From positions 806,001-870,000 of the forward strand of contig NZ_JAEPPI010000001.1 in assembly GCF_017641085.1 (NCBI RefSeq): a stretch of 64,000 bases of DNA. The letters run 5' to 3'. This document shows, piece after piece, positions 1 through 64,000 of the stretch (within the stretch, counting starts at the first letter, position 1; each line of letters opens with the position of its first letter). The position numbers were made by a program, and so were the translations under genes. The stretch is from Gracilimonas sp. GTDB lineage: Bacteria > Bacteroidota > Rhodothermia > Balneolales > Balneolaceae. Under the pieces are notes generated by a model. The model ran no database searches. It was not told the DNA's origin and saw only the letters and a program-made list of their open reading frames with translations.

Positions 1-3000
1 GCTTATAGCTTCCACCGCATTCACTTCAATAATTCGGGCAACTGTGTCGCTGGCAAGGGCTCCGTCGTGAGCTACAAAACTCACTTCTCGTTCCGGGCCG
101 GTAGGTATAGTGGCGAAATTCTTATATTCAACGGTTCTGAGGGCGGTTTCATAGTCACTTAGGGAATTGGTACCGGTTAGCTTAAGGCGACCGGTTTGGT
201 CATCGAAATCACCGGTTATTCCAAAAATACCAGAAAATAGCAGGGAATCTTCCGCGGGTTTGAAATTATCGGTAATAATTACAAAAGCACTGTCTAACTG
301 GGTGTTGTCCGGATCGGAAACCAATAGGGTAGAAGTAATTTCAATAGGGGCATTGTCATAATTCAGGTCCGAAGTTTCAATTCCAGAGAGAATGGGCGCG
401 GAATTAACGGCAACAATGTCAAGATCCCGGGTTTCAGTGTTACTATTGGCATCACCATCATTCACTGTAAATGAGAAGGTGCGAGTAATCTCGACAGGGT
501 CGGCACTCAGGTTTTCATAAGTGACGTTTTCCAAAGCGGTTTGATAATCGGCAAGGGATGCTGTACCGGTCAATGTTAAAATTCCTGTAGTAGAATTCCA
601 GCTGCCGTTAATTCCAAACTGAGGAGTAAAGCCAAGTTCATCTTCTCCCAGTGTATAATTATTGGTAATGGCCACCGTGGCACTTTCCATATTGGTGTCA
701 TCATTGTCCGTAATCGTGGCGTTGTAGGCAGCGCCTCCGCTCACAGCCCCGGTGCCTTCAGTATAAGTAAGTGTTGGTCCACTGATGCCGGACAGGGAGG
801 GGGTACTGTTAACAGAAATTACATTTACATTTCTGGACAAGGTGTTGCTAACATCATCCCAGTCGTACACTTCAAAGTCAACTGTACGTAGGGCTGTTGA
901 AGGACTTACGGAATTGGTGTTTTCATAGGTAACCGAGCGTAAAACTGTTTGGTAATTGCCCGGAGAATCTTGCCCGGTAAGTAGCAGCACACCGGTTGTA
1001 GCATTAAAGCTGCCGGTAATACTTCCGGTTGGGGTGAAGTCGAGAACATCTTCTGAAGGGTCAAAATTTGAGGAAATTATGACCTGCGCGCTATCCAATA
1101 CGGTATTATCACTATCAGAAACGGTAAGCGTAGAAGTAATAGATGTAGGTGCATCACCTTCGGTATAATCAATATCGGTTCCTTCGATTGCAGCAAGTAC
1201 CGGAGGTTCATTACACCATTTATCACACAGAAAATCGTACACGCTGGCCATTTGCCCGCCATTTAGTGCGGTATTCCAGGAAACAAACTCACCGATGTAC
1301 CCGGTAAAATTATTTGTGCCCGCCGGGTTGTTGCCCGTTGTTACCGGGTCGCGGGTGCCGTTTTCTTCACCAATAATAGCTCCCCCGGCATGTGATTGTT
1401 GCGCATCCACATTGTTTAAAGTGATGGCGCTGTTATCATTAATTCTGGCCGACCAGGTTCGGTCTATCAGCGCTCCGGCTGTGGCATCGTGGCTTGCAAC
1501 GATAATGTAACTTTCGTTGGGCTGAACGGCTCCGAGGTTAATTGATTTATACTGATTACCAACACCCCATTCAGCATTATTCCAAACAAAGGCATAGGCG
1601 TTGCCATCTTTGATGCTTATCTGATATCCCCGTGTACCCCCACCTTGTTCGTAAATTATCTGTAAGCCGGCCGTAGAGGCTCCTGTTCTGAATACAATGG
1701 CAAATGATTTTTCATCATATGTACCGGTGTTCAAAATAGCATTGTTGGGTGGGTCAAGGTTATCATCGGTTCCATCCCAGAGAATTCCGCCTCGCTCCCC
1801 AAAATAGTTGGAATCGAAAATAGGCTGTTGGGCTGCTGTTCCGTTTGATGCCGAAATATCGGTTCCGGAGCCAACGGCGTTATCCGACCGGTCTCCCCAG
1901 GTAGCAACCGAAGTTCCGTCTCCGGGTTGGTTGCCCAGGTTTAAATCCCCGTTTACATCCAGCGCATCATAATGAAAAACAGGGTTGGCTAAATCGGTGG
2001 ATAAATCAGAGAGCGTGGTTATGATATTGATGTCCCGAGTCTGAGTATTACTATCATTCGACCCGTCATTTACCGTAAAAGAGATAGTTCGCGTACTTTG
2101 GTCAGGGGTTGAACCATTTGTATTCTCATAAGTTACATCGCGCAAAGCCGCCTGATATTGAGCTAGCGTCGCTGAACCTGAAAGTGACAAGATTCCCGTT
2201 CCTGAATTCCAGCTGCCGGTAATTCCATTCTGATCGGTGAAATCGAGCACGTCTTCAGAGGCATTATAATTTCCGGTAATTTCAATCTCAGCACTGGAAA
2301 GATTTGATGTATATGGGTGATCAATTGTAATTGCAGAGGTGACAAATACCGGTGAGCCTCCTGCAAAAAAGTTCTGGGGAGAAGATTCAATATCGGCAAG
2401 GGTGGGGGGATCAGGAATCTCAGAAATAAAGCTTCCCGGAGCGTTCTGGTTATTATACTCGGTGGAAATCCAGTCAGCGGAACGGGCGACGTTCGAAATC
2501 CGCACTTCGTCCATCATGCCATCAAACTGGTAACTACCACTGGAGAGGGTGAGGTTGTCGCCATTTGGGGTGAAATTGAAAGCCGTTGCGTTGGTGACGT
2601 CCTGGGCACCATCAATATAAATGGTTCTTCCATTAGCAGTGCTGTTGGTGAAAGTGACGTAATAATCCTGCCCGTCGTTCATCGCACTACCATCAAAGGC
2701 CGTTCCGTCGTCATTCACGGTAATGTTGTTGAAATAATAGACGGCATAAGAACTGTTGTAAGCGCCTTTGGTCACTAAATCAGGCCCCACAGAATTAAGG
2801 TTAGACCCGTTCATCCAAAATGAAATGGTGATGTCATCTGTAATTTCAATGGAGGGGTCGTCGGCTATGGTAATAATATCATTGGCGCTGCCGGCATTAA
2901 AATCTCGTCCGTCTCCTATTATACCATTTACCACAGACGTTCCGCTGGTGGTTGCATCATTGCCATTTGAGGTTGCATCACTTAAATCACTGTCGAGATG

Positions 3001-3450
3001 AAGCACCATTTGGTAACCGGAATTCCAGGTTGTGTTTACGGACTGATCGGTTGTTTGGCTGGAATTGCCGTAGTAAATATAAAATTCGGTATCCGAAGTG
3101 GCGTTGAGGGTAGGGAAGCGGACCCAGAACAAAATCTCTCCGGTGGTGGCATTGTAAGATTCCAGTTCATGGTCCAAAATGGTGGAACCGTCGGATGAAG
3201 TGAATACAATATCGTACCCGTTTGCATTTTCAACATCACCGCCATTGCCGGTAGTTCTGAAATCGTTGTCGGTAAGAGAAATGAGAACCGGAAAATCAGT
3301 CAGATTGGTTGCGCCTGAAACCTGTCCATTGTTTACTGCAAACTTTTTGCGATGGGTATAGCCCGGAACCTGTGCGGATAAACTTTCCACACTGATGAGT
3401 GCTATAAGCAGGGTCAATAGTCCGATATGTGTGCTGTGGATGATTTTCAC
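1..3450 (-). CDS. Giant secreted protein with DUF2341, LamG and cadherin-like repeats (3' end outside window)
   Basis: An uninterrupted minus-strand frame runs from a GTG at 3450 to the window edge (1150 codons, no stop). A TAG lies four codons upstream of the GTG and no other start lies between, so the GTG is the first possible start. The N-terminus has a signal peptide ending near LSAQ. Next come a DUF2341-like segment with the motif FYIYYGN (about residue 130), a concanavalin A/LamG-like fold (about 150-330) with DGMMDEVRISN, and repeats of about 100 residues containing phrases such as ALRDVTYENTN and SFTVNDGSNDSNTQTRDI. A second LamG-like domain sits near residues 490-750. The role is inferred to be a cell-surface adhesin or matrix protein. 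The C-terminus, probably with a sorting domain, is not visible. It lies head-to-tail with another giant secreted protein. Confidence 0.85.
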   Translation of the reverse strand, partial: MKIIHSTHIGLLTLLIALISVESLSAQVPGYTHRKKFAVNNGQVSGATNLTDFPVLISLTDNDFRTTGNGGDVENANGYDIVFTSSDGSTILDHELESYNATTGEILFWVRFPTLNATSDTEFYIYYGNSSQTTDQSVNTTWNSGYQMVLHLDSDLSDATSNGNDATTSGTSVVNGIIGDGRDFNAGSANDIITIADDPSIEITDDITISFWMNGSNLNSVGPDLVTKGAYNSSYAVYYFNNITVNDDGTAFDGSAMNDGQDYYVTFTNSTANGRTIYIDGAQDVTNATAFNFTPNGDNLTLSSGSYQFDGMMDEVRISNVARSADWISTEYNNQNAPGSFISEIPDPPTLADIESSPQNFFAGGSPVFVTSAITIDHPYTSNLSSAEIEITGNYNASEDVLDFTDQNGITGSWNSGTGILSLSGSATLAQYQAALRDVTYENTNGSTPDQSTRTISFTVNDGSNDSNTQTRDINIITTLSDLSTDLANPVFHYDALDVNGDLNLGNQPGDGTSVATWGDRSDNAVGSGTDISASNGTAAQQPIFDSNYFGERGGILWDGTDDNLDPPNNAILNTGTYDEKSFAIVFRTGASTAGLQIIYEQGGGTRGYQISIKDGNAYAFVWNNAEWGVGNQYKSINLGAVQPNESYIIVASHDATAGALIDRTWSARINDNSAITLNNVDAQQSHAGGAIIGEENGTRDPVTTGNNPAGTNNFTGYIGEFVSWNTALNGGQMASVYDFLCDKWCNEPPVLAAIEGTDIDYTEGDAPTSITSTLTVSDSDNTVLDSAQVIISSNFDPSEDVLDFTPTGSITGSFNATTGVLLLTGQDSPGNYQTVLRSVTYENTNSVSPSTALRTVDFEVYDWDDVSNTLSRNVNVISVNSTPSLSGISGPTLTYTEGTGAVSGGAAYNATITDNDDTNMESATVAITNNYTLGEDELGFTPQFGINGSWNSTTGILTLTGTASLADYQTALENVTYENLSADPVEITRTFSFTVNDGDANSNTETRDLDIVAVNSAPILSGIETSDLNYDNAPIEITSTLLVSDPDNTQLDSAFVIITDNFKPAEDSLLFSGIFGITGDFDDQTGRLKLTGTNSLSDYETALRTVEYKNFATIPTGPEREVSFVAHDGALASDTVARIIEVNAVEAIS

Positions 3451-3563
3451 ACTTCTTCGCTAGTCTGAATTTGACCGCAAATATAATTATCGAAGAATTA
3501 ACCACAGTAAGTATTAGCTATTTCTAACCCTTATGAGAAGAATCTATAAATAGAAAGGTGTAG

Positions 3564-6500
3564 CTATTTTATCAGGGTGAGCTTTTGAGTAAATATCTTG
3601 TCAGCAGCTTTGAATAAGGCTATATAAACACCGCTGGAAAACCGTGAGGCATCCCAGGAAACCTGATGATAGCCGGCTGGATAATTCTCGTTGATGAGGG
3701 TTGTAACCTTTCTACCTAATATGTCATAAATCTCTAAAGAAACCGGACCTTCCAGGGGAGTAGAAAACTCCAGGGTTGTACTTGGGTTGAATGGATTTGG
3801 ATAGTTTCTCTGAAGGTTATAAGAGTTTGGTAACCCATCCGCATCAGCACCGGGTTCAATAGTCAGTATATACTGAGCCATTTCCAGATTCTTCATGCTA
3901 GCCATATTTGTAAGCTTGAAGTTTGAACGTTTGCTATGATCCGGAAAACTGTCTTTGGCATCAAGTTTTGATTTAATGCTGCTGATTTTTCTTAAGTCTA
4001 TACGATTATCAGATTGAGATTTTTGCTTCGAATTTTTGGATGAAAGCGTAATATTCCATGCCTCAGGAAGGTTTTTAATGCCCGTCCACGATAAGTTTAC
4101 CATCCCTTCAATAGGTTCTCCGTCAATGAATCCTCCAAGCTGAATTGGAATCTCAATCGGGATTCCAAAGTTCCTCGGAAGGTTATTAATGGACAATTCG
4201 GTACCATCATCCAATAGAGTAAATAATTTCAAATAGGTATCCTGAAGGAAAGGTACGAGCCGGATTGCATCTAACTCATCTTTAGCAGTTTTTCCTCCAA
4301 CCGAAAATGTAATATGAGTTGTCTTTGAAATCCCTTCAGCTTCCATTTTCAACTCTATGGCAACATCTTCTTTTTGTCGCTTATAAAAACTTCCACCGGT
4401 TGTTTTTGAATCTTCATTTACAGCAAGAGTAGGTGCTCCATTTCCATTGGCCTTTACCCAGAACCCTTGAAAAGGTTTAATTTTACCATCACCTAATGAC
4501 CCGGCAATGCCATTCCAATCCAAATAATCACCGGTTACCGGATCCCAAACGTAGATCACATTATCCATATTGGTTTTAGTCCAGTTGCCATCGTCCCAGT
4601 CAATAGTCGCGGTGTAAGGATTCCCTATCAGGTTCCAGCCACTGTCGCCTGCAGCGGTATAAGTGACAGGAAAACTAAATTCCCCAGATGGTCCGGAATT
4701 CTCTTCGCCTTTTACTGACAGTGTATCAGGTAACGGGTCGTTATATAAGGGGTCTGTAGCTACGTCATCAAAGAAGTAAATATAATATCCTCTTCCGGCT
4801 GTAAAAGCAGAGGAGGTGTCGTTAGGGGCTCTCCATCTTTGATTGTCCGTTCCCTGATGAGTTTCATCGTAGTAAAGAACATTAGGTTGAAGGGTATCGC
4901 CCGGTTGGGAACCCGTTGCGTATGTTGCACCGGGAAATCCCTGCGTTAAAATATCATCTGTGAACTGTCCAAATGTGGTACTGAGAGGGTTGGACACCAT
5001 GCGCCAGCCTCTTGAACCGTTTATTTGACGAAGCATTCGGATATTCTGAGTATTCCCTTGTTTAATATTGCTTACAAAACTATATCCGGAGCCAATGGTG
5101 AGAGTACCATCCGTCAAAAAGAGTGTATCTGTTACAACCAAATCATTATTTACCTGAGCTCCGGAAGGGTTATCGAGTGTAAAACTTTTGATTTCCTCTA
5201 TTCCATTGATCTGCTGTGGCTGAGTTCCATTCAGCGTAACCGATGTATTGGTAAGTGTGAAATTTGAACCATTTATATCACCGCCAAAACGAAAAGCAGA
5301 ACTATTTCCCACAACCTGTCCGTTAACGGTAATATCTCCCAGCGCTACGAGTTCTGATCCGGATGACATAGTCAGAGTATTTCCGGTTTCTATATTGATG
5401 AGATTGAATGCTTCGAGGTAATCGGTTCCTGTTACATCATTTTGAATGTTCAGCGTATCGGCAGTAAAATCGCCTTCTATGGTTTGGGTAGAAGATCCAT
5501 TTAAATTCACTACCGATGAACCGGAGATAAAATTGCTGATCTTGGAATCTCCGCCAAGATTAATGGTCCCGTTATTACCGGAAAAACTCCCATTTCCAGA
5601 AATTTCGTTATTAATTGTCAGTGTTCTTCCAGAGAGTGTTAGTGTTCCCCCACTTTCAATATTGATAAAATCTACGGTCGGGTCTTGTCCGCTGATAATT
5701 GGGTAATATGTCCACCCGCTTTCAATGAGAACAACCTGACCGGTTGTAGGAATACTTCCCAGGCTCCAATTGTCTGCATTTCCCCAGTCAGAACGACCAG
5801 CAGGATTCCCTCCGCCCGAACCATCCCAAACATTAAACTGTGTTATGGTTATGGTAGCATCATCCGTGATGCTTTGGGCATCAACCGTACCGGTAATAGT
5901 TGCAGTTTCAGAAGTAGTACCAGCCGTAAGAGTAGAGGTATATGTCCCGTTTGAATTGTCAGTTACAGCACTTAGCGTTGAGGAACCGGTTACAGATAAA
6001 TTAACCGTATTGCCTCCGGTGGTTAAGTTATTACCAAACTCATCTTTTAATTGTACAGTAATTTGGGTTTGATCTGCTCCATCATTTTGCAGAAAGCTTT
6101 GTGCGGATGTGATGGTCGAAGTGGTTTCATCGGCAGGCCCGGGGTTTACGGTAAAGCTATTACTTGTACCGGTTTCAGTTGACGCCGTTTGTCGTGCAGA
6201 AATTGTTGTGGAGCCAACTGAGGTCAGCGTCACGGAATGAGTATTCAAAACCCCTGAAGTAAATGAGGCTGTGGTGCCTCCACCGGATGAAAGAGTGCCG
6301 GTTGAAGTTATCTGAACGGTACCTGTAAAGGTAGTAACGGTATTATTGAAGGCATCCTGAGCAGTTATTCTGAGATCAAAGGAAGTGCCGGCAGTTTGAG
6401 TGCCAACGGAACCACCTCCGGAAGCCTCAACTAAAAATGTGGAGAGTTCATCAAATGTGTAAGTAATGTCCAGGTCTCCACTTGTTATAGAAGTAGAGTT

Positions 6501-8537
6501 AACTGTTGCGCTGATCGTGGCACTTCCGACGTTATTTGGTGCCGTTATTGTAGCAGAATAAGTTCCGTCGGAGTTATCTGTAGTGGAGGAAAGGGTACCT
6601 GTACCTGTTCGGGATATGACGACATTATCTCCGCCTGAAATTAAATTGTTGCCAAACTCATCTCTCAGCTGAACGAGAATATCAGACTGACTTGACCCGT
6701 CCGCAATCAGGGTATCCTGACTGATGGGGATAAGAGAACTATCTGCATTAGCTGCCGCCGGGTTTACCGTAAAGGTATTGCTGCTACCGGATTCACTTCC
6801 GGCACTATTGGTCGCCGTTATGGTAATGTTGTCACCGGCTGTAATTAATTCCACGTTATGTGGATCATATACTCCGTTAACAAAAGGCCCCACACTTACA
6901 GTCGTAGTTGTACCCGAGAAAGTACTTGTTGTTGTCAGATCAACATTGCCAGTGAAATTATCCCTCCCCATGTTGCCATCGAGAAGAGCACCAACTCCGT
7001 CCACGGCTTCAATTCTGATATCAAAAGGAGTACCTGCTGTTTGAGTTCCAATTGCACCTGTTCCTGTTATTTCAACCTCGAAGCCGGCTAAAGAACCTGC
7101 ATTGGCAATGGTAAAGGTGTTGCTTGCTTCAGAGTTATCCAGGCCGGCAGCTGTGGCAATGATGGTTTTATTACCGGTTTGGTTAAAGGATAAAGAGCTA
7201 AATGTAGCGGTACCACTTGCATCTGTATTGGCAGTATTACCACTGATGTTTCCGGTACCACTGTTAATGGATAAAGTAACGCCTGTGCCGGATTGAGAAA
7301 CATTATTGTTAAACTCATCAACAATCTGGACTTCAACAGGTGGACTCATATTCGTGTTCCTGTTCGCATTTGATGGCTGAACGGTAAAAATCAGGCTATC
7401 TGCAGCTGCTGGATTTACCGCAATAGAGTTTGACGTGACGGTAGTAAATCCGGAAGCTGAAAAATCAAGGTCGATAGAATTTGCCACCTGATGATTTAAA
7501 CCCGAAAATGTAGCCACACCGCTACTTGCTGTCACGGTTGTAGTTCCCTGCAAATCCCCCGCACCTGAACCTCTGATAACCGAAACCTGGGTAAAGTTAT
7601 CACTGCTTACCACATTGGTATAATCATCCCGAATCTCGATAACCGGTTGGGTAGAGAAAGCCTGTCCGGCAGTAGCTGTCGAAGATGGCTGAGTGGCTAT
7701 GGCCAGCGTGGTAGCATCGGATGGGATAACAGAAATGGTACCGGATTGAGTTACCGTGAGTCCTCCGGAAGTAGCCCGAATATTAGCTGAACCTACCAGG
7801 TTACCCGTAAAAGTAGCACTGGTGCCTGATGCCGATAAATCTCCGGAAACTATTCCTCCGGTAATATTCTGGAGCGACCAGGTAGAACTTTGATTTCTCT
7901 TAAAGTTATTGAACTGATCTCTGACGTTGGAATAAACCGTTATTGATGAACCGGCTTCCACATTTTGAGCACTGACTACGGTTCCGCCTGAGTTGGGTGC
8001 AGTTTCAACACGAATCTTGTTATCAGCACCGGCCACCATCGAAATACTTCCATAGTTTGCGGTTCCTCCCGGGGCTGCACTACCTGCATTTTGTATTTGT
8101 CCGGAGGCCAAAGGGGTTCCCTGTGCAGGTCTGATTCTGAAATTGCTAAACTCAAGACGGTGAGGATTGTTAGGAGGAGAACCCCCACTGTTTCCGGTTA
8201 ACTGAAAAATAATTTCTGAACTGGTTCGGCTGCTTAGTGTAACCGTTATTCTGTTCCCTTTGGGTTGAGTTACGGTAACAGTTGGTGCTGTCCCACCGGT
8301 ATCCCAAACAAAGCCGGCAGGTACCTGAAATCTAATATTACCTGTCTGAAGTTGCCCGGGAGCTGTTTCCTGAATAACCGGTCCCGAGAGAGTAGTCCAG
8401 GTACCCGATGCAAAATTATCTGCAGAAATACCCGTTCCTCCGGTAGCTGGAGTAATGGTTTGTGCTTTTAGATTCTCCAGTACTCCGAAGACTAAAACTA
8501 AAAGCAACGGAAATAAAAATGTCTTAATTGTTTTCAT
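3564..8537 (-). CDS. Giant secreted protein with Ig/filamin-like repeats and a T9SS type A sorting domain
   Basis: This 1657-residue protein has a Sec signal peptide at the N-terminus (about residues 1-25, ending LKAQ). Bacterial Ig-like (invasin/filamin-type) repeats fill about residues 190-920; their hallmark is the recurring phrase D-E-F-G-N-N-L followed by DNSDGTYSATI-like strands. A Ser/Thr/Gly/Asn-rich stretch resembling beta-helix rungs follows at about 920-1200. The C-terminus carries NYPNPFNPSTTLEF and SGVYIALF and ends KLTLIK, the standard type A C-terminal sorting domain recognised by the type IX secretion system in this group. It is probably exported, processed and held at the cell surface. 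It follows the same architecture as the neighbouring giant gene at 1-3450 and may be an adhesin or stalk-like scaffold. The ligand cannot be predicted. Confidence 0.92.
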   Translation of the reverse strand: MKTIKTFLFPLLLVLVFGVLENLKAQTITPATGGTGISADNFASGTWTTLSGPVIQETAPGQLQTGNIRFQVPAGFVWDTGGTAPTVTVTQPKGNRITVTLSSRTSSEIIFQLTGNSGGSPPNNPHRLEFSNFRIRPAQGTPLASGQIQNAGSAAPGGTANYGSISMVAGADNKIRVETAPNSGGTVVSAQNVEAGSSITVYSNVRDQFNNFKRNQSSTWSLQNITGGIVSGDLSASGTSATFTGNLVGSANIRATSGGLTVTQSGTISVIPSDATTLAIATQPSSTATAGQAFSTQPVIEIRDDYTNVVSSDNFTQVSVIRGSGAGDLQGTTTVTASSGVATFSGLNHQVANSIDLDFSASGFTTVTSNSIAVNPAAADSLIFTVQPSNANRNTNMSPPVEVQIVDEFNNNVSQSGTGVTLSINSGTGNISGNTANTDASGTATFSSLSFNQTGNKTIIATAAGLDNSEASNTFTIANAGSLAGFEVEITGTGAIGTQTAGTPFDIRIEAVDGVGALLDGNMGRDNFTGNVDLTTTSTFSGTTTTVSVGPFVNGVYDPHNVELITAGDNITITATNSAGSESGSSNTFTVNPAAANADSSLIPISQDTLIADGSSQSDILVQLRDEFGNNLISGGDNVVISRTGTGTLSSTTDNSDGTYSATITAPNNVGSATISATVNSTSITSGDLDITYTFDELSTFLVEASGGGSVGTQTAGTSFDLRITAQDAFNNTVTTFTGTVQITSTGTLSSGGGTTASFTSGVLNTHSVTLTSVGSTTISARQTASTETGTSNSFTVNPGPADETTSTITSAQSFLQNDGADQTQITVQLKDEFGNNLTTGGNTVNLSVTGSSTLSAVTDNSNGTYTSTLTAGTTSETATITGTVDAQSITDDATITITQFNVWDGSGGGNPAGRSDWGNADNWSLGSIPTTGQVVLIESGWTYYPIISGQDPTVDFINIESGGTLTLSGRTLTINNEISGNGSFSGNNGTINLGGDSKISNFISGSSVVNLNGSSTQTIEGDFTADTLNIQNDVTGTDYLEAFNLINIETGNTLTMSSGSELVALGDITVNGQVVGNSSAFRFGGDINGSNFTLTNTSVTLNGTQPQQINGIEEIKSFTLDNPSGAQVNNDLVVTDTLFLTDGTLTIGSGYSFVSNIKQGNTQNIRMLRQINGSRGWRMVSNPLSTTFGQFTDDILTQGFPGATYATGSQPGDTLQPNVLYYDETHQGTDNQRWRAPNDTSSAFTAGRGYYIYFFDDVATDPLYNDPLPDTLSVKGEENSGPSGEFSFPVTYTAAGDSGWNLIGNPYTATIDWDDGNWTKTNMDNVIYVWDPVTGDYLDWNGIAGSLGDGKIKPFQGFWVKANGNGAPTLAVNEDSKTTGGSFYKRQKEDVAIELKMEAEGISKTTHITFSVGGKTAKDELDAIRLVPFLQDTYLKLFTLLDDGTELSINNLPRNFGIPIEIPIQLGGFIDGEPIEGMVNLSWTGIKNLPEAWNITLSSKNSKQKSQSDNRIDLRKISSIKSKLDAKDSFPDHSKRSNFKLTNMASMKNLEMAQYILTIEPGADADGLPNSYNLQRNYPNPFNPSTTLEFSTPLEGPVSLEIYDILGRKVTTLINENYPAGYHQVSWDASRFSSGVYIALFKAADKIFTQKLTLIK

Positions 8538-8890
8538 AGCATGTGCTGCAGATAACGAACATTTACGAAAGCTGAAGAAACCTATCTATCATTGCCTCAG
8601 AAATATACAGCTTAAACCTGTAAAATGAATATTTGCATAGACCTTAGTAAGAAAGAAATACGAAGAAAAAAGTTAGTCAGATTGATGCTTAGGCCTCTGT
8701 TCCGGTAATAATTACAAAGTTGAAACTATCACAGATTTAAATGTACTCTTACTATTAAAGTATCGACTGAAAATAACCTTTGGTTAAGGCTTCAATCAGT
8801 TAATTCTCGTTAATTAACAGACTCTAATAATGATTATGCAGATGTAAATTAACTTTTCTTATTTTGGGTAAAATTGAACCAACGTTATCT
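8538..8890. other. Divergent intergenic region between surface protein and rhamnose operon
   Basis: About 350 bases separate the minus-strand giant gene from the plus-strand rfb operon, so promoters for both directions should lie here. The sequence is A+T-rich with no convincing ORF. I could not identify an exact TTTG-N19-TAnnTTTG promoter in either direction. A loose -7-like TATTTTGG lies around 8860 before rfbA. Confidence 0.4.
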
Positions 8891-9592
8891 ATGAAAGGAA
8901 TTATTCTCGCTGGCGGAACCGGATCACGGCTTTACCCTTTAACTAAGGTTACGAACAAACACCTGCTTCCGATTGGTGACAAACCCATGATTTATCATCC
9001 AATCGAAAAACTTACCCAGGTGGGGATTGAGGAAATTTTGATTGTAACGGGTACTGAGCACATGGGAGATGTGGTAAACTTACTCGGTTCCGGGAAAGAT
9101 TTCGGCTGCCGGTTTACCTACAAAGTGCAGGATGAAGCCGGTGGAATTGCACAGGCACTGGGTCTGGCAGAGAATTTTGCCGGGGACGAACCGGTGGTGG
9201 TCATTCTGGGAGACAATATTTTCGAAAGGTCACTCCAAAAAGCCGTTGATAATTACGATGGCACCGGCGCACAAATCCTTATCAAGGAAGTGCCCGACCC
9301 CAAGCGATATGGAGTGGCTGAACTGAAGGGAGAGGAAGTGCTATCTATTGAAGAGAAGCCGGAAGTGCCCAAATCAAATTATGCAGTAACCGGGGTGTAT
9401 TTTTATGATTCCAAAGTGTTTGATTGTATTCAAAACCTGGAACCATCGGGAAGAGGAGAACTGGAAATCACTGATGTAAACAACTTCTACATTCAAAAAG
9501 GCGAAATGAAAAGTTCGGTAATGGAGGGGTGGTGGACCGATGCCGGCACCCCCGAATCGTACCGGGTTGCGAATGAATTGGTAAGGGGATAA
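8891..9592 (+). CDS. rfbA: Glucose-1-phosphate thymidylyltransferase (short form)
   Basis: Makes dTDP-glucose from dTTP and glucose-1-phosphate, the first step of dTDP-L-rhamnose synthesis. The nucleotidyltransferase signature GGTGSRLYPLTK is at residues 8-19, followed by NKHLLPIGDKPM. GDNIF supplies the metal-binding Asp, and there is a conserved EKP segment. I start the gene at ATG 8891 because the signature then sits at its usual distance from the N-terminus; the frame stays open to a TTG at 8864. At 233 residues it lacks the C-terminal extension of the classical ~290-residue RmlA and matches the short family. It is first in the operon, with rfbD starting 2 bases after its stop. Confidence 0.95.
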   Translation: MKGIILAGGTGSRLYPLTKVTNKHLLPIGDKPMIYHPIEKLTQVGIEEILIVTGTEHMGDVVNLLGSGKDFGCRFTYKVQDEAGGIAQALGLAENFAGDEPVVVILGDNIFERSLQKAVDNYDGTGAQILIKEVPDPKRYGVAELKGEEVLSIEEKPEVPKSNYAVTGVYFYDSKVFDCIQNLEPSGRGELEITDVNNFYIQKGEMKSSVMEGWWTDAGTPESYRVANELVRG

Positions 9593-9594
9593 CC

Positions 9595-10458
9595 ATGCGG
9601 ATTTTAATTACGGGCGGAAGCGGTCAGCTTGGACGGGAATGGGTAGATTACCTGAACCGCAAGGAAGTTGAATTTATCTCTCTGCCTTCTGCCGACCTGG
9701 ATATCACCGATCATGATGATACCAACCGGGTGCTTAGTAACCTTCGCCCGGATTTGATCATAAACTGCGCAGCCTATACCAAGGTAGATCAGGCTGAGGA
9801 TGAGCCGGAAAAAGCCCATCAGGTAAACAGGGAAGCCGTTAAAAATTTGGCCGATTATTGTGCCAAAAAGAATATTAAGCTTGTTCACTTCTCAACGGAT
9901 TATGTATTTCCCGGAACGGAAGAAGACATGCAAGAGCTTCCCAACGGCTATACTGAAGATCACCCTACAAACCCGGTTAATGCATACGGCGAATCAAAGT
10001 TGGCAGGAGAGAAAGCCATCCGGGAAAGCGGTTGTGACTATCTGTTGATCCGGGTTTCGTGGCTGTGTGGTAAATATGGCAGCAACTTTGTGAAAACCAT
10101 GCTTAAGCTTGCGGAGGATCGGGATGAACTAAAGGTGGTGAATGATCAGTTTGGCTGCCCCACCTTTACCAAAAATGTGGTGGAGAACAGCTGGGAGCTT
10201 ATCGATCAAAAGGAAAAAGGGATCTTCCACCTGACTTCCACAGGAAAAATAACCTGGTACGACTTTGCTTCAGAAATTTTTAAACAGGCCGGAGTACGCA
10301 TCAACCTGCAACCGGTGGATAGTTCTGAATTCCCGACCAAGGCAAAACGTCCGGCATTTTCCCTGTTAAGTACAGAAAAAATTGCTAACATCTCGGGCGT
10401 TTCCCTGATTGAATGGGAAGAAGGACTAAAACTAATGTTGGCCGAACTCAAAGTATGA
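9595..10458 (+). CDS. rfbD: dTDP-4-dehydrorhamnose reductase
   Basis: NADPH-dependent last step giving dTDP-L-rhamnose. It is an extended short-chain dehydrogenase: Rossmann glycine motif GGSGQLG at residues 7-13, the NCAAYTKVDQAE segment at 57-68, STDYVF at 100-105 and the catalytic Y131-x3-K135 pair in AYGESK. The length of 287 residues is normal. Its stop overlaps the rfbC start (ATGA at 10455-10458), consistent with translational coupling. Confidence 0.96.
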   Translation: MRILITGGSGQLGREWVDYLNRKEVEFISLPSADLDITDHDDTNRVLSNLRPDLIINCAAYTKVDQAEDEPEKAHQVNREAVKNLADYCAKKNIKLVHFSTDYVFPGTEEDMQELPNGYTEDHPTNPVNAYGESKLAGEKAIRESGCDYLLIRVSWLCGKYGSNFVKTMLKLAEDRDELKVVNDQFGCPTFTKNVVENSWELIDQKEKGIFHLTSTGKITWYDFASEIFKQAGVRINLQPVDSSEFPTKAKRPAFSLLSTEKIANISGVSLIEWEEGLKLMLAELKV

Positions 10459-11000
10459 AGATTTCAGAAACTCGTATTCCTGCTGTAAAGATTATAGAGC
10501 CTCAGGTTTTTGAAGACGACCGGGGGTATTTTTTTGAAGCGTACCGGAAGTCGGAGCTCAAAAAAGCCGGTATCGATGTAGATTTTGTACAGGATAACGT
10601 CTCAAAATCCTATAAAAACACCGTTCGCGGGTTACACTATCAAATCCAGAATCCGCAAGATAAACTGGTGCAGTGCCTGAAGGGATCTATCCTGGATGTG
10701 GCCGTGGATCTTCGTCAGGATTCGCCCTCCTTTGGTAATTACGTGGCATTCAAGCTCAGCGATGTGAGCAAACGCATGCTGTTTATACCCAAAGGATTTG
10801 CCCATGGTTTTTCAGTGCTATCCGACGAAGCTATTGTAGCTTACAAGTGCTCCGACTATTACAACGCAGAGGGAGAGCGGGGGGTCCGGTGGGACGATCC
10901 GCTGATTCGGGTGCACTGGGATGTTACCCGTCCGATACTTTCCGAGAAAGACCGTACGCTGCCTCTGTTTTCATCACTCAAAGAAGAAGACCTATTCTGA
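10455..11000 (+). CDS. rfbC: dTDP-4-dehydrorhamnose 3,5-epimerase
   Basis: Epimerises C3 and C5 of dTDP-4-keto-6-deoxyglucose. The cupin-fold signature VRGLHYQ is at residues 57-63 with the catalytic His at about 61. IPKGFAHGF follows at 111-119, and there is a downstream tyrosine pair in SDYY. The start at ATG 10455 overlaps the rfbD stop by four bases and gives the usual N-terminus (MKISETRIPAV). The length of 181 residues is typical. rfbB begins 1 base after the stop. Confidence 0.96.
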   Translation: MKISETRIPAVKIIEPQVFEDDRGYFFEAYRKSELKKAGIDVDFVQDNVSKSYKNTVRGLHYQIQNPQDKLVQCLKGSILDVAVDLRQDSPSFGNYVAFKLSDVSKRMLFIPKGFAHGFSVLSDEAIVAYKCSDYYNAEGERGVRWDDPLIRVHWDVTRPILSEKDRTLPLFSSLKEEDLF

Positions 11001-11001
11001 T

Positions 11002-12009
11002 ATGCGCATAATTGTAACGGGAGGAGCCGGTTTCATCGGTTCGAACCTGATTTTACGACTTACCGAAGACCACCCCGACTGGGAAATTTATAACCTTGAT
11101 AAGCTGACCTATGCTTCCGATCAATCCTACCTGAAGTCGCTAAAAGATTCAGGCAGGTACTACTTTAAGAAAGTGGATTTGGTGAACCGGAATGAGGTTC
11201 ATGATATAGTACAGACATTTAAGCCTCAGGGTGTTTTCCACCTGGCAGCCGAATCGCATGTGGATAATTCCATCCAGGGCCCCGAGCCTTTTATTCAGTC
11301 CAATATCGTAGGCACCTTCAACATACTTGAAGAATGCCGGCTGCTTTGGAAAGATGATGAAGAGGAGTGGAAGAACAACCGTTTTCTGCACGTATCTACC
11401 GATGAAGTGTATGGGGAGCTGGAAGATGAAGACGGTTTTTTCACTGAGGAAACTCCTTACGCTCCCAATTCGCCTTATTCTGCTTCCAAAGCCGGAAGCG
11501 ATATGATCGTCCGCGCCTATTATCATACTTATGGTATGAATGTGGTGACCACCAATTGCTCCAATAATTACGGGCCTCATCAACATGATGAGAAACTGAT
11601 CCCAGTTGTTATCCGAAGTGCCATCAACCACGAAAAAATACCCGTATATGGAAAAGGGGAGAACGTTCGGGACTGGCTGTTTGTGCATAATCACTGCGAT
11701 GCCCTGGATGTAGCGTTCAACAAAGGAAAAGCCGGAGAAACCTACACCATCGGCGGAAATAATGAATGGAAAAACATAGACCTGGTTCGAAAAATTTGTG
11801 ACATCCTGAATGAGGAAGTTGGAAACGGACCGGATGGAGACTATAAAAACCTCATCACCTTTGTAACCGACCGCTTGGGGCACGACTTCCGCTATGCCAT
11901 TGATGCTTCAAAAATCAAAAACGAATTGGGCTGGGAACCTTCCCAGGATTTTGACGGAATGCTCCGCAAGACAATTTTGTGGTATGTGAAGAAGTATAAT
12001 TCAAAATGA
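11002..12009 (+). CDS. rfbB: dTDP-glucose 4,6-dehydratase
   Basis: NAD-dependent conversion of dTDP-glucose to the 4-keto-6-deoxy sugar. The extended SDR signature GGAGFIGSNL is at residues 7-16. The segment HLAAESHVDNSI is typical of RmlB, as are STDEVYGEL and the catalytic YxxxK in PYSASKAG near residue 160. The start ATG at 11002, one base after the rfbC stop, fixes the N-terminus as MRIIVTGGAG; the frame is open further upstream but only inside rfbC. It is the last gene of the rfbADCB operon, so all four dTDP-rhamnose enzymes are present. The product probably feeds surface polysaccharide. Confidence 0.96.
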   Translation: MRIIVTGGAGFIGSNLILRLTEDHPDWEIYNLDKLTYASDQSYLKSLKDSGRYYFKKVDLVNRNEVHDIVQTFKPQGVFHLAAESHVDNSIQGPEPFIQSNIVGTFNILEECRLLWKDDEEEWKNNRFLHVSTDEVYGELEDEDGFFTEETPYAPNSPYSASKAGSDMIVRAYYHTYGMNVVTTNCSNNYGPHQHDEKLIPVVIRSAINHEKIPVYGKGENVRDWLFVHNHCDALDVAFNKGKAGETYTIGGNNEWKNIDLVRKICDILNEEVGNGPDGDYKNLITFVTDRLGHDFRYAIDASKIKNELGWEPSQDFDGMLRKTILWYVKKYNSK

Positions 12010-12013
12010 ATAA

Positions 12014-12060
12014 TTAAAAATTTAAAATTGGCACAGATCTGTTCAATTTTAAATTTTTAA
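12014..12060. repeat. A+T-rich composite palindrome after the rfb operon
   Basis: A perfect 17-bp inverted repeat (12014-12030 and 12044-12060) flanks a second perfect 10-bp palindrome, ACAGATCTGT (12033-12042). The right arm is followed by A+T-rich sequence. It may act as a terminator for rfbB or be one copy of a dispersed intergenic repeat. There is no GC-rich stem, so factor-independent termination is uncertain. Confidence 0.7.
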
Positions 12061-12090
12061 TCTATAATTCTTAATTCTAAAGCGAATAAA

Positions 12091-12564
12091 ATGAGCGATA
12101 GAAACTATTGGTTAATGAAATCAGAACCGGATGATTACAGCATTGATGACCTGAAGAAAGACGGGGAGACCGAGTGGACGGGCGTCAGAAATTATGCAGC
12201 CCGGAATTATATGCGTGATGACATGAAGAAAGGAGATGGCGTTCTCTTCTATCACTCCAACATTTCAACACCGGTAATTGTGGGAACGATGGAGGTGTCA
12301 AAAGAATCGCATCCCGATCCCCTTCAATTCGATCCCAATTCTAAATACTTCGATGAAAAGAGTACCGAAAGCGAACCCCGTTGGCAGCTGGTTGACGTCA
12401 AGTTCGTTCAGAAATTTGATAAAGAAGTAACCCGGGATCAGCTTAAAGAAGACCCCATATTACAAGACATGGAGCTATTTCGCTTAGCACGGCATTCTAT
12501 TACCCCGGTCCGGGAAGAAGAATGGAAAAGGCTACACGAACTTGCTGAAGCTGAAGTTAAATAA
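12091..12564 (+). CDS. EVE domain-containing protein
   Basis: Compact 157-residue single-domain protein. The N-terminal YWLMKSEPDDYSIDDL and the TEWTGVRNYAARNYMR block are hallmarks of the EVE fold (related to PUA and YTH domains), which binds modified bases in nucleic acids. GDGVLFYHSN and the PRWQLVDVKF strand complete it. Family members are small cytosolic proteins implicated in RNA/DNA modification reading and sometimes linked to defence; no defence neighbours are seen here. It is separated from rfbB by the palindromic spacer and is probably its own unit. Confidence 0.93.
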   Translation: MSDRNYWLMKSEPDDYSIDDLKKDGETEWTGVRNYAARNYMRDDMKKGDGVLFYHSNISTPVIVGTMEVSKESHPDPLQFDPNSKYFDEKSTESEPRWQLVDVKFVQKFDKEVTRDQLKEDPILQDMELFRLARHSITPVREEEWKRLHELAEAEVK

Positions 12565-12585
12565 GCTTCATCGGAGAGTTTTAAG

Positions 12586-12612
12586 TGCTGGGATCATTTT
12601 TTGATCTCAGCA
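12586..12612. terminator. Hairpin between convergent EVE gene and small membrane ORFs
   Basis: Arms TGCTGGGATCA (12586-12596) and TGATCTCAGCA (12602-12612) pair over 11 bp with one G-T wobble around a T-only loop. It lies in the convergent gap and overlaps the stop codon of the minus-strand small ORF. A U-tract is weak on both sides, so it may only be a 3' stabilising hairpin. Confidence 0.5.
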
Positions 12613-12746
12613 TTACTTTCCTCGGGGAATGAATTTGTTTTTCGCTCATCTTCCAGCTCTCTCATTTCCTTGATTGTTAATCCATAGCCAATCAGAAATA
12701 AGACGGTCGTAAAAATTCCGCAAAATAGTATAACTGTATTACTCAT
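12594..12746 (-). CDS. Small single-pass membrane protein (50 aa), unknown
   Basis: Encodes 50 residues starting MSNTVILFCGIFTTVLF. One N-terminal transmembrane helix (about residues 4-24) is followed by a charged cytosolic tail with KEMRELEDERK. Its start overlaps the stop of the upstream small gene (ATGAGTAA at 12739-12746), the arrangement expected of a real translationally coupled pair. I do not recognise a family. The pair diverges from the rhodopsin gene, so an accessory role for the pump can be imagined but not shown. Confidence 0.55.
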   Translation of the reverse strand: MSNTVILFCGIFTTVLFLIGYGLTIKEMRELEDERKTNSFPEESNAEIKK

Positions 12747-12912
12747 TGGGACTCCTGTATATATTCTTGATATAAATTCCGAAGCCTAAGAGAGAAGGAA
12801 CCCAGATACCTACAAAAATTCCTGCTTCAGGGTTAGTGGTAAACCATAAATAAATGGATAGCAGCATCGATAGAAATGCTGAACCCAGAATAAAAACATC
12901 AGATAATTTCAT
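12739..12912 (-). CDS. Small two-helix membrane protein (57 aa), unknown
   Basis: Encodes 57 residues starting MKLSDVFILGSAFLSML. Two hydrophobic helices (about 5-24 and 31-49) are joined by a short loop containing NPEAG. It is first of a two-gene minus-strand unit with an 8-base overlap to the next small gene. It is not assignable to a known family by eye. It transcribes away from the rhodopsin gene across a 214-base intergenic region. Confidence 0.55.
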   Translation of the reverse strand: MKLSDVFILGSAFLSMLLSIYLWFTTNPEAGIFVGIWVPSLLGFGIYIKNIYRSPNE

Positions 12913-13126
12913 AATGAATATTGGTTAATGTTCATCCTTCAAATGCATATGCTTTTTCAATCATTCCGTTAAGCGAATTTGGAACTTTCAAATTGAAGTG
13001 AAAGTTGTGTTGGTAACTATTTATCAAATGAGATGTGCTTGAGCTGCAGATTAAGATTACCCACACGGGATAATCATCATGGTTTGTGGCCGGGCTTAAC
13101 ATAAACCACAACCAAATCTATTAACC

Positions 13127-14002
13127 ATGAATGATTTAATTAGCGTGTTGGGTAATTCTACCTTCGAAAACTATGTGGCTCTGGAGTCTGGGTTTTCAGA
13201 GATGGCTTATCAGATGTCGGCCCATGTTTTAACTCTGGGTTATGCCGTGATGCTGGCCGGTCTTCTATATTTTGTCCTTACTTTGAAGACGGTAAAAGCA
13301 AAATTCCGTATTTCATCGGTACTTTCCGTTGTAGTGATGGTTTCTGCTTTTTTACTGCTTTATGTTCAACAACAAAACTGGACCACCGCACTGGTATATA
13401 ATGCTGACACAGCGCGATATGTATTGGCCCCCGGTGCCGACCTTTTTAATAACGGCTACCGGTATTTAAACTGGCTGATTGATGTGCCAATGCTTCTGTT
13501 CCAGATTCTGTTTGTAGTTACTTTGACAACAAGCAGTTTCAGTTCCATTCGAAATGGCTTCTGGTTTTCCGGAGCCGGTATGATTATTACCGGGTACATT
13601 GGCCAGTTTTATGAAGTTTCAAATCCTGTTGTGTTCTTTATCTGGGGATTTATATCCACCGTCTTTTTCATCCATATTCTATACCTGATGAACAAAGTAA
13701 TTAAAGAGGGACAGGAAGGAATACCCGAAAAAGCCAAAGGATATTTAGGCACCATCTGGAAGCTTTTCTTGTTTTCCTGGTTCCTGTATCCCGGCGCGTA
13801 CCTTATGCCATATCTGTTCAGCTTTGGACTGGAGCCGGCACTAAGTGAAACGGCGGTGGTTGCACGTCATATTACTTATACCATCGCTGATATAAGTTCT
13901 AAAGTGATCTATGGAATTCTGCTTACCCTAGCTGCCCAGGAAATGAGTAAAGCTGAAGGTTACGATTATGATACCTTTGACAGAGAGCTTAACAGCCAAT
14001 AA
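13127..14002 (+). CDS. Light-driven sodium-pump rhodopsin (NDQ type)
   Basis: Seven-helix microbial rhodopsin of 291 residues. The helix C motif reads RYLNWLIDVPMLLFQ, giving N115, D119 and Q126 at the positions of bacteriorhodopsin D85, T89 and D96. This NDQ triad defines the KR2-type sodium pumps. The Schiff-base lysine is K259 in DISSKVIYG, with counter-residue D255. The N-terminal H33 and the D105 in ADLFNNG also match residues that are conserved in KR2. Expected function: outward Na+ transport driven by light in the cytoplasmic membrane, with H+ pumping when Na+ is absent. The retinal-forming gene is convergent immediately downstream. Confidence 0.96.
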   Translation: MNDLISVLGNSTFENYVALESGFSEMAYQMSAHVLTLGYAVMLAGLLYFVLTLKTVKAKFRISSVLSVVVMVSAFLLLYVQQQNWTTALVYNADTARYVLAPGADLFNNGYRYLNWLIDVPMLLFQILFVVTLTTSSFSSIRNGFWFSGAGMIITGYIGQFYEVSNPVVFFIWGFISTVFFIHILYLMNKVIKEGQEGIPEKAKGYLGTIWKLFLFSWFLYPGAYLMPYLFSFGLEPALSETAVVARHITYTIADISSKVIYGILLTLAAQEMSKAEGYDYDTFDRELNSQ

Positions 14003-14026
14003 CAAAAGGCTTAAAGCTGACGATTT

Positions 14027-14057
14027 AAACCCGGTGAGTAGCATTCCCGGGTTTTTT
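14027..14057. terminator. Intrinsic terminator between rhodopsin and blh
   Basis: AAACCCGG (14027-14034) pairs with CCGGGTTT (14047-14054) and runs into six Ts (14052-14057). In the other direction the A-run before the left arm is shorter, so it mainly serves the plus-strand rhodopsin gene. It lies just before the blh stop codon. Confidence 0.85.
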
Positions 14058-14058
14058 A

Positions 14059-14988
14059 TTATCTGAATTTTCGGTACATGGTTTCAACAATAAAGATATG
14101 GGGAAGAGTGAGAACACTAATCAGAATAAAAAGAAGCCCAACCAAAAGATCTTCATCCCCAAACGCTTGCATGATGAAGTAGAGGGCAGCAAGTGCCGCA
14201 TAAGAAATAAGGCTGAGAAACAAAGTTTTTCTGTAAAACCAGTTCATCGACACACCCAGATCACGATTGTTCAGATAGTTGAGCATCGTTCTAATGTGAT
14301 TGTATGAGTGCCAGCCTCCGAAATACACAGAGAAAGCAAATATGGGGTCAGCGATGGCAAACAAGGCTGGTACGATTAGCGCATCAAGTAAATAGATTGC
14401 GGGCAGTTCATTTCTCTGTAAAAAGCTGAGTACAAATAAATATCCTATAGGGTAGATGGAAGCAAAAGTAAGTGTAAGAACGGGAATTTCAACATAACCG
14501 GAAATAAGACTTAAGCTCGAGAAGCCGGTAATGACTTCAACCACTTCTGAGATATAAACCGGGTCGCTTCCATACAAAATGAGACCTACGATCGTCAAAC
14601 CACGTGAATACAAAAGGATATTCTTGGGTAGAGAAGGCAACTGAAATCGTTCAGCATCGGCCTGACCAAAATGGTAAAGCGTGATCAACAAAAAGATCAG
14701 AAAGCTGAAAAGAGGGAACCAAATCCAAAGCATAGCATAAGCAGCCATCAATGCTGTATAGTATCCATAAAACCAGATCCTTTTTTCTGTTTTATTCTTT
14801 TCCGGAAAAGAATGGTAGGCTATGATATGATCCAGTGAGCCGTGGGGCATGCCTACAAGAATGATTACAATGCCAAGCACCCAAAAGCGGATGGCCTCGG
14901 TAAACTCCGGGAAAAGCAGATCGGTAATAAGAGCTGCAAACCCAAGGGTAACCTGATGAATAGTTTCTTGATTGTACGTTTTACCCAA
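14059..14988 (-). CDS. blh: Brp/Blh-family beta-carotene 15,15'-dioxygenase
   Basis: Polytopic membrane protein of 309 residues. Conserved His/Asp motifs of the Brp/Blh family are present: GMPHGSLDH at about 46-54, YHFGQADAERF at about 105-115 and GGWHSYNHIRT near 225; the histidines are the likely iron ligands. The family cleaves beta-carotene into two retinals. The start is a TTG at 14988, since an in-frame TAA lies five codons upstream and no ATG intervenes. It is convergent with the rhodopsin gene, so the window encodes both opsin and chromophore-forming enzyme. Carotenoid synthesis genes are not in the window. Confidence 0.92.
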   Translation of the reverse strand: MGKTYNQETIHQVTLGFAALITDLLFPEFTEAIRFWVLGIVIILVGMPHGSLDHIIAYHSFPEKNKTEKRIWFYGYYTALMAAYAMLWIWFPLFSFLIFLLITLYHFGQADAERFQLPSLPKNILLYSRGLTIVGLILYGSDPVYISEVVEVITGFSSLSLISGYVEIPVLTLTFASIYPIGYLFVLSFLQRNELPAIYLLDALIVPALFAIADPIFAFSVYFGGWHSYNHIRTMLNYLNNRDLGVSMNWFYRKTLFLSLISYAALAALYFIMQAFGDEDLLVGLLFILISVLTLPHIFIVETMYRKFR

Positions 14989-15089
14989 TAGAAAAATGCG
15001 TAATTATATATAGGTTACAGAAAACTTTATCTGCTTTTTAACAGTTCCTTTCAGAACAACAATTATGAAAGAATCAAATTTCCGGACAA

Positions 15090-15902
15090 TTGAAGTATAA
15101 AAAGTCTCTCATTTCTGTATCTGCTGTATTGCTGCTTAGCTATATAGGCATCTGCGGCTACTTCTACCTGATTCAAAACACTATCATCTTCAGGCCTTCC
15201 CAATCTGATATCAGCGACACCTATTCGTATAATTTCCCCTTCGAGGAGCGCTGGTTTGAGCCGGAAGAAGGGGTTCGGATTCACGCCATTCACGCTTTTG
15301 CGGATTCGGATTCAGCAGGCGGACTGGTGATTTACCATCACGGAAACCGTGGAAACAACAGAACCAACCCGGCAAAGTTTGAGCTGTTCCTGAATGCCGG
15401 CTACGATGTATTGTACCCGGATTACCGCGAATATGGAAAAAGCTCCGGAGAGCTCTGGAATGAAGAAGACCTGGTGGGGGATATGGCTTACGTTTTTGAC
15501 CAGATGGAGCAGGAGTATAACGAGGAAAACATCATTGTGATGGGCTACTCACTGGGAGCGGGAGTAGCAGCACAAGTGGCTGCTGCTAACGACCCCAAGA
15601 TGCTGATTATGTGGACGCCATTTTACAGCATGATTGATATGAAGGATGCTCAATTCGCCTTTCTGCCCGACTTTCTGGTACGATTTCCACTACGAACCGA
15701 TTTGGCCTTGCAAAAAATTGAAGAGCCGGTCTACATCTTTTATGCGGGGGAGGATCAGGTTTTACCTTTAGAAAGGTCTCTCAGGCTTACTGAACATCTA
15801 AAAGAAAGAGATAAATATTTTGTGTTGGAAAACCAGGGGCACGGATGGATTTATCGGAATCAGGAACTGCTACGGGTGATGGAGGAGATACTGAATCGGT
15901 AG
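15090..15902 (+). CDS. Membrane-anchored alpha/beta hydrolase
   Basis: A 270-residue protein with an N-terminal hydrophobic anchor (about 5-28) and an alpha/beta-hydrolase domain. YHHGNRGNN forms the oxyanion region and the nucleophile elbow is GYSLGAG (Ser near 152). The acid probably lies in YAGEDQVLP and the His in NQGHGWIY. The start is a TTG at 15090; the only other codon in range, ATG 15065, is out of frame and stops early. It resembles the BEM46/YfhR group of serine hydrolases with unknown substrates. Confidence 0.85.
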   Translation: MKYKKSLISVSAVLLLSYIGICGYFYLIQNTIIFRPSQSDISDTYSYNFPFEERWFEPEEGVRIHAIHAFADSDSAGGLVIYHHGNRGNNRTNPAKFELFLNAGYDVLYPDYREYGKSSGELWNEEDLVGDMAYVFDQMEQEYNEENIIVMGYSLGAGVAAQVAAANDPKMLIMWTPFYSMIDMKDAQFAFLPDFLVRFPLRTDLALQKIEEPVYIFYAGEDQVLPLERSLRLTEHLKERDKYFVLENQGHGWIYRNQELLRVMEEILNR

Positions 15903-15938
15903 TAACCTGAATTCGGGGAGCAATGAGAATGGCGCGGG

Positions 15939-15984
15939 ATTGAATATTGAACATTCAATAAAGAACATTGAATATTGAATTTTT
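15939..15984. repeat. A+T-rich direct/inverted repeat cluster
   Basis: The motif ATTGAATATTGAA and its relatives (GAACATTCAATA, GAACATTGAATATTGAAT) recur several times and also form dyads within 46 bases. It lies in the gap between a plus-strand hydrolase and a convergent minus-strand CNNM gene. Function unknown; possibly a dispersed intergenic repeat. Confidence 0.6.
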
Positions 15985-16042
15985 GGTCTGGTACTACGTC
16001 CGGAAAGACATGATTGTAAGGTAAGTCAGAGTTGCAGGGTTG

Positions 16043-17092
16043 TTATTCCAATAAATCCAGAGGGTCTTCGGCGCTGCCGATAATGGTTTCAAGGGCATCG
16101 GTTAGGGTAACCAGCCCAATAATTTTACCTTCTTCTTCTGTAACCAGCGCCAGTTCCTGGTGCTCTTCCTGAAAGCGATCGATGAGCTTACTTACCGGCA
16201 GGTCTTTTCCAATCACCATGCGAGGCCAGTCGAAATCATCCAGCTCTTTGCTGCCCTCCAAAAGTGCTTCTGCATTTGCGGTAATTTGCGGCGTGTATAA
16301 AATACCGATGAAGTCATCTATGGAATTACCCACCAGCGGATAACGGGTGTGCATATTCCGGTTCAGGGTGGCTAAATTTTCCCGGAATGTTTTCTCCGTA
16401 CTCATGGTCACTACATCATCTCTGGGGATCATGATGTCTTTTACGGGTATTTGCTCGATATCCAGAGTGTTGATGATTTCCTCCCGGCGCTCCTCATCCA
16501 TGTCACCGCTTTTCAGCAGCTCTACCATCTCGGCACGGATGTCTTCGGTGGAAGACGATTCCTGCTGCAGCCAACTTCGCTCCATTTCAATGTTGAACAG
16601 CCGGAGGGTAGCCTTGGTGATGCGATCTCCTAAAAGCAGAAAAGGATAAATGACATACGTCCACCAATAGAGAGGAGCCGCACAGTACCGGGCAACCGAC
16701 TTGGCTCGTTCAACCCCGAGATAAGTGGGCGCCTGTTCTCCCCAAATAGTATGCACGAAGTTTATAAACACCACCGACAGAATAATGGAAATGGTGTGGG
16801 TAGAAATACTGCCGATGCTTTCAGCCGTAAAGAACAGTTCGATGAGTTGAGTTACAGCAGGCTCCGCTATAACACCCAAAAGTATACTGGTAGTGGTGAT
16901 CCCAATCTGGCAGGAGGTGAGGTAGATTTCCAGCGTCTTGGTCATTTCCCAGGCCCGGTTCAACCCCGAACTTTCTTCAAGATTGTCCTGCTTATACTGC
17001 CTGAGTCGGGTGAGGGCAAATTCGGTAGCTACAAAAAACGCGTTGAGCAACAGCAGGATGACGCCGCTAAGTAAGCGAATGGTAAGCTCCAT
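16043..17092 (-). CDS. CNNM/CBS-domain membrane protein (HlyC/CorC-like)
   Basis: 349 residues. An N-terminal CNNM (DUF21) membrane domain with about four helices (1-180) is followed by a tandem CBS-domain module (about 200-320) with IPVKDIMIPRDDVVTMS and the second-repeat phrase ELALVTEEEGKIIGLVTLTD. These proteins are linked to Mg2+ or Na+-coupled divalent cation export and the CBS pair binds adenine nucleotides. It lacks the C-terminal CorC_HlyC domain seen in the paralogue at 52128-53519. Confidence 0.9.
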   Translation of the reverse strand: MELTIRLLSGVILLLLNAFFVATEFALTRLRQYKQDNLEESSGLNRAWEMTKTLEIYLTSCQIGITTTSILLGVIAEPAVTQLIELFFTAESIGSISTHTISIILSVVFINFVHTIWGEQAPTYLGVERAKSVARYCAAPLYWWTYVIYPFLLLGDRITKATLRLFNIEMERSWLQQESSSTEDIRAEMVELLKSGDMDEERREEIINTLDIEQIPVKDIMIPRDDVVTMSTEKTFRENLATLNRNMHTRYPLVGNSIDDFIGILYTPQITANAEALLEGSKELDDFDWPRMVIGKDLPVSKLIDRFQEEHQELALVTEEEGKIIGLVTLTDALETIIGSAEDPLDLLE

Positions 17093-17246
17093 GAAAGAAG
17101 AACAATTTTAGGGTGCTGAAAGAAAATCCAAAAAGGGTGACAATTCCTGTCGCTGTCCTTTATTATTCTGTACCTTCAAAACTTAGAGGAGTTGGAAAGC
17201 ATTCCTTTGAGTTGCCATAAGTTACAAGTAATAACAGAGTTTAGAC

Positions 17247-18587
17247 ATGGATTACATCTTAGCCATAGCAGGAATCATCATTGGGGGAATTGCGGGGTTT
17301 GCCATAGCGCATTTTAAATCAAAATCAGAAAGTTCGCGGCTGGAAGAACGCAATCAGAATCTGGATGAACAACTTTCGGAGACGGAAGAAAAATGGGAGC
17401 GTGAGGTTCAGGAATTTGAAACTAAGCTCAATAACCTTCAGCATGAAAAAGATGCTGAGCTTACCGAAGAACGAAACCGGGCTAATGAACTTGATAAACA
17501 GCTGGCCGAACGAAATGCGGATTATCGCAATCTTCAGGAGCGACTGAACGAGCAAAAAGAAGAGCTGGCCCAGATGCAGGAACAGCTGACTACTCAGTTT
17601 GAGAACCTGGCTAATAAAATCCTGGAAGAAAAATCAGAGAAATTCACCAAACAAAACAAAGAACAGATAGATCAGCTACTGAATCCGCTGGGGGAGAAGC
17701 TGGAGTCTTTTAAGAAGAAAGTGGAAGAGACATACAACGAGGAAAATCGTCAGCGCGCTACCCTTAAAGAGCAGATTAAACAGATGGCTGAACTCAACAA
17801 AACCATGAGTGAAGATGCCAAAAGCCTGACAAAAGCCCTGAAAGGAGATTCCAAAGCTCAGGGTAATTGGGGGGAGGTAATCTTGCAGCGTATCCTCGAA
17901 AAGTCTGGTTTGCGAAAAGGGGAAGAGTATTTTGCGGAGCAAAGTGTGACCATGGAAGATGGCAGAAGGCTGCGCCCGGATGTGGTGGTGCGCTTACCGG
18001 AGGAGAAATACTTAGTTATTGATTCCAAAGTATCCCTGACGGGCTATGAGCGCTTTAGTTCAACCGAGGATGAAAAGGAACAGGAAAAAGCCTTGAAGGA
18101 ACACGTCAATTCCATTCGTGCTCACATCAAAGGGTTAAGTGATAAAAATTATCAGCACATTCACGAGGATAAGAGCCCGGATTTTGTGTTGCTGTTTATT
18201 CCTATTGAACCGGCATTTGCTCTTGCCCTGCAGCATGACTCTAACATGTATTATGAGGCTTTTGAAAAGAACATTGTGATCGTGAGTCCGTCCACTTTAC
18301 TGGCTACACTTGCTACCATAGAAAGCATCTGGAAGCGCGAGAAGCAAAGCATGAACGCCCGCGAAATCGCAAGCCGGGGAGGAGAGTTGTTGGATAAATT
18401 CACCTTGTTTGTGGAGAGTTTCGAGAAAATCGGAGAACGAATCGGTCAGGCCCAAAAAAGCTACGACAAAGCACTGGGCCGCTTAAGTGAAGGCCGGGGA
18501 AGTCTAATTCGACAAGCCGAAATGCTTAAAGAGCTGGGGGCAGAAAACTCCAAAAAACTACCTTCTCATTTAAACAAGGACGATTAA
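17247..18587 (+). CDS. rmuC: DNA recombination protein RmuC
   Basis: 446 residues. An N-terminal membrane anchor (about 3-22) is followed by a long Glu/Lys/Gln-rich coiled coil to about residue 200. The RmuC domain holds GNWGEVILQRILEKSGL, the nuclease-like core VVVRLPEEKYLVIDSKVSLTGYERF and LLFIPIEPAFALAL. RmuC is thought to limit inversions at short inverted repeats. It appears to stand alone, with mtgA following after about 60 bases. Confidence 0.94.
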   Translation: MDYILAIAGIIIGGIAGFAIAHFKSKSESSRLEERNQNLDEQLSETEEKWEREVQEFETKLNNLQHEKDAELTEERNRANELDKQLAERNADYRNLQERLNEQKEELAQMQEQLTTQFENLANKILEEKSEKFTKQNKEQIDQLLNPLGEKLESFKKKVEETYNEENRQRATLKEQIKQMAELNKTMSEDAKSLTKALKGDSKAQGNWGEVILQRILEKSGLRKGEEYFAEQSVTMEDGRRLRPDVVVRLPEEKYLVIDSKVSLTGYERFSSTEDEKEQEKALKEHVNSIRAHIKGLSDKNYQHIHEDKSPDFVLLFIPIEPAFALALQHDSNMYYEAFEKNIVIVSPSTLLATLATIESIWKREKQSMNAREIASRGGELLDKFTLFVESFEKIGERIGQAQKSYDKALGRLSEGRGSLIRQAEMLKELGAENSKKLPSHLNKDD

Positions 18588-18646
18588 AATAAGAAACAAA
18601 ATGCTGCCGTTGATGTATCTGTTGTTAAAATTGATACCTTTGGCTC

Positions 18647-19500
18647 ATGGAAAAGCAATCATCCTTTACATCAAAAAGCTGGCGTTGGTACGGTAAGGTG
18701 ATTGGCGGTGTACTGCTGGGCTGGTCGTTTTGGTTTTGTTTGCTCATTTTTTTGATGCTTTGGGTCAATCCACCGTTTACCGCCTTTACCCTGCAGGAAA
18801 ACTGGGAAGAACTTGGCAAGGAAAGATACAACCTGCGCGAAAGTTGGGTGCCTGATGAACAACTGCCCAACCATCTGAAATTAGCGGTGATCGCTTCCGA
18901 AGATCAGCGATTCAGGGAGCACTGGGCTTAGACATGGCCGCTATCGATAAAGCGCTGGAAGAGAGAGAACGAAGCGGAAGGGTGCGTGGAGCCAGTACCA
19001 TCACTCAGCAGGTGGCAAAGAACTTGTTTTTGTCTCCGGCTCAAACTTACCTCAGAAAAGCGGTGGAAGCCGGCATTGCGATACTGATCGAACTTTTCTG
19101 GGCCAAAGACCGCATCCTGGAAGTCTATCTGAATATCGCTGAATTTGGTCCGGGTATGTTTGGAGTTGAAAAGGCATCCCAATTCTACTACGGCAGATCG
19201 GCATCCCAACTCACCCCAAAGCAATCGGCCCGGATGGCGACCGTGTTGCCAAGCCCAAAGCGTATTGAACCGGAGCCCGCTTCAGATTATGTAGTTCAGC
19301 GAAGTCAGTGGATACTCAGAAACATGCAACAGCTGAGCGGGATTCGATACCTGCCTAAGCCAAAGCCTGACTCTATGGACACCCTGAAACCGAAACCCGT
19401 TTTCCTGGATTCGGTGGACATGAAAGCCATTCAGGATTCGCTGGGAACCTATCTCGATTCCATACTGATGGAAATACAGCTCGACTCTGTAAATAATTGA
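18647..19500 (+). pseudogene. mtgA: Monofunctional peptidoglycan transglycosylase, frameshifted
   Basis: Two frames together make one GT51 enzyme. The first (18647-18931, 94 aa) has the membrane anchor and the active-site start AVIASEDQRFREHW, then hits a TAG. The second, from about 18927 to the TGA at 19498-19500, continues GLDMAAIDKALEE, RGASTITQQVAKNLFL and YLNIAEFGPGMFGVE. The two join perfectly if the GGG at 18924-18926 is read as GGGG, giving EHWGLD, which matches E. coli MtgA EHWGFD. Everything else looks intact. It is therefore either a recent one-base deletion or a sequencing error. Function if intact: polymerises lipid II into glycan strands at the inner membrane. Confidence 0.88.
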
Positions 19501-19580
19501 TAAGAAGGCTTAATTATCCACTTCTGTTGCCGATAAAATAGTAGTTGAAGCAGTAATATTATCCAGATATAAGACCTATT

Positions 19581-21440
19581 ATGTCGCACTTTTCTCCTGA
19601 AGCCCTTCGGCTTAACGTACTTCATTCTTATGACATCCTGGATACCCCAGAGACAAAAGAATTTGATAACCTGGTGACATTGGCGGCTCAGATTTGTGAA
19701 GTACCTATTGCTAAAATCAACTTTATTGATGATAAACGCACATGGTCTAAGGCAAACTACGGTAATGATTTAAAGGAATCTCCCAGAGAATTTCACTTCT
19801 GTAATACTACCATACGGAAGGAAGAGTTTATGATAGTTGAGGATGCATCTGTTGATGACCGTTTCAGTCATTTTGATTTTGTTGCAAACGATCCGAAACT
19901 ACGATTTTACGCTGGGGTGAACATCCGGAGGGACCAACAAAACCTGGGTACTATTTGTGTACTGGGGCAGGAACCCAAGCAGCTTTCGGAGGACCAACTC
20001 AATGCGTTGCGAACCTTGGCAAGTGAAATTGAAGCGCGCCTGGAACTCCATAAAAAGAACCGGGAGCTGGAAACCACGGCAGCTTTTCTGGAAGCATCGG
20101 TAGATTTGCTGCTGGTGCTCGATCCGGATACACTTCTGGTAGAAAAGGCAAACAGGAACGGGAGTAATCTGCTTTCTGAGCTAAGCGGGCAAGATTTCTT
20201 CAAACCTCTTGACGAGTTGTTCCCCGATTCAGCGTTAATTTCAGAGCTGAGGCACTGGATCAAAAACGGCAGCAATGGCTTTGAATCTGAAACTTCTTTG
20301 AAAACGGCTGCCGGAGAAGTTTTTCTGGAACTGAATGGAATTCGTAAAGAAGATAAACTGCTGATTACGGCAAAAGATATAACCCGGCGTAAGCAAGCGG
20401 AGAGAGAACTTCGAAAAGAGAAATTGTTTAGTGAAAAGATTATACAATCTCTTCCGCTTAACTTTTTTATGTTTGATGAAAATCAGAATCTCATCAAATG
20501 GAGCCGTAATCATGCTACTCACGGGTATTCTGACGAGGAATATGCAGAACGAACGCCCTTGGACTTTTTTGAAGGGGATGATCAGCAATCAATTAGAGAA
20601 TACATAGAGCAGGTTTTTGCGGGTGATAAATCACAGGGGAGTATCGAAGCTGACCTGATTCAAAAAGATGGTAGCAAGAAACCGTTTCTGTTTAATGCGG
20701 TTCGTTTTGAACAGGGAGATAAGAAGTATTTGATAGGCACCAGTCAAAGTATAGAAGCGCAACGAAGGTATCAGGAGAAACTGGAAGGGTTATTGGCGGA
20801 AAAAGAAGTGCTTTTGGCCGAGGTCCACCACAGGGTTAAGAATAACCTGGCCGTGATATCGGGCTTCCTGCAAATGCAGGAATTTGTGAGTGAGGACGAG
20901 TCGGTAAAATCCGCTCTGTTGACCAATCACATGCGGGTTAAATCTATGGCTCTGATTCATGAAGACCTGTACAACGTAAGCAATTTCAACGGTATTCGAT
21001 TCGATCATTACCTGGCTCAGCTGTTAGAGTTCATTGAGGATAAGAGAAACCCAAAGAATAAATTTATCAAGCTGAAGAAATCAATTGGCCGGGTTGAAAT
21101 GAATGTAAATCAGGCTGTGCCGCTGGCCTTGATTGTGAATGAACTGGTATCCAATGCCTACGAGTTTGCTTTCGAAGGCCGGGAAAGCGGAACCATTACC
21201 GTTGACCTGAAAGCCGAAAATGATACCGTATCCCTTTCAGTAAAAGATAACGGAATCGGTTTACCGGAAGGTTTTGAGCTGGAAAACAGTCCTACGCTGG
21301 GTACTACATTGGTACTTTCCTATTCAGAGCAGATTAATTCGAAAATTGATATCAATACTGGAAAAGAGGGAACGGAATACCGGCTTATGTTCAATCACCT
21401 GAAAAATCAAAAAGGATCTACGGCGAACGTGCTGGTTTAA
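19581..21440 (+). CDS. GAF-PAS sensor histidine kinase (HisKA_2 type)
   Basis: 619 residues. An N-terminal GAF domain (about 20-155) has NLVTLAAQICEVPIAKINF and the HFCNTTI motif. One PAS-like segment sits at about 160-265 and a clearer PAS at about 285-390 (PLDFFEGDDQQSI). The phosphoacceptor region HHRVKNNLAVISGFLQMQ near residue 415 is diagnostic of HisKA_2/HWE-like kinases. A HATPase domain ends the protein, with VNELVSNAYEFAF and DNGIGLP. No transmembrane helix is seen, so it is probably cytosolic. No response regulator is adjacent. The ligand or light cofactor cannot be told: no LOV cysteine motif was seen. Confidence 0.9.
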   Translation: MSHFSPEALRLNVLHSYDILDTPETKEFDNLVTLAAQICEVPIAKINFIDDKRTWSKANYGNDLKESPREFHFCNTTIRKEEFMIVEDASVDDRFSHFDFVANDPKLRFYAGVNIRRDQQNLGTICVLGQEPKQLSEDQLNALRTLASEIEARLELHKKNRELETTAAFLEASVDLLLVLDPDTLLVEKANRNGSNLLSELSGQDFFKPLDELFPDSALISELRHWIKNGSNGFESETSLKTAAGEVFLELNGIRKEDKLLITAKDITRRKQAERELRKEKLFSEKIIQSLPLNFFMFDENQNLIKWSRNHATHGYSDEEYAERTPLDFFEGDDQQSIREYIEQVFAGDKSQGSIEADLIQKDGSKKPFLFNAVRFEQGDKKYLIGTSQSIEAQRRYQEKLEGLLAEKEVLLAEVHHRVKNNLAVISGFLQMQEFVSEDESVKSALLTNHMRVKSMALIHEDLYNVSNFNGIRFDHYLAQLLEFIEDKRNPKNKFIKLKKSIGRVEMNVNQAVPLALIVNELVSNAYEFAFEGRESGTITVDLKAENDTVSLSVKDNGIGLPEGFELENSPTLGTTLVLSYSEQINSKIDINTGKEGTEYRLMFNHLKNQKGSTANVLV

Positions 21441-21449
21441 TGCCGGAAA

Positions 21450-22142
21450 TTAATATTCGAATTTATTCCAGGGCTGGCCGGTAGGCTTGGGAGCTTTAAA
21501 GGTCATAATTTCTTTTTGGGTAGGATGCTCCAGTTCCAGCTTAACGGCCCTGAGTGCAATGTCTTTGCCATGGCTTTCTTCCGGATTTCCATATTTATGA
21601 TCTCCCCACAGCGGTGTTCCTTCCTTGGCAAACTGAACACGAATTTGATGAGGCCGGCCGGTAATTAAATCAACTTCAACCACACTGAAATTGGCGTTTT
21701 GTTTTATGGTGATGAATTTCAGTCTCGACTCTTTGGCCTTGCCTTTGGGTGACTTGTAGGCTTTCACGGTATTGGTGCGCTTGTCTTTGTCCAAAAAGTG
21801 AACATGCTCTCCGTAAACAGGTGCCATACCGTGGACCAGGGCCCAGTAGGTTTTCTTCATGGTTCGCTTCCTGATTTGATAGGAGAGACGGGAAGCCGCT
21901 TTTGATGTTTTTGCAAGCACCATCACTCCGCTAACCGGACGGTCGAGCCGGTGAACCAGCCCCAGATATACATTTCCCGGTTTGTTGTATTCTTTTTTGA
22001 TGTATGCCTTACAGAGATTCAAAACATCCGGGTCGCCTGTATGGTCTTCCTGAGAAAGAACACCGGCCGGTTTATCAATCACAAGCAAGTGATTGTCTTC
22101 AAAAATAATCGGGATGTTAGGGGAGGTTTTGGTCGTTTTCAT
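21450..22142 (-). CDS. RluA-family pseudouridine synthase
   Basis: 230 residues. Begins with VIDKPAGVLSQ and carries the catalytic motif GLVHRLDRPVSGVMVLAKTS (Asp near residue 67). The late motif is TGRPHQIRVQFA. It converts uridine to pseudouridine in rRNA or tRNA; the exact target cannot be told. It lacks an N-terminal S4 domain, as in the short RluA/TruC/DRAP group. It is convergent with the histidine kinase, 9 bases apart. Confidence 0.92.
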   Translation of the reverse strand: MKTTKTSPNIPIIFEDNHLLVIDKPAGVLSQEDHTGDPDVLNLCKAYIKKEYNKPGNVYLGLVHRLDRPVSGVMVLAKTSKAASRLSYQIRKRTMKKTYWALVHGMAPVYGEHVHFLDKDKRTNTVKAYKSPKGKAKESRLKFITIKQNANFSVVEVDLITGRPHQIRVQFAKEGTPLWGDHKYGNPEESHGKDIALRAVKLELEHPTQKEIMTFKAPKPTGQPWNKFEY

Positions 22143-22710
22143 AGGCCTGAAAACTAAGAATTCTTTCTTCCATTTGGGATTTAATTTAGAGGAGATTATT
22201 GGGAAAGAACGAGCCTTCGCAAATCAGAGCACTTAATTCCATCATTCGGCTCACCTGACACAGGCTTTCGATTGTAATTAAATAAGAGCCGGGTGATGGA
22301 TGATACAGGTAGGGTTTTAAATAAGGAAATGTTGCCCTTCGCTGTCAGCCCCCTTTCTGTCTTTTCCCTTCGCAATGGGAAAGGACTTTTTTTCCTACTT
22401 AGTAGTCGGATATAGGAGATCCCGGATCTCCGTTACACTTCATCCGGGATGACGTTGACGAAAAAGAACGTATTCCCCCTCTTAAAACAAGTGAACGGGT
22501 GCAACCCTTCGCTGAGGTAGGGGTATAGGTGGTACAGGAATACACTTTCGCAAATCGGTCATTCGATTCATCGACCATTCGCAAATCTACAGTTATGAAT
22601 CTTATCCTCGAACTTAGTCTTACCAGATTTGCCCTTTAATTCTTGTTACTGTTCATCCAATTCCTGATTATGGCGCATCAAATAGTTGGATAATCATTTA
22701 AAGCGGAAGT
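22143..22710. repeat. Long non-coding gap with repeats and hairpins
   Basis: No plausible gene is seen in this stretch of about 570 bases. The decamer TTCGCAAATC occurs three times (22216, 22547, 22578). ATCCCGGAT (22419-22427) pairs with ATCCGGGAT (22442-22450). CTTTTCCC (22361-22368) pairs with GGGAAAGG (22377-22384) and is followed by a T-run near 22387. It may hold the promoter of ppk2 and degenerate dispersed repeats. Confidence 0.5.
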
Positions 22711-23532
22711 ATGTATAACAATAATGGAAAGCTGAAATCTGAAGTTTATGAATCAGAATTAGCTTCACTGCAAGCTGAACTGGTAAAATTACAGTACTGG
22801 ATCAAAGAAAAAGGGTTAAAAGTTTGTGTGATTTTTGAAGGGAGAGATGCTGCCGGCAAAGGAGGGGTGATAAAACGAATTATAGAGCCTTTAAATCCCA
22901 GGACGGTGCGCATAGTTGCCCTTCAGAAACCCACCGAGAAAGAGCGAAATCAGTGGTATTTTCAGCGGTATATCGATCAGCTTCCTACAGCAGGAGAAAT
23001 GGTATTGTTTGATCGCAGCTGGTACAATCGGGCCGGGGTTGAGAAGGTGATGGGTTTTTGCACGGATGAAGAGTACAAGGAATTCCTGCGCACCTGCCCC
23101 CAGTTCGAAGATATGATTAAGCGCTCGGGGATTATTCTCATCAAATACTGGTTTTCAATCAGCGATAGAGAACAAAAGAAGCGGTTTATCGCCCGAAACC
23201 AAGATCCTATGAAAAGATGGAAGCTAAGTCCTATGGATATCGAAGCAAGAAGGCGCTGGGTGGACTATTCCCGGGCTAAGGACAAAATGTTCAAGCATAC
23301 AGATACGGAAAACTCACCCTGGTACGTAGTAAATGCAGATATTAAACGACATGCCCGCCTGAACTGCATTTCGCATTTACTGAATCAGATTGATTATGAG
23401 GATTTAACTCCGGAGCCGATTGAATTTCCAAAGATAAGCAAGCATCCTGAATACGAACGCCCGCCCATTTCAGAGATGAACTGGGTACCCGCGAAGTTTG
23501 GGGAAAACCCGGCAGATGATGAGAGGAGCTAA
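22711..23532 (+). CDS. ppk2: Polyphosphate kinase 2
   Basis: 273 residues, a single PPK2 domain. Walker A is GRDAAGKGG at about 44-52, followed by IKRIIEPLNPR; the Walker B/lid region is LFDRSWYNRAGVEKVMGF near 99-117. IARNQDPMKRWKLSPMD is typical of the class I group. It transfers phosphate between polyphosphate and nucleoside di- or monophosphates in the cytosol. It stands ahead of uvrC with a 39-base gap but uvrC has its own promoter-like box. Confidence 0.94.
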   Translation: MYNNNGKLKSEVYESELASLQAELVKLQYWIKEKGLKVCVIFEGRDAAGKGGVIKRIIEPLNPRTVRIVALQKPTEKERNQWYFQRYIDQLPTAGEMVLFDRSWYNRAGVEKVMGFCTDEEYKEFLRTCPQFEDMIKRSGIILIKYWFSISDREQKKRFIARNQDPMKRWKLSPMDIEARRRWVDYSRAKDKMFKHTDTENSPWYVVNADIKRHARLNCISHLLNQIDYEDLTPEPIEFPKISKHPEYERPPISEMNWVPAKFGENPADDERS

Positions 23533-23559
23533 GCAGGTTAAGAATCATCAAAAAACTGT

Positions 23560-23567
23560 TATCTTTG
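23560..23567 (+). promoter_or_regulatory. -7 promoter box before uvrC
   Basis: TATCTTTG matches the Bacteroidota TAnnTTTG -7 element and lies four bases before the uvrC ATG, so the transcript would be nearly leaderless. The -33 TTTG partner is poor. Confidence 0.4.
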
Positions 23568-23571
23568 CTGC

Positions 23572-25413
23572 ATGAGTAATGAAGGACAAGTACAACTCTC
23601 TGAAAAAGTAGCCAATCTTCCCACCTCACCGGGAGTCTATATTTACCGGGATTCTTCCGGAACTGAGCTGTATGTGGGCAAGGCCAAGAAGCTTCGAAAC
23701 CGGGTGAGATCCTATTTTCAGGATTCCCGGCCACAAGATGGCCGCATAAAAACGATGGTATCAAAAATTGATGATATCGAAGTGGTGGTGACGGATTCAG
23801 AGGCTGAAGCCCTCATTCTGGAGAATAACCTCATAAAGCAGTACCAGCCACGATACAACATCATGTATCGGGATGATAAGTCGTACCCCTACATTTGCAT
23901 CACCGATGATTCCAAGCCCCGTGTATTCCCCACTCGCACGGTGGTAAAAGATGGCAGCAAGTACTACGGTCCTTATGATAGTGTTGGCGCCATGAAGCGG
24001 ATGCTGGAAACCATTCGGAAGGCTTTTGGGCTTTGCACCTGTGCCGTTTCACAAAAAAACATTGACAAAACTAAAGGGGTGCCGAAGTGGCATTCCTGCT
24101 TCGATGATTATTTGCAAAACTGCTCCGGCGATTGGGATGATGAAGTATATCAGGCCACCATCCACAAAGTGGACCGGATGCTGAACGGACAAACTGACCA
24201 GCTAATCAGGGAGCTGAAAGATGAGATGCAGATTGCTTCCGATGCCCTGGAATTTGAGCAGGCCGCTCAGCTCCGTGATAGCCTGGAGGCTGTTAAACGC
24301 TACAGCCAGAAAATGAAAATGGTGGTCTCTAAGAAAGTGGACCGGGACGTGTTTGCCATCGGCAAGAACGAGGAAATCGGAGAAGCATGCGGGGTGTTGT
24401 TTAAGATCAGGGAAGGGAAAATGATCGGGAAATTTCACCGCTTCCTGAAGAATATTGAGGGTCTGGCTATGGGCGAAATGTTGCAATCGTTCGTGGAAGA
24501 TTATTATACCGGTCAGTACACAGCAGCCATCCCTGACGAGGTTTACCTGAGCCACGAAATGCAGGAAGTGGAACCGCTGGAGCAGTATTTGCATCAGGAA
24601 AGAGGAAAGATTGTGCCGGTGCATGTCCCACAGATTGGAGAGAAAAAACAACTGATCAAAATGGCGCTGGCCAACGCCAAACTTCATTTAAACGAACGGG
24701 CTCTGGAGAAAGAGAAAGCCGAACGAAACCGGATTCCACATGCGGTTAAAGAGTTGAAAGAACATCTGAAATTGGACCGGCTTCCCCGAAGAATTGAGTG
24801 TTTTGATAACTCTAACCTGCAGGGCACTGATCCGGTTGCCTCCATGGTTTGCTTTGTGGATGCAAGGCCCCGCAAAAGCGAGTACAAGCGCTTCAACATA
24901 AAAACTGTGGAAGGCCCTGATGATTTTGCTTCGATGAAGGAGGTGCTGACCCGGCGCTATTCCAGGGTTCAAAAAGAAGGCCAGCATATCCCGGATCTTA
25001 TTATTGTGGATGGTGGAAAGGGTCAGCTGAGTTCTGCCGTGGAGGCTCTTAAAGAAATCGATTTTTACGGTGAGTGTGAGATCATAGGTTTAGCTAAGCG
25101 GCTGGAAGAAGTATTTCTGCCGGGAATGTCGGATCCGATTATGATTCCCAAAAAATCTTCGGCCCTTAAATTATTACAGCAGGCCCGGGATGAGGCCCAC
25201 CGGTTTGCCATCACCTTTCACCGCAAAAAAAGAAGCAAGCGAACCGTTAAAACCGAGCTGTTGGATATTGACGGAGTAGGAGAGAAGACCGCCCAGAAAC
25301 TGCTCATGGAATTTGGGTCGGTTAAGAAAATCAAGAAAGCAAAAAAAGAAGAATTACAGTTTAATCTCGGTAAGGTGTTGGGTGAAAAAGTGTACAACTA
25401 TTTTAATAAGTAG
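23572..25413 (+). CDS. uvrC: Excinuclease ABC subunit C
   Basis: 613 residues. A GIY-YIG nuclease domain (about 12-95) has GVYIYRDSSG and ELYVGKAKKLRNRVRSYF. A UVR motif region lies near 205-240 (ALEFEQAAQLRDSLEAV). The UvrC RNase H-like endonuclease holds ECFDNSNLQGTDPVASMV and DLIIVDGGKGQL. A C-terminal helix-hairpin-helix pair follows (LLDIDGVGEKTAQKLL). It makes the dual incisions in nucleotide excision repair with UvrAB. Length is standard. Confidence 0.97.
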   Translation: MSNEGQVQLSEKVANLPTSPGVYIYRDSSGTELYVGKAKKLRNRVRSYFQDSRPQDGRIKTMVSKIDDIEVVVTDSEAEALILENNLIKQYQPRYNIMYRDDKSYPYICITDDSKPRVFPTRTVVKDGSKYYGPYDSVGAMKRMLETIRKAFGLCTCAVSQKNIDKTKGVPKWHSCFDDYLQNCSGDWDDEVYQATIHKVDRMLNGQTDQLIRELKDEMQIASDALEFEQAAQLRDSLEAVKRYSQKMKMVVSKKVDRDVFAIGKNEEIGEACGVLFKIREGKMIGKFHRFLKNIEGLAMGEMLQSFVEDYYTGQYTAAIPDEVYLSHEMQEVEPLEQYLHQERGKIVPVHVPQIGEKKQLIKMALANAKLHLNERALEKEKAERNRIPHAVKELKEHLKLDRLPRRIECFDNSNLQGTDPVASMVCFVDARPRKSEYKRFNIKTVEGPDDFASMKEVLTRRYSRVQKEGQHIPDLIIVDGGKGQLSSAVEALKEIDFYGECEIIGLAKRLEEVFLPGMSDPIMIPKKSSALKLLQQARDEAHRFAITFHRKKRSKRTVKTELLDIDGVGEKTAQKLLMEFGSVKKIKKAKKEELQFNLGKVLGEKVYNYFNK

Positions 25414-25616
25414 CTCGTCCTATCCTTGTAATGTGAGCTTTGAGTAACATTAACATGTTATATGAATCCCGTGCGTAGCATATTAACATAGCCACAGCAC
25501 CGGAGGAAAGGACTCTGGTACGAAACGCTCTTTTAAAGCAGATGGTTATTGGAACAAACGGTCAGAGTTTCAGTGTACCCGCTCAGAGCATAACCCAAAA
25601 AACAGGGTGTATTATT

Positions 25617-26258
25617 ATGAAATTGATTAACAGACATGTTGAGAAACCCAACTACAAAAATTTAAAAGACAGAGAGCTGGTAAAAAAATTCAGAAGAGAT
25701 GCAGATGAGTCGGCTTTTAATGAATTGATGAACCGGCATCAGCAGAAGATTTATTCCTATATCTACAGCATGGTGATGAACCCCGAAATCGCCAACGATC
25801 TGTTTCAAACTACCTTCACCAAAGTCATCACCAAGATGGATGATACCTACAACGAGCAGGGTAAATGGATTGCCTGGGTGATGCGTATTGCACATAATGC
25901 AACGATTGATTATCTAAGAAAACAAAAACGATACATCGACGTTAGTGGATGGAGCGACGAGGACTCTAACACCGATTACTTTGATCGGATGGAAGATGAA
26001 AGCGTTGTGGACGCAGATGAGCAATTGGTTGAAACTGAGACCCGGGCCAGCCTGATGAAACACATCGCTAAACTTCCCGAAGAGCAACGTTCGGTTGTTT
26101 TGCTAAGGCACTATTACGAAATGCCTTTTAAAGAAATTGCAGAACTGACCGATGTATCTATTAATACGGCATTAGGTCGTATGCGATACGCGCTCATTAA
26201 CCTTCGAAAATATTTTGAAGAAGAACGAGAAGAAGAGCAAAAGCATGCACACGGATGA
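25617..26258 (+). CDS. ECF-type RNA polymerase sigma factor
   Basis: I start at ATG 25617 (213 aa); the frame is open to 25542 but that adds a non-conserved tail. Region 2 contains FNELMNRHQQKIYSYIYSMV, the NDLFQTTFTKVI segment and WVMRIAHNATIDYLRKQKR. Region 4 contains LPEEQRSVVLLRHYYEMPFKEIAELTDVSINTALGRMR as a helix-turn-helix. It overlaps the next gene by 14 bases, the usual sigma/anti-sigma layout. Confidence 0.93.
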   Translation: MKLINRHVEKPNYKNLKDRELVKKFRRDADESAFNELMNRHQQKIYSYIYSMVMNPEIANDLFQTTFTKVITKMDDTYNEQGKWIAWVMRIAHNATIDYLRKQKRYIDVSGWSDEDSNTDYFDRMEDESVVDADEQLVETETRASLMKHIAKLPEEQRSVVLLRHYYEMPFKEIAELTDVSINTALGRMRYALINLRKYFEEEREEEQKHAHG

Positions 26259-26793
26259 AAATAAAGCTATTCGTTATCTGATGAAGGAAATGGATCCTTC
26301 GGAGGAAATGGAGTTTGAAAAGCTAATGCGGGAGGATGAAGACCTGCTGATCGAAGTTGAAAGTCTGAGAGCTACCAAAAGAAGGCTCTCGGGCCTTCCT
26401 CTCAAAACCCCTCCCCAAAAACTAACTCAAAAAATAACGGATGACGCAAAACAGCTACAATCAGATTCACTAAAAAAATCTAAAAACATCACCTTCTTCC
26501 TTAAAAGGGGGATAGCAGCTGCAATATTGTTAGCCGCATTCACCGGAGGTGGATACTATTTCTATACCGGAGAAGCAGTTACCTTTCCTGCAACAGCTTC
26601 TGACAGCCAGACCATAGAACCTTGGGTTGACAGGAATGAAATTCTTCGGTTTTCGGGAGACCAGCCGGTGAGTCAGTCCGCATCGCTGAAAAGTGATATG
26701 GATAAGAGCTACGACAAGCTAGAGCTGGTAAACGACCTGAACGGCAGCAGCAACGCCGGAAGCGGAATTTTACTGACCGGTTCATCTAATTAA
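26245..26793 (+). CDS. Putative membrane anti-sigma factor
   Basis: 182 residues starting MHTDENKAIRYLMKEMD. An acidic N-terminal cytosolic segment resembles anti-sigma regions (MDPSEEMEFEKLMREDEDLL). One transmembrane helix follows at about 92-110, and then a periplasmic tail ending GSGILLTGSSN. There is no zinc-binding HxxxCxxC motif. Its start lies within the sigma gene (overlap 26245-26258), implying coupled translation. Assignment rests on position and topology more than sequence. Confidence 0.7.
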   Translation: MHTDENKAIRYLMKEMDPSEEMEFEKLMREDEDLLIEVESLRATKRRLSGLPLKTPPQKLTQKITDDAKQLQSDSLKKSKNITFFLKRGIAAAILLAAFTGGGYYFYTGEAVTFPATASDSQTIEPWVDRNEILRFSGDQPVSQSASLKSDMDKSYDKLELVNDLNGSSNAGSGILLTGSSN

Positions 26794-26798
26794 ATGCA

Positions 26799-26818
26799 AG
26801 GCAGCCAAAAGGTTGCCT
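26799..26818 (+). terminator. Short hairpin before parA
   Basis: AGGCAGCC (26799-26806) pairs with GGTTGCCT (26811-26818) with one G-T wobble and an AAAA loop. No T-run follows, so it may pause or protect the sigma/anti-sigma transcript rather than terminate it. Confidence 0.4.
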
Positions 26819-26933
26819 GCTCAATGTGGAAAACTTTCCCTTAATATGTGCATAAGTATTTTTGTATAGCAGTGCACCTCGCTTTATATTAGATTTTGTC
26901 AATAAAGTATATCAAGCATAAAGCAGGTTTTTA

Positions 26934-27731
26934 ATGGGAAAAGTCATTTCAATTGCCAATCAGAAAGGTGGAGTCGGAAAAACAACCACGGCAATTAATT
27001 TAGCTGCAAGTTTAGCCGCCGTAGAGCATCCTACCTTGGTTATTGATATCGATCCGCAGAGTAACACCACCAGTGGGCTTGGTATTGATACGAAGACGGT
27101 GACTAACTCGGTATACGAAATCATGATTGGCAGTACTGATATTGAAGATACAATCCGGCAAACGGAATTGGATTTTCTGGATTTAGTGCCCTCTCATATT
27201 AACCTGGTGGGTGCCGAAATTGAGATGATTGACCGGGAAGAGCGGGAGCGCATCCTGAAGAAAGCGATCGAAAGCGTTCGCGATAAATATGATTTTGTCA
27301 TTATTGATTGTCCGCCTTCATTAGGTTTGTTGACGATTAATGCTTTAACGGCTTCCAATTCCATCGTGATTCCCGTTCAGTGCGAGTATTTTGCATTGGA
27401 AGGATTAGGTCAGCTTTTAAATACCATCAAAATTGTACGCCAGCACCTGAACCCCGATTTAGACATCGAGGGAGTTCTGCTGACGATGTACGACACCCGA
27501 ACAAGGCTTTCGAACCAGGTTGCAGATGAGGTTAAACGTTACTTTGACGACCGGGTTTTTAAAGCCGTGATAGCACGAAATATCCGGCTGGCCGAGGCTC
27601 CGAGTTTTGGGAAGCCGGCTCTGTTATACGACTCCACAAGTGTGGGAGCCAAGAACTACCTTGCGCTGGCACGAGAAATCATCAAGAGAAATAAGAAACT
27701 ATTTAAGAACAGCCCGGTTCTTACTGATTAA
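26934..27731 (+). CDS. parA: Chromosome-partitioning ATPase ParA (Soj)
   Basis: 265 residues. The deviant Walker A KGGVGKTT is at residues 11-18. The segment [13 protein letters not shown] and the Walker B-like [18 protein letters not shown] follow. [14 protein letters not shown] is typical of chromosomal Soj. It acts with ParB at parS sites to move origins. parB follows after 16 bases. No canonical parS site was seen nearby. Confidence 0.96.
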
Positions 27732-27747
27732 GACAGAATTTTAGATT

Positions 27748-28668
27748 ATGGCTACCAAAAAAGTTTTAGGCCGAGGATTAGGCGCTTTTTTTCCTGAATA
27801 CCAGGAAGAAGGCAAAGAAACGGAAAAGAAGGAAGGTGTTGAAAAAAGCATCGTAAAACCGGAAGACCGCGTTAATATCGTTCTTTTTGTTCCGGTCGAT
27901 CACATCCGGAAGAATCCACATCAGCCGCGCAAAGAGTTTGATGAGGAAAAACTGGATGAACTGGGTGCTTCTATTAAAGAGCACGGCTTAATTCAGCCTA
28001 TAACCGTTCGGTATATCGGGGAAAAACGATTTGAGCTCATTAGTGGTGAACGCCGTTTACGTGCTGCTAAACTGGCCGGGTTGAAGGAAATTCCCGCTTT
28101 CATCAGAGAAGCAGATGATGAGCAAAGCATGGCTTTTGCCCTGATTGAAAATATTCAGAGGGAAGAGTTGAATCCGCTGGAGGTAGCTTTGGGATATAAG
28201 CGGCTGCTGGAAGAATTTGACTATACACAGGCCGAAGTGGCCGACCGAGTAGGGAAAAACCGAACAACGGTTACAAATATGTTACGCCTGCTGAACCTGC
28301 CTGCTTTCATACAGTCTGCCTTGAAGTCAAATCAGATTTCGATGGGCCATGCCCGGGCTTTAATTACCATTGAAGATGAAGAAGTTCAGCAGAAGATACT
28401 CAAAAAGGTAATTGACAAAGGACTTTCGGTAAGGCAGATTGAAGAAGCGGTGCGTGATGTGATGAACCCGTCAACATCGAAAAAGAAATCTTCATCCAAA
28501 AAAGAAACATCCAATCCTTTTTATGATGAAATTTCAACTCGCTTGCGACGTACATTCAGTACCAAGGTAAATGTACAACCCAAGAAAAAGGGGGGAGAAA
28601 TCAGGATTGAATATTATTCCGATGATGACCTTGAACGAATACTGGGTATTTTTGACTCGATCGATTAG
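27748..28668 (+). CDS. parB: Chromosome-partitioning protein ParB (Spo0J)
   Basis: 306 residues. A ParB/Srx CTPase domain has NPHQPRKEFDEEKL and the GERRLRAAKLAG box. A KorB-like HTH follows with GYKRLLEEFDYTQAEVADRVGKNRTTVTNMLRLLNLP, then a Lys/Ser-rich linker (KKKSSSKK) and a C-terminal dimerisation segment. It binds parS and slides as a CTP clamp. It overlaps the start of the next gene. Confidence 0.96.
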   Translation: MATKKVLGRGLGAFFPEYQEEGKETEKKEGVEKSIVKPEDRVNIVLFVPVDHIRKNPHQPRKEFDEEKLDELGASIKEHGLIQPITVRYIGEKRFELISGERRLRAAKLAGLKEIPAFIREADDEQSMAFALIENIQREELNPLEVALGYKRLLEEFDYTQAEVADRVGKNRTTVTNMLRLLNLPAFIQSALKSNQISMGHARALITIEDEEVQQKILKKVIDKGLSVRQIEEAVRDVMNPSTSKKKSSSKKETSNPFYDEISTRLRRTFSTKVNVQPKKKGGEIRIEYYSDDDLERILGIFDSID

Positions 28669-29275
28669 CCTGATTTTTCTTATAGGATTGATCCTCGGTG
28701 GACAGAGTTTTGCCCAAAGTTTTAGTTCTTACCAAAAATTTGTTCCCCAACATTATTCGTTGAAACAGTCCTTTTCCGACTCAGCAACCGACCAAAATGA
28801 ATACCCGGAACCTAAGATGGTTCTGCGGAGGTCCCTGATGATTCCCGGCTGGGGACAGGTAACCAATAAGCAGGCATGGAAAGTACCAATTGTGTATGGT
28901 TTGTTGGGTGGGCTTACTTACTACAGCATTTATCTGCACAATAATTATAATGACTACCGGGCGGCATATTACAATTTAAACCCGGACACGCCGGATGATA
29001 ACCGGTTTGGCCCCACACCGGGGTACATTTCTCCAAATTCAAACCTGAGTTCGCTGAGAGAAACCCGGAACTTTTATCGAAATCGCAGGGATTTAGTGTA
29101 TGTATTTATTGGATTATCATATGCGCTTAACGCAATTGATGCCTACGTTTTTGCACATTTGCGTCCTTTTGATGTATCAGATGACCTGTCGATGAATGCA
29201 AGGCTGAAACCGGGGGTACTGGCAGTTCGCAATACAGAGCCGGTACCTGTACTTTCATTGTCCATTAATTTTTAG
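28622..29275 (+). CDS. DUF5683-domain membrane protein
   Basis: Start taken at ATG 28622 (or 28625), inside the end of parB, giving about 217 residues. A signal peptide or first helix ends GGQSFAQS. The family core LRRSLMIPGWGQVTNKQAWKVPIVYG is followed by helices (YSIYLHNNYNDYRAAY; FIGLSYALNAIDAYVFAHL). DUF5683 proteins commonly follow ParAB in Bacteroidota; their role is unknown. The overlap of about 45 bases with parB suggests coupled expression. Confidence 0.85.
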   Translation: MMTLNEYWVFLTRSISLIFLIGLILGGQSFAQSFSSYQKFVPQHYSLKQSFSDSATDQNEYPEPKMVLRRSLMIPGWGQVTNKQAWKVPIVYGLLGGLTYYSIYLHNNYNDYRAAYYNLNPDTPDDNRFGPTPGYISPNSNLSSLRETRNFYRNRRDLVYVFIGLSYALNAIDAYVFAHLRPFDVSDDLSMNARLKPGVLAVRNTEPVPVLSLSINF

Positions 29276-29989
29276 ATGATTACTTATATGAGTGAAGAAC
29301 AAAGAGAATTTCAAAAAAAGAGCCAGGCGAACGGGTACGACCGTGACATCTGGAGTGTATTTAAAATTATGGGCGAACTTGTGGAGGGCTACGATAAGCT
29401 TTTCCAGATAGGCCCTTGCATTTCTATTTTCGGTTCTGCCCGAACCAAATCCGAAAATGAGTATTATCAACTTGCGGTAGAAACGGCGGATAAAATTACC
29501 CAGAAAGGTTTCGGTGTAATTACAGGGGGAGGGCCGGGCATCATGGAAGCCGCAAATAAAGGAGCCGAAGTAGGGAAAGGAAAATCAGTTGGGCTGGGAA
29601 TTAACCTGCCCTTTGAGCAGGGCATAAACCAACATGTGGACCCGGACTTCAGCATCAACTTTAACTACTTTTTTGTACGAAAGGTGATGTTCGTGAAATA
29701 CGCACAGGGCTTTATTGTATTCCCCGGTGGATTTGGAACCCTTGATGAATTGTTCGAAAGTCTTACACTTATCCAAACCCGCAAGATCGATCAGATTCCG
29801 ATTGTTCTTTTTGGCAGCGAGTATTGGTCTGGTTTGGTTGACTGGATGGAGAAAACAATGAAAGAGTGGGGTACCATTTCTGATAAGGATACCGACCTGT
29901 TTCATGTCACAGATTCAACCGATGAGGCGGTAAAAATAATCTGCGATTTTTACAGCAAAAAAGAGCCTATGCCAAACTTTTACTTTTAA
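29276..29989 (+). CDS. LOG-family protein (TIGR00730-type nucleotide phosphoribohydrolase)
   Basis: 237 residues from ATG 29276, which abuts the previous stop; ATG 29288 (MSEEQREFQ) is an alternative start. The Rossmann-like motifs GGGPGIMEAANKGA and the PGGFGTLDELFESLTLIQT box identify the lysine-decarboxylase-like LOG family, which hydrolyses nucleoside 5'-monophosphates to base and ribose phosphate. In bacteria the physiological role is often nucleotide salvage rather than cytokinin release. Confidence 0.92.
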   Translation: MITYMSEEQREFQKKSQANGYDRDIWSVFKIMGELVEGYDKLFQIGPCISIFGSARTKSENEYYQLAVETADKITQKGFGVITGGGPGIMEAANKGAEVGKGKSVGLGINLPFEQGINQHVDPDFSINFNYFFVRKVMFVKYAQGFIVFPGGFGTLDELFESLTLIQTRKIDQIPIVLFGSEYWSGLVDWMEKTMKEWGTISDKDTDLFHVTDSTDEAVKIICDFYSKKEPMPNFYF

Positions 29990-30119
29990 TTGGGAACATG
30001 ACGGTGCTTTGATAAGTTTTATATATACTAATTCATTAGAAAGGCAGTTATAATTTTAATTTCAGCGTCATTTTTTATTAAATTCGGCGCTGCAACTAAC
30101 GATCACAAATAAAATAGAT

Positions 30120-31151
30120 ATGAAGGTTTTTAAAAGAAGTTCAATAGCGATTGTTTTGGCTTTGATGGCAACTACAGTTTTTGCTCAAACTAAAACAGAT
30201 GCTGTGAAGGCTTACAATGCAGGATATGAAGAAGCCAAATCAGGCAATTATGAAGCTGCTATTGCATCGTACACACAGGCACTGACTATTGCAAGACAAC
30301 TTGGTCCAGAAGGTGAAGACATTGTGGACAGAGTTGAGCAGCAAATTCCTGCTGCATATTTCAACAAGGCCAGAAGCCAGTATCAGGAGTATCAAAAGAG
30401 TAAAAGTCTGGAAGCTTTAGATGCTACCATTGAGGCGTTCCGGGAAGTTGTTGATGTTGGTGAGGAATACAATGACGACCGTGTTACACCAATCGCCAAG
30501 CGAAATATTCCGGTTCTGTTATACCAAAAATCTGTAACGCTTTATTCTAACGACGAGCTGGAAAAAGCTAACGAGGCTGTTGAAAAAGCAATAAAAGAAA
30601 ATTCAAATTATGCGGTAGCTTACTACCAAAAGGCGAAAATCATCAAGAAGCAGAATGATACCGATGGAGATGGTATTATTGACCAAAATGTTGATGAACT
30701 GCTTAACTGGTACGACCAAGCTATTGCCAAGGCAGAGGCAACCAACAACTCAGACATTGCTGAGAAAGCCCGAGAAGCTGCCCACGATGAACTGCTTGCT
30801 GTTGGAACTCGTCAATCAGAAGCCGGTGACACCAAAACGGCTATGGAAACATTAAACAGAGCTCTCAACTACGACGATGAGTCAGCTGATGTGTATTACC
30901 GACTTGCCGAAGCCAGCAACAAAGCAGGAAGTTATGAGCAGGCTGTAGAGTATGCCACAACAGCTTTAGATCATGAAAGTGGTGGTAAAACCGATAAGGC
31001 AAAAATCTACTTTGAGTTGGGATATGCCCACCAAACATTAGGTAATAAATCAGTAGCCTGCGACGCATTCACCAATGCTTTATATGGTTCATTCAAATCA
31101 CCGGCTCAGCATAAAATGGAATATGAGCTTAAGTGTGAAACTGCTCGTTAA
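30120..31151 (+). CDS. Secreted TPR-repeat protein
   Basis: 343 residues with a signal peptide (MKVFKRSSIAIVLALMATTVFA, cleavage before QTKTD). At least five tetratricopeptide-like helical pairs follow, for example AYNAGYEEAKSGNYEAAIASYTQAL, YYRLAEASNKAGSYEQAVEYATTAL and YFELGYAHQTLGNKSVACDAF. A calcium-loop-like stretch DTDGDGIID at about residue 179 interrupts the repeats. It is probably periplasmic and used for protein-protein contacts. A strong terminator follows. Confidence 0.88.
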   Translation: MKVFKRSSIAIVLALMATTVFAQTKTDAVKAYNAGYEEAKSGNYEAAIASYTQALTIARQLGPEGEDIVDRVEQQIPAAYFNKARSQYQEYQKSKSLEALDATIEAFREVVDVGEEYNDDRVTPIAKRNIPVLLYQKSVTLYSNDELEKANEAVEKAIKENSNYAVAYYQKAKIIKKQNDTDGDGIIDQNVDELLNWYDQAIAKAEATNNSDIAEKAREAAHDELLAVGTRQSEAGDTKTAMETLNRALNYDDESADVYYRLAEASNKAGSYEQAVEYATTALDHESGGKTDKAKIYFELGYAHQTLGNKSVACDAFTNALYGSFKSPAQHKMEYELKCETAR

Positions 31152-31173
31152 GAGTTTTCGAACTTAAAATATT

Positions 31174-31206
31174 AACCACGCTGTAATAATCAGCGTGGTT
31201 TTTTTA
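31174..31206 (+). terminator. Strong intrinsic terminator after the TPR gene
   Basis: AACCACGCTG (31174-31183) and CAGCGTGGTT (31191-31200) form a perfect 10-bp stem with a 7-base loop. A run of seven Ts (31199-31205) follows. Confidence 0.93.
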
Positions 31207-31324
31207 TGTCATAAATTTCCGTGTAATGAGCAAAAACTCTTGCCTGCTCCTTTTATACATACAAGCCTTTTCCTATCTTCGTGAGGATTTAAAAAACACA
31301 ATTTTCATTCTACTAAATCATTAA

Positions 31325-33319
31325 ATGCCTGCATCTAAACTAGACCAGCTCTGTGTAAATACAATTCGAACCTTATCTATAGATGCCGTTGAAAAGGCGA
31401 ATTCCGGTCACCCGGGCATGCCAATGGGCATGGCAGATGCAGCCTATGTACTGTGGACGAAATTTCTAAAGCACAACCCAAAAAATCCGGACTGGTTTGA
31501 TCGCGATCGCTTTATTCTTTCAGCAGGGCACGGGTCGATGCTTATTTACAGTTTACTGCATCTCACAGGTTATGAAGTAAGCCTCGAAGAGATAAAAAAC
31601 TTCCGGCAGATGGGAAGTATAACGCCCGGCCACCCTGAATATGGAATGACACCGGGAGTTGAAACTACAACCGGTCCTTTGGGACAGGGTTTTGGAACCG
31701 GTGTTGGTATGGCAATGGCAGAGCATTTTATGTCGGCAAAGTTCAACAAAGAAGGGCATAACATTGTAGATCACTACACCTATGCTATTGTTAGTGATGG
31801 TGACTTGATGGAGGGAATTTCCCATGAAGCTGCATCGATGGCCGGACACATGGGCCTCGGTAAGTTGATTTACCTGTACGATTCAAACAGCATTTCGATT
31901 GAAGGATCTACCGATCTTGCTTTTACCGAAGACGTTCCCAAACGATTTGAATCCTATAACTGGCACGTAGTAGAAATTGATGGGCATAATCATGATGAAA
32001 TCACAGCAGCAATCGAAGAAGCACAGTCAGTAACTGATAAGCCTTCGATCATTGTTTGTACTACTCACATCGGGTACGGAAGCCCCAATAAGCAGGATAG
32101 TGAGTCCTCGCACGGGTCTCCACTGGGTGAGGAAGAAATTAAACTTACCAAAGAAGCGTACGGTTGGGATCCCGAAAAAAAATTCTTCATTCCCGAAGAA
32201 GCTCTCGCAAAGTTCAGAGAAGAACAGGAGAAAGGAGAGGAAGCTGAAAACGCCTGGAAAGAGGAAGTAGCTGCCTATGAAAAAGCTTATACCGAGGAAG
32301 GAAAGATATTCAAAGCTTGGGTTAACAGAGACCTGTCTTCTGATCTGGAATCGAAGTTGCCGGTATTTGAAGAAGATGCAAAAGGAATGGCAAGTCGTGC
32401 GGCTTCCGGCAAAGTGATTAATGCCATCAAAGAAATTGTACCCAACTTATTCGGAGGTTCGGCAGATCTCGGTGGAAGTACCAAAACCGACATTGACGGA
32501 TACGGATCGTACCTGCCGGGTAACCCAACGGGGAGAACCATTCATTACGGAGTACGGGAACACGCTATGGGAGCAGCTGTAAATGGGATGGCGCTGCACG
32601 GTGGACTAGTTCCTTACGGTGCTACCTTTTTTGTGTTTACCGATTATATGCGCCCCGCCATACGTTTAGCCGGCTTGATGAAAGTGCCGTCGATATTTGT
32701 GTTAACTCACGACAGTATTGGCCTTGGCGAAGACGGCCCGACTCACCAACCCGTGGAACACCTCGCCAGCCTGAGGGCGATGCCAAATATCACCATTTTA
32801 CGTCCCGGTGATGCTAATGAGACATCCCATGCATGGAAGGCAGCTTTGGAAAATACGACCGGGCCAACGCTGCTGGTCTTAACCCGACAGAACTTGCCTA
32901 CATTATCCCGTTCGGATGAGAATTCAGCATCCATGGTTTCTAAAGGTGCTTACATTTATTCGGATGCTGAGAAAGAAATTCCGGATGCCATCCTGATTGG
33001 GACCGGATCGGAGCTCCACCTTGCAGTAGAAGCCAAGGCTAAACTGGCAGACAAAGGCATAGACGCACGTGTAGTGAGCATGCCAAGCTGGGAGCTGTTT
33101 GAGAGGCAAGACGCCTCATACAAGGAATCTGTGCTTCCAAAGGCTGTTACAAACCGGATTTCCATTGAAGCGGGAGCTACCTTTGGGTGGGAACGCTATA
33201 TTGGGCCTGAAGGAACGGCTATTGGATTGAACAGTTTTGGAGAGTCAGCTCCTTACGAAGAGCTCTTTGAACATTTTGGCATAACCACAGATGCCATTGT
33301 TGAGGCTGCGGCTAAATAA
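31325..33319 (+). CDS. tkt: Transketolase
   Basis: 664 residues. Contains the N-terminal [19 protein letters not shown], the thiamine diphosphate motif [26 protein letters not shown], the pyrimidine-domain segment [18 protein letters not shown] and [22 protein letters not shown]. It shifts two-carbon ketol units in the pentose phosphate pathway. Length matches the family. It is a single gene after a terminator, facing a convergent phosphatase. Confidence 0.97.
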
Positions 33320-33345
33320 GTCAGCCAGCCACCCGAAAAGTAAAG

Positions 33346-34488
33346 CTACTTCTCAGGCCGATGTACACAGGTAAAAGTTACATCGTCCAAGGGGCTTACG
33401 GAGCCTATAAAGGCCTCCAATGAGGATTGTACTTTGCCGATAATGGTTTTGGCGTGAAGGGAGCCGTAGATTTCCATCAGGGATTCGATGCGCTCTTCTC
33501 CGTATTCTTCATCCCGCTCGTTTCGTGATTCATTGAGCCCGTCTGTGTAGAATAGAACAGAGTCGCCGGGTTTAAAATGAAATTTCTTCACTTCGAGGTT
33601 CTTATCCAGAAGCTTGGTTGAGGCCATACCCAAAGCAAAACCGTTGGCCTTCAGTTTGAAAGTAGTGTCGCGTTCCTTGTTGTAGTAGATAGGGATGTTA
33701 TGCCCGGCCCGGATATACTCAAAATGGTCCTCATCGTTGGGGAAGAAGGCGGCACACCCGGTAACAAAGGTTTTATCCTTGCTGTTGCTTTTGATGTAGT
33801 TGTTCAGCTGAAGAAAGAGCTCTTTAGGGGATGGATGATCCTTTTCGATAATCAAATTCACCAAGGCCTGTAGCCGAACCATATACAGGGCGGCACTGAG
33901 CCCTTTACCTGAAACGTCTGCTATCACAACGTAGGTTCCTTTTTCCGTTTCGATCACATCCAGGTAGTCTCCACCGACCTCCTTGGCCGTATGTGCAAAT
34001 GAATATACTTCAAGATTATCTTTACTTAGGGATGTTCCCGGAAGCAAGCTAAGCTGAATTTCCCGGGCCAAATCGATCTCTTTTTGCACATCCGATTTCT
34101 CCAGAAGCTCAATTAAAAGCAGCATGAACATGCTTAGAAAACTAAAGGGAAGCAGCAGGTCACCAATCAGGAAATACTGTATGATATCCAGGAAGTTGAG
34201 CACGTAATAGGCTACAAAACTTACAGAACCCAATCCAAAGATAAGGCGACGTGTGGGGTTGAGGCGTTGGGCGAGATCAGAAAACAACCGCAGCATTTTG
34301 ATGTGCCCGGGAAGCTGCTGTCCCTGCTGCCGCTCAATGTCTTCGACAGCTTCTTTATAAACCAACTTCAGGCGTTCAGTATCGGCCGTGAGTTCTTTCG
34401 AGAATCTTTCCCGACTCATTCCGGAGACATATTCCTGATAAAATTTCTTTGTGCCGTAGCCGGACTGTGCTTCGTTTTTTAAACCCAA
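33346..34488 (-). CDS. Membrane SpoIIE/RsbU-type serine phosphatase
   Basis: 380 residues. Two hydrophobic helices lie around 80-125. A short linker (KEIDLAREIQLSLLP) precedes a PP2C-like SpoIIE domain with KEVGGDYLDVI, the metal-binding VIADVSGKGLSAALYM and YTDGLNESRNERDEEYGEERI. These enzymes dephosphorylate anti-sigma antagonists in partner-switching pathways. No anti-sigma antagonist gene lies next to it here. Confidence 0.9.
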   Translation of the reverse strand: MGLKNEAQSGYGTKKFYQEYVSGMSRERFSKELTADTERLKLVYKEAVEDIERQQGQQLPGHIKMLRLFSDLAQRLNPTRRLIFGLGSVSFVAYYVLNFLDIIQYFLIGDLLLPFSFLSMFMLLLIELLEKSDVQKEIDLAREIQLSLLPGTSLSKDNLEVYSFAHTAKEVGGDYLDVIETEKGTYVVIADVSGKGLSAALYMVRLQALVNLIIEKDHPSPKELFLQLNNYIKSNSKDKTFVTGCAAFFPNDEDHFEYIRAGHNIPIYYNKERDTTFKLKANGFALGMASTKLLDKNLEVKKFHFKPGDSVLFYTDGLNESRNERDEEYGEERIESLMEIYGSLHAKTIIGKVQSSLEAFIGSVSPLDDVTFTCVHRPEK

Positions 34489-34590
34489 GGCAATTACTGA
34501 TCTGAATTTGTATTTAGCGCTTGTTCGTAATAATAACTAAAAAGTTTAGCATTTGAACAGCATTTATTTGCTACCGAAGATTTGGAGAAG

Positions 34591-35136
34591 CTATTGGGTT
34601 TTAATCTCGGTGGTATCGGCCGGTACGCGGGTGGGATTTACGCGGTCGTAAACCACCCAGGCATCTCTGAAGTATCGTTTTACGATATTGGAAAATAGAA
34701 TAGCACGGTCCCGTTCATGAAAATCACCTACATGTACTCGATAATAAGGAGTACGGAAGAAGGTATAAGTATCCGGCTGATAACCTACAATAGTGGTATC
34801 GGCCCAGGCGCGAAAGTTTGCCGCCATCGTATCTGCCTGTACCACGCTTTGCCCGGAATAAATTTGCACCCGATAGCCTTCGTATAAATCTTTTTCTACT
34901 TCTTGCTGAACCTTAATCTGGTTAAAGCCATCCGGAATTTTATTCTCCCGGTATGCATAGGCATCAGAAAGCTGGGTACGATAACTTTCCAGATTGAGGT
35001 TAGAGACAAGCTTCTCATTCTCTGACCTGAAATTTTCTCTTGCATTTTCAATGGTATCATTGACAGCCTGCTCGGTAGTAGAGCAGGAGACAACCACAAA
35101 AAGTAGCAGTGTAAGAAAGCTGAAGTATTTTATCAT
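34591..35136 (-). CDS. SPOR-domain lipoprotein
   Basis: 181 residues from ATG 35136 (MIKYFSFLTLLLFVVVSCS), a lipoprotein signal with the lipobox ending VSC. The C-terminal half (YRVQIYSGQSVVQADTMAANF through PYYRVHVGDFHERD) is a SPOR fold that binds denuded peptidoglycan. The frame opens upstream into the half-length dehydrogenase, but the lipobox decides the start. It lies 4 bases downstream of that gene. Confidence 0.86.
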   Translation of the reverse strand: MIKYFSFLTLLLFVVVSCSTTEQAVNDTIENARENFRSENEKLVSNLNLESYRTQLSDAYAYRENKIPDGFNQIKVQQEVEKDLYEGYRVQIYSGQSVVQADTMAANFRAWADTTIVGYQPDTYTFFRTPYYRVHVGDFHERDRAILFSNIVKRYFRDAWVVYDRVNPTRVPADTTEIKTQ

Positions 35137-35140
35137 AGGT

Positions 35141-36010
35141 TTAAAATCCAACCGGGTGCCAAGTTGTTTTCGTTTCCTGGAAATTGGTAAGGAAATACGG
35201 AGACTGAGCCTCTTCCGAATACCAGTCATCAATAGGTTTATTTACAATACGTTTCACGTTCAGTGAAGCATTTTCATCAATACTCTTCTTCATTTCCTGG
35301 GGTAATTTATCAGTATATACCATGGCATTTACATCCATATGGGTACTGAAATGTTCCGATAATTCTTCACGAAATCCGGTAAGTATGTTTACCACACCTC
35401 CCGGTACGTCCGAAGAATTCAACACCTCAGCAAAGCTGATGGCGGGAAGGGGATATTCTTCTGAGGCAAGCACTACACATGTATTCCCTCCAACAATGAT
35501 CGGAGCAATGACGGAAACCAAGCCTAAAAGCGGGCTCTTTTCAGGAGCGAAAGCGGCTACCACACCGGTGGGCTCCAGTAAACTGAAGTTAAAGTGTGAA
35601 CTCGCAACCGGGTTTATCGAGCCAAAAACCTGCTGATATTTATCGGCCCAGCCGGCATAGTAAATAAGGCGGTCGATGGAGGCATTGATATCAGCTTCAG
35701 CCTCGGCCGTTTTAAAACCGATAGGGCCGAGTTCTTTCATGAATTGATCACGACGGTCTTCCAGCATCTCCGCAATGCGGTAGAGAATCTGTCCGCGGTT
35801 GTAGGCACTGCGCGAACTCCATCCGTTAAAAGCGCCACGGGCAATCTTTACGGCATCGCGGAAGTCTTTTCTTGAACCCTGACAGGCATTCGCCAGCAGG
35901 TTTTTGTCGCCGTCATAAACTTTATAAGTACGACCGGATTCCGAGCGGGGAAAATTTCCGCCCAGATACATCTTATAGGTTTTCTTTACGTCAATTCTTG
36001 TGTCAGACAT
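35141..36010 (-). CDS. Half-length aldehyde dehydrogenase-like protein without catalytic Cys
   Basis: 289 residues matching the N-terminal NAD-binding half of an aldehyde dehydrogenase (YKMYLGGNFPRSESGRTY, RGQILYRIAEMLEDRRDQF, YAGWADKYQQVFGS, PEKSPLLGLVSVIAPIIVGGNT). The protein then ends about 60 residues after the VPGGVVNILTG strand with FQETKTTWHPVGF. No catalytic Cys/Glu pair is present. It sits 17 bases after a complete ALDH in a deoC unit. The arrangement recalls ALDH16, which fuses an active domain to a second, Cys-less domain, so this is probably a structural partner and not a decayed gene. Confidence 0.82.
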   Translation of the reverse strand: MSDTRIDVKKTYKMYLGGNFPRSESGRTYKVYDGDKNLLANACQGSRKDFRDAVKIARGAFNGWSSRSAYNRGQILYRIAEMLEDRRDQFMKELGPIGFKTAEAEADINASIDRLIYYAGWADKYQQVFGSINPVASSHFNFSLLEPTGVVAAFAPEKSPLLGLVSVIAPIIVGGNTCVVLASEEYPLPAISFAEVLNSSDVPGGVVNILTGFREELSEHFSTHMDVNAMVYTDKLPQEMKKSIDENASLNVKRIVNKPIDDWYSEEAQSPYFLTNFQETKTTWHPVGF

Positions 36011-36027
36011 GGTCTAATGCTTAGTAA

Positions 36028-37530
36028 TTAAATTTTTGTGTAGGCTGCTAATCCGTGGAGACCGCCTTCGCGCCCAACTCCGCTTTCTTTGTAACCGCCA
36101 AAAGGGGAAGTAGGATCGAATTTGTTGTAGGTATTCGCCCAGATAACACCGGATCTCATCTTGCTTCCCATTTGGAAAATCTTGGAGCCTTTATCGGTCC
36201 AAACACCACTTGCAAGTCCATAGGGGGTGTTATTGGCTTTATCGATGCCTTCATCTGCCGTGCGGAATGTTTGCACCGTTAGCACCGGCCCAAAAATTTC
36301 TTCCTGAACCACGCGATTCGATTGTGAAACATTGGTGAAAAGGGTAGGGCGTATGAAATAACCGTTTTCGGGGATCTCACATTTACTTTGGTAGATATCA
36401 GCACCTTCATCTACTCCGAGTTCCAGGTATTTATTTACCGTCTCAAACTGCTCTTTAGAGTTGATGGCACCAATGTCGGTATTCTTGTCCAGAGGATCAC
36501 CAACGATCAATGTTTCAAGCCGGTCTTTCAGTTTTTGGATTACTTTATCAGCCACACCTTCCTGAACCAGCAATCGGGAACCGGCACAGCACACGTGCCC
36601 CTGGTTAAAGTAAATGGCGTTAATAATACCTTCCACCGCCTGGTCAATCGGGGCATCTTCAAAAATAACCAATGCGCCTTTTCCACCTAATTCAAGGGTG
36701 TACTTTTTATCGGTTCCGGCCAGGGACTTTTGAATGATTTTCCCGACTTGGGTTGAGCCGGTAAATGCTACTTTATCAATATCTTTATGATTGACAATTT
36801 CTGCCCCGGTTTGTCCTGCACCGGTAACGATATTTACAACGCCGTCAGGCAGCCCGCAATCCCGAACCAGTTCCGCAAACTTAAGCGCTGTCAGTGAGGT
36901 AGTCTCGGCAGGTTTAAGAACAACAGTATTTCCACAAGCAAGGGCAGGGGCAATCTTCCAGGCCAGCATCAGCAAGGGGAAATTCCATGGGATAATTTGT
37001 CCGCATACGCCAAGGGGTTTGGGTTTTCTTCCCGGGAAGGCATACTCGAGTTTATCTGCCCAGCCGGCATAGTAGAAGAAATAAGCGGCAACTAAAGGAA
37101 TGTCAACATCCCGGGATTCGCGGATGGGCTTTCCTCCATCCATCGATTCCAGGACGGCAAATTCACGGGCACGCTCCTGTATCATCCGGGCGATACGGTA
37201 GATATACTTGCCTCTTTCTTTGGCTGAAATCCTTGACCACTCACCCTCAAAAGCTTTTCGGGCAGCTTTCACGGCTTTGTCCACATCCTTCTGGGTTGCT
37301 TCAGCAAATTCTGTGATTTCCTCTTCGGTAGCCGGGTTGGTACTCTTGAAGTATCGGCCTTTGGATGGCTTTACAAATTTCCCGCCAATGAAAAGATCAT
37401 AGCGCTCCTTTACCTCAACAAAGTCCGAGGTTTGAGGTGCCGGGGCATATTCCCAAACAGACTCAAAATCCAGTTTCGAATTCGGTGAAGTGGGTTTGTA
37501 AGGAGCTTCTTTAGTTTCCGTGTCAGACAT
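36028..37530 (-). CDS. NAD-dependent aldehyde dehydrogenase
   Basis: 500 residues. Contains IIPWNFPLLMLAWKIAPALACGNTVVLKPAE, the catalytic Glu motif LELGGKGALVIFEDA, the catalytic Cys in NQGHVCCAGSRLLVQ and EEIFGPVLTVQTF. It is second in a minus-strand unit after deoC (47-base gap), so the likely substrate is the acetaldehyde released by deoxyribose-phosphate aldolase. This is inference from context. Confidence 0.95.
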   Translation of the reverse strand: MSDTETKEAPYKPTSPNSKLDFESVWEYAPAPQTSDFVEVKERYDLFIGGKFVKPSKGRYFKSTNPATEEEITEFAEATQKDVDKAVKAARKAFEGEWSRISAKERGKYIYRIARMIQERAREFAVLESMDGGKPIRESRDVDIPLVAAYFFYYAGWADKLEYAFPGRKPKPLGVCGQIIPWNFPLLMLAWKIAPALACGNTVVLKPAETTSLTALKFAELVRDCGLPDGVVNIVTGAGQTGAEIVNHKDIDKVAFTGSTQVGKIIQKSLAGTDKKYTLELGGKGALVIFEDAPIDQAVEGIINAIYFNQGHVCCAGSRLLVQEGVADKVIQKLKDRLETLIVGDPLDKNTDIGAINSKEQFETVNKYLELGVDEGADIYQSKCEIPENGYFIRPTLFTNVSQSNRVVQEEIFGPVLTVQTFRTADEGIDKANNTPYGLASGVWTDKGSKIFQMGSKMRSGVIWANTYNKFDPTSPFGGYKESGVGREGGLHGLAAYTKI

Positions 37531-37577
37531 AGTAGTTGGTACTTAATTCAAGTTCTTTTAAGGCCGTTCAATCCCGA

Positions 37578-38477
37578 TTAATCGTTGCTGAAATAATCCA
37601 GTGATTGATAATGGCCTGTTTGTTGCTTTACAATTTGCATCAATAGGTCGTTGGTTAGCGAACTGGCTCCGAAGCGGAAATAATCCTTGTTCAACCAGTC
37701 GGCACCCAGTGTTTCTTTTACTATAACTAAATATTGGATGGCTTGTTTCGCGGTTCTGATTCCACCGGCGGGTTTCATGCCGATCATTTTGCCGGTATCG
37801 TAGTAGAAATCACGAATGGCTTCCAGCATTACAAGAGTTACGGGCTGTGTTGCTGCCGGACTTGTTTTACCCGTTGAGGTTTTAATGAAGTCGGCACCGG
37901 CATGCATAGCAATATCGCTGGCTTTGCGCACATTTTCGTAGGTGTGAAGTTCTCCCGTCTCAAGGATCACTTTCAGGTGCGCTTCTCCGCAAGCTTCTTT
38001 TACGGCCGCTATTTCATCAAAAACCAGCTGATACTCTCCATTCAGAAAAGCACCGCGGCTAATGACCATATCAATTTCATCGGCTCCCTCAGAAACAGCA
38101 AATTTAGTGTCTTCTAATCTCATGGAAAGGGGAGACTGGCCGCTTGGGAAAGCAGTAGCAACGCTGGCTACATTAATATCGGTTCCCTTGAGGGCATTTT
38201 TTGCCACAGAAACCATGCTTGGATATACACAAATGGCAGCTACGGTCGGCAGATCTGGAACAGCCGGGTGGGGCTGCTTCGCTTTTTGACAAAGTTGAAT
38301 GACTTTGCCGGGTGAATCTTTACCCTCCAGCGTAGTTAAATCAATCATACTGAGCGCCATTTTAAGCGCCTGTATTTTGGAATCTTTCTTGATGCTGCGC
38401 TTATTCAACCTGGAAACACGTTCTTCCACACCTACATGATCGATGGGAACGGTTTGGTTGAAATCAGGATACTTCAT
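37578..38477 (-). CDS. deoC: Deoxyribose-phosphate aldolase
   Basis: 299 residues, longer than E. coli DeoC at the N-terminus. The Schiff-base lysine lies in DFIKTSTGK; the second Lys is in GMKPAGGIRTAKQA; EIDMVISRGAFLNGEY and LKVILETGEL complete the TIM barrel. It cleaves 2-deoxyribose-5-phosphate to acetaldehyde and glyceraldehyde-3-phosphate. It heads the unit deoC-ALDH-ALDH-like-SPOR lipoprotein. Confidence 0.96.
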   Translation of the reverse strand: MKYPDFNQTVPIDHVGVEERVSRLNKRSIKKDSKIQALKMALSMIDLTTLEGKDSPGKVIQLCQKAKQPHPAVPDLPTVAAICVYPSMVSVAKNALKGTDINVASVATAFPSGQSPLSMRLEDTKFAVSEGADEIDMVISRGAFLNGEYQLVFDEIAAVKEACGEAHLKVILETGELHTYENVRKASDIAMHAGADFIKTSTGKTSPAATQPVTLVMLEAIRDFYYDTGKMIGMKPAGGIRTAKQAIQYLVIVKETLGADWLNKDYFRFGASSLTNDLLMQIVKQQTGHYQSLDYFSND

Positions 38478-38690
38478 ACTGTTAATTTTGGTCGTTAGTA
38501 ACTGTGAGGCAGAAGGTAAGAAATCTTAAGCAAAAGCTTGATCCTGTAAAGGTGAATATTCGGGATTTCATTTGTAGGTAAGAATTGTGCCAGAAACATA
38601 ATTTTTGTTAATTGGCTGAGGCTCATGAGGTAATAGAGAGCCCGGGATAGGTAATAGTCAAAATAACATTAATAAAATGAGGTAGAATAA

Positions 38691-39110
38691 ATGGAAATGT
38701 CTGCAATTAATTGGCTGGCTGTAGTAGCCGCCTCACTTGTTGGTTTTGCAATCGGGTTTGTGTGGTATGGACCCTTGTTTGGGAAGAAATGGATGGAAGC
38801 AGTCGGTATGACCGAAGAAGATGCTGAAAATGGAAATATGGCTAAAATATTCGGAGTCACGCTGATCTTTCAATTCATTATGGCCTTTTGCCTGGCTATG
38901 TTTTTTTACGGAGATCCGGCCTCGGCTGATATGATTAATGGCAGCAATGGAGCTTTTTATGGCTTTTTAACCGGTTTCGGGTGGGTAGCTACCGCATTAG
39001 GGGTGAATGCTTTGTATGAGCAAAAATCCTGGACCTACATTTTTATAAATGGCAGTTTCTGGATTGTCGTCTTTACCCTGATGGGCCTGATATTAGGCGC
39101 TTGGAAGTAG
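38691..39110 (+). CDS. DUF1761-domain membrane protein
   Basis: 139 residues with four hydrophobic helices. The N-terminal INWLAVVAASLVGFAIGFVWYGPLFGKKWMEAVGM is typical of DUF1761, and the C-terminus ends LMGLILGAWK. Function unknown. It is a single gene facing the convergent antiporter. Confidence 0.88.
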   Translation: MEMSAINWLAVVAASLVGFAIGFVWYGPLFGKKWMEAVGMTEEDAENGNMAKIFGVTLIFQFIMAFCLAMFFYGDPASADMINGSNGAFYGFLTGFGWVATALGVNALYEQKSWTYIFINGSFWIVVFTLMGLILGAWK

Positions 39111-39196
39111 GGGCTGTTTAAGCTATCAGATTTCAGACTTCAGCTGACAGTGAATTGATAATTTAATTAGTTTAAGCCACTGAAATGAACAAACTC

Positions 39197-39220
39197 TGAT
39201 AGCTGATAGCTGATAGCTGA
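39197..39220. repeat. Tandem 7-bp repeat TGATAGC x3
   Basis: Three exact head-to-tail copies of TGATAGC (39197-39217) are followed by TGA. They lie in a 116-base convergent gap that also holds related CAGCTGACAG-like words (39141-39150). Similar CAGCTG-containing text lies on the other side of the antiporter gene near 41319. Confidence 0.7.
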
Positions 39221-39226
39221 ACAACC

Positions 39227-41254
39227 CTACTCCTCAAATTCCAGTGGGTTTTCCGGCTCCCGGAATATTTCTGCTGCATCTGCAAAACGGGTGGCCAGTC
39301 CAACCATAACAAGGCGGTCGCCCGGTTGCAGTTTAAAATCTCCGGACGGATTTCCAACGTTCTTTTCACCGCGATTAACCGTCAATACCGTAATTTCATA
39401 TTTATTTCTGAGCTTCAGGTCAGCCAGTGTTTTTCCTGCTGCAAAAGAGCCTTCCCGAACTATTACGGCACGAGTATGTAACCCTTCTTCATCGAGTCCC
39501 TGAAGTACCATTAAGTGCGCCTCCTGTATGCTCCCGCGCATAATTTCATAATCCTCAGCCCTTAACTCTCTGATGTGCTGCTCAATTTCTTCATCAGGGA
39601 TCATGTATGCCTTCAATACGTTGGAGAACAGACGTACGGTGGTTTCCATCTCTTCGGGAACAACAATGTCGGCACCGGCTTTTTCAAGGAAATCGGCTTC
39701 TGAAAGATATCGGGTTCTCACAATCACCTGAATGGTAGGGTTGATGTAATTCGCCAGCTTGATAATCCGCGGACTGATGGAAGGATCGTTAATAGCTATG
39801 ACACACAATTTGGCTTTGGAAACCTGAGCATGTTCAAGAATATGAGTACGAGATGCGTCTCCGTAAATAGCCGGGATATCATTATCGTGCATCTCATTTA
39901 CAGATTTCGGATTCATCTCAATCACAATATAAGGGATGCCGGATTCGCGCAATACACGGGCAAGGTTTCGGCCTGCAGGACCATAACCAACAATGATCAC
40001 ATGGTCTTCCAGGTCAGTGAGATCGTCTTCTTCTGCAGATTCTTTCCTTTTCTGTCCGATATGTTTTAAAGGTGTTTTGGCCAGCAGGTTACCAATATTG
40101 GGACTGATGTGAAGAAAGAGCGGTGTGAGGAGCATCAATAAAACAGAAACGGCTATGAAAGTTTGTGAGCCTACCTCACCAAAACCACCGGGAGTAAGAC
40201 CAGTTACACGTCCGGCTCGTTCCAGAACAAAAGAAAATTCACCGATTTGGGCCAGCACAATACCGGAGGCCGCTGCTATCCGAACGGGATAGCCAAGGGT
40301 GAGTAAACTGACAGAACTCAGAATAAATTTCAGCAAAAGAACACCGGCTGCAACACCAAGTAACAGCAATGGATGTTCGATGACAAACTGTAAATCCAGC
40401 AGCATCCCTACGGAGACAAAGAAAACCGCATTAAAAATGGTTTTAAGAGGAAGGATCTCGCTAATGGCGTGATCACTGTAATGGCTCTCACTTACTACCA
40501 GTCCGGCTAAGAACGCTCCCAGTGCAAGACTGACTTCTGCAAGATTGGTAAGTGCAGCCGTGCCAAAACAAATGGCAATCACGGTGAGCAAAAAGAGTTC
40601 TTGACGGCGTGTTTGGGCTACTTTTTCTAATATCCAGGGAACCACTTTTCGAGCCAAGAGAACCACAACGGCAATCAATAAAACAGCTTTTCCGAGAACG
40701 AAGAACAGGTCGGTCATAGAATCGCTCTGTCCGGATAGGATAGGGACGAGCAATACCATGGCAATAATAGCCAAATCCTGGAATATCAAAACGGCCAGAG
40801 ATAACCGTCCTACAGGTGTATCGGTTTTTCCCTGTTCACTGAAAAGCCCGAGGATGATGGCCGTGGAGCTCAAGGCTACGAGACAGCCGGTATAAATGCC
40901 TACTTTCCAATCAACCCCAAAAAAGAAAAGGATGCCGACTACAGCCGCTACCGTCAGCAAAACCTGCAGCCCACCACCTACAAAAATTGCGTTCCGAATC
41001 CGGGAGAGTTTTTCGAGGCTAAACTCAATCCCGATTGTAAAAAGCAGTAAGATAATCCCAATTTCCGCAAGCATATCCACCAATTCCTGGTCCTGAACCA
41101 AGCCAAGGGCATTGGGGCCTATAATCACACCGGCAATCAAAAAACCGGCGATAGGCACCAGCTTTATTCGATAGCATATGTAGGCAATCAATACGCTTAC
41201 GAGAAAGAGCGCAACGATTTCATTTAGGAAGGGAAGACTTACTGCAAAGAGCAT
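39227..41254 (-). CDS. KefB-like monovalent cation:proton antiporter (CPA2)
   Basis: 675 residues. About 12 membrane helices (1-385) form a Na+/H+ exchanger core with GIILLLFTIGIEFSLEKL and a VALSSTAIILGLFSEQGKTDTPVGRL segment. A TrkA-N/RCK nucleotide-binding domain follows (VIIVGYGPAGRNLARVL, then IYGDASRTHILEHAQV) and a TrkA-C domain ends the protein. Expected to exchange K+ or Na+ for H+ at the inner membrane. Confidence 0.93.
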   Translation of the reverse strand: MLFAVSLPFLNEIVALFLVSVLIAYICYRIKLVPIAGFLIAGVIIGPNALGLVQDQELVDMLAEIGIILLLFTIGIEFSLEKLSRIRNAIFVGGGLQVLLTVAAVVGILFFFGVDWKVGIYTGCLVALSSTAIILGLFSEQGKTDTPVGRLSLAVLIFQDLAIIAMVLLVPILSGQSDSMTDLFFVLGKAVLLIAVVVLLARKVVPWILEKVAQTRRQELFLLTVIAICFGTAALTNLAEVSLALGAFLAGLVVSESHYSDHAISEILPLKTIFNAVFFVSVGMLLDLQFVIEHPLLLLGVAAGVLLLKFILSSVSLLTLGYPVRIAAASGIVLAQIGEFSFVLERAGRVTGLTPGGFGEVGSQTFIAVSVLLMLLTPLFLHISPNIGNLLAKTPLKHIGQKRKESAEEDDLTDLEDHVIIVGYGPAGRNLARVLRESGIPYIVIEMNPKSVNEMHDNDIPAIYGDASRTHILEHAQVSKAKLCVIAINDPSISPRIIKLANYINPTIQVIVRTRYLSEADFLEKAGADIVVPEEMETTVRLFSNVLKAYMIPDEEIEQHIRELRAEDYEIMRGSIQEAHLMVLQGLDEEGLHTRAVIVREGSFAAGKTLADLKLRNKYEITVLTVNRGEKNVGNPSGDFKLQPGDRLVMVGLATRFADAAEIFREPENPLEFEE

Positions 41255-41369
41255 GTATGAAAGACTTTAAAGCTTTTTGAATTGAATGGAACTAAATGTA
41301 AAATGAATTTCTGATTATCAGCTGTCAGTTTTAGCACAAAACCAACAGCTGAAATCTGAATGCCGTCAG

Positions 41370-43412
41370 CTATTCTCTATACTTATCAAACCAGCCAACA
41401 ATGTATGCTACTTTTCGAAAGAGGTTGCTTGGTTTGGAGGCGATTCCATGGCCTGAGCCCTGAATTCGAACCATGGCGGCATCAACACCCTGTAGTTTTA
41501 GGGCAGCGTAGTATTGCTCGGTTTCGCTCATTGGAGTTCGATAGTCCTGCTCGCCGGTAAGCAGCATGGTAGGAGTTGTGACATTGCCCATCAACGAAAT
41601 AGGAGATCGCTCCAGGTATTGTTCAGGATCTTCCCACGGCTTTTTGGTAAACCAATATTTACTGAAGAAGGGAGATCCGTCCGCTGTAAGAACAAAACTG
41701 TACCAGTTTATAACCGGTTTTGCCACCACCGCTGCTTTAAAACGATCTGTTTTACCGATGGCCCATGAGCTAAGTACTCCGCCACCACTTCCTCCGGTGA
41801 TGAATAAGTTATTTACATTGATATATCCCTGATCGATCACGTAATCTACTGCGTCCATCAAGTCGTTGTGATCTTCACTGGGATAGTTGTGATTGATGTA
41901 TGCTGCAAATTCTTCGCCGTAACTGGTACTTCCTCGGGGATTGGTGTACACGACTACATACCCACGGCTTGCCATTAACTGTAACTCAGGAGAGAATTGA
42001 GGCCCATATGCAGTATGAGGTCCGCCATGAATTTCGAGAATCATTGGGTATTGATCGTTTGGATCAAAGTCAGGAGGGGTAATGATCCATCCCTGAACTC
42101 TGAAATCATCTACCGAGGAATTCACCCAAAACTCTTCAACTTGTCCGAGGGTTTTCGATTTCAGGAATTGTGCATTCAAATTAGTGAGGGTACGGTTTTG
42201 CATACGGGTTGGAAAGTGACCTACACTAAGTTCTGCGGGCTGAGTTGCGGTTCCGGTGGTAAAGGCAATACGGCCGTTTGTTGCTACAGAGTAAGAGCCT
42301 CCGCTGTATGGCCGACCAATGGTTGTGCTGGAAAGGTCAGCTGCTACTGCACTGTAATCTCCATTTAATTTTATGTTTCCAACTTTTGCAACGCCCTCTT
42401 CGTTGTACCTGAAAAACAAAGATTTGCTGTCTTTCGCCCATGTAACAGAAGAAATATCATTGGCTACTTTCTGTGAGATTTTTCTCAGGTTTGAGCCGTT
42501 TCGATTCATCACATATAAATCAGTAAGCTGGTATCCCAGGAATTTATCTTCAAAGCCGGTATAGGCAATAAGCTTTCCATCCGGAGAAACTTTTGGACTG
42601 CTATGTGGACCTCGCTTATCCGTGATCTTTGTCATGGCTCCGGTCTCAATATTCATTTCGTAGATTTGCTCATTGTTGGGATCCAAATCTGCATTTCCTG
42701 AACGATCTGCCGTAAAAATGATATTTCCATCTGATGTCCAGGATCCGGAACCGTGATCATAATCTCCTGAAGTTAACTGACGAGGAGCGCCTCCATCAGC
42801 TGAGATTACAAAAATGTGGGAATTCCCATCCTTTACATACCCGCCGCCATCTCGTCGGTAGACTACTTTGTCTATAACTTGTGCCGACTGTTCCCACTTT
42901 GCTCCGGAAGGTGGAGCAGGGATATCAGTTTTCACCACAGAAGAAGTGCCAGGCACAAATTTAGAAAAAAGAATCATGCTGCCATCGGGCGACCAGCTCA
43001 AATTTCCCGGACTCTCAGTCAGGTTAGTGATGGAGGCCGTTTCGCCGGAGTTCATCCAGCGTACAAAAATCTGGTTTGAGCCTTCTTCCGATGACGTATA
43101 GGCAATGCGATCTCCGCTTGGCGACCAGGTCACATTCCCGTAAGAACTTGTTCCTGAAGTAAGGGGGTGGTGGTTCTCTCCGGAAAACGAAATACTCCAC
43201 AGGTTCACAAAACGCCGGTCGCTCATTACATCAAACTGGTGGCGTTCGTAAATGATAGTATTTCCATCAGGGGAAATCGCCGGACTACTGACCATTTGCA
43301 GGTCAAATATATCCATATAATCGAAATGAGATTCATCTACCTGAGCGGTAACGGATAAGCTCAGAAAGGAAAAAATAAGCAGTGCAAGGGTGACGGTTCG
43401 TTTCATCATCAT
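41370..43412 (-). CDS. S9-family prolyl oligopeptidase-like serine peptidase
   Basis: 680 residues with a signal peptide (ending SVTA). A beta-propeller of TolB/WD40-like blades follows (for example SPAISPDGNTIIYERHQ and SPKVSPDGKLIAYTGFED). The C-terminal alpha/beta-hydrolase has the nucleophile in FITGGSGGGVLSSW (Ser near 535), Asp in TGEQDYRTP and His in GSGHGIASKP. Expected acylaminoacyl- or dipeptidyl-type exopeptidase in the periplasm. Confidence 0.94.
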   Translation of the reverse strand: MMMKRTVTLALLIFSFLSLSVTAQVDESHFDYMDIFDLQMVSSPAISPDGNTIIYERHQFDVMSDRRFVNLWSISFSGENHHPLTSGTSSYGNVTWSPSGDRIAYTSSEEGSNQIFVRWMNSGETASITNLTESPGNLSWSPDGSMILFSKFVPGTSSVVKTDIPAPPSGAKWEQSAQVIDKVVYRRDGGGYVKDGNSHIFVISADGGAPRQLTSGDYDHGSGSWTSDGNIIFTADRSGNADLDPNNEQIYEMNIETGAMTKITDKRGPHSSPKVSPDGKLIAYTGFEDKFLGYQLTDLYVMNRNGSNLRKISQKVANDISSVTWAKDSKSLFFRYNEEGVAKVGNIKLNGDYSAVAADLSSTTIGRPYSGGSYSVATNGRIAFTTGTATQPAELSVGHFPTRMQNRTLTNLNAQFLKSKTLGQVEEFWVNSSVDDFRVQGWIITPPDFDPNDQYPMILEIHGGPHTAYGPQFSPELQLMASRGYVVVYTNPRGSTSYGEEFAAYINHNYPSEDHNDLMDAVDYVIDQGYINVNNLFITGGSGGGVLSSWAIGKTDRFKAAVVAKPVINWYSFVLTADGSPFFSKYWFTKKPWEDPEQYLERSPISLMGNVTTPTMLLTGEQDYRTPMSETEQYYAALKLQGVDAAMVRIQGSGHGIASKPSNLFRKVAYIVGWFDKYRE

Positions 43413-43483
43413 GGCTGTAATTGGTTATTGGGATGGCGGAAAATAATTGCTTCCGCGCAGTTCTAAAAACATTTGAAAATACT

Positions 43484-44038
43484 TTACAAATAGGTCTCTT
43501 CCGATTCCCCTTTAACCGGTCCGACTATTTCGCGGGTTATCCATCCGCCATAGAATCCTCCGGGCTGTGGCTTTACATGTTCACCATCTACATAACAATG
43601 AACTTTGGAGGGGTAAAAAGCCAAATGACTTTTAATTTTGGTGAAGTCGGCGAATGGTTTAGGGTAAGACCAGGCAGCCCGAATAGCCTTCTCATCATCC
43701 ACAACAACATCCCAGTAAATCGCTTCCCCTTTCCATTCACATTTGGATTCTCCCTTCGCTTTAACCAGGTATTTTGAATTCAGATCGGAGGGAGGGATGT
43801 AGAAAGTTGGCGGACTTGCTGTTTCCAAGATCCGGATGGCGCGGGTACTTCGGGCAATGATTTTATTGGCAAAAATGATCAGTACTTCCCGAGAATCAGG
43901 GTCGACTTTTGGCGGGCGTGGATAATCCCACACCGATTCTTGTCCTTCTTTGGGTTTATGAGCGAATTCAGGCCGTTTTTGCCCGTAATACTTCCACTGT
44001 GATTGCCCCGATTTAGCCCAACTTGGAAGGTCTGTCAT
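43484..44038 (-). CDS. DUF427-domain protein
   Basis: 184 residues. Contains the family phrases RPPKVDPDSREVLIIFANKIIARS, TFYIPPSDL, CEWKGEAIYWDV and FYPSKVHCYVDGEHVKPQPGGFYGGW. Small soluble domain of unknown activity. It lies 15 bases downstream of the TspO gene. Confidence 0.9.
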   Translation of the reverse strand: MTDLPSWAKSGQSQWKYYGQKRPEFAHKPKEGQESVWDYPRPPKVDPDSREVLIIFANKIIARSTRAIRILETASPPTFYIPPSDLNSKYLVKAKGESKCEWKGEAIYWDVVVDDEKAIRAAWSYPKPFADFTKIKSHLAFYPSKVHCYVDGEHVKPQPGGFYGGWITREIVGPVKGESEETYL

Positions 44039-44053
44039 TGATTTTTTTAAAAG

Positions 44054-44575
44054 TTAATTAAGTACAACTATAAAAAGGTTGAGGATAGCAGCAAAAGCCA
44101 CCCACAGGAGGTAAGGTACTAAAAGCCAACCGGTCCACCATTTTATTTCTCTGAATTTTTTAAAAGTCAGTACAATGAAAAAAAGTAAGAGGATTATCTC
44201 GATGAAAGCAATAAGTGGAGATTGGAGACCGAAGAAAAGAAATGACCATAGTCCGTTCAGTAATAGTTGTACTCCAAAAACTGTAAGGGCAGATTTTACG
44301 GGCGGTTTTGAAAATCCTTCCTCCCAAACACCTGCGGCCGCCACTCCCATCAAGGTGTAAAGCGTAGTCCACACCGGCCCGAATAACCAATTGGGTGGAT
44401 TAAAGAAGGGCTTGTTCAGATCTGCATACCAGGTGGTGATTGCCGGTAAGGTTACCCCGCTTGCAGCCAGCCCGACTGCATTACAGGCAAGAATACCGAA
44501 TATTACTTTGGCCCAGAATGGAATTTTCACAATAATAAATTTAGGTGGCAGGGGAAATTTTTTAACTATAGACAT
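44054..44575 (-). CDS. tspO: TspO/MBR tryptophan-rich sensory protein
   Basis: 173 residues from ATG 44575; a TTG four codons upstream is possible. Five membrane helices with family signatures WYADLNKPFFNPPNWLFGPVWTTLYTLMG and LLLNGLWSFLFFGLQSPLIAFIEI. TspO binds tetrapyrroles and has roles in porphyrin handling and stress. It is paired with DUF427 on the same strand. Confidence 0.94.
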   Translation of the reverse strand: MSIVKKFPLPPKFIIVKIPFWAKVIFGILACNAVGLAASGVTLPAITTWYADLNKPFFNPPNWLFGPVWTTLYTLMGVAAAGVWEEGFSKPPVKSALTVFGVQLLLNGLWSFLFFGLQSPLIAFIEIILLLFFIVLTFKKFREIKWWTGWLLVPYLLWVAFAAILNLFIVVLN

Positions 44576-44680
44576 GGAAGAACTCAATTAAGTTCCAACT
44601 CGTCTTTTTGTTACTGCCACCAAGTATTGTTCAGAAACCAGTGTTAAGCTAATTGATACTCATTCATCTGAAAAGAAATA

Positions 44681-44704
44681 AGGGGAGAATAATTCTCCCC
44701 TTTT
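44681..44704. terminator. Terminator hairpin downstream of the lipoprotein gene
   Basis: AGGGGAGAA (44681-44689) and TTCTCCCCT (44693-44701) make a strong stem in the gap between tspO and the lipoprotein. On the plus strand it runs into TTTT at 44701-44704; on the minus strand the tail is a weaker T-rich stretch. It probably serves the minus-strand lipoprotein gene at 44715-45413. Confidence 0.75.
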
Positions 44705-44714
44705 AAAATCAAAA

Positions 44715-45413
44715 CTACAATTGAATCTCTACTTCTGTAGCCAGGTCCAGTCCATCAGCAACAGTATCAAAGATATCGCTGTTGCTGGTTTCACTAATTA
44801 CAATTACACCAGCATTATTCTTTGTTGCATCTTCCAGCATACCGACACTAACATCGGCAAACCATACGATAGGATCAAAGGTGACTTGTGCAATAACGTT
44901 CATGCCGGAATCAAAAGTTACGGTGCCTTCTCTTTCTACTTCAAATGTTTCGCCTGAGTTAAACTCAAATCGGATTGGGTGAGACTCCCCATTACTATCT
45001 TCAAAAGTACCTTCAATAACTACTGATGGGTTGTCATTTTCATCAAGAAGTTCAAGTTCAACCCGGCTTTCAACAAAAGTGCCAACGGGCAATTCGAGAC
45101 TGCTTAAATCAGGAGTTGTTTCTCCTGTAGCAAAATCGATTTCTACTATTTGCTCAATATTTACTTCAACAGAGTCATTTTCATCGCTCTCCACTTCAAA
45201 CTGAATTTGAGTCAGTGTTATCGTTCCGGTGGAGAATGTGAGAGAGTTTGCGAGGTTTTGAGTTGAGGCTTTAGATAAGCCGGAGGTGCTGGTATTTGTA
45301 GTAAAGTTTATGTCAATAGTAGGGGACTTATCGCTATTGTTTGTTGAACATGCCGCTGAGAATAATAGCACGGCCAGAAAAATAGGATGGAAAATAATTT
45401 TAAAATTTTTCAT
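44715..45413 (-). CDS. Lipoprotein of unknown function
   Basis: 232 residues with a lipoprotein signal (MKNFKIIFHPIFLAVLLFSAAC, lipobox SAAC). The mature part is acidic and rich in beta strands (TGTITLTQIQFEVESDENDS, FVESRVELELLDENDNPSVV). It resembles DUF4382-like outer-membrane lipoproteins, but I cannot assign it firmly. It stands alone, bounded by a terminator. Confidence 0.8.
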   Translation of the reverse strand: MKNFKIIFHPIFLAVLLFSAACSTNNSDKSPTIDINFTTNTSTSGLSKASTQNLANSLTFSTGTITLTQIQFEVESDENDSVEVNIEQIVEIDFATGETTPDLSSLELPVGTFVESRVELELLDENDNPSVVIEGTFEDSNGESHPIRFEFNSGETFEVEREGTVTFDSGMNVIAQVTFDPIVWFADVSVGMLEDATKNNAGVIVISETSNSDIFDTVADGLDLATEVEIQL

Positions 45414-45610
45414 AGTAATAGATTTAGATGAGTTTTAAATGCTTTCTTTGTGAGTTAATGTATTGAAACTTCGAAAGAATTAAAATGTTCCTGACGAAGA
45501 TCAAAGATGTCAAATTAAATAACAGCCCTTCAATATATCCGGTACTACATATGACAAGGATGAGCACAGAGTTCATGAAAACTGCAAGAGAATATCAACC
45601 AGTGGTACAC

Positions 45611-45736
45611 TTAGATGGAGAAAAAAACCAAAGCTGCCACCGAAATGAATAAAAGGGCAATTTTAGCTCTCATGATCTTTTCGGTAGTATCACTTTCCTG
45701 TTCAGAGTAGTCGGATATTATTTGTTCTGAAATCAT
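45611..45736 (-). CDS. Possible 41-aa single-pass membrane peptide
   Basis: Reads MISEQIISDYSEQESDTTEK at the start, then a C-terminal hydrophobic helix (about 24-41). It fills part of a 380-base gap between the lipoprotein and WG-repeat genes. Codon use looks plausible, but there is no homology evidence, so it could be chance. Confidence 0.35.
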   Translation of the reverse strand: MISEQIISDYSEQESDTTEKIMRAKIALLFISVAALVFFSI

Positions 45737-45796
45737 GGCTGTTCTTTTTTTATACAGGAGGTTAAAAAGTCCGGTTTGTTACAAAAGAAGCCGAAA

Positions 45797-46840
45797 TTAG
45801 CGGGTTGGAAACCAGACATAATCCCCTGATTTGTTGATATATCCGTAATTCTCCTCAATTTCGTCTTCAACCGGAACGTAGATGGTTACTCTTGCCAGTC
45901 CATTGTAAAAAGGCTTCACCTCATCAAACTTGGGAGAGGTAATCCGATTACCTGATTTATCGATGAACGTCCATTTGTTGTTGATCATAACCGGGGCGCG
46001 TTCTTCGGAGAACGTACCGGCTTGTTCAAATTGTTCCTCAATCACAAATTCCCCGGATTTGTTGATATATCCGAAAGAGTTAGAGCTTGAGCGGGCGGGG
46101 GCTAGTCCGTTACCAAAATCGCCCACGCTTATAAACTGAGGGGAAATGGAAACCTCACCGTTGTTGGCAATAAATCCCCAGCGGTCGCTAATTCGGACGG
46201 CAGCAAGCTGATTGGAAAAAGGCCGTGCTTCCGCATATTTGAAATCTACGATGGTATTCCCGGATTTATCTATATAGCCGTACAAATCATCATCCCGAAC
46301 CATGGCGCGGCCATTGCGAAATTCATTTTCTTCCACATAATCCATGTCATCGGGGAGGTCCACCGATTCAATTCGTTCTCCGTTTTCATCGATGTAGTAG
46401 AACTCTCTGTAGTCAACGCTGCGTACAAAAGCGCGCCCGTCAGAAAACCGGGAAGCACCACGGAATTTCGGGTTGATCACAAAATTTCCGGATGAGTTTA
46501 TATATCCCCAGCGACCATCAAACTGAACGGCAGCTTTGCCACCTGAAAAGCGGCGAATGTTATTGAAATTCCCCTCAATTTTAATTTCCCCTTTGGCGTT
46601 GATGTATTTCCAGCCCCAGGACTCGCGCACAACAGCAAGGCCTTCATGGAAATCACCCGCATTTTGGAAATCCGGTTCCAGTATAATTTCGCCCTGCTGA
46701 TTGATATATCCCCAGTCTCCGTCAACCAAAACGGGATATAACTTTACGGCATTATCATCATCGTTGCCGGTTACAGAGTTTACGAGGTCACAGGATGTAA
46801 GCGTGATCGCAAATGTGAGCAGTAGTAATAATCGTTTCAT
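45797..46840 (-). CDS. WG-repeat lipoprotein (second copy)
   Basis: 347 residues with a lipoprotein signal (MKRLLLLLTFAITLTSCDLVNSVTGNDDDN). About seven WG repeats follow, each with a core like WGYINQQGEIILEPDFQNA followed by FHEGLAVVR. It is 12 bases downstream of a longer paralogue (46853-47917) that shares the lipobox context CDL, the NDDDN linker and the C-terminal YGYINKSGDYVWFPTR pattern, so the pair arose by tandem duplication. WG-repeat proteins are surface or periplasmic with unknown ligands. Confidence 0.9.
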   Translation of the reverse strand: MKRLLLLLTFAITLTSCDLVNSVTGNDDDNAVKLYPVLVDGDWGYINQQGEIILEPDFQNAGDFHEGLAVVRESWGWKYINAKGEIKIEGNFNNIRRFSGGKAAVQFDGRWGYINSSGNFVINPKFRGASRFSDGRAFVRSVDYREFYYIDENGERIESVDLPDDMDYVEENEFRNGRAMVRDDDLYGYIDKSGNTIVDFKYAEARPFSNQLAAVRISDRWGFIANNGEVSISPQFISVGDFGNGLAPARSSSNSFGYINKSGEFVIEEQFEQAGTFSEERAPVMINNKWTFIDKSGNRITSPKFDEVKPFYNGLARVTIYVPVEDEIEENYGYINKSGDYVWFPTR

Positions 46841-46852
46841 GATTTTCTTGAT

Positions 46853-47917
46853 TTATCGGGTTGGGTACCAAATGAATTCGCCTTGCTTGTCGATGTATCC
46901 ATACCGGATGTTGTCATCGTTACCAATTTGAACGCGGGCAATACCATTGATAAAGCTTTCGGCCTGATCAAAAGGTTCGGTTATGGAAATGAGCTTGCTG
47001 CTTTTGTTCAGGTAAAACCAGTCGTTATTCAGCCGTATGGCCGCCATGTTTTCGGAGAATGGTTTTACTTCAGCGAACTGGGGCTCGATTACAATTTCTT
47101 CGTCTTTATTGATGAAGCCGATATAATCTCCGTCTCTGAACCAAGCCAATCCCTGTGAAAAGCGTCCGGCTTCTTCAAATTTAGGGGTGATTTCAGGGCT
47201 TCCGGATTTATTGATGAATCCCCATCCTTCCGCCGTTTCGATGGGGGCAAGGCCATCTACAAACTCTCCCGCCGTAGAAATCTGGAAGGTGGGATTGATG
47301 CTTTCATTGCCTTCTTCATCAATGTAAATCCAGCCGTTAAAGGTTTCCACAGCCGCCAGTCCGTTAGAAAAAGGACGGGCATCGCTGTACTGCGGCTCCA
47401 CAAGAACACTGCCATCGGAATTGATATATCCCCAAAGTCCGTCTATGCGAACGGCCGCTTTCCCTTCAGAAATGGGCTGGGCAAAATCGTACTGAGCTTC
47501 GATTACAAAATTGCCGGTTTCGTCGATAAAACCATACAACTGTCCCGGTAGCTGAACGGGAGCAAGGCCGTCTTGAAAATCACCGGCACTGGTGAATTGA
47601 GCCTCTATTACCAACTTGGCAGGATGGGATTGCACATATCCCCAAAGAGTACCTTCTCGTATCGCAGCGAGTCCGTCAGACACATCTCTGGCGAAATCGA
47701 ACCGGGGTTCCATAACGATGTTACCTGAGGTTGAAATAAATCCCCATTCTCCGTTCAACAATACGGGGTGAATGGTTTTCTGATTGTCATTATCGTCATC
47801 ATTTCCGACTACTGAATCCGCCAGGTCACAACCGGTCATCAACACAATGCCAAACAAGGCGATAAGCAGCAGCGAAAGTAATTTGGGCTTCAATTGTTGT
47901 TTTGCTGAATAGGTCAT
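46853..47917 (-). CDS. WG-repeat lipoprotein (first copy)
   Basis: 354 residues. Lipoprotein signal (FGIVLMTGCDLADSVVGNDDDND), then about seven WG repeats (WGFISTSGNIVMEPRFDFA, WGYINSDGSVLVEPQYSDA, WGFINKSGSPEITPKFEEA). The C-terminus YGYIDKQGEFIWYPTR matches its downstream paralogue. Its ATG overlaps the TGA of the DUF1501 gene (47914-47917), so the two are probably co-translated. Confidence 0.9.
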   Translation of the reverse strand: MTYSAKQQLKPKLLSLLLIALFGIVLMTGCDLADSVVGNDDDNDNQKTIHPVLLNGEWGFISTSGNIVMEPRFDFARDVSDGLAAIREGTLWGYVQSHPAKLVIEAQFTSAGDFQDGLAPVQLPGQLYGFIDETGNFVIEAQYDFAQPISEGKAAVRIDGLWGYINSDGSVLVEPQYSDARPFSNGLAAVETFNGWIYIDEEGNESINPTFQISTAGEFVDGLAPIETAEGWGFINKSGSPEITPKFEEAGRFSQGLAWFRDGDYIGFINKDEEIVIEPQFAEVKPFSENMAAIRLNNDWFYLNKSSKLISITEPFDQAESFINGIARVQIGNDDNIRYGYIDKQGEFIWYPTR

Positions 47918-49563
47918 TTGATTAAGGTCATTTTTTTGGTTTGAGTACCGGATGGTGTTTCAAGTTTATACAGGTAGGTACCGCTGGGCAGGTTGGCAGC
48001 ATCGAACTGGATGCTGTACTCTCCGGCTGATTTCCTTTCATTTATTATCGTTCGAATCAGGCTTCCCTTAATGTTATAAACACGAAGTTTTACATCAGCA
48101 GCTTTTGCCAGCGAGAACGAAAGGGTAGTGGTTGGGTTGAAAGGATTCGGGTAGTTCTGTTCCAGCTTAAATGATGTCGGGCCGTTACCTCTGCTGGTAA
48201 TTCCGGTAGGAACGGTAGCCGTAGAGTCCACAAAATCAAGCTTGTTAAAAGAGCCGTCAATTACAGCACCTGTTTCTTCATCGGCCAGGCCAAACCAGTC
48301 ATCCAGAATGGAAGTGTACACCGAACGGTAGTCGGTACTGAATACCGGGTCGCCCGAGTTATCTAAATTGGTTAGATCGGCGTGATTGCCGTAAAGGCCG
48401 CCATTAACCGGACCAAACACCATTACCGGGGCTGAAGAGCCATGATCGGTTCCATTGGATGAGTTTTCATCCAGCGTTCGGCCGAACTCGGAAAAAGTCA
48501 TAGTTAAAGCTTTATTCTGGAGATTATCACTTCCCAGATCCGCATAAAAAGCGTTCACGGAGTTGGCAATATCAGCCAGCAAGTTGGCATGGCCGCCGTC
48601 GGTTCCGCCCTGATTATTATGCGTATCAAAACCGCCTTTGGAAACCAGGAAAAGCTTGGTATTTAACCCGCCACGGATTAATCGTGCTACCACCGCCAGA
48701 CTCTGGGCAAGGGATGAGTTTGGGTACTGCCCCATATTGGATGCATTGTCTGCCGCTTCCTGAATAGATTCGAGATACTTGAAGGAGGAATTGGCAATTT
48801 TACGGGCAAAGGAAAGTGAATCACCAAAATCGTTAGAAGGCACGTTGTTTTCATCATAAAAACCGCCCTGCTCAAGGAATTGGGTAAACTGACTGGCACC
48901 GCCAAAGGTAACGCCCAGATTTCCGAATTCACTCTGGAAAAGGGTAGCAGAACCTCCAATGCGGACACCCAACGGGAATTCGGGAGGATTCATGATAAAA
49001 TCAGGGTTGTCTTCCACCAGAAATCGTCCGGCCCAGCCGGTATTCTCCACATCGCTGCTGCCACTACCGGTGGTCCAGATATCGGTTGCCCGGGCGTGGG
49101 AGCGGTTGGTGTTCGAATAACCCACATTATTGATTACGGCCATATTGCCATCACCCCAAAACGGCTGAAGGTTGCTCATGGCAGGGTGCATTCCGATATC
49201 ATCGCTCAGCAGAATAGAGTCCTGCTTACGGATGCCGATTGTGGGACGTTTCTGGTAATAAATATCATTCTCGACCGGGATAATGGTGTTCAGTCCGTCA
49301 TTTCCTCCGCTTAGTTGAATTAACACGAGTACGCGGTCATTATCGGCTCGGGATAAGCGGTTAAAAAACTTGGAACGGGCAAAGGTACTCACCGGCATTC
49401 CTCCCAACATCATAGACGAACCAATGGCGCCAAATCCCAGCGTACTCAGGAAACTTCGCCGGCTCCAGCTCTCATGATCATGTTTGTGAGCTTCCTTGTC
49501 TTCAAGGCTGGCTCCTTTACGTTCGTGGGATAACTTTGGATTATGATGATCGTTCTTACACAT
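47914..49563 (-). CDS. DUF1501 protein with Tat signal and C-terminal sorting domain
   Basis: 549 residues. A twin-arginine signal (SWSRRSFLSTLGFGAIGSSM) is followed by the DUF1501 sulfatase-like fold (VLVLIQLSGGNDGLNTIIP, GMHPAMSNLQPFW, FLVSKGGFDTHNNQGG, TFSEFGRTLDENSSNGTDHG). The C-terminus is a type A sorting domain (NYPNPFNPTTTLSFSL, ending TKKMTLIK). DUF1501 proteins regularly sit beside DUF1800, as here. Function is not established. The combination of Tat export and sorting domain is notable. Confidence 0.93.
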   Translation of the reverse strand: MCKNDHHNPKLSHERKGASLEDKEAHKHDHESWSRRSFLSTLGFGAIGSSMMLGGMPVSTFARSKFFNRLSRADNDRVLVLIQLSGGNDGLNTIIPVENDIYYQKRPTIGIRKQDSILLSDDIGMHPAMSNLQPFWGDGNMAVINNVGYSNTNRSHARATDIWTTGSGSSDVENTGWAGRFLVEDNPDFIMNPPEFPLGVRIGGSATLFQSEFGNLGVTFGGASQFTQFLEQGGFYDENNVPSNDFGDSLSFARKIANSSFKYLESIQEAADNASNMGQYPNSSLAQSLAVVARLIRGGLNTKLFLVSKGGFDTHNNQGGTDGGHANLLADIANSVNAFYADLGSDNLQNKALTMTFSEFGRTLDENSSNGTDHGSSAPVMVFGPVNGGLYGNHADLTNLDNSGDPVFSTDYRSVYTSILDDWFGLADEETGAVIDGSFNKLDFVDSTATVPTGITSRGNGPTSFKLEQNYPNPFNPTTTLSFSLAKAADVKLRVYNIKGSLIRTIINERKSAGEYSIQFDAANLPSGTYLYKLETPSGTQTKKMTLIK

Positions 49564-49585
49564 GCTTCTTGACGATTATTTGAAA

Positions 49586-51220
49586 TTAAATGAGCTGGTA
49601 GGCCGGTAGTTGCTGCAAATAGGAAATGTATTGCCGGATGGCCTCGGCAAAGGTCTCTTCGTAGTAAAGGTTTCCATCTTGGTCGCTGTTTGCAGTGAAT
49701 TCGTACCAGGGAATGGTGCCCAATAGTATTTTGGTCAGGTTTATTTTGTACTCGGGGAACGAGTCAAAACCTGCAACATTGGAACTGGGGTGAAGGGCCG
49801 GATTGCCGGCAAAATCTTCATCGATTTTTCGAACGCCTACAGTATCAAGTGGGGGCGCCAATAAATGTTCGGCCAGGTCTTCAGCCAGTGTAAATGGATT
49901 TGACGGGTCTGATATTTTCTCAGCCAGCCGGATGGGATTGTACCGGTTGCCGGCGTTGTCGTATCCGTAAATAATATCGGTGAGGTTATCCCAGCGCGAT
50001 GGCATCAGGTTGGTGTTGAGCCAGGAATAATGCCCAGGTGTTCCGTCAGAATAGGGAGGATTGTAACCGGCCCATCCAAAAACGGTTTCGGGACGAAGAA
50101 GCTCCTCATTCAACTCCTGCATCCGCAGCCGTATGTATTCTTTCAGCTGAGAAGTAGGGGTGATTTCCAGCTCTCTCAGGTAACTGATAAAAACTTCGGT
50201 AGGACTCTTAATCCGGCAGCCGTAAAACCGCTCTTCATAAAAGTGAGCACTGCTCAGCAGCTTCTTCAGCACTTCACCGATATCAAAATTCTGGGCGATG
50301 CAATAATCGGCAAGGTCAGAAATAACCGTTTCGTTGGGTTGGGCGGAAACAAAGAACACGTACAGCTTCTTCGAGATAAAGTAGGCGACTTCCTGCTCTT
50401 TCTGGGAGAAAATCAGGTCGATAACAGTGTCCAAATCAAAATTACTGGCTACCCCGAAAATGGTTTTACTGGAACTGTCGAAACGGCTTTCATCAAAATA
50501 CCCGCTCAAAGTGGCATCATTTACCCGCCACCCGGTAACCGCCCGGGCTACTTCGGCCACATCACTTTCAGAATAATTATCGTTACCATCCTTGTCCTTG
50601 GGCCCGAGTGTAAAGAGCTCCATCAGCTCGCGGGCAAAATCTTCGTTAGGCTGGCCTTCACGGTTGTTATAGTTATTGAGGTAATACACCATAGCGGAGT
50701 TTTTGCTCATCCGTGTCACAAACTCCTTAAAGTTGCCAAAGCTGTATTCATGAAGCAGCTTCCAGTACTTATACATATGGCTTGCGTAACTGTCGCTGGC
50801 TTTATCGGGCAGGGCATTCATGTTGCTGTAAGAAACGGCAAAATGGTTGCTCCAGAACAATTTCATGCGTTCGCGCAGCCCGCCGTTATACATGGCATCC
50901 ATCCAGCGGAACTGAATATCATACACATCCTGAACATCCCCGGAATTGCTGTTACTGAACCATTGTGGGTCGTCTGGGAGGGGAGTGGAAATAGCGTTAT
51001 CAACGATGGCTTCTGCAGCATCTGTCGCGTTGCTAAAACTGCGCGCATAATTGAGGTTGTTAATCTTCAACCCAAGATGCGTGCGCCGCACCAAATGAGC
51101 AGCCTGAGTTTTACTCCAGGCTCCGGTATAAGCTTCCAGACCTGCCGCTTGTTGATTGCTATTATTCTTTGTTTTGACCGGGGACTCTCTCAAGCCCTCG
51201 TTGACCTCTTCACTAATCAT
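49586..51220 (-). CDS. DUF1800-domain protein
   Basis: 544 residues. Family signatures include HLVRRTHLGLKI, the WSNHFAVSYSNMN segment, NEDFARELMELFTLGPKDKDGNDNY and EVARAVTGWRV. It is the usual partner of DUF1501 and the first gene of the minus-strand unit DUF1800, DUF1501, WG, WG; the DUF1501 start is 22 bases beyond its stop. No clear signal peptide is seen from this start. Confidence 0.92.
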   Translation of the reverse strand: MISEEVNEGLRESPVKTKNNSNQQAAGLEAYTGAWSKTQAAHLVRRTHLGLKINNLNYARSFSNATDAAEAIVDNAISTPLPDDPQWFSNSNSGDVQDVYDIQFRWMDAMYNGGLRERMKLFWSNHFAVSYSNMNALPDKASDSYASHMYKYWKLLHEYSFGNFKEFVTRMSKNSAMVYYLNNYNNREGQPNEDFARELMELFTLGPKDKDGNDNYSESDVAEVARAVTGWRVNDATLSGYFDESRFDSSSKTIFGVASNFDLDTVIDLIFSQKEQEVAYFISKKLYVFFVSAQPNETVISDLADYCIAQNFDIGEVLKKLLSSAHFYEERFYGCRIKSPTEVFISYLRELEITPTSQLKEYIRLRMQELNEELLRPETVFGWAGYNPPYSDGTPGHYSWLNTNLMPSRWDNLTDIIYGYDNAGNRYNPIRLAEKISDPSNPFTLAEDLAEHLLAPPLDTVGVRKIDEDFAGNPALHPSSNVAGFDSFPEYKINLTKILLGTIPWYEFTANSDQDGNLYYEETFAEAIRQYISYLQQLPAYQLI

Positions 51221-51390
51221 ATGCTCCGAATTTTCGTCTCTTTTGTACCTATAAGAGAATGGGGAAGTGTTAAGTGTTACAAAATCGTTGCCACTTTTTT
51301 TATAGAGGCAAATTCTAAGAAGGTTCCCGATTTCTGCAATTGGATGGTTAACAATGATATCGGGATATTTTTGAGGTTGAAATAAATTTT

Positions 51391-51416
51391 AATCATTAAG
51401 AGAATACTTAATGATT
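51391..51416. promoter_or_regulatory. Perfect 10-bp inverted repeat between DUF1800 and ssb
   Basis: AATCATTAAG (51391-51400) and CTTAATGATT (51407-51416) are exact reverse complements with a 6-base spacer, in the divergent intergenic region. This geometry suits a dimeric regulator's operator, or a hairpin. No regulator is known. Confidence 0.45.
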
Positions 51417-51505
51417 GAGAAGGGTTTTTAAATTTTTTTGTAAGGAATTCTTCTGAACTAACTCTTACATTGCAAACAAAACAGCAAAAAAGAACAGGAT
51501 ACGTT

Positions 51506-51982
51506 ATGAGTTCACTTAATAAAGCAATGTTAATTGGAAATCTTGGTCAAGACCCTGAAGTACGGTACACACAGTCGAATACAGCCGTGGCTACATTAAG
51601 TATTGCCACCAGCGAGCGCTTTAAAGACAGCAACGGGGAATACCAGGAACGCACAGAATGGCACCGTGTGGTAGCATGGGGTAGAACAGCTGAAATCTGT
51701 CAGCAGTATTTGAGCAAAGGCTCCAAGGTTTATATTGAAGGTCCGATCCAAACCCGACAGTGGGAAGACAAAGACGGACAAAAGCGATACACTACCGAAA
51801 TCAAAGCTCTGCAAATGGTTATGTTAGACAGTCGCGGAAACTCCGGTGGTGGAAATCAGCCTCAGCAGCGGCCAAACCAAAACCAGAATCAGAACCAGAA
51901 TCAGGGTGGCGGCAAGCCAATGAGCAGCAATGTGGAATTGGACAGCAACTTTGATGATATGGACGACGATCTTCCATTCTAA
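51506..51982 (+). CDS. ssb: Single-stranded DNA-binding protein
   Basis: 158 residues from ATG 51506 ([21 protein letters not shown]); the frame is open to a TTG at 51470 but the OB-fold starts at the [31 protein letters not shown] is diagnostic. A Gln/Asn-rich linker leads to the acidic tip ending DDDLPF that recruits partner proteins. It is followed by a terminator and the gldE-like gene, a conserved Bacteroidota pairing. Confidence 0.97.
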
Positions 51983-52010
51983 ATCAACACAGTTTGTTGA
52001 GTTTTAAAAG

Positions 52011-52040
52011 CGACATGAGGAATTCTCGTGTCGTTTTTTT
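52011..52040 (+). terminator. Intrinsic terminator after ssb
   Basis: CGACATGAG (52011-52019) pairs with CTCGTGTCG (52025-52033) with one G-T wobble, followed by a T-run to about 52040. Confidence 0.88.
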
Positions 52041-52127
52041 ATTTATCGCTCAGTTTAGCTTAAAATCTTTTATTTTTGGGGATAGCGAAGGCATGCTTAC
52101 ATTTAATCAATCATAAATAAACAGTAA

Positions 52128-53519
52128 TTGGATACTATCGAAGATCCTTTCAGTTTGGTTCAAGATTCTCTTATCACGCTTAGTGAAAGTGCCGCTGCCA
52201 CAGCGCAAGCTTTAGATCCTGTGGTGTTAGGAATTGAGCTCCTCTTTTTATTCCTTGGATTGGCATTTTCGGCTGTATTCTCCGGTTCAGAAGTAGCCCT
52301 ATTTTCACTCTCGAACCGGATGCAAGATCTGAAGCAAGATGAGACTTTAGGCTCGGCCGACGACCGCATCATAAAAATGCTGGAAAAACCCCGGCGCCTG
52401 CTGGCTACCATTCTTATCGGAAATACCTTTGCCAATATTGTGGCTTCTGTTTTAGCGGCTGTTATCACCGGTGATATTGTGGCGGCGTACGGACTTTCAG
52501 AAGTGATTGTATATACTATTGAGGTGATTGTACTGACCTTCATGATTTTGATTCTGAGTGAAATCACCCCAAAGATTATCGCTATCAATAACCCGATTAA
52601 AGTTTCGCGGGGAAACAGTGCTTTTATTTACAGCTTGTTTATTCTGCTGAAGCCTTTCGCTAAATTGATCGCAGACAGTACCATCAGCCTCGAGCGCTAC
52701 CTTCCCAAGCCGGCCAGTAAAATGACTTCTGAAGACATTCGAACCATGGCAGAGGTTAGCGAGCAGGAAGGATCTATCAAAGAAGACGAGCGGGAGATTA
52801 TTGAGAACGTGATTGGGTTTGGGAACATCACCGTGCGGGAGATAATGACCTCCAGGGTGAATATTATAGCCGTGGCTTTGGATGAGTCGCTGCAGGATGT
52901 GCTCACCAAGATCCGGGAAAATGGACTTTCCCGAATGCCATTGTTTGAGAATGATCTGGATAACATTGTAGGAGTGCTCTACGCCAAAGATGTGCTTCCC
53001 TATCTAAATGCCGATGAAGAAGAGCCATCCCTGAACTGGAAAACTGTTTCAAGAAAAGCTCTTTTCATTCCAGCTACCAAGAAACTGGATGATCTGCTCC
53101 GCGATTTCCAGCAGGAAAAAACACATATTGCCATCGTGGTAGATGAGTATGGCGGAACCGAAGGGATCGTTACCATGGACGATATTCTGGAGGAGATTGT
53201 GGGTGATATAACCGACGACTCCGGTGACGAAGAAACCTTGTACACCCGTTTCAAAAGCGGGATCTATATTTTTGATGCCAAGATTGATCTGGATGATATG
53301 GAAGACATCCTGGAGTCGGAGGTAACTACCGATGAAGACGAATTTGAAACGCTGGGAGGTTTGATTTACCATCTCACCGAAAGCCTGCCGGTGGTGGGAG
53401 AACGCCTTACCTATAAAAACCTTGAGCTCACGGTTCACTCCGTAAAAAATAACCGGATCAAAAAGGTGAGAGTGAAAGTAGAAAGCCCTAAAGAAGTTCA
53501 AACACCTGCTGAATCGTAG
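52128..53519 (+). CDS. GldE-like CNNM/CBS/CorC transporter-associated protein
   Basis: 463 residues from a TTG (52128); no ATG is available near the N-terminus. CNNM membrane domain (FSAVFSGSEVALFSLSNRMQ), CBS pair (ITVREIMTSRVNIIAVALDE, then HIAIVVDEYGGTEGIVTMDDILEEIVGDI) and a C-terminal CorC_HlyC domain (EFETLGGLIYHLTESLPVVGERLTY). Position right after ssb matches gldE of gliding Bacteroidota. Gliding is not shown, so I leave the symbol empty. Confidence 0.92.
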   Translation: MDTIEDPFSLVQDSLITLSESAAATAQALDPVVLGIELLFLFLGLAFSAVFSGSEVALFSLSNRMQDLKQDETLGSADDRIIKMLEKPRRLLATILIGNTFANIVASVLAAVITGDIVAAYGLSEVIVYTIEVIVLTFMILILSEITPKIIAINNPIKVSRGNSAFIYSLFILLKPFAKLIADSTISLERYLPKPASKMTSEDIRTMAEVSEQEGSIKEDEREIIENVIGFGNITVREIMTSRVNIIAVALDESLQDVLTKIRENGLSRMPLFENDLDNIVGVLYAKDVLPYLNADEEEPSLNWKTVSRKALFIPATKKLDDLLRDFQQEKTHIAIVVDEYGGTEGIVTMDDILEEIVGDITDDSGDEETLYTRFKSGIYIFDAKIDLDDMEDILESEVTTDEDEFETLGGLIYHLTESLPVVGERLTYKNLELTVHSVKNNRIKKVRVKVESPKEVQTPAES

Positions 53520-53521
53520 TT

Positions 53522-54550
53522 ATGAGCCAGTCATTTTCCATTCAGGAAAATTTTAACCTTTCCGATTACAATACCATGGGCATAGCGGCAAAGGCCCGCT
53601 ATTTCTGCTCCGTTCAATCCGTAGAGGAATTACAAAGCCTTTTGGCTGATTCCCGTTTTCAGGATACTCCCAGGTTCATGATGGGTGGTGGAAGCAATGT
53701 GTTGTTCATCAGCGATTTTAAAGGACTGGTTATCCATGTGGACATTAAAGGGGTTTCCATTGATCGGGAGGATGAGGGAGAGGTAATCCTGAATGTGGGA
53801 GCCGGGGAAAACTGGCACGAACTGGTGGTGCATTGCGTGGAAAAAGGATGGGGCGGAATCGAGAATCTGTCCCTTATTCCCGGCTCCGTTGGTGCGGCTC
53901 CTATACAGAACATAGGAGCATATGGAGTTGAGCTGGAAGAAGTTTTTGAATCCCTGGAAGCGGTTGAAATAAAAACAGGAGAGTTGAAATCATTCACCAA
54001 AGAAGAATGCCGTTTTGGCTATCGCGACAGCTTATTTAAAAATGAGCTGAAAGGACTCTTTGTGATAACGGGTGTGAAATTGAGGCTTCAAAAATTACCG
54101 AAGGTAAATACCTCCTACCGTGCACTTTCCGAAAAGCTGGAAGAGAAGGGGATCAAGAGTCCATCCATAAAAGACATTAGCGAGGCGGTTATTGAGATCC
54201 GCAAAAGCAAGTTGCCCGATCCGGCTGAAATTGGGAATACCGGCAGCTTTTTTAAAAACCCGATGATTACCAAGAAGCAATTTGAGGAGCTGCAATCTCA
54301 ATTCCCGGATATTCCTTCATACCCTGCGGGGGAAAAGGTAAAAGTGCCGGCTGCGTGGCTGATCGATCAGTGCGGATGGAAGGGGAAACGTTTTGGTGAT
54401 GCCGGCGTTCATAAGATGCAGGCATTGGTTATTGTAAATTACGGGAATGCTACCGGAGAAGAGATATGGAATCTGGCACAAAAAATTCAGGTTTCAGTAA
54501 AAGATCGCTTTGGTGTTTCGCTGGCACCGGAAGTTAATATCGTTTCCTGA
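53522..54550 (+). CDS. murB: UDP-N-acetylenolpyruvoylglucosamine reductase
   Basis: 342 residues, type I MurB. FAD-binding MMGGGSNVLFISDFKGLVI, then GWGGIENLSLIPGSVGAAPIQNIGAYGVE, and the catalytic Ser/Glu region in GNTGSFFKNP and the final LAPEVNIV. It reduces enolpyruvyl-UDP-GlcNAc to UDP-MurNAc. It begins 2 bases after the gldE-like stop, so the two are likely co-transcribed. Confidence 0.96.
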   Translation: MSQSFSIQENFNLSDYNTMGIAAKARYFCSVQSVEELQSLLADSRFQDTPRFMMGGGSNVLFISDFKGLVIHVDIKGVSIDREDEGEVILNVGAGENWHELVVHCVEKGWGGIENLSLIPGSVGAAPIQNIGAYGVELEEVFESLEAVEIKTGELKSFTKEECRFGYRDSLFKNELKGLFVITGVKLRLQKLPKVNTSYRALSEKLEEKGIKSPSIKDISEAVIEIRKSKLPDPAEIGNTGSFFKNPMITKKQFEELQSQFPDIPSYPAGEKVKVPAAWLIDQCGWKGKRFGDAGVHKMQALVIVNYGNATGEEIWNLAQKIQVSVKDRFGVSLAPEVNIVS

Positions 54551-54617
54551 TCAGCTTCCGGGAAACATTGTGTGCTTACTTTTACTTAGATCTATTGAAA
54601 TAAAGAGTTAAATCATT

Positions 54618-56117
54618 ATGAAATTCATGAAAACAAGATCTTTTATAATCACGCTGCTGTTATCCTTCGCGGTAATTGGAAGCGGATGTGTGACCCTTGA
54701 GCAAAACCCCGTTTCAGGTAACAAACGCGCCTTCGGTTACAGTTGGGAAGAGGAAGAAAAGCTCGGGGCTAATGCAGATAAGGAAATTGTGGCCCAATAC
54801 GGACTCTATCAAAATGAAGAGCTATCGAATTATGTATCTGACCTTGGGCAGTCGTTGCTGGAAGTTAGTCACCTGAGAAGGGAAGACACTCCAAAGAAAT
54901 TTCGGGAAACCGAGTTTACTTTTCGGGTACTCGACAGCCCTGTGGTGAACGCTTTCGCTTTACCCGGCGGATATATATACGTGACTCGCGGACTTTTGGC
55001 GCACTTGAATAATGAAGCACAGCTTGCTGTTGTTTTAGGTCACGAGATTGGCCATGTAGCTGCCCGTCATGCATCTCAAAGAGCTGTCGAACAGCAAATC
55101 GGTCAAATAGCCATCATGGGAGGTGCTGTTTTAGGGGAATCGCTAGGTTATGATGGCGGGAGTATTCTTCAGTTGAGCAGCCAGACGGCCCAGCTTATGT
55201 TTTTGAAATATGGTAGAGATGATGAGCGCGAATCGGACGCCTTGGGTGTAGAGTATTCTGCGATGAAGAATTACAAAGCAGCTGAAGGAGCTGAGTTTTT
55301 CAACTCTCTGGAACGGATTTCAGAAAATCAGGGAGGGGGAGTTCCTACCTTGCTTTCCAGTCACCCCGATCCCGGTGAGCGGGAGAAAACCATCCCCGAG
55401 TTGGCTCAAAAATGGGAAGAACGCGGCTATGAGCAAACCATCCTGGATGATGAAGAGTTTTTGAATATGATCGAGGGCATGGTGTTTGGGAATAATCCTC
55501 GTCATGGTTTTGAGAGAAACGGAACCTTCTACCACCCCGACCTGAAGTTTCAATTTCCGGTTCCGGCGGGATTGCAAGTTTATAACCAACCGGCTGCAGT
55601 TATAATGGTGAATGAGGAGCAAACAGCCATCACTCAGTTTACCATCGATTCTGAAAGTAATTCAGCGGAAAGCTCGGTGAACTCATTTCTAAACAGAGAA
55701 GGAATTACCACGATCGATCAGTATCAATACACCGAAAATGGTCTGGACGGCTATCAGGCTTTTGCAACCGCTCTTGCTCAAGACAGTACCGAACTGCGGA
55801 TTCAGGTCACAGCCATTGAGTTTCAGGGGAATATTTACAACTTCCTGAGTTACACATCAGCTTCAGACTTCCCCATTTATGAAGCTCAGTTTGCTGCTAT
55901 ACCGGCCGGCTTCCGGGAGCTTAATGACGCCTCCATCTTGGGGATCGATCCCGTCAGAATTGATTTAAAGCCTGCGGCCCGAACTGCTCCTTTTGCAGAA
56001 TTCTTACCGGCCGACCTGCCCATGGATATCCAACCGCTGGATGTGGCGATCATCAATCAGGTGAAACAGGATGAAACGATCCAACAGGGGACGATCCTCA
56101 AAATTCCGGTTCAGTAA
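54618..56117 (+). CDS. M48-family metalloprotease lipoprotein
   Basis: 499 residues with a lipoprotein signal (FAVIGSGC). The zinc motif VVLGHEIGHVAARHASQRAV is at about 137-156; the third ligand is in DDERESDALGVEYSA. The N-terminal half resembles BepA/LoiP periplasmic proteases, while the C-terminal half (from about 290) has no catalytic signature and ends in a LysM-like IQQGTILKIPV. Probably outer-membrane quality control. Confidence 0.92.
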   Translation: MKFMKTRSFIITLLLSFAVIGSGCVTLEQNPVSGNKRAFGYSWEEEEKLGANADKEIVAQYGLYQNEELSNYVSDLGQSLLEVSHLRREDTPKKFRETEFTFRVLDSPVVNAFALPGGYIYVTRGLLAHLNNEAQLAVVLGHEIGHVAARHASQRAVEQQIGQIAIMGGAVLGESLGYDGGSILQLSSQTAQLMFLKYGRDDERESDALGVEYSAMKNYKAAEGAEFFNSLERISENQGGGVPTLLSSHPDPGEREKTIPELAQKWEERGYEQTILDDEEFLNMIEGMVFGNNPRHGFERNGTFYHPDLKFQFPVPAGLQVYNQPAAVIMVNEEQTAITQFTIDSESNSAESSVNSFLNREGITTIDQYQYTENGLDGYQAFATALAQDSTELRIQVTAIEFQGNIYNFLSYTSASDFPIYEAQFAAIPAGFRELNDASILGIDPVRIDLKPAARTAPFAEFLPADLPMDIQPLDVAIINQVKQDETIQQGTILKIPVQ

Positions 56118-56174
56118 CAATAATTTTAGAGTTTTTTGCCGGAATCCTTTTTTAAACCTGAAAAAGAAAAGCAT

Positions 56175-56182
56175 TATCTTTG
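56175..56182 (+). promoter_or_regulatory. -7 promoter box before purB
   Basis: TATCTTTG fits TAnnTTTG and lies 32 bases before the purB ATG. The -33 element is weak. Confidence 0.4.
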
Positions 56183-56214
56183 ACGGGTAATTTTCATTTC
56201 AAACAAACTATCGC

Positions 56215-57510
56215 ATGATCGCTCGCTATTCCCGCAAGGAAATGTCTGACCTCTGGACGGATGAACAACAATTTCAAGCCTGGCTGGAGGTTGAACTTGC
56301 GGCCTGTTGGGCATGGGCCAGGTTGGGCAAAATACCCATGGAAGACGTGGATAGGCTGTACGAAAATGCTTCTTTTGATGTCGACCGCATCAAAGAAATC
56401 GAAGCCAAAACCCGCCATGATGTGGTTGCCTTTACCCGAGCCGTTTCCGAAACCCTTGGGGATGAAAAGAAATGGGTGCACTACGGACTGACCTCCACCG
56501 ACGTAGTGGATACCGCCTGGGGAGTACGCCTTAAGAAAGCCAACGTTATTCTGCTGGAAGGGCTTGAGCGTATTGTAAATGTACTGGCTGAAAAAGCGAA
56601 AAAACACAAGTACACAGTAATGATGGGGCGCACCCACGGCATCCACGCCGAACCAACTACTTTTGGGCTCAAATGCGCTTTATGGTATGCCGAGATGGAG
56701 CGAAACCTGGAGCGATTTAAGAAGGCCGCAGCTGATGTGGAGTTTGGAAAGTTATCCGGTTCCGTAGGAACTTTTGCCAACATTCCGCCTGAAGTTGAGG
56801 AATATACCTGCGAGAAATTAGGACTTCAGCCGGCGCCTATTTCCACCCAAACCCTGCAGCGCGACCGGCATGCGTACTACCTGTCCACCTTGGCTTTGAT
56901 TGGCTCAACGATGGAGAAGATGGCTGTGGAAGTACGGCACTTACAACGCAGTGAACTTAGAGAAGCTGAGGAAGCGTTCCGGAAAGGGCAGAAGGGGTCA
57001 TCCTCTATGCCGCATAAGCGAAATCCGGTGAGCTCTGAAAATATCTCTGGTTGTGCCCGGGTACTTCGGGGTTATATGGTTACCGCTTACGAGAACATTC
57101 CGTTGTGGCATGAACGTGATATCTCTCACTCTTCCGCCGAGCGTATTATCCTTCCCGATGCCACCACCTTACTGGATTATATGCTGAACCGCTTTGCCGG
57201 TGTCATTGAAAACCTGGTGGTTTTTGAAGACAATATGGAATCCAACATCTGGAAGACCCAAGGACTGGTATTTTCTCAGCGCCTGTTGCACAAGCTTATC
57301 GATAAGGGGATGCCTCGGGAAAAAGCCTATGATACCGTTCAGCCGCTGGCAATGAAATCCTGGGAAGAACAAACACTTTTCAAGCCTATCGTTGAAGCTG
57401 ATGAAACGATTACAGAAGCTCTTTCCCAGGAAGAAATCGATGAGGCTTTTGACCTGAATCACCACACCCGTAACGTGGATGTGATTTTTGAGCGGGTTGG
57501 GCTGAAATAA
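56215..57510 (+). CDS. purB: Adenylosuccinate lyase
   Basis: 431 residues. Fumarase-superfamily signature [17 protein letters not shown] near 261, catalytic His segments [14 protein letters not shown] and [14 protein letters not shown], and [14 protein letters not shown]. Catalyses two steps of purine synthesis (SAICAR and adenylosuccinate cleavage). Length standard. Confidence 0.97.
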
Positions 57511-57539
57511 GTTTTCAATTCTTACTTGGTGCATAGTAG

Positions 57540-57563
57540 GTTCCCAGTCCCCGGGTTGGGAAC
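57540..57563. terminator. Hairpin after purB
   Basis: GTTCCCA (57540-57546) and TGGGAAC (57557-57563) flank a GC-rich loop. No T-run follows. It lies in the convergent gap between purB and the DJ-1-like gene and may be a weak terminator. Confidence 0.4.
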
Positions 57564-57667
57564 GCTACTGGGAATCTCCGGTTCCCGATTGGTATATTAA
57601 GGTCAGGTAATGAGTGATATTCATTCGGACTGAGTAGTACGGGCTGTCAGTACGAAATAAATTAAAC

Positions 57668-58687
57668 CTAATTGACTTGTTGAGCCTTGACGCTCATGTT
57701 GAGATCGATTTTTTCCGAATGCTTTTGGAGTCGAATGATACCTTTCCAGTAAGAATCGCTATTATCTTCAATAGTCCAATTACTTTTCCATTCGTCTGTT
57801 GTTGTAGTATCACTGACAAAAGTCCAGCCCCTCTCAGAGTACAGTGAGTTTTTAAAGCCTGCAATCAGTGAATCGAGGGATTTTTGGGAATTAAATGCCC
57901 AGGCCATGGTCCATTGATGACGATCACCTTTGTAGCTTTTTAATTCAGCTTCTCTCCACGGGAATGCAGCATAGATGCCGCTAGGGAGCTTTAAATCTGC
58001 CAGTTTCGCTCGAGGGATATGGTGTTGTTGCGGGATAGATTCATGTTCCATATTAAGGCGGACGACCTCAGCCCAAGCCTCACCATGCAGACGGGCGAGT
58101 ACGCGAAGTGACCCATCGATTCCAAGGCCGGCTGAACTAACTAACTTCCCGCTCTCAACGACAACCCGGTCAGTTACTACTTCTGCGTCCGGAGTAATGC
58201 GCTGTAGTTCCTCTTGTCTGTCGTACCATGTTGTGACCTGCTTTCCGCTAAGAATATCGTTATCGGTCAGAAAGAAAATTCCGGTGCACACGGTCAGAAT
58301 GTGGTCGGACTCCTCAACCATCAGGTTAATCCATCTTTTAACTTCTTCATTATTTTGAGCCTCACCTGCATCGCCACCGGGTAGTACAAGTACATCGGGG
58401 GTAGGGGCGTTTGTAAACGAATAGTTTGGCACCACTTTCATCCCCATATATGTAGTAACAGGGAGGCTGTCTTGTGATACAAGATAGACATTATTGAGTG
58501 AGAACTGACCGAATACCTCGAACGGAATTGCATGATCAATGACTTGTACACCATCGTAAACCAAAATGGCTACATTAGGTTTTGCTGACTGGCCAAATGC
58601 GAATAGAGGAACTGCCAGAAATAGGATGATAACCTGTTTTCGGATTATCGTTAGTAAGCTCAACCAATTCCTGAAATAACCATTCAT
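57668..58687 (-). CDS. Secreted DJ-1/PfpI-family protein with C-terminal extension
   Basis: Start taken at ATG 58687 (339 aa; MNGYFRNWL), just before the signal peptide ending FAFGQS; an earlier start at 58744 is possible. The DJ-1/PfpI core runs KPNVAILVYDGVQVIDHAIPFEVFGQF to VVESGKLVSSAGLGIDGSLRVLARL, with the elbow cysteine in HILTVCTGIFFL. A tail of about 120 residues is unassigned. It resembles the GATase-1-like part of AraC-type GlxA regulators but lacks the HTH and is exported, so it may act on a small electrophile. Confidence 0.87.
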   Translation of the reverse strand: MNGYFRNWLSLLTIIRKQVIILFLAVPLFAFGQSAKPNVAILVYDGVQVIDHAIPFEVFGQFSLNNVYLVSQDSLPVTTYMGMKVVPNYSFTNAPTPDVLVLPGGDAGEAQNNEEVKRWINLMVEESDHILTVCTGIFFLTDNDILSGKQVTTWYDRQEELQRITPDAEVVTDRVVVESGKLVSSAGLGIDGSLRVLARLHGEAWAEVVRLNMEHESIPQQHHIPRAKLADLKLPSGIYAAFPWREAELKSYKGDRHQWTMAWAFNSQKSLDSLIAGFKNSLYSERGWTFVSDTTTTDEWKSNWTIEDNSDSYWKGIIRLQKHSEKIDLNMSVKAQQVN

Positions 58688-58836
58688 AACTCTGCTCCTT
58701 GGGGACTGTTTTGAATTGAAGTAAAGTATAACGACCCAGCACATAACAGTTGCGCTGATTATGAATTAATTAACGGTGATAATTTTCAACAAGCAACACT
58801 GTTAACTGAAGCCACGACTTCGACGCTATCTGCGGA

Positions 58837-60135
58837 TCAGAATCGATCCCGGTTGCCGATGCCTCCGAAGCGCGGATTGACGACATTGTTGAGAAGCGAG
58901 CCGAAACGGTAGCGGAATCCGAAGCTGAGGCCCGCCTCATAGTTGGTTTCGAGCTGTCTGCGTCGCAGGAGTACATCTTCAAGGTCTGCGTTACCCTTTG
59001 GAAGGTTAATCTGATCGTGGATGAGCTCGAGGAAGCCGCCAATCTCTACGGAAAGCCCTCTGGTGATTCGAATTTCGAACTCCGCATCAAACTGAAGACT
59101 GTGACGCGAGAGGTCGTGCAGGTACTGTGAGGCATTGACACCTATTTCGATTCCTCCCCAAGGCTGTACGACTTCATACCCTGCGTTGAGCAGATGCTGT
59201 GGAAGCACTTCTTCGATTTCGTTGTAGATGGTCGTGTCTCGGTATGAGATGTGTGAGGTGCCCAGCCGATAAGCAACCGTCAGCTGTCGCCGATTCGCCT
59301 CGCGGTAAGGGTAGAGGCTCCATTCCACTGCACCCATGAAACGGTAGCGCCAGTCTACATTAGAGTAGGTGGAGGTTAAAACGTCTCCATAGGCACCGAC
59401 AGACCAGTGAGGCGAGATGCTTCGTATGGCATAACTGGTAAACCCATCACGCCGGGCGGAACTCGTGATCGTTTCTTGTTCACGCTCAAATCGGTCGTAG
59501 TTGTAGTTAAAGAAGGGTCGGAGCTGAAGCTTCCACTCCTCGGTCACACGGCTGACGTACATCCCGTACCGGGTGTCGAAGGAGCGCTGCTGGGATTCGA
59601 AGTCGGCACTGCCGTCAGCATAGATCTCGATCGTCCAATGATTCCAGGGGTCTTCCATAGTCTGGGCCTGTCCGGCGGCGTACACCTCGGCAGGAGCAAT
59701 GTTCACACGCAGTCGGTCTCGTATGGGAGTCTGTATCAGGTACGGCACCAGTGCGGCTTCGAGGGTTCGGAGGAATCCGTTCCGCTCTTCGGCCTCAGTG
59801 GCGTTGGCAGGTGTATTGAAGACGGTCGAGAAATCCAGCCCATCGAAGATGCCCAGGCCGATGACGTCGATGGTCAGTGCTTCCCCGCCCGATCCCGTGT
59901 CCTCCCGGGTTACAAGAACGTGAACATCAGCGACTTCACGGTCACGGACATGATCCAGGTAGGGCATCTCCTGACGAATGAACGTCTCATCGCAGAAGTT
60001 ACAGTCGAGGAAGAGGGCGAGCCGGTTGGGTGTTCCCATCTCGGGTTCCTGTGCTGCCAAAGGACTGACGGCAGCACCGATCCATAAAAGTACGATTAGA
60101 CAAACCTTGATCGTGGTACAAACTTTTCTCTTCAT
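58837..60135 (-). CDS. Predicted outer-membrane beta-barrel protein, G+C-rich
   Basis: Start at ATG 60135 (MKRKVCTTIKVCLIVLLWIG), a signal peptide ending PLAAQ; 432 residues. An N-terminal domain has FLDCNFCDETFIRQEMPYLDHVRDREV; the C-terminal two thirds alternate aromatic and polar residues (LQLRPFFNYNYDRFEREQE, SPHWSVGAYGDVLTSTYSN, GLSFGFRYRFGSLLNN), as in porin-like barrels. The base composition is visibly richer in G+C than all neighbours, suggesting transfer. Not assigned to a family. Confidence 0.78.
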   Translation of the reverse strand: MKRKVCTTIKVCLIVLLWIGAAVSPLAAQEPEMGTPNRLALFLDCNFCDETFIRQEMPYLDHVRDREVADVHVLVTREDTGSGGEALTIDVIGLGIFDGLDFSTVFNTPANATEAEERNGFLRTLEAALVPYLIQTPIRDRLRVNIAPAEVYAAGQAQTMEDPWNHWTIEIYADGSADFESQQRSFDTRYGMYVSRVTEEWKLQLRPFFNYNYDRFEREQETITSSARRDGFTSYAIRSISPHWSVGAYGDVLTSTYSNVDWRYRFMGAVEWSLYPYREANRRQLTVAYRLGTSHISYRDTTIYNEIEEVLPQHLLNAGYEVVQPWGGIEIGVNASQYLHDLSRHSLQFDAEFEIRITRGLSVEIGGFLELIHDQINLPKGNADLEDVLLRRRQLETNYEAGLSFGFRYRFGSLLNNVVNPRFGGIGNRDRF

Positions 60136-60336
60136 GAAGTCGCGTACCCGGGGTAGTGGAGTTGAATGAAGCTTGAGGCCCGGGCTGAAGGAAAACATAG
60201 TGTCATCTCTTGCTTCAGTGTGTGCAAGCCCAAAGTATGGATCACTTAGGCAGGTACCTTGAAAATCTAAACCGTTACGAATTTTCCGGGAATTTTGGTC
60301 ATGGATTGGTCGCGGCATGGCTCTCTAATTAGGGAG

Positions 60337-60472
60337 TAATGACCCGCGATATCGGCGCGGGGATTATGATTTTGTTGAAGTAGCGAAATTAATTTCTTGC
60401 AATCAAGTTTCCATCGCACCCAGTTCTGCCTGTTCCGATTATTTGGGGCGTACGATTTAAAAAGCTTTGCTA
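60337..60472 (-). repeat. attC-like site, degenerate copy
   Basis: Same layout as the other copies and shares GAAGTAGCGAAATTAAT, but the outer boxes have decayed: TAAC reads TAAT (60337-60340) and GTTA reads GCTA (60469-60472). It ends the array on the left and follows the ParE module. Confidence 0.65.
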
Positions 60473-60479
60473 TCACCGG

Positions 60480-60770
60480 TCATTTTCTTGACTCCCAATA
60501 TCCCGGTTTTCTTTTCAGATGCTTGACAGCAGTAATTGTGATAATAGTTTTAGAAATGTCATAAATAATTTCATAAGGAAAACGGTCAAGTAAAATCCTT
60601 CGATCTTGTTTGGTAAGTAAAGATCCGGATTTGGGATGTGCTAATGCCTGAGCGATGGCTTCTTCTATCTCATCAAGAAATTCAGCCCCAAGTCCAACAG
60701 ACTTATCTTCGTAGTATTGAATGGAAATCGTTAACTCTTTAGCTGCATCAGGATGGTATTGAAAAGTCAC
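60480..60770 (-). CDS. ParE/RelE-family toxin
   Basis: 96 residues: YHPDAAKELTISIQYYEDKSVGLGAEFLDEIEEAI, then RRILLDRFPYEIIYDISKTIITITAVKHLKRKPGYW, the normal RelE/ParE superfamily fold (gyrase or mRNA target). It shares its first base with the last base of the upstream antitoxin stop (60770). It ends 7 bases before the degenerate attC. Confidence 0.9.
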   Translation of the reverse strand: MTFQYHPDAAKELTISIQYYEDKSVGLGAEFLDEIEEAIAQALAHPKSGSLLTKQDRRILLDRFPYEIIYDISKTIITITAVKHLKRKPGYWESRK

Positions 60771-61000
60771 TATTTTAGAAGTTTTCGAGCAGCTTTATGT
60801 ACTTCCTGACCTGAAATTGGAGTTACTTTTCCCGACTGGATCTCAGCTTTTCTTCGTTTGACTTCATCAATCCAAGCTTGCTCAATATCATCATCAATTC
60901 GCTGATCAAGGCTATCAATAAGCTTTTTGGCTAATTCAGCGCGATGATTTTCGTCTAACTCAAGAGCCGAATTCTGAATTTCTTTATAATCTGTAATCAT
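60770..61000 (-). CDS. Addiction-module antitoxin
   Basis: 76 residues from ATG 61000 (MITDYKEIQNSALELDENHR); a TTG at 61027 is possible. The short helical segment LAKKLIDSLDQRIDDDIEQAWIDEVKRRKAEI is typical of the small unstable antitoxin family paired with ParE-like toxins. Antitoxin precedes toxin, overlapping by one base. Confidence 0.88.
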   Translation of the reverse strand: MITDYKEIQNSALELDENHRAELAKKLIDSLDQRIDDDIEQAWIDEVKRRKAEIQSGKVTPISGQEVHKAARKLLK

Positions 61001-61080
61001 AGCTTTGGGGTTAGTTTCTTTCTCCAATCTATTGAAAAACGAAGAATTCTTGCAATTATTTATTTAGTGGAAGAGTGGGT

Positions 61081-61221
61081 ATAACGGCCCGGCGTTTAAG
61101 CGGCGCGGGGATTATGATCTGGTTGAAGTAGCGAAATTAATCCCTGGCAATCAAGTTTCCATCACACCCAAGTCCAGCCTGTCCCGATTATTCGGGGCGT
61201 CCGATTTAAAACGCTTTGTTA
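61081..61221 (-). repeat. attC-like site after the HigBA module
   Basis: On the minus strand it starts TAACAAAGCG and ends GGCCGTTAT. The outer TAAC/GTTA pair encloses complementary GCGTTTTAAATCGGACGC-like and GCGCCGCTTAAACGC-like arms with mismatches and an asymmetric spacer. About 140 bp, at the long end of the attC range (VCR-like). Confidence 0.78.
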
Positions 61222-61231
61222 TGTTTTGAAT

Positions 61232-61513
61232 TTACTGGATTTCGAGCTTTACCTTTTTACCCAATGCCTTTGCATATTTGGTAAGCGTAGAAAGTTTAAT
61301 ATCCTCGGCATGATTCTCCATTCTGGAAATCACTGACTTAGTGGTGTTCAACTTCTCAGCAACATCAGCTTGAGTTGCTCCCATATTTTCGCGGGCCTGT
61401 CGAAGAATCACTCCGATTTTGAAATTGAGATATCCTTCCTCAAAGTTCTCAGCAAACTCTGGGCTTTCGGCTTTCTTTTGATCGATGAAAATTTCTAAAT
61501 CATCTTTACTCAT
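61232..61513 (-). CDS. higA: HTH antitoxin (HigA-like)
   Basis: 93 residues. An XRE-type helix-turn-helix in the C-terminal half: [31 protein letters not shown]. The first 45 residues form a short helical arm. It follows its toxin, which is the HigBA order, and overlaps it by four bases (61510-61513). It probably represses its own promoter. Confidence 0.9.
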
Positions 61514-61860
61514 TGTTCTTTCCTCCGGTAATAATCACGTTTACGTTCTTCAGGTGTCTCAATTTCCTGTTTTGGGACTTTATTTGTTTTCTTGGCAAAA
61601 CCACTGGTTAATACAATTAGTTTTGGCCCGTCAAAGAATCCTAATAACCGAAAAGTGTTGTTTCCAAGCGTTGCCCGAACTTCCCAAATATCATCGGTGC
61701 TTTTGAGCTTCTTCAAATACTGAGTGGGAACCTGTTTTAAATCACGAACAACACGAAGTGTCCAGGCCACTTTCTTGGATTGCTTGTCAGGAAGACTTTG
61801 CAAGAAATCTTCGACAGGACAATTCCCGGCTTTAGTTCGGTAAAACTTGATAACGCGCAT
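61510..61860 (-). CDS. higB: HigB-like toxin (phage Gp49-like)
   Basis: 116 residues: [20 protein letters not shown], then [38 protein letters not shown]. This is the RelE-superfamily HigB/Gp49 group, whose members cleave mRNA on the ribosome. It is the first gene of its cassette, with a promoter-like element 5-35 bases upstream. Confidence 0.92.
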
Positions 61861-61864
61861 ATTT

Positions 61865-61895
61865 CAAAGTTAGCATATATGCGAACATTGTCAAA
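61865..61895 (-). promoter_or_regulatory. Promoter and operator of the HigBA cassette
   Basis: Reading the minus strand: TTTG (61892-61895), exactly 19 bases, then TAACTTTG (61865-61872), a perfect TTTG-N19-TAnnTTTG Bacteroidota promoter. Between the boxes lies a perfect palindrome GCATATATGC (61873-61882), a likely binding site for HigA. The start codon is 5 bases from the -7 box, so the mRNA would be leaderless or nearly so. Confidence 0.8.
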
Positions 61896-61937
61896 TAAAT
61901 TTTATTCCGAAAAGAGAGGGGAAGTAAATGAGGAAAA

Positions 61938-62076
61938 TAACGACCCGGCGTTTAAACGACCCGGGGATTAAAGTTTCTTTGAAGTAGCGAAATTAATACC
62001 TGGCAATCAAGTTCCATCACACCCAAGTCCAGCCTGTCCCGATTATTCGGGGCGTCCGATTTAAAACGCATTGTTA
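61938..62076 (-). repeat. attC-like site after the YefM/YoeB module
   Basis: 139 bp, minus strand TAACAATGCG to GTCGTTATT. Nearly identical core to the sites at 61081 and 62674, with small arm differences. It lies 10 bases beyond the toxin stop. Confidence 0.78.
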
Positions 62077-62086
62077 TGCTACCGGA

Positions 62087-62353
62087 TTAGTCGTAATGAG
62101 TCCACATTCTGATTACTTTAACAACTTTCTCCTTTTCATATACTTGATACACTAAGCGATGCTGGATATTAATTCTCCGTGAATAAGCCCCTTCCAAACT
62201 ACCAACCAATTTTTCATAGGGAGGATATTCTTCAAAAGGATTTTCTTCAATGATCTCCAATAAGTCTTCGATCTTTGATTTTAAACCGGATGAAGCTGCT
62301 TTCTTGGCATCCTTTTTTGCTTGTTTGGTATAAACGAGTTTGTAATTATTCAC
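62087..62353 (-). CDS. yoeB: YoeB/Txe-family toxin
   Basis: 88 residues ending VVKVIRMWTHYD with YSRRINIQHRLVYQVYEKE, the Txe/YoeB signature (ribosome-dependent mRNA interferase). It overlaps the antitoxin stop by four bases (62350-62353). Confidence 0.93.
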   Translation of the reverse strand: MNNYKLVYTKQAKKDAKKAASSGLKSKIEDLLEIIEENPFEEYPPYEKLVGSLEGAYSRRINIQHRLVYQVYEKEKVVKVIRMWTHYD

Positions 62354-62592
62354 CAGTCAAGTTCGTCTTCGGTTTCTTCAAGAGGGGTATTCATTCCTTC
62401 AGCAATAGACTCTTGCATGCCAGGAATTGAGCTCAGATAAAGAGTTTCTTGAATAGACCGCCAATCATCTTCACTGATTAATACGGCATTTGATCGCTTT
62501 CCGGTAATTTGAATTGGCTGGTGCGTATCAGACGCTTCGTCCAATAATCGATATATATCTTTGCGAGCTTGAGTAGCTGTTAATGTTTTCAT
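62350..62592 (-). CDS. yefM: YefM/Phd-family antitoxin
   Basis: 80 residues: MKTLTATQARKDIYRLLDEASDTHQPIQITGKRSNAVLISEDDWRSIQETLYL, the DNA-binding Phd/YefM N-terminal fold, with a toxin-binding acidic tail (PLEETEDELDW). First gene of the module. An operator-like repeat lies upstream. Confidence 0.93.
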   Translation of the reverse strand: MKTLTATQARKDIYRLLDEASDTHQPIQITGKRSNAVLISEDDWRSIQETLYLSSIPGMQESIAEGMNTPLEETEDELDW

Positions 62593-62628
62593 GGGGTAAA
62601 ATTGGTTGGTTAATCACTTACTTAAAAC

Positions 62629-62644
62629 GTACGTCATTCCGTAC
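62629..62644 (-). promoter_or_regulatory. Paired GTAC operator-like repeat upstream of yefM
   Basis: GTAC at 62629-62632 and 62641-62644, 12 bases apart within ACGTAC and CCGTACAT. YefM-type proteins bind paired TGTACA-like sequences, so this is a candidate autoregulatory site about 36-52 bases ahead of the antitoxin start. Confidence 0.5.
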
Positions 62645-62673
62645 ATATTATCAAGTCTTAAGAATAGGTAGCA

Positions 62674-62814
62674 TAACGACCCAGCGTTTAAACGGCGCGG
62701 GGATTATGAGTTTTTGTTGAAGTAGCGAAATTAATTTCTGGCAGTCAAGTTCCATCGAACCCCGCCTGCCTGCCGGCTGAGGCAGGTCCGCGTCCGATTT
62801 AAAACGCCTTGTTA
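62674..62814 (-). repeat. attC-like site after the orphan membrane protein
   Basis: 141 bp; minus strand TAACAAGGCG to GTCGTTATG. Contains the shared GAAGTAGCGAAATTAAT core plus an inner GC-rich hairpin (CCTGCCTGCC / GGCTGAGGCAGG) near 62765-62787 that the other copies lack. Confidence 0.78.
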
Positions 62815-62830
62815 GTGTGCTGATTGCTAA

Positions 62831-63346
62831 TCAATGAAATTTGGTAACCTTTATGCTGTCTTCTCTAAAGCCAATTAAATAATTATTGTCAATTATGTAT
62901 TCAGTTGAATCTGTCAAAAGTACTATTTGGCCATTTTTATCTTCAAATTTTCCAGTTAAAAACAGAGTCGAAAACCCCGGCTTGGTAGAGTAAGAAAAGC
63001 TGAACGTATCGGTCTTATCATAATGAATAACAGAATACAAAGTATCACTTCTTTGAAAAGTCCATTCATTCAGACTTCTTTCATCCCGTGTATCAATTCC
63101 TTGAAGAAATAAAAAACTTATTACAACAGATGAAATTATTGAATTGATTAAAAATGCTATTACATATTCTTTTCTAACAAAGTATAAAATGCCGGCAATA
63201 ATCACGTTTAGGAAAAAGACAAAAGGGACAGCAAAAAAAATGTAAATGGTGACACTTGGATCAGGATCTATCTCTTCAACCCACAACCAGATTAAAATAA
63301 AGTCAAGTGTAGTAAGAACTAGTAATTGTGGTATGAGCTTTTTCAT
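62831..63346 (-). CDS. Orphan membrane protein (cassette-borne), unknown
   Basis: 171 residues. Three hydrophobic helices (about 5-22, 30-58 and 63-83) precede a soluble C-terminal half (DTFSFSYSTKPGFSTLFLTGKFEDKNGQ, ending EDSIKVTKFH). It resembles no family I recognise. It lies alone between two attC-like sites, the standard position of a cassette gene. Confidence 0.75.
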   Translation of the reverse strand: MKKLIPQLLVLTTLDFILIWLWVEEIDPDPSVTIYIFFAVPFVFFLNVIIAGILYFVRKEYVIAFLINSIISSVVISFLFLQGIDTRDERSLNEWTFQRSDTLYSVIHYDKTDTFSFSYSTKPGFSTLFLTGKFEDKNGQIVLLTDSTEYIIDNNYLIGFREDSIKVTKFH

Positions 63347-63369
63347 CTAATTCAAATTGGGAAGCACAC

Positions 63370-63451
63370 TAACGGTTTGGCGGCTAAGCGGCGAGGCAAC
63401 CAATTTTCCAATGCCCCGTAACGCAAACTCGTCCGCTTAAGCCGCATGTTA
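63370..63451 (-). repeat. Short divergent attC-like site (82 bp)
   Basis: Minus strand TAACATGCGGCTTAAGCGGACGAG on one side and CTCGCCGCTTAGCCGCC...CGTTAG on the other, with about 30 bases between. The TAAC/GTTA ends and the GCGGCTTAAGCGG / CCGCTTAGCCGC arms pair with an unpaired base, as expected for an attC of usual length. It does not share the core of the long sites. Confidence 0.78.
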
Positions 63452-63465
63452 ACCACCGAGGATAA

Positions 63466-63759
63466 CTAAAGTATAGAAGAAGAGAAATTTTGCCGAAAAT
63501 GGCGTATTGTCAAGATTTCAATTATATCAGGATTTATTTCATAAATGACTCCATAGTTTTTATGAACAACTAACTCCCGGATTTTGTCATCTTTTAATTC
63601 TGGCAAAACTCTTCCTGATTCTGGATTTTCTTTTAATTTTTCAACTTTTGCTTCGAACTGATCGATAAGAGATAAAGCCGCTTCTGGATTATCCTCAGCA
63701 ATGTACTCGAGAATTTCATTAATTTTGGTTTTGGCGGTTGGCGACCATATAATTTTCAT
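63466..63759 (-). CDS. RelE/ParE-family toxin
   Basis: 97 residues: MKIIWSPTAKTKINEILEYIAEDNPEAALSLIDQFEAKVEKLKENPESGRVLPELKDDKIRELVVHKNYGVIYEI then ILTIRHFRQNF, the standard RelE/ParE signature. Its start overlaps the antitoxin stop (63756-63759). It precedes the short attC-like site. Confidence 0.93.
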   Translation of the reverse strand: MKIIWSPTAKTKINEILEYIAEDNPEAALSLIDQFEAKVEKLKENPESGRVLPELKDDKIRELVVHKNYGVIYEINPDIIEILTIRHFRQNFSSSIL

Positions 63760-64000
63760 GAGGTGTATTTGGCTCTCAGTTCACTAAAAAAATCTTTCTG
63801 GCTAATACCTTCGCCATTTTCTAATTCCTTTCGGGCAGTGGATACTTCTTCCAATAATTGAATCTTATCGAGTAGTTTTTGATAATCTTCTACATCAATT
63901 AATACTGCAGAACTTTTACCATGTTGGGTAAGAACTAGTGGCCGTCGTTTTGATTTAACACGCTCTATGTAAGAGGCTGCATTAGCTCGAAAATCTGAGA
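63756..64000 (-). CDS. Phd/YefM-family antitoxin (5' end outside window)
   Basis: 81 codons are visible before the right edge. The reading frame contains SDFRANAASYIERVKSKRRP, VLTQHGKSSAVLIDVEDYQKLLDKI and a C-terminal DFFSELRAKYTS, matching the Phd/YefM fold. The stop overlaps the toxin start by three bases. Confidence 0.85.
   Translation of the reverse strand, partial: SDFRANAASYIERVKSKRRPLVLTQHGKSSAVLIDVEDYQKLLDKIQLLEEVSTARKELENGEGISQKDFFSELRAKYTS

What the first reader, a model, noticed from the sequence alone, without database searches (positions are those of the whole stretch)
47914..49563. Tat signal combined with a T9SS-type sorting domain
The N-terminus SWSRRSFLSTLGFG fits a twin-arginine signal while the C-terminus is a type A sorting domain. 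T9SS substrates are usually exported by Sec, so a folded Tat substrate feeding T9SS would be unusual.
Basis: partly seen in the sequence, partly recalled or inferred. Interest (0 to 1): 0.5.

Follow-up and report, generated by a model that had tools for sequence, protein, structure and literature searches.

The report
Tat-signalled cargo for type IX secretion
A predicted surface enzyme of a Bacteroidota bacterium carries a signal for export in folded form at one end and a type IX secretion tag at the other, a pairing kept in relatives across the phylum although type IX cargo is described as exported unfolded by the Sec route.

Summary
Window 47914-49563 (-) encodes a 549-aa DUF1501 protein, alkaline-phosphatase superfamily by predicted fold. 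It has a Tat-type signal (WSRRSFL, weakly hydrophobic h-region) and a type A T9SS sorting domain above curated cut-offs. The genome has TatC, SprA, PorU and PorV. Of its 51 sorting-domain genes (50 N-termini read), only this one has a Tat-type N-terminus.

The motif is under selection: the first Arg and the Phe are invariant in 109 of 109 class homologs and 84 of 84 proteins sampled across Bacteroidota; the second Arg is kept in 103 and 79. Most carry the tail. So a phylum-wide T9SS cargo family very probably enters by Tat; the papers I could search describe T9SS cargo as Sec-exported.

A likely reason lies next door. A DUF1800 gene precedes it wherever upstream DNA is visible, with two exceptions. 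It nearly always lacks a working signal peptide (131 of 146), and co-folding of one read-through pair gives pTM 0.80. I propose that the pair assembles in the cytoplasm, DUF1800 hitchhikes through Tat, and T9SS exports the folded product.

The DUF1501 Tat motif and DUF1800 operon were noted in 2016 in other bacteria. No experiment exists.

The parts
47914..49563 (-). DUF1501 protein with Tat-type signal and T9SS type A sorting domain (549 aa)
49378..49563 (-). Predicted Tat signal peptide, residues 1-62 (cleavage after TFA is my reading)
   Evidence: conservation; TIGR01409 sub-threshold match at 49393-49467
49465..49488 (-). Conserved part of the n-region, H26xxxH30xxW33; H26 and H30 each in 103 of the 105 class homologs that have those residues
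49447..49464 (-). Twin-arginine motif S34-R35-R36-S37-F38-L39
48220..49344 (-). Alkaline-phosphatase-superfamily catalytic domain, residues 74-448, with invariant or nearly invariant D89, S155, H156, D313, H315, E359, D373, H374
   Evidence: AF2 model; PDB comparison; conservation. The roles of these residues as metal ligands and nucleophile are inferred
47929..48153 (-). T9SS type A C-terminal sorting domain, residues 471-545
   Evidence: AF2 strands 478-547
49586..51220 (-). DUF1800 partner gene (544 aa), 22 nt upstream, no signal peptide, no sorting domain
46853..47917 (-). WG-repeat protein with a lipobox-like N-terminus; start overlaps the DUF1501 stop (ATGA)
   Evidence: the lipobox is my reading
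45797..46840 (-). Second WG-repeat protein with a lipobox-like N-terminus

Best explanation
The gene encodes a secreted alkaline-phosphatase-superfamily enzyme (DUF1501) that crosses the inner membrane folded, by the Tat translocase, and then crosses the outer membrane by the type IX system, which recognises its C-terminal sorting domain. The most likely reason for Tat is that the enzyme binds its operon partner DUF1800 in the cytoplasm; DUF1800 has no working signal and rides along (hitchhiker export). Shown here: both signals, their joint conservation, the machineries in the genome, the constant neighbour without a signal. Inferred: actual Tat use, complex formation (a structure prediction only), passage of the partner through either membrane, enzyme activity.
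For: R35 and F38 invariant in 109 of 109 and 84 of 84, R36 in 103 of 109 and 79 of 84; h-region weaker than in all 49 other sorting-domain proteins scanned. Sorting domain in 85 of 89 and 76 of 84. TatC, SprA, PorU and PorV in the genome; TatC in 49 of 50 other genomes that carry the family. TAT_signal_seq is matched at E <= 0.001 by 9 of 89 class homologs. DUF1800 adjacent in 105 of 110 class loci, the five misses all at contig ends, and in 75 of 80 named loci, three of the five misses at contig starts. 131 of 146 classified DUF1800 neighbours lack a hydrophobic signal; 35 of these keep an MxRRxF start without an h-region. A read-through DUF1800-DUF1501 pair from one relative folds with pTM 0.80, which a simple calculation equates with a mean inter-protein error of about 5 angstrom. 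Hitchhiker export by Tat is established for HybOC and PaoABC (PMC4273604, abstract and introduction). The AP-superfamily phospholipases PlcH and PlcN use Tat and then the type II system (PMC4899797, passages; that they belong to the superfamily is recalled, supported for PlcN by 9gy2).
Against: No experiment. The window N-terminus is under the TIGR01409 cut-off (13.8 against 16.7 bits) and absent from the PF10518 list. Six class homologs have RK, and three of the five non-RR phylum members have RH, RQ or RA in genomes that do have TatC, so not every member is a canonical Tat substrate. A few DUF1800 relatives have their own signals, so hitchhiking is not universal.
Confidence: 0.6

Rival explanations
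1. Tat to T9SS is right, but DUF1800 stays in the cytoplasm as a dedicated folding, metallation or proofreading factor for DUF1501, binding it (perhaps its conserved n-region) and releasing it to Tat.
For: DUF1800 lacks a signal in 131 of 146 cases; the n-region before RR is unusually conserved (H26 and H30 in 103 of 105) and part of it is predicted ordered (residues 21-30, mean pLDDT 83); Tat substrates often have specific chaperones (recalled).
Against: Some DUF1800 homologs carry a full signal of their own: Sec-like in L152, L153 and L187, Tat-like in L166 and L232, which places those homologs outside the cytoplasm; many keep an MxRRxF start as if descended from Tat-signalled ancestors (inference).
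Confidence: 0.25
2. The protein goes by Sec; the RR is an ordinary basic n-region and the motif is conserved for another reason.
For: A minority of relatives lack the second Arg: RH, RQ or RA in the Spirosoma-like L167, L168, L170; the Tat profile match is under its cut-off.
Against: Invariant R35 and F38, near-invariant R36 and weak h-region fit Tat and not Sec; none of the 49 other sorting-domain proteins of the genome has this motif at a credible start.
Confidence: 0.1
3. Tat exports the protein but it stops in the periplasm or at the outer membrane; the C-terminal sandwich is not a working T9SS signal in this family.
For: Eight of 84 phylum members and the four tail-less class homologs do not match TIGR04183; the FlgD_ig model also matches the domain.
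Against: Match above the curated T9SS cut-offs; invariant G500, G528 and Y530 in 84 of 84; the genome has SprA, PorU and PorV and about 50 similar tails.
Confidence: 0.08

Closest known systems
T9SS type A cargo proteins (TIGR04183/PF18962)
   Same: C-terminal sorting domain above curated cut-off in a genome with SprA, PorU and PorV
   Different: Inner-membrane signal is Tat-type; reviews describe T9SS cargo as Sec-exported (PMC9251779 and PMC5449463, passages)
DUF1501/DUF1800 operon pairs, including those beside bacterial chitin synthases
   Same: Same two families in one operon, and the Tat motif on DUF1501 was already pointed out (PMC5122149, passages)
   Different: No T9SS tail is mentioned in the passages I read; those bacteria are mostly Proteobacteria
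PlcH and PlcN of Pseudomonas aeruginosa (Tat, then type II secretion)
   Same: Tat followed by a separate outer-membrane system that moves folded protein (PMC4899797, passages); PlcN 9gy2 is the top Foldseek hit
   Different: Second step is T2SS, which has no C-terminal sorting domain
Tat hitchhiker complexes HybOC and PaoABC
   Same: One subunit carries the Tat signal and an operon partner has none (PMC4273604, abstract and introduction)
   Different: Those end in the periplasm or inner membrane and carry redox cofactors; here a second export step is predicted

Membership tests
T9SS type A cargo | C-terminal sorting domain (PF18962/TIGR04183) | tested here: met
   45.5 bits (cut-off 27) and 43.2 bits (cut-off 23)
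T9SS type A cargo | Host genome has the T9SS core | tested here: met
   SprA 1547 bits, PorU 1097 bits, PorV 341 bits, all over cut-off; other components not searched
T9SS type A cargo | T9SS-dependent secretion and CTD removal | not testable with these tools
   needs mutants and fractionation
Tat substrate | Conserved [ST]RRxF[LIM] before a weakly hydrophobic h-region | tested here: met
Tat substrate | Score over the curated Tat profile TIGR01409 | tested here: inconclusive
   13.8 bits against a cut-off of 16.7 for the window protein; 9 of 89 class homologs match at E <= 0.001
Tat substrate | TatC in the genome | tested here: met
   202 bits
Tat substrate | Export lost without Tat or with RR to KK | not testable with these tools
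   experiment
DUF1501 / alkaline phosphatase superfamily | PF07394 match and AP-superfamily fold | tested here: met
   79.7 bits; model pLDDT 84.5; Z 18.1 to 7n1s (rmsd 3.4, 248 aligned) and 17.6 to PafA 5too
Tat hitchhiker pair | Operon partner without its own export signal | tested here: met
   window DUF1800 and 131 of 146 neighbours
Tat hitchhiker pair | Partner forms a stable complex with the signal-bearing subunit | tested here: inconclusive
   pTM 0.80 for a read-through pair from L175, no mismatched control
Tat hitchhiker pair | Partner export depends on the signal-bearing subunit and on Tat | not testable with these tools
   experiment

The most novel reading that the evidence does not exclude
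A preassembled DUF1501-DUF1800 complex crosses both membranes folded: Tat carries it with DUF1800 as a hitchhiker, and the T9SS (SprA) then exports the same heterodimer on the strength of one sorting domain, so a protein with no export signal at all reaches the cell surface. In about a quarter of cases DUF1800 keeps an RRxF start without an h-region, possibly a leftover or accessory Tat-binding element.
Probability: 0.4. Interest if true: 0.8.

Novelty: new variant of a known kind. Interest (0 to 1): 0.62.

Why it matters
If true, the type IX system does not only finish the journey of Sec-exported chains; it also accepts substrates that were already folded, and perhaps already assembled, in the cytoplasm. 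That would make the folded-cargo capacity of the SprA pore testable with a natural substrate, explain the function of two large uncharacterised families as a pair, and warn that secretome pipelines which assume Sec for T9SS cargo or discard signal-less proteins will miss such partners.

Tried and rejected
Multicopper oxidases as a second Tat-T9SS family: 30 loci from 89 of 198 phylum genomes with a match; no sorting domain in any of the 30 by a profile built from 32 tails of the window genome, though several have clear Tat signals. These were the 30 best-scoring places only, so this is not a survey. PF10518 as a Tat detector: five weak hits, none over cut-off, window protein absent. Loss of Tat as the cause of the RH, RQ and RA variants: rejected, TatC is present in those genomes (given 50 of 80 named loci). 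Sequence relatives of either protein in the PDB: none. Foldseek on the pair model showed AP-superfamily, sulfatase and a few beta-domain hits in its 50 rows; I saw none that I could assign to DUF1800, and DUF1800 was not folded alone. Ten literature searches, of which five combined T9SS or type IX secretion with Tat terms, listed no paper whose title or shown abstract describes a Tat-exported T9SS cargo; I read passages of only a few, so this is weak evidence of absence, and subscription papers are not held.

Rows dropped: three ORF pieces before the class count; L160 (truncated) from A2; 20 rows of A1 to make A3; 38 of 184 DUF1800 ORFs before the signal count (37 without a visible 5' end or under 400 aa, one without a start codon). 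Five named loci and five class loci lack a DUF1800 hit. One of the 51 sorting-domain genes (809579, inside the window's end region) was cut in the stretch used and its N-terminus was not read.

Full report
Observation. The ORF at 47914-49563 (-) is 549 aa and begins MCKNDHHNPKLSHERKGASLEDKEAHKHDHESWSRRSFLSTLGFGAIGSSMMLGGMPVSTFA. It matches DUF1501 (PF07394, 79.7 bits) and, at residues 471-545, the T9SS sorting domain (PF18962 45.5 bits, TIGR04183 43.2 bits), all over curated cut-offs.

The genome. The window lies in a 3.49-Mb genome. Relatives placed in the same family include G040, whose homolog looks identical in its N-terminus to that of 'Balneolaceae bacterium isolate ih13' (L159), so the window is most likely Balneolaceae (inference). 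The genome has one TatC, one full-length SprA, and PorU next to PorV. It has 51 sorting-domain places. I read the N-termini of 50 (the one at 809579 was cut): the window protein alone has a Tat motif at a credible start, the others look Sec-like. In a hydropathy scan of 49 of the others the strongest 12-residue stretch was 1.88-3.25; the window protein scores 1.47. Three of the 49 have an R[RK]x[FLIVM] near the h-region, but without the Tat motif at a credible start: in two the match is RRNM or RRSV upstream of, or at, the start, in one RKGF well ahead of the h-region. The Tat profile TIGR01409 lists five places in the genome, this protein fourth, under cut-off; none of the other four coincides with a sorting-domain place.

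Conservation of the joint architecture. A search of 244 genomes of the class gave matches in 189, many of them to the shared tail alone. From the 110 loci I read, 109 DUF1501 proteins had a readable N-terminus. R35 and F38 are invariant in 109 of 109; position 36 is R in 103 and K in 6. In a sample of 83 proteins from named genomes plus the window protein, spanning Flavobacteriia, Chitinophagia, Saprospiria, Ignavibacteria and others by record title, R35 and F38 are again invariant, 84 of 84, and position 36 is R in 79. The five exceptions are RK (L159, L205) and RH, RQ and RA (L167, L168, L170, titled Spirosoma or Cytophagaceae). TIGR04183 matches 85 of 89 class proteins, the misses being four distant tail-less homologs I had included on purpose, and 76 of 84 of the phylum sample. 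TatC is present in 49 of the 50 named genomes tested, including the three with RH, RQ and RA. The arginine motif is thus conserved as strictly as the presumed catalytic residues.

What the enzyme is. AlphaFold2 gives a confident model (mean pLDDT 84.5, pTM 0.70), with the signal region disordered and the C-terminal sandwich well defined. The core (about residues 74-448) aligns with alkaline-phosphatase-superfamily structures: NPP 7n1s Z 18.1, PafA 5too 17.6, choline sulfatase 7ptj 16.9; Foldseek's first hit is phospholipase C PlcN 9gy2. D89, S155, H156, D313, H315, E359, D373 and H374 are invariant or nearly so, which fits an active metal-dependent hydrolase; their roles and the substrate are inferred or unknown.

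The partner. Upstream by 22 nt lies DUF1800, with no signal. Among class loci 105 of 110 have DUF1800 beside DUF1501; the five without it have almost no upstream sequence before the contig end (L027). Among named loci it is 75 of 80; three misses start at the contig end, and L164 and L177 lack it with 4 kb visible. In the 75 pairs of named loci measured, the gap is mostly under 70 nt and sometimes overlapping. Of 184 DUF1800 ORFs, 147 had a visible 5' end and at least 400 aa; 146 were classed: 96 without any signal, 35 with an MxRRxF start but no hydrophobic region, 6 with RRxF plus a hydrophobic region (by eye about four convincing), and 9 with some other hydrophobic stretch, of which L152, L153 and L187 look like Sec signals. 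L152 and L153 belong to tail-less DUF1501 pairs. So where DUF1501 is a tailed Tat protein, DUF1800 nearly always has no working signal.

A test of the pair. In 16 named loci the two genes are in the same frame with one stop between them. I aligned these read-through chains with 34 single DUF1800 and 34 single DUF1501 rows and predicted the L175 chain. The result has mean pLDDT 86.6 and pTM 0.80 over 1036 residues. With bodies of these sizes, an undefined placement would give about 0.5-0.55 and 0.80 corresponds to a mean inter-protein error near 5 angstrom. This supports a defined complex, but there is no mismatched control and I could not see the error matrix.

Mechanism. I therefore favour: folding and assembly of DUF1501 with DUF1800 in the cytoplasm; recognition of the DUF1501 signal by TatBC; hitchhiker export as for HybOC and PaoABC (PMC4273604); sorting-domain recognition by the T9SS, passage through SprA and removal of the tail by PorU. 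The two-step logic has a precedent in PlcH and PlcN, Tat then T2SS (PMC4899797). Steps after translation are all inferred. The chaperone rival, with DUF1800 staying inside, is the main alternative.

Known and new. That DUF1501 proteins carry a Tat motif and pair with DUF1800 was written in 2016 for chitin-synthase loci (PMC5122149, passages). A review says T9SS substrates have a signal recognised by Sec (PMC9251779, passage), and another's figure legend gives Tat for T2SS only (PMC5449463, passage). My literature searches, listed under Tried and rejected, surfaced no report of a Tat-exported T9SS cargo, within an open-access library and mostly from titles and abstracts. I rate it a new variant of a known kind: a known cargo class with a different entry route and, probably, a signal-less passenger.

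Noticed in passing
window 45797-47917 (-): Two WG-repeat proteins with lipobox-like starts follow DUF1501, the first overlapping its stop by ATGA. A WG-repeat ORF is present in 27 of 30 class loci checked, but in only one of 80 named loci, the Balneolaceae L159.
   Followed up: partly
DUF1800 N-termini, e.g. L233, L198, L132, L088: 35 of 146 DUF1800 neighbours start with MxRRxF or similar but have no hydrophobic region: a decayed Tat signal or a retained motif of unknown use.
   Followed up: partly
window 49465-49488 (-), residues 26-33: The n-region before the arginines has a conserved HxxxHxxW in lineages with a long n-region (H26 and H30 in 103 of 105), and AlphaFold2 predicts residues 21-30 ordered (pLDDT 83). 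Unusual for a signal peptide; perhaps a chaperone or docking site.
   Followed up: partly
L167, L168, L170: Spirosoma-like and Cytophagaceae homologs have RH, RQ or RA in place of RR, although their genomes have TatC.
   Followed up: partly
L221: A chromosome titled Glaciecola amylolytica (nominally Gammaproteobacteria) holds a DUF1501-DUF1800 pair of this type next to Bacteroidota-like relatives; mislabelled genome or transfer.
   Followed up: no
L152, L153: Tail-less DUF1501 proteins with a Tat-like start sit beside DUF1800 proteins that have a Sec-like signal, the reverse of the tailed pairs.
   Followed up: no
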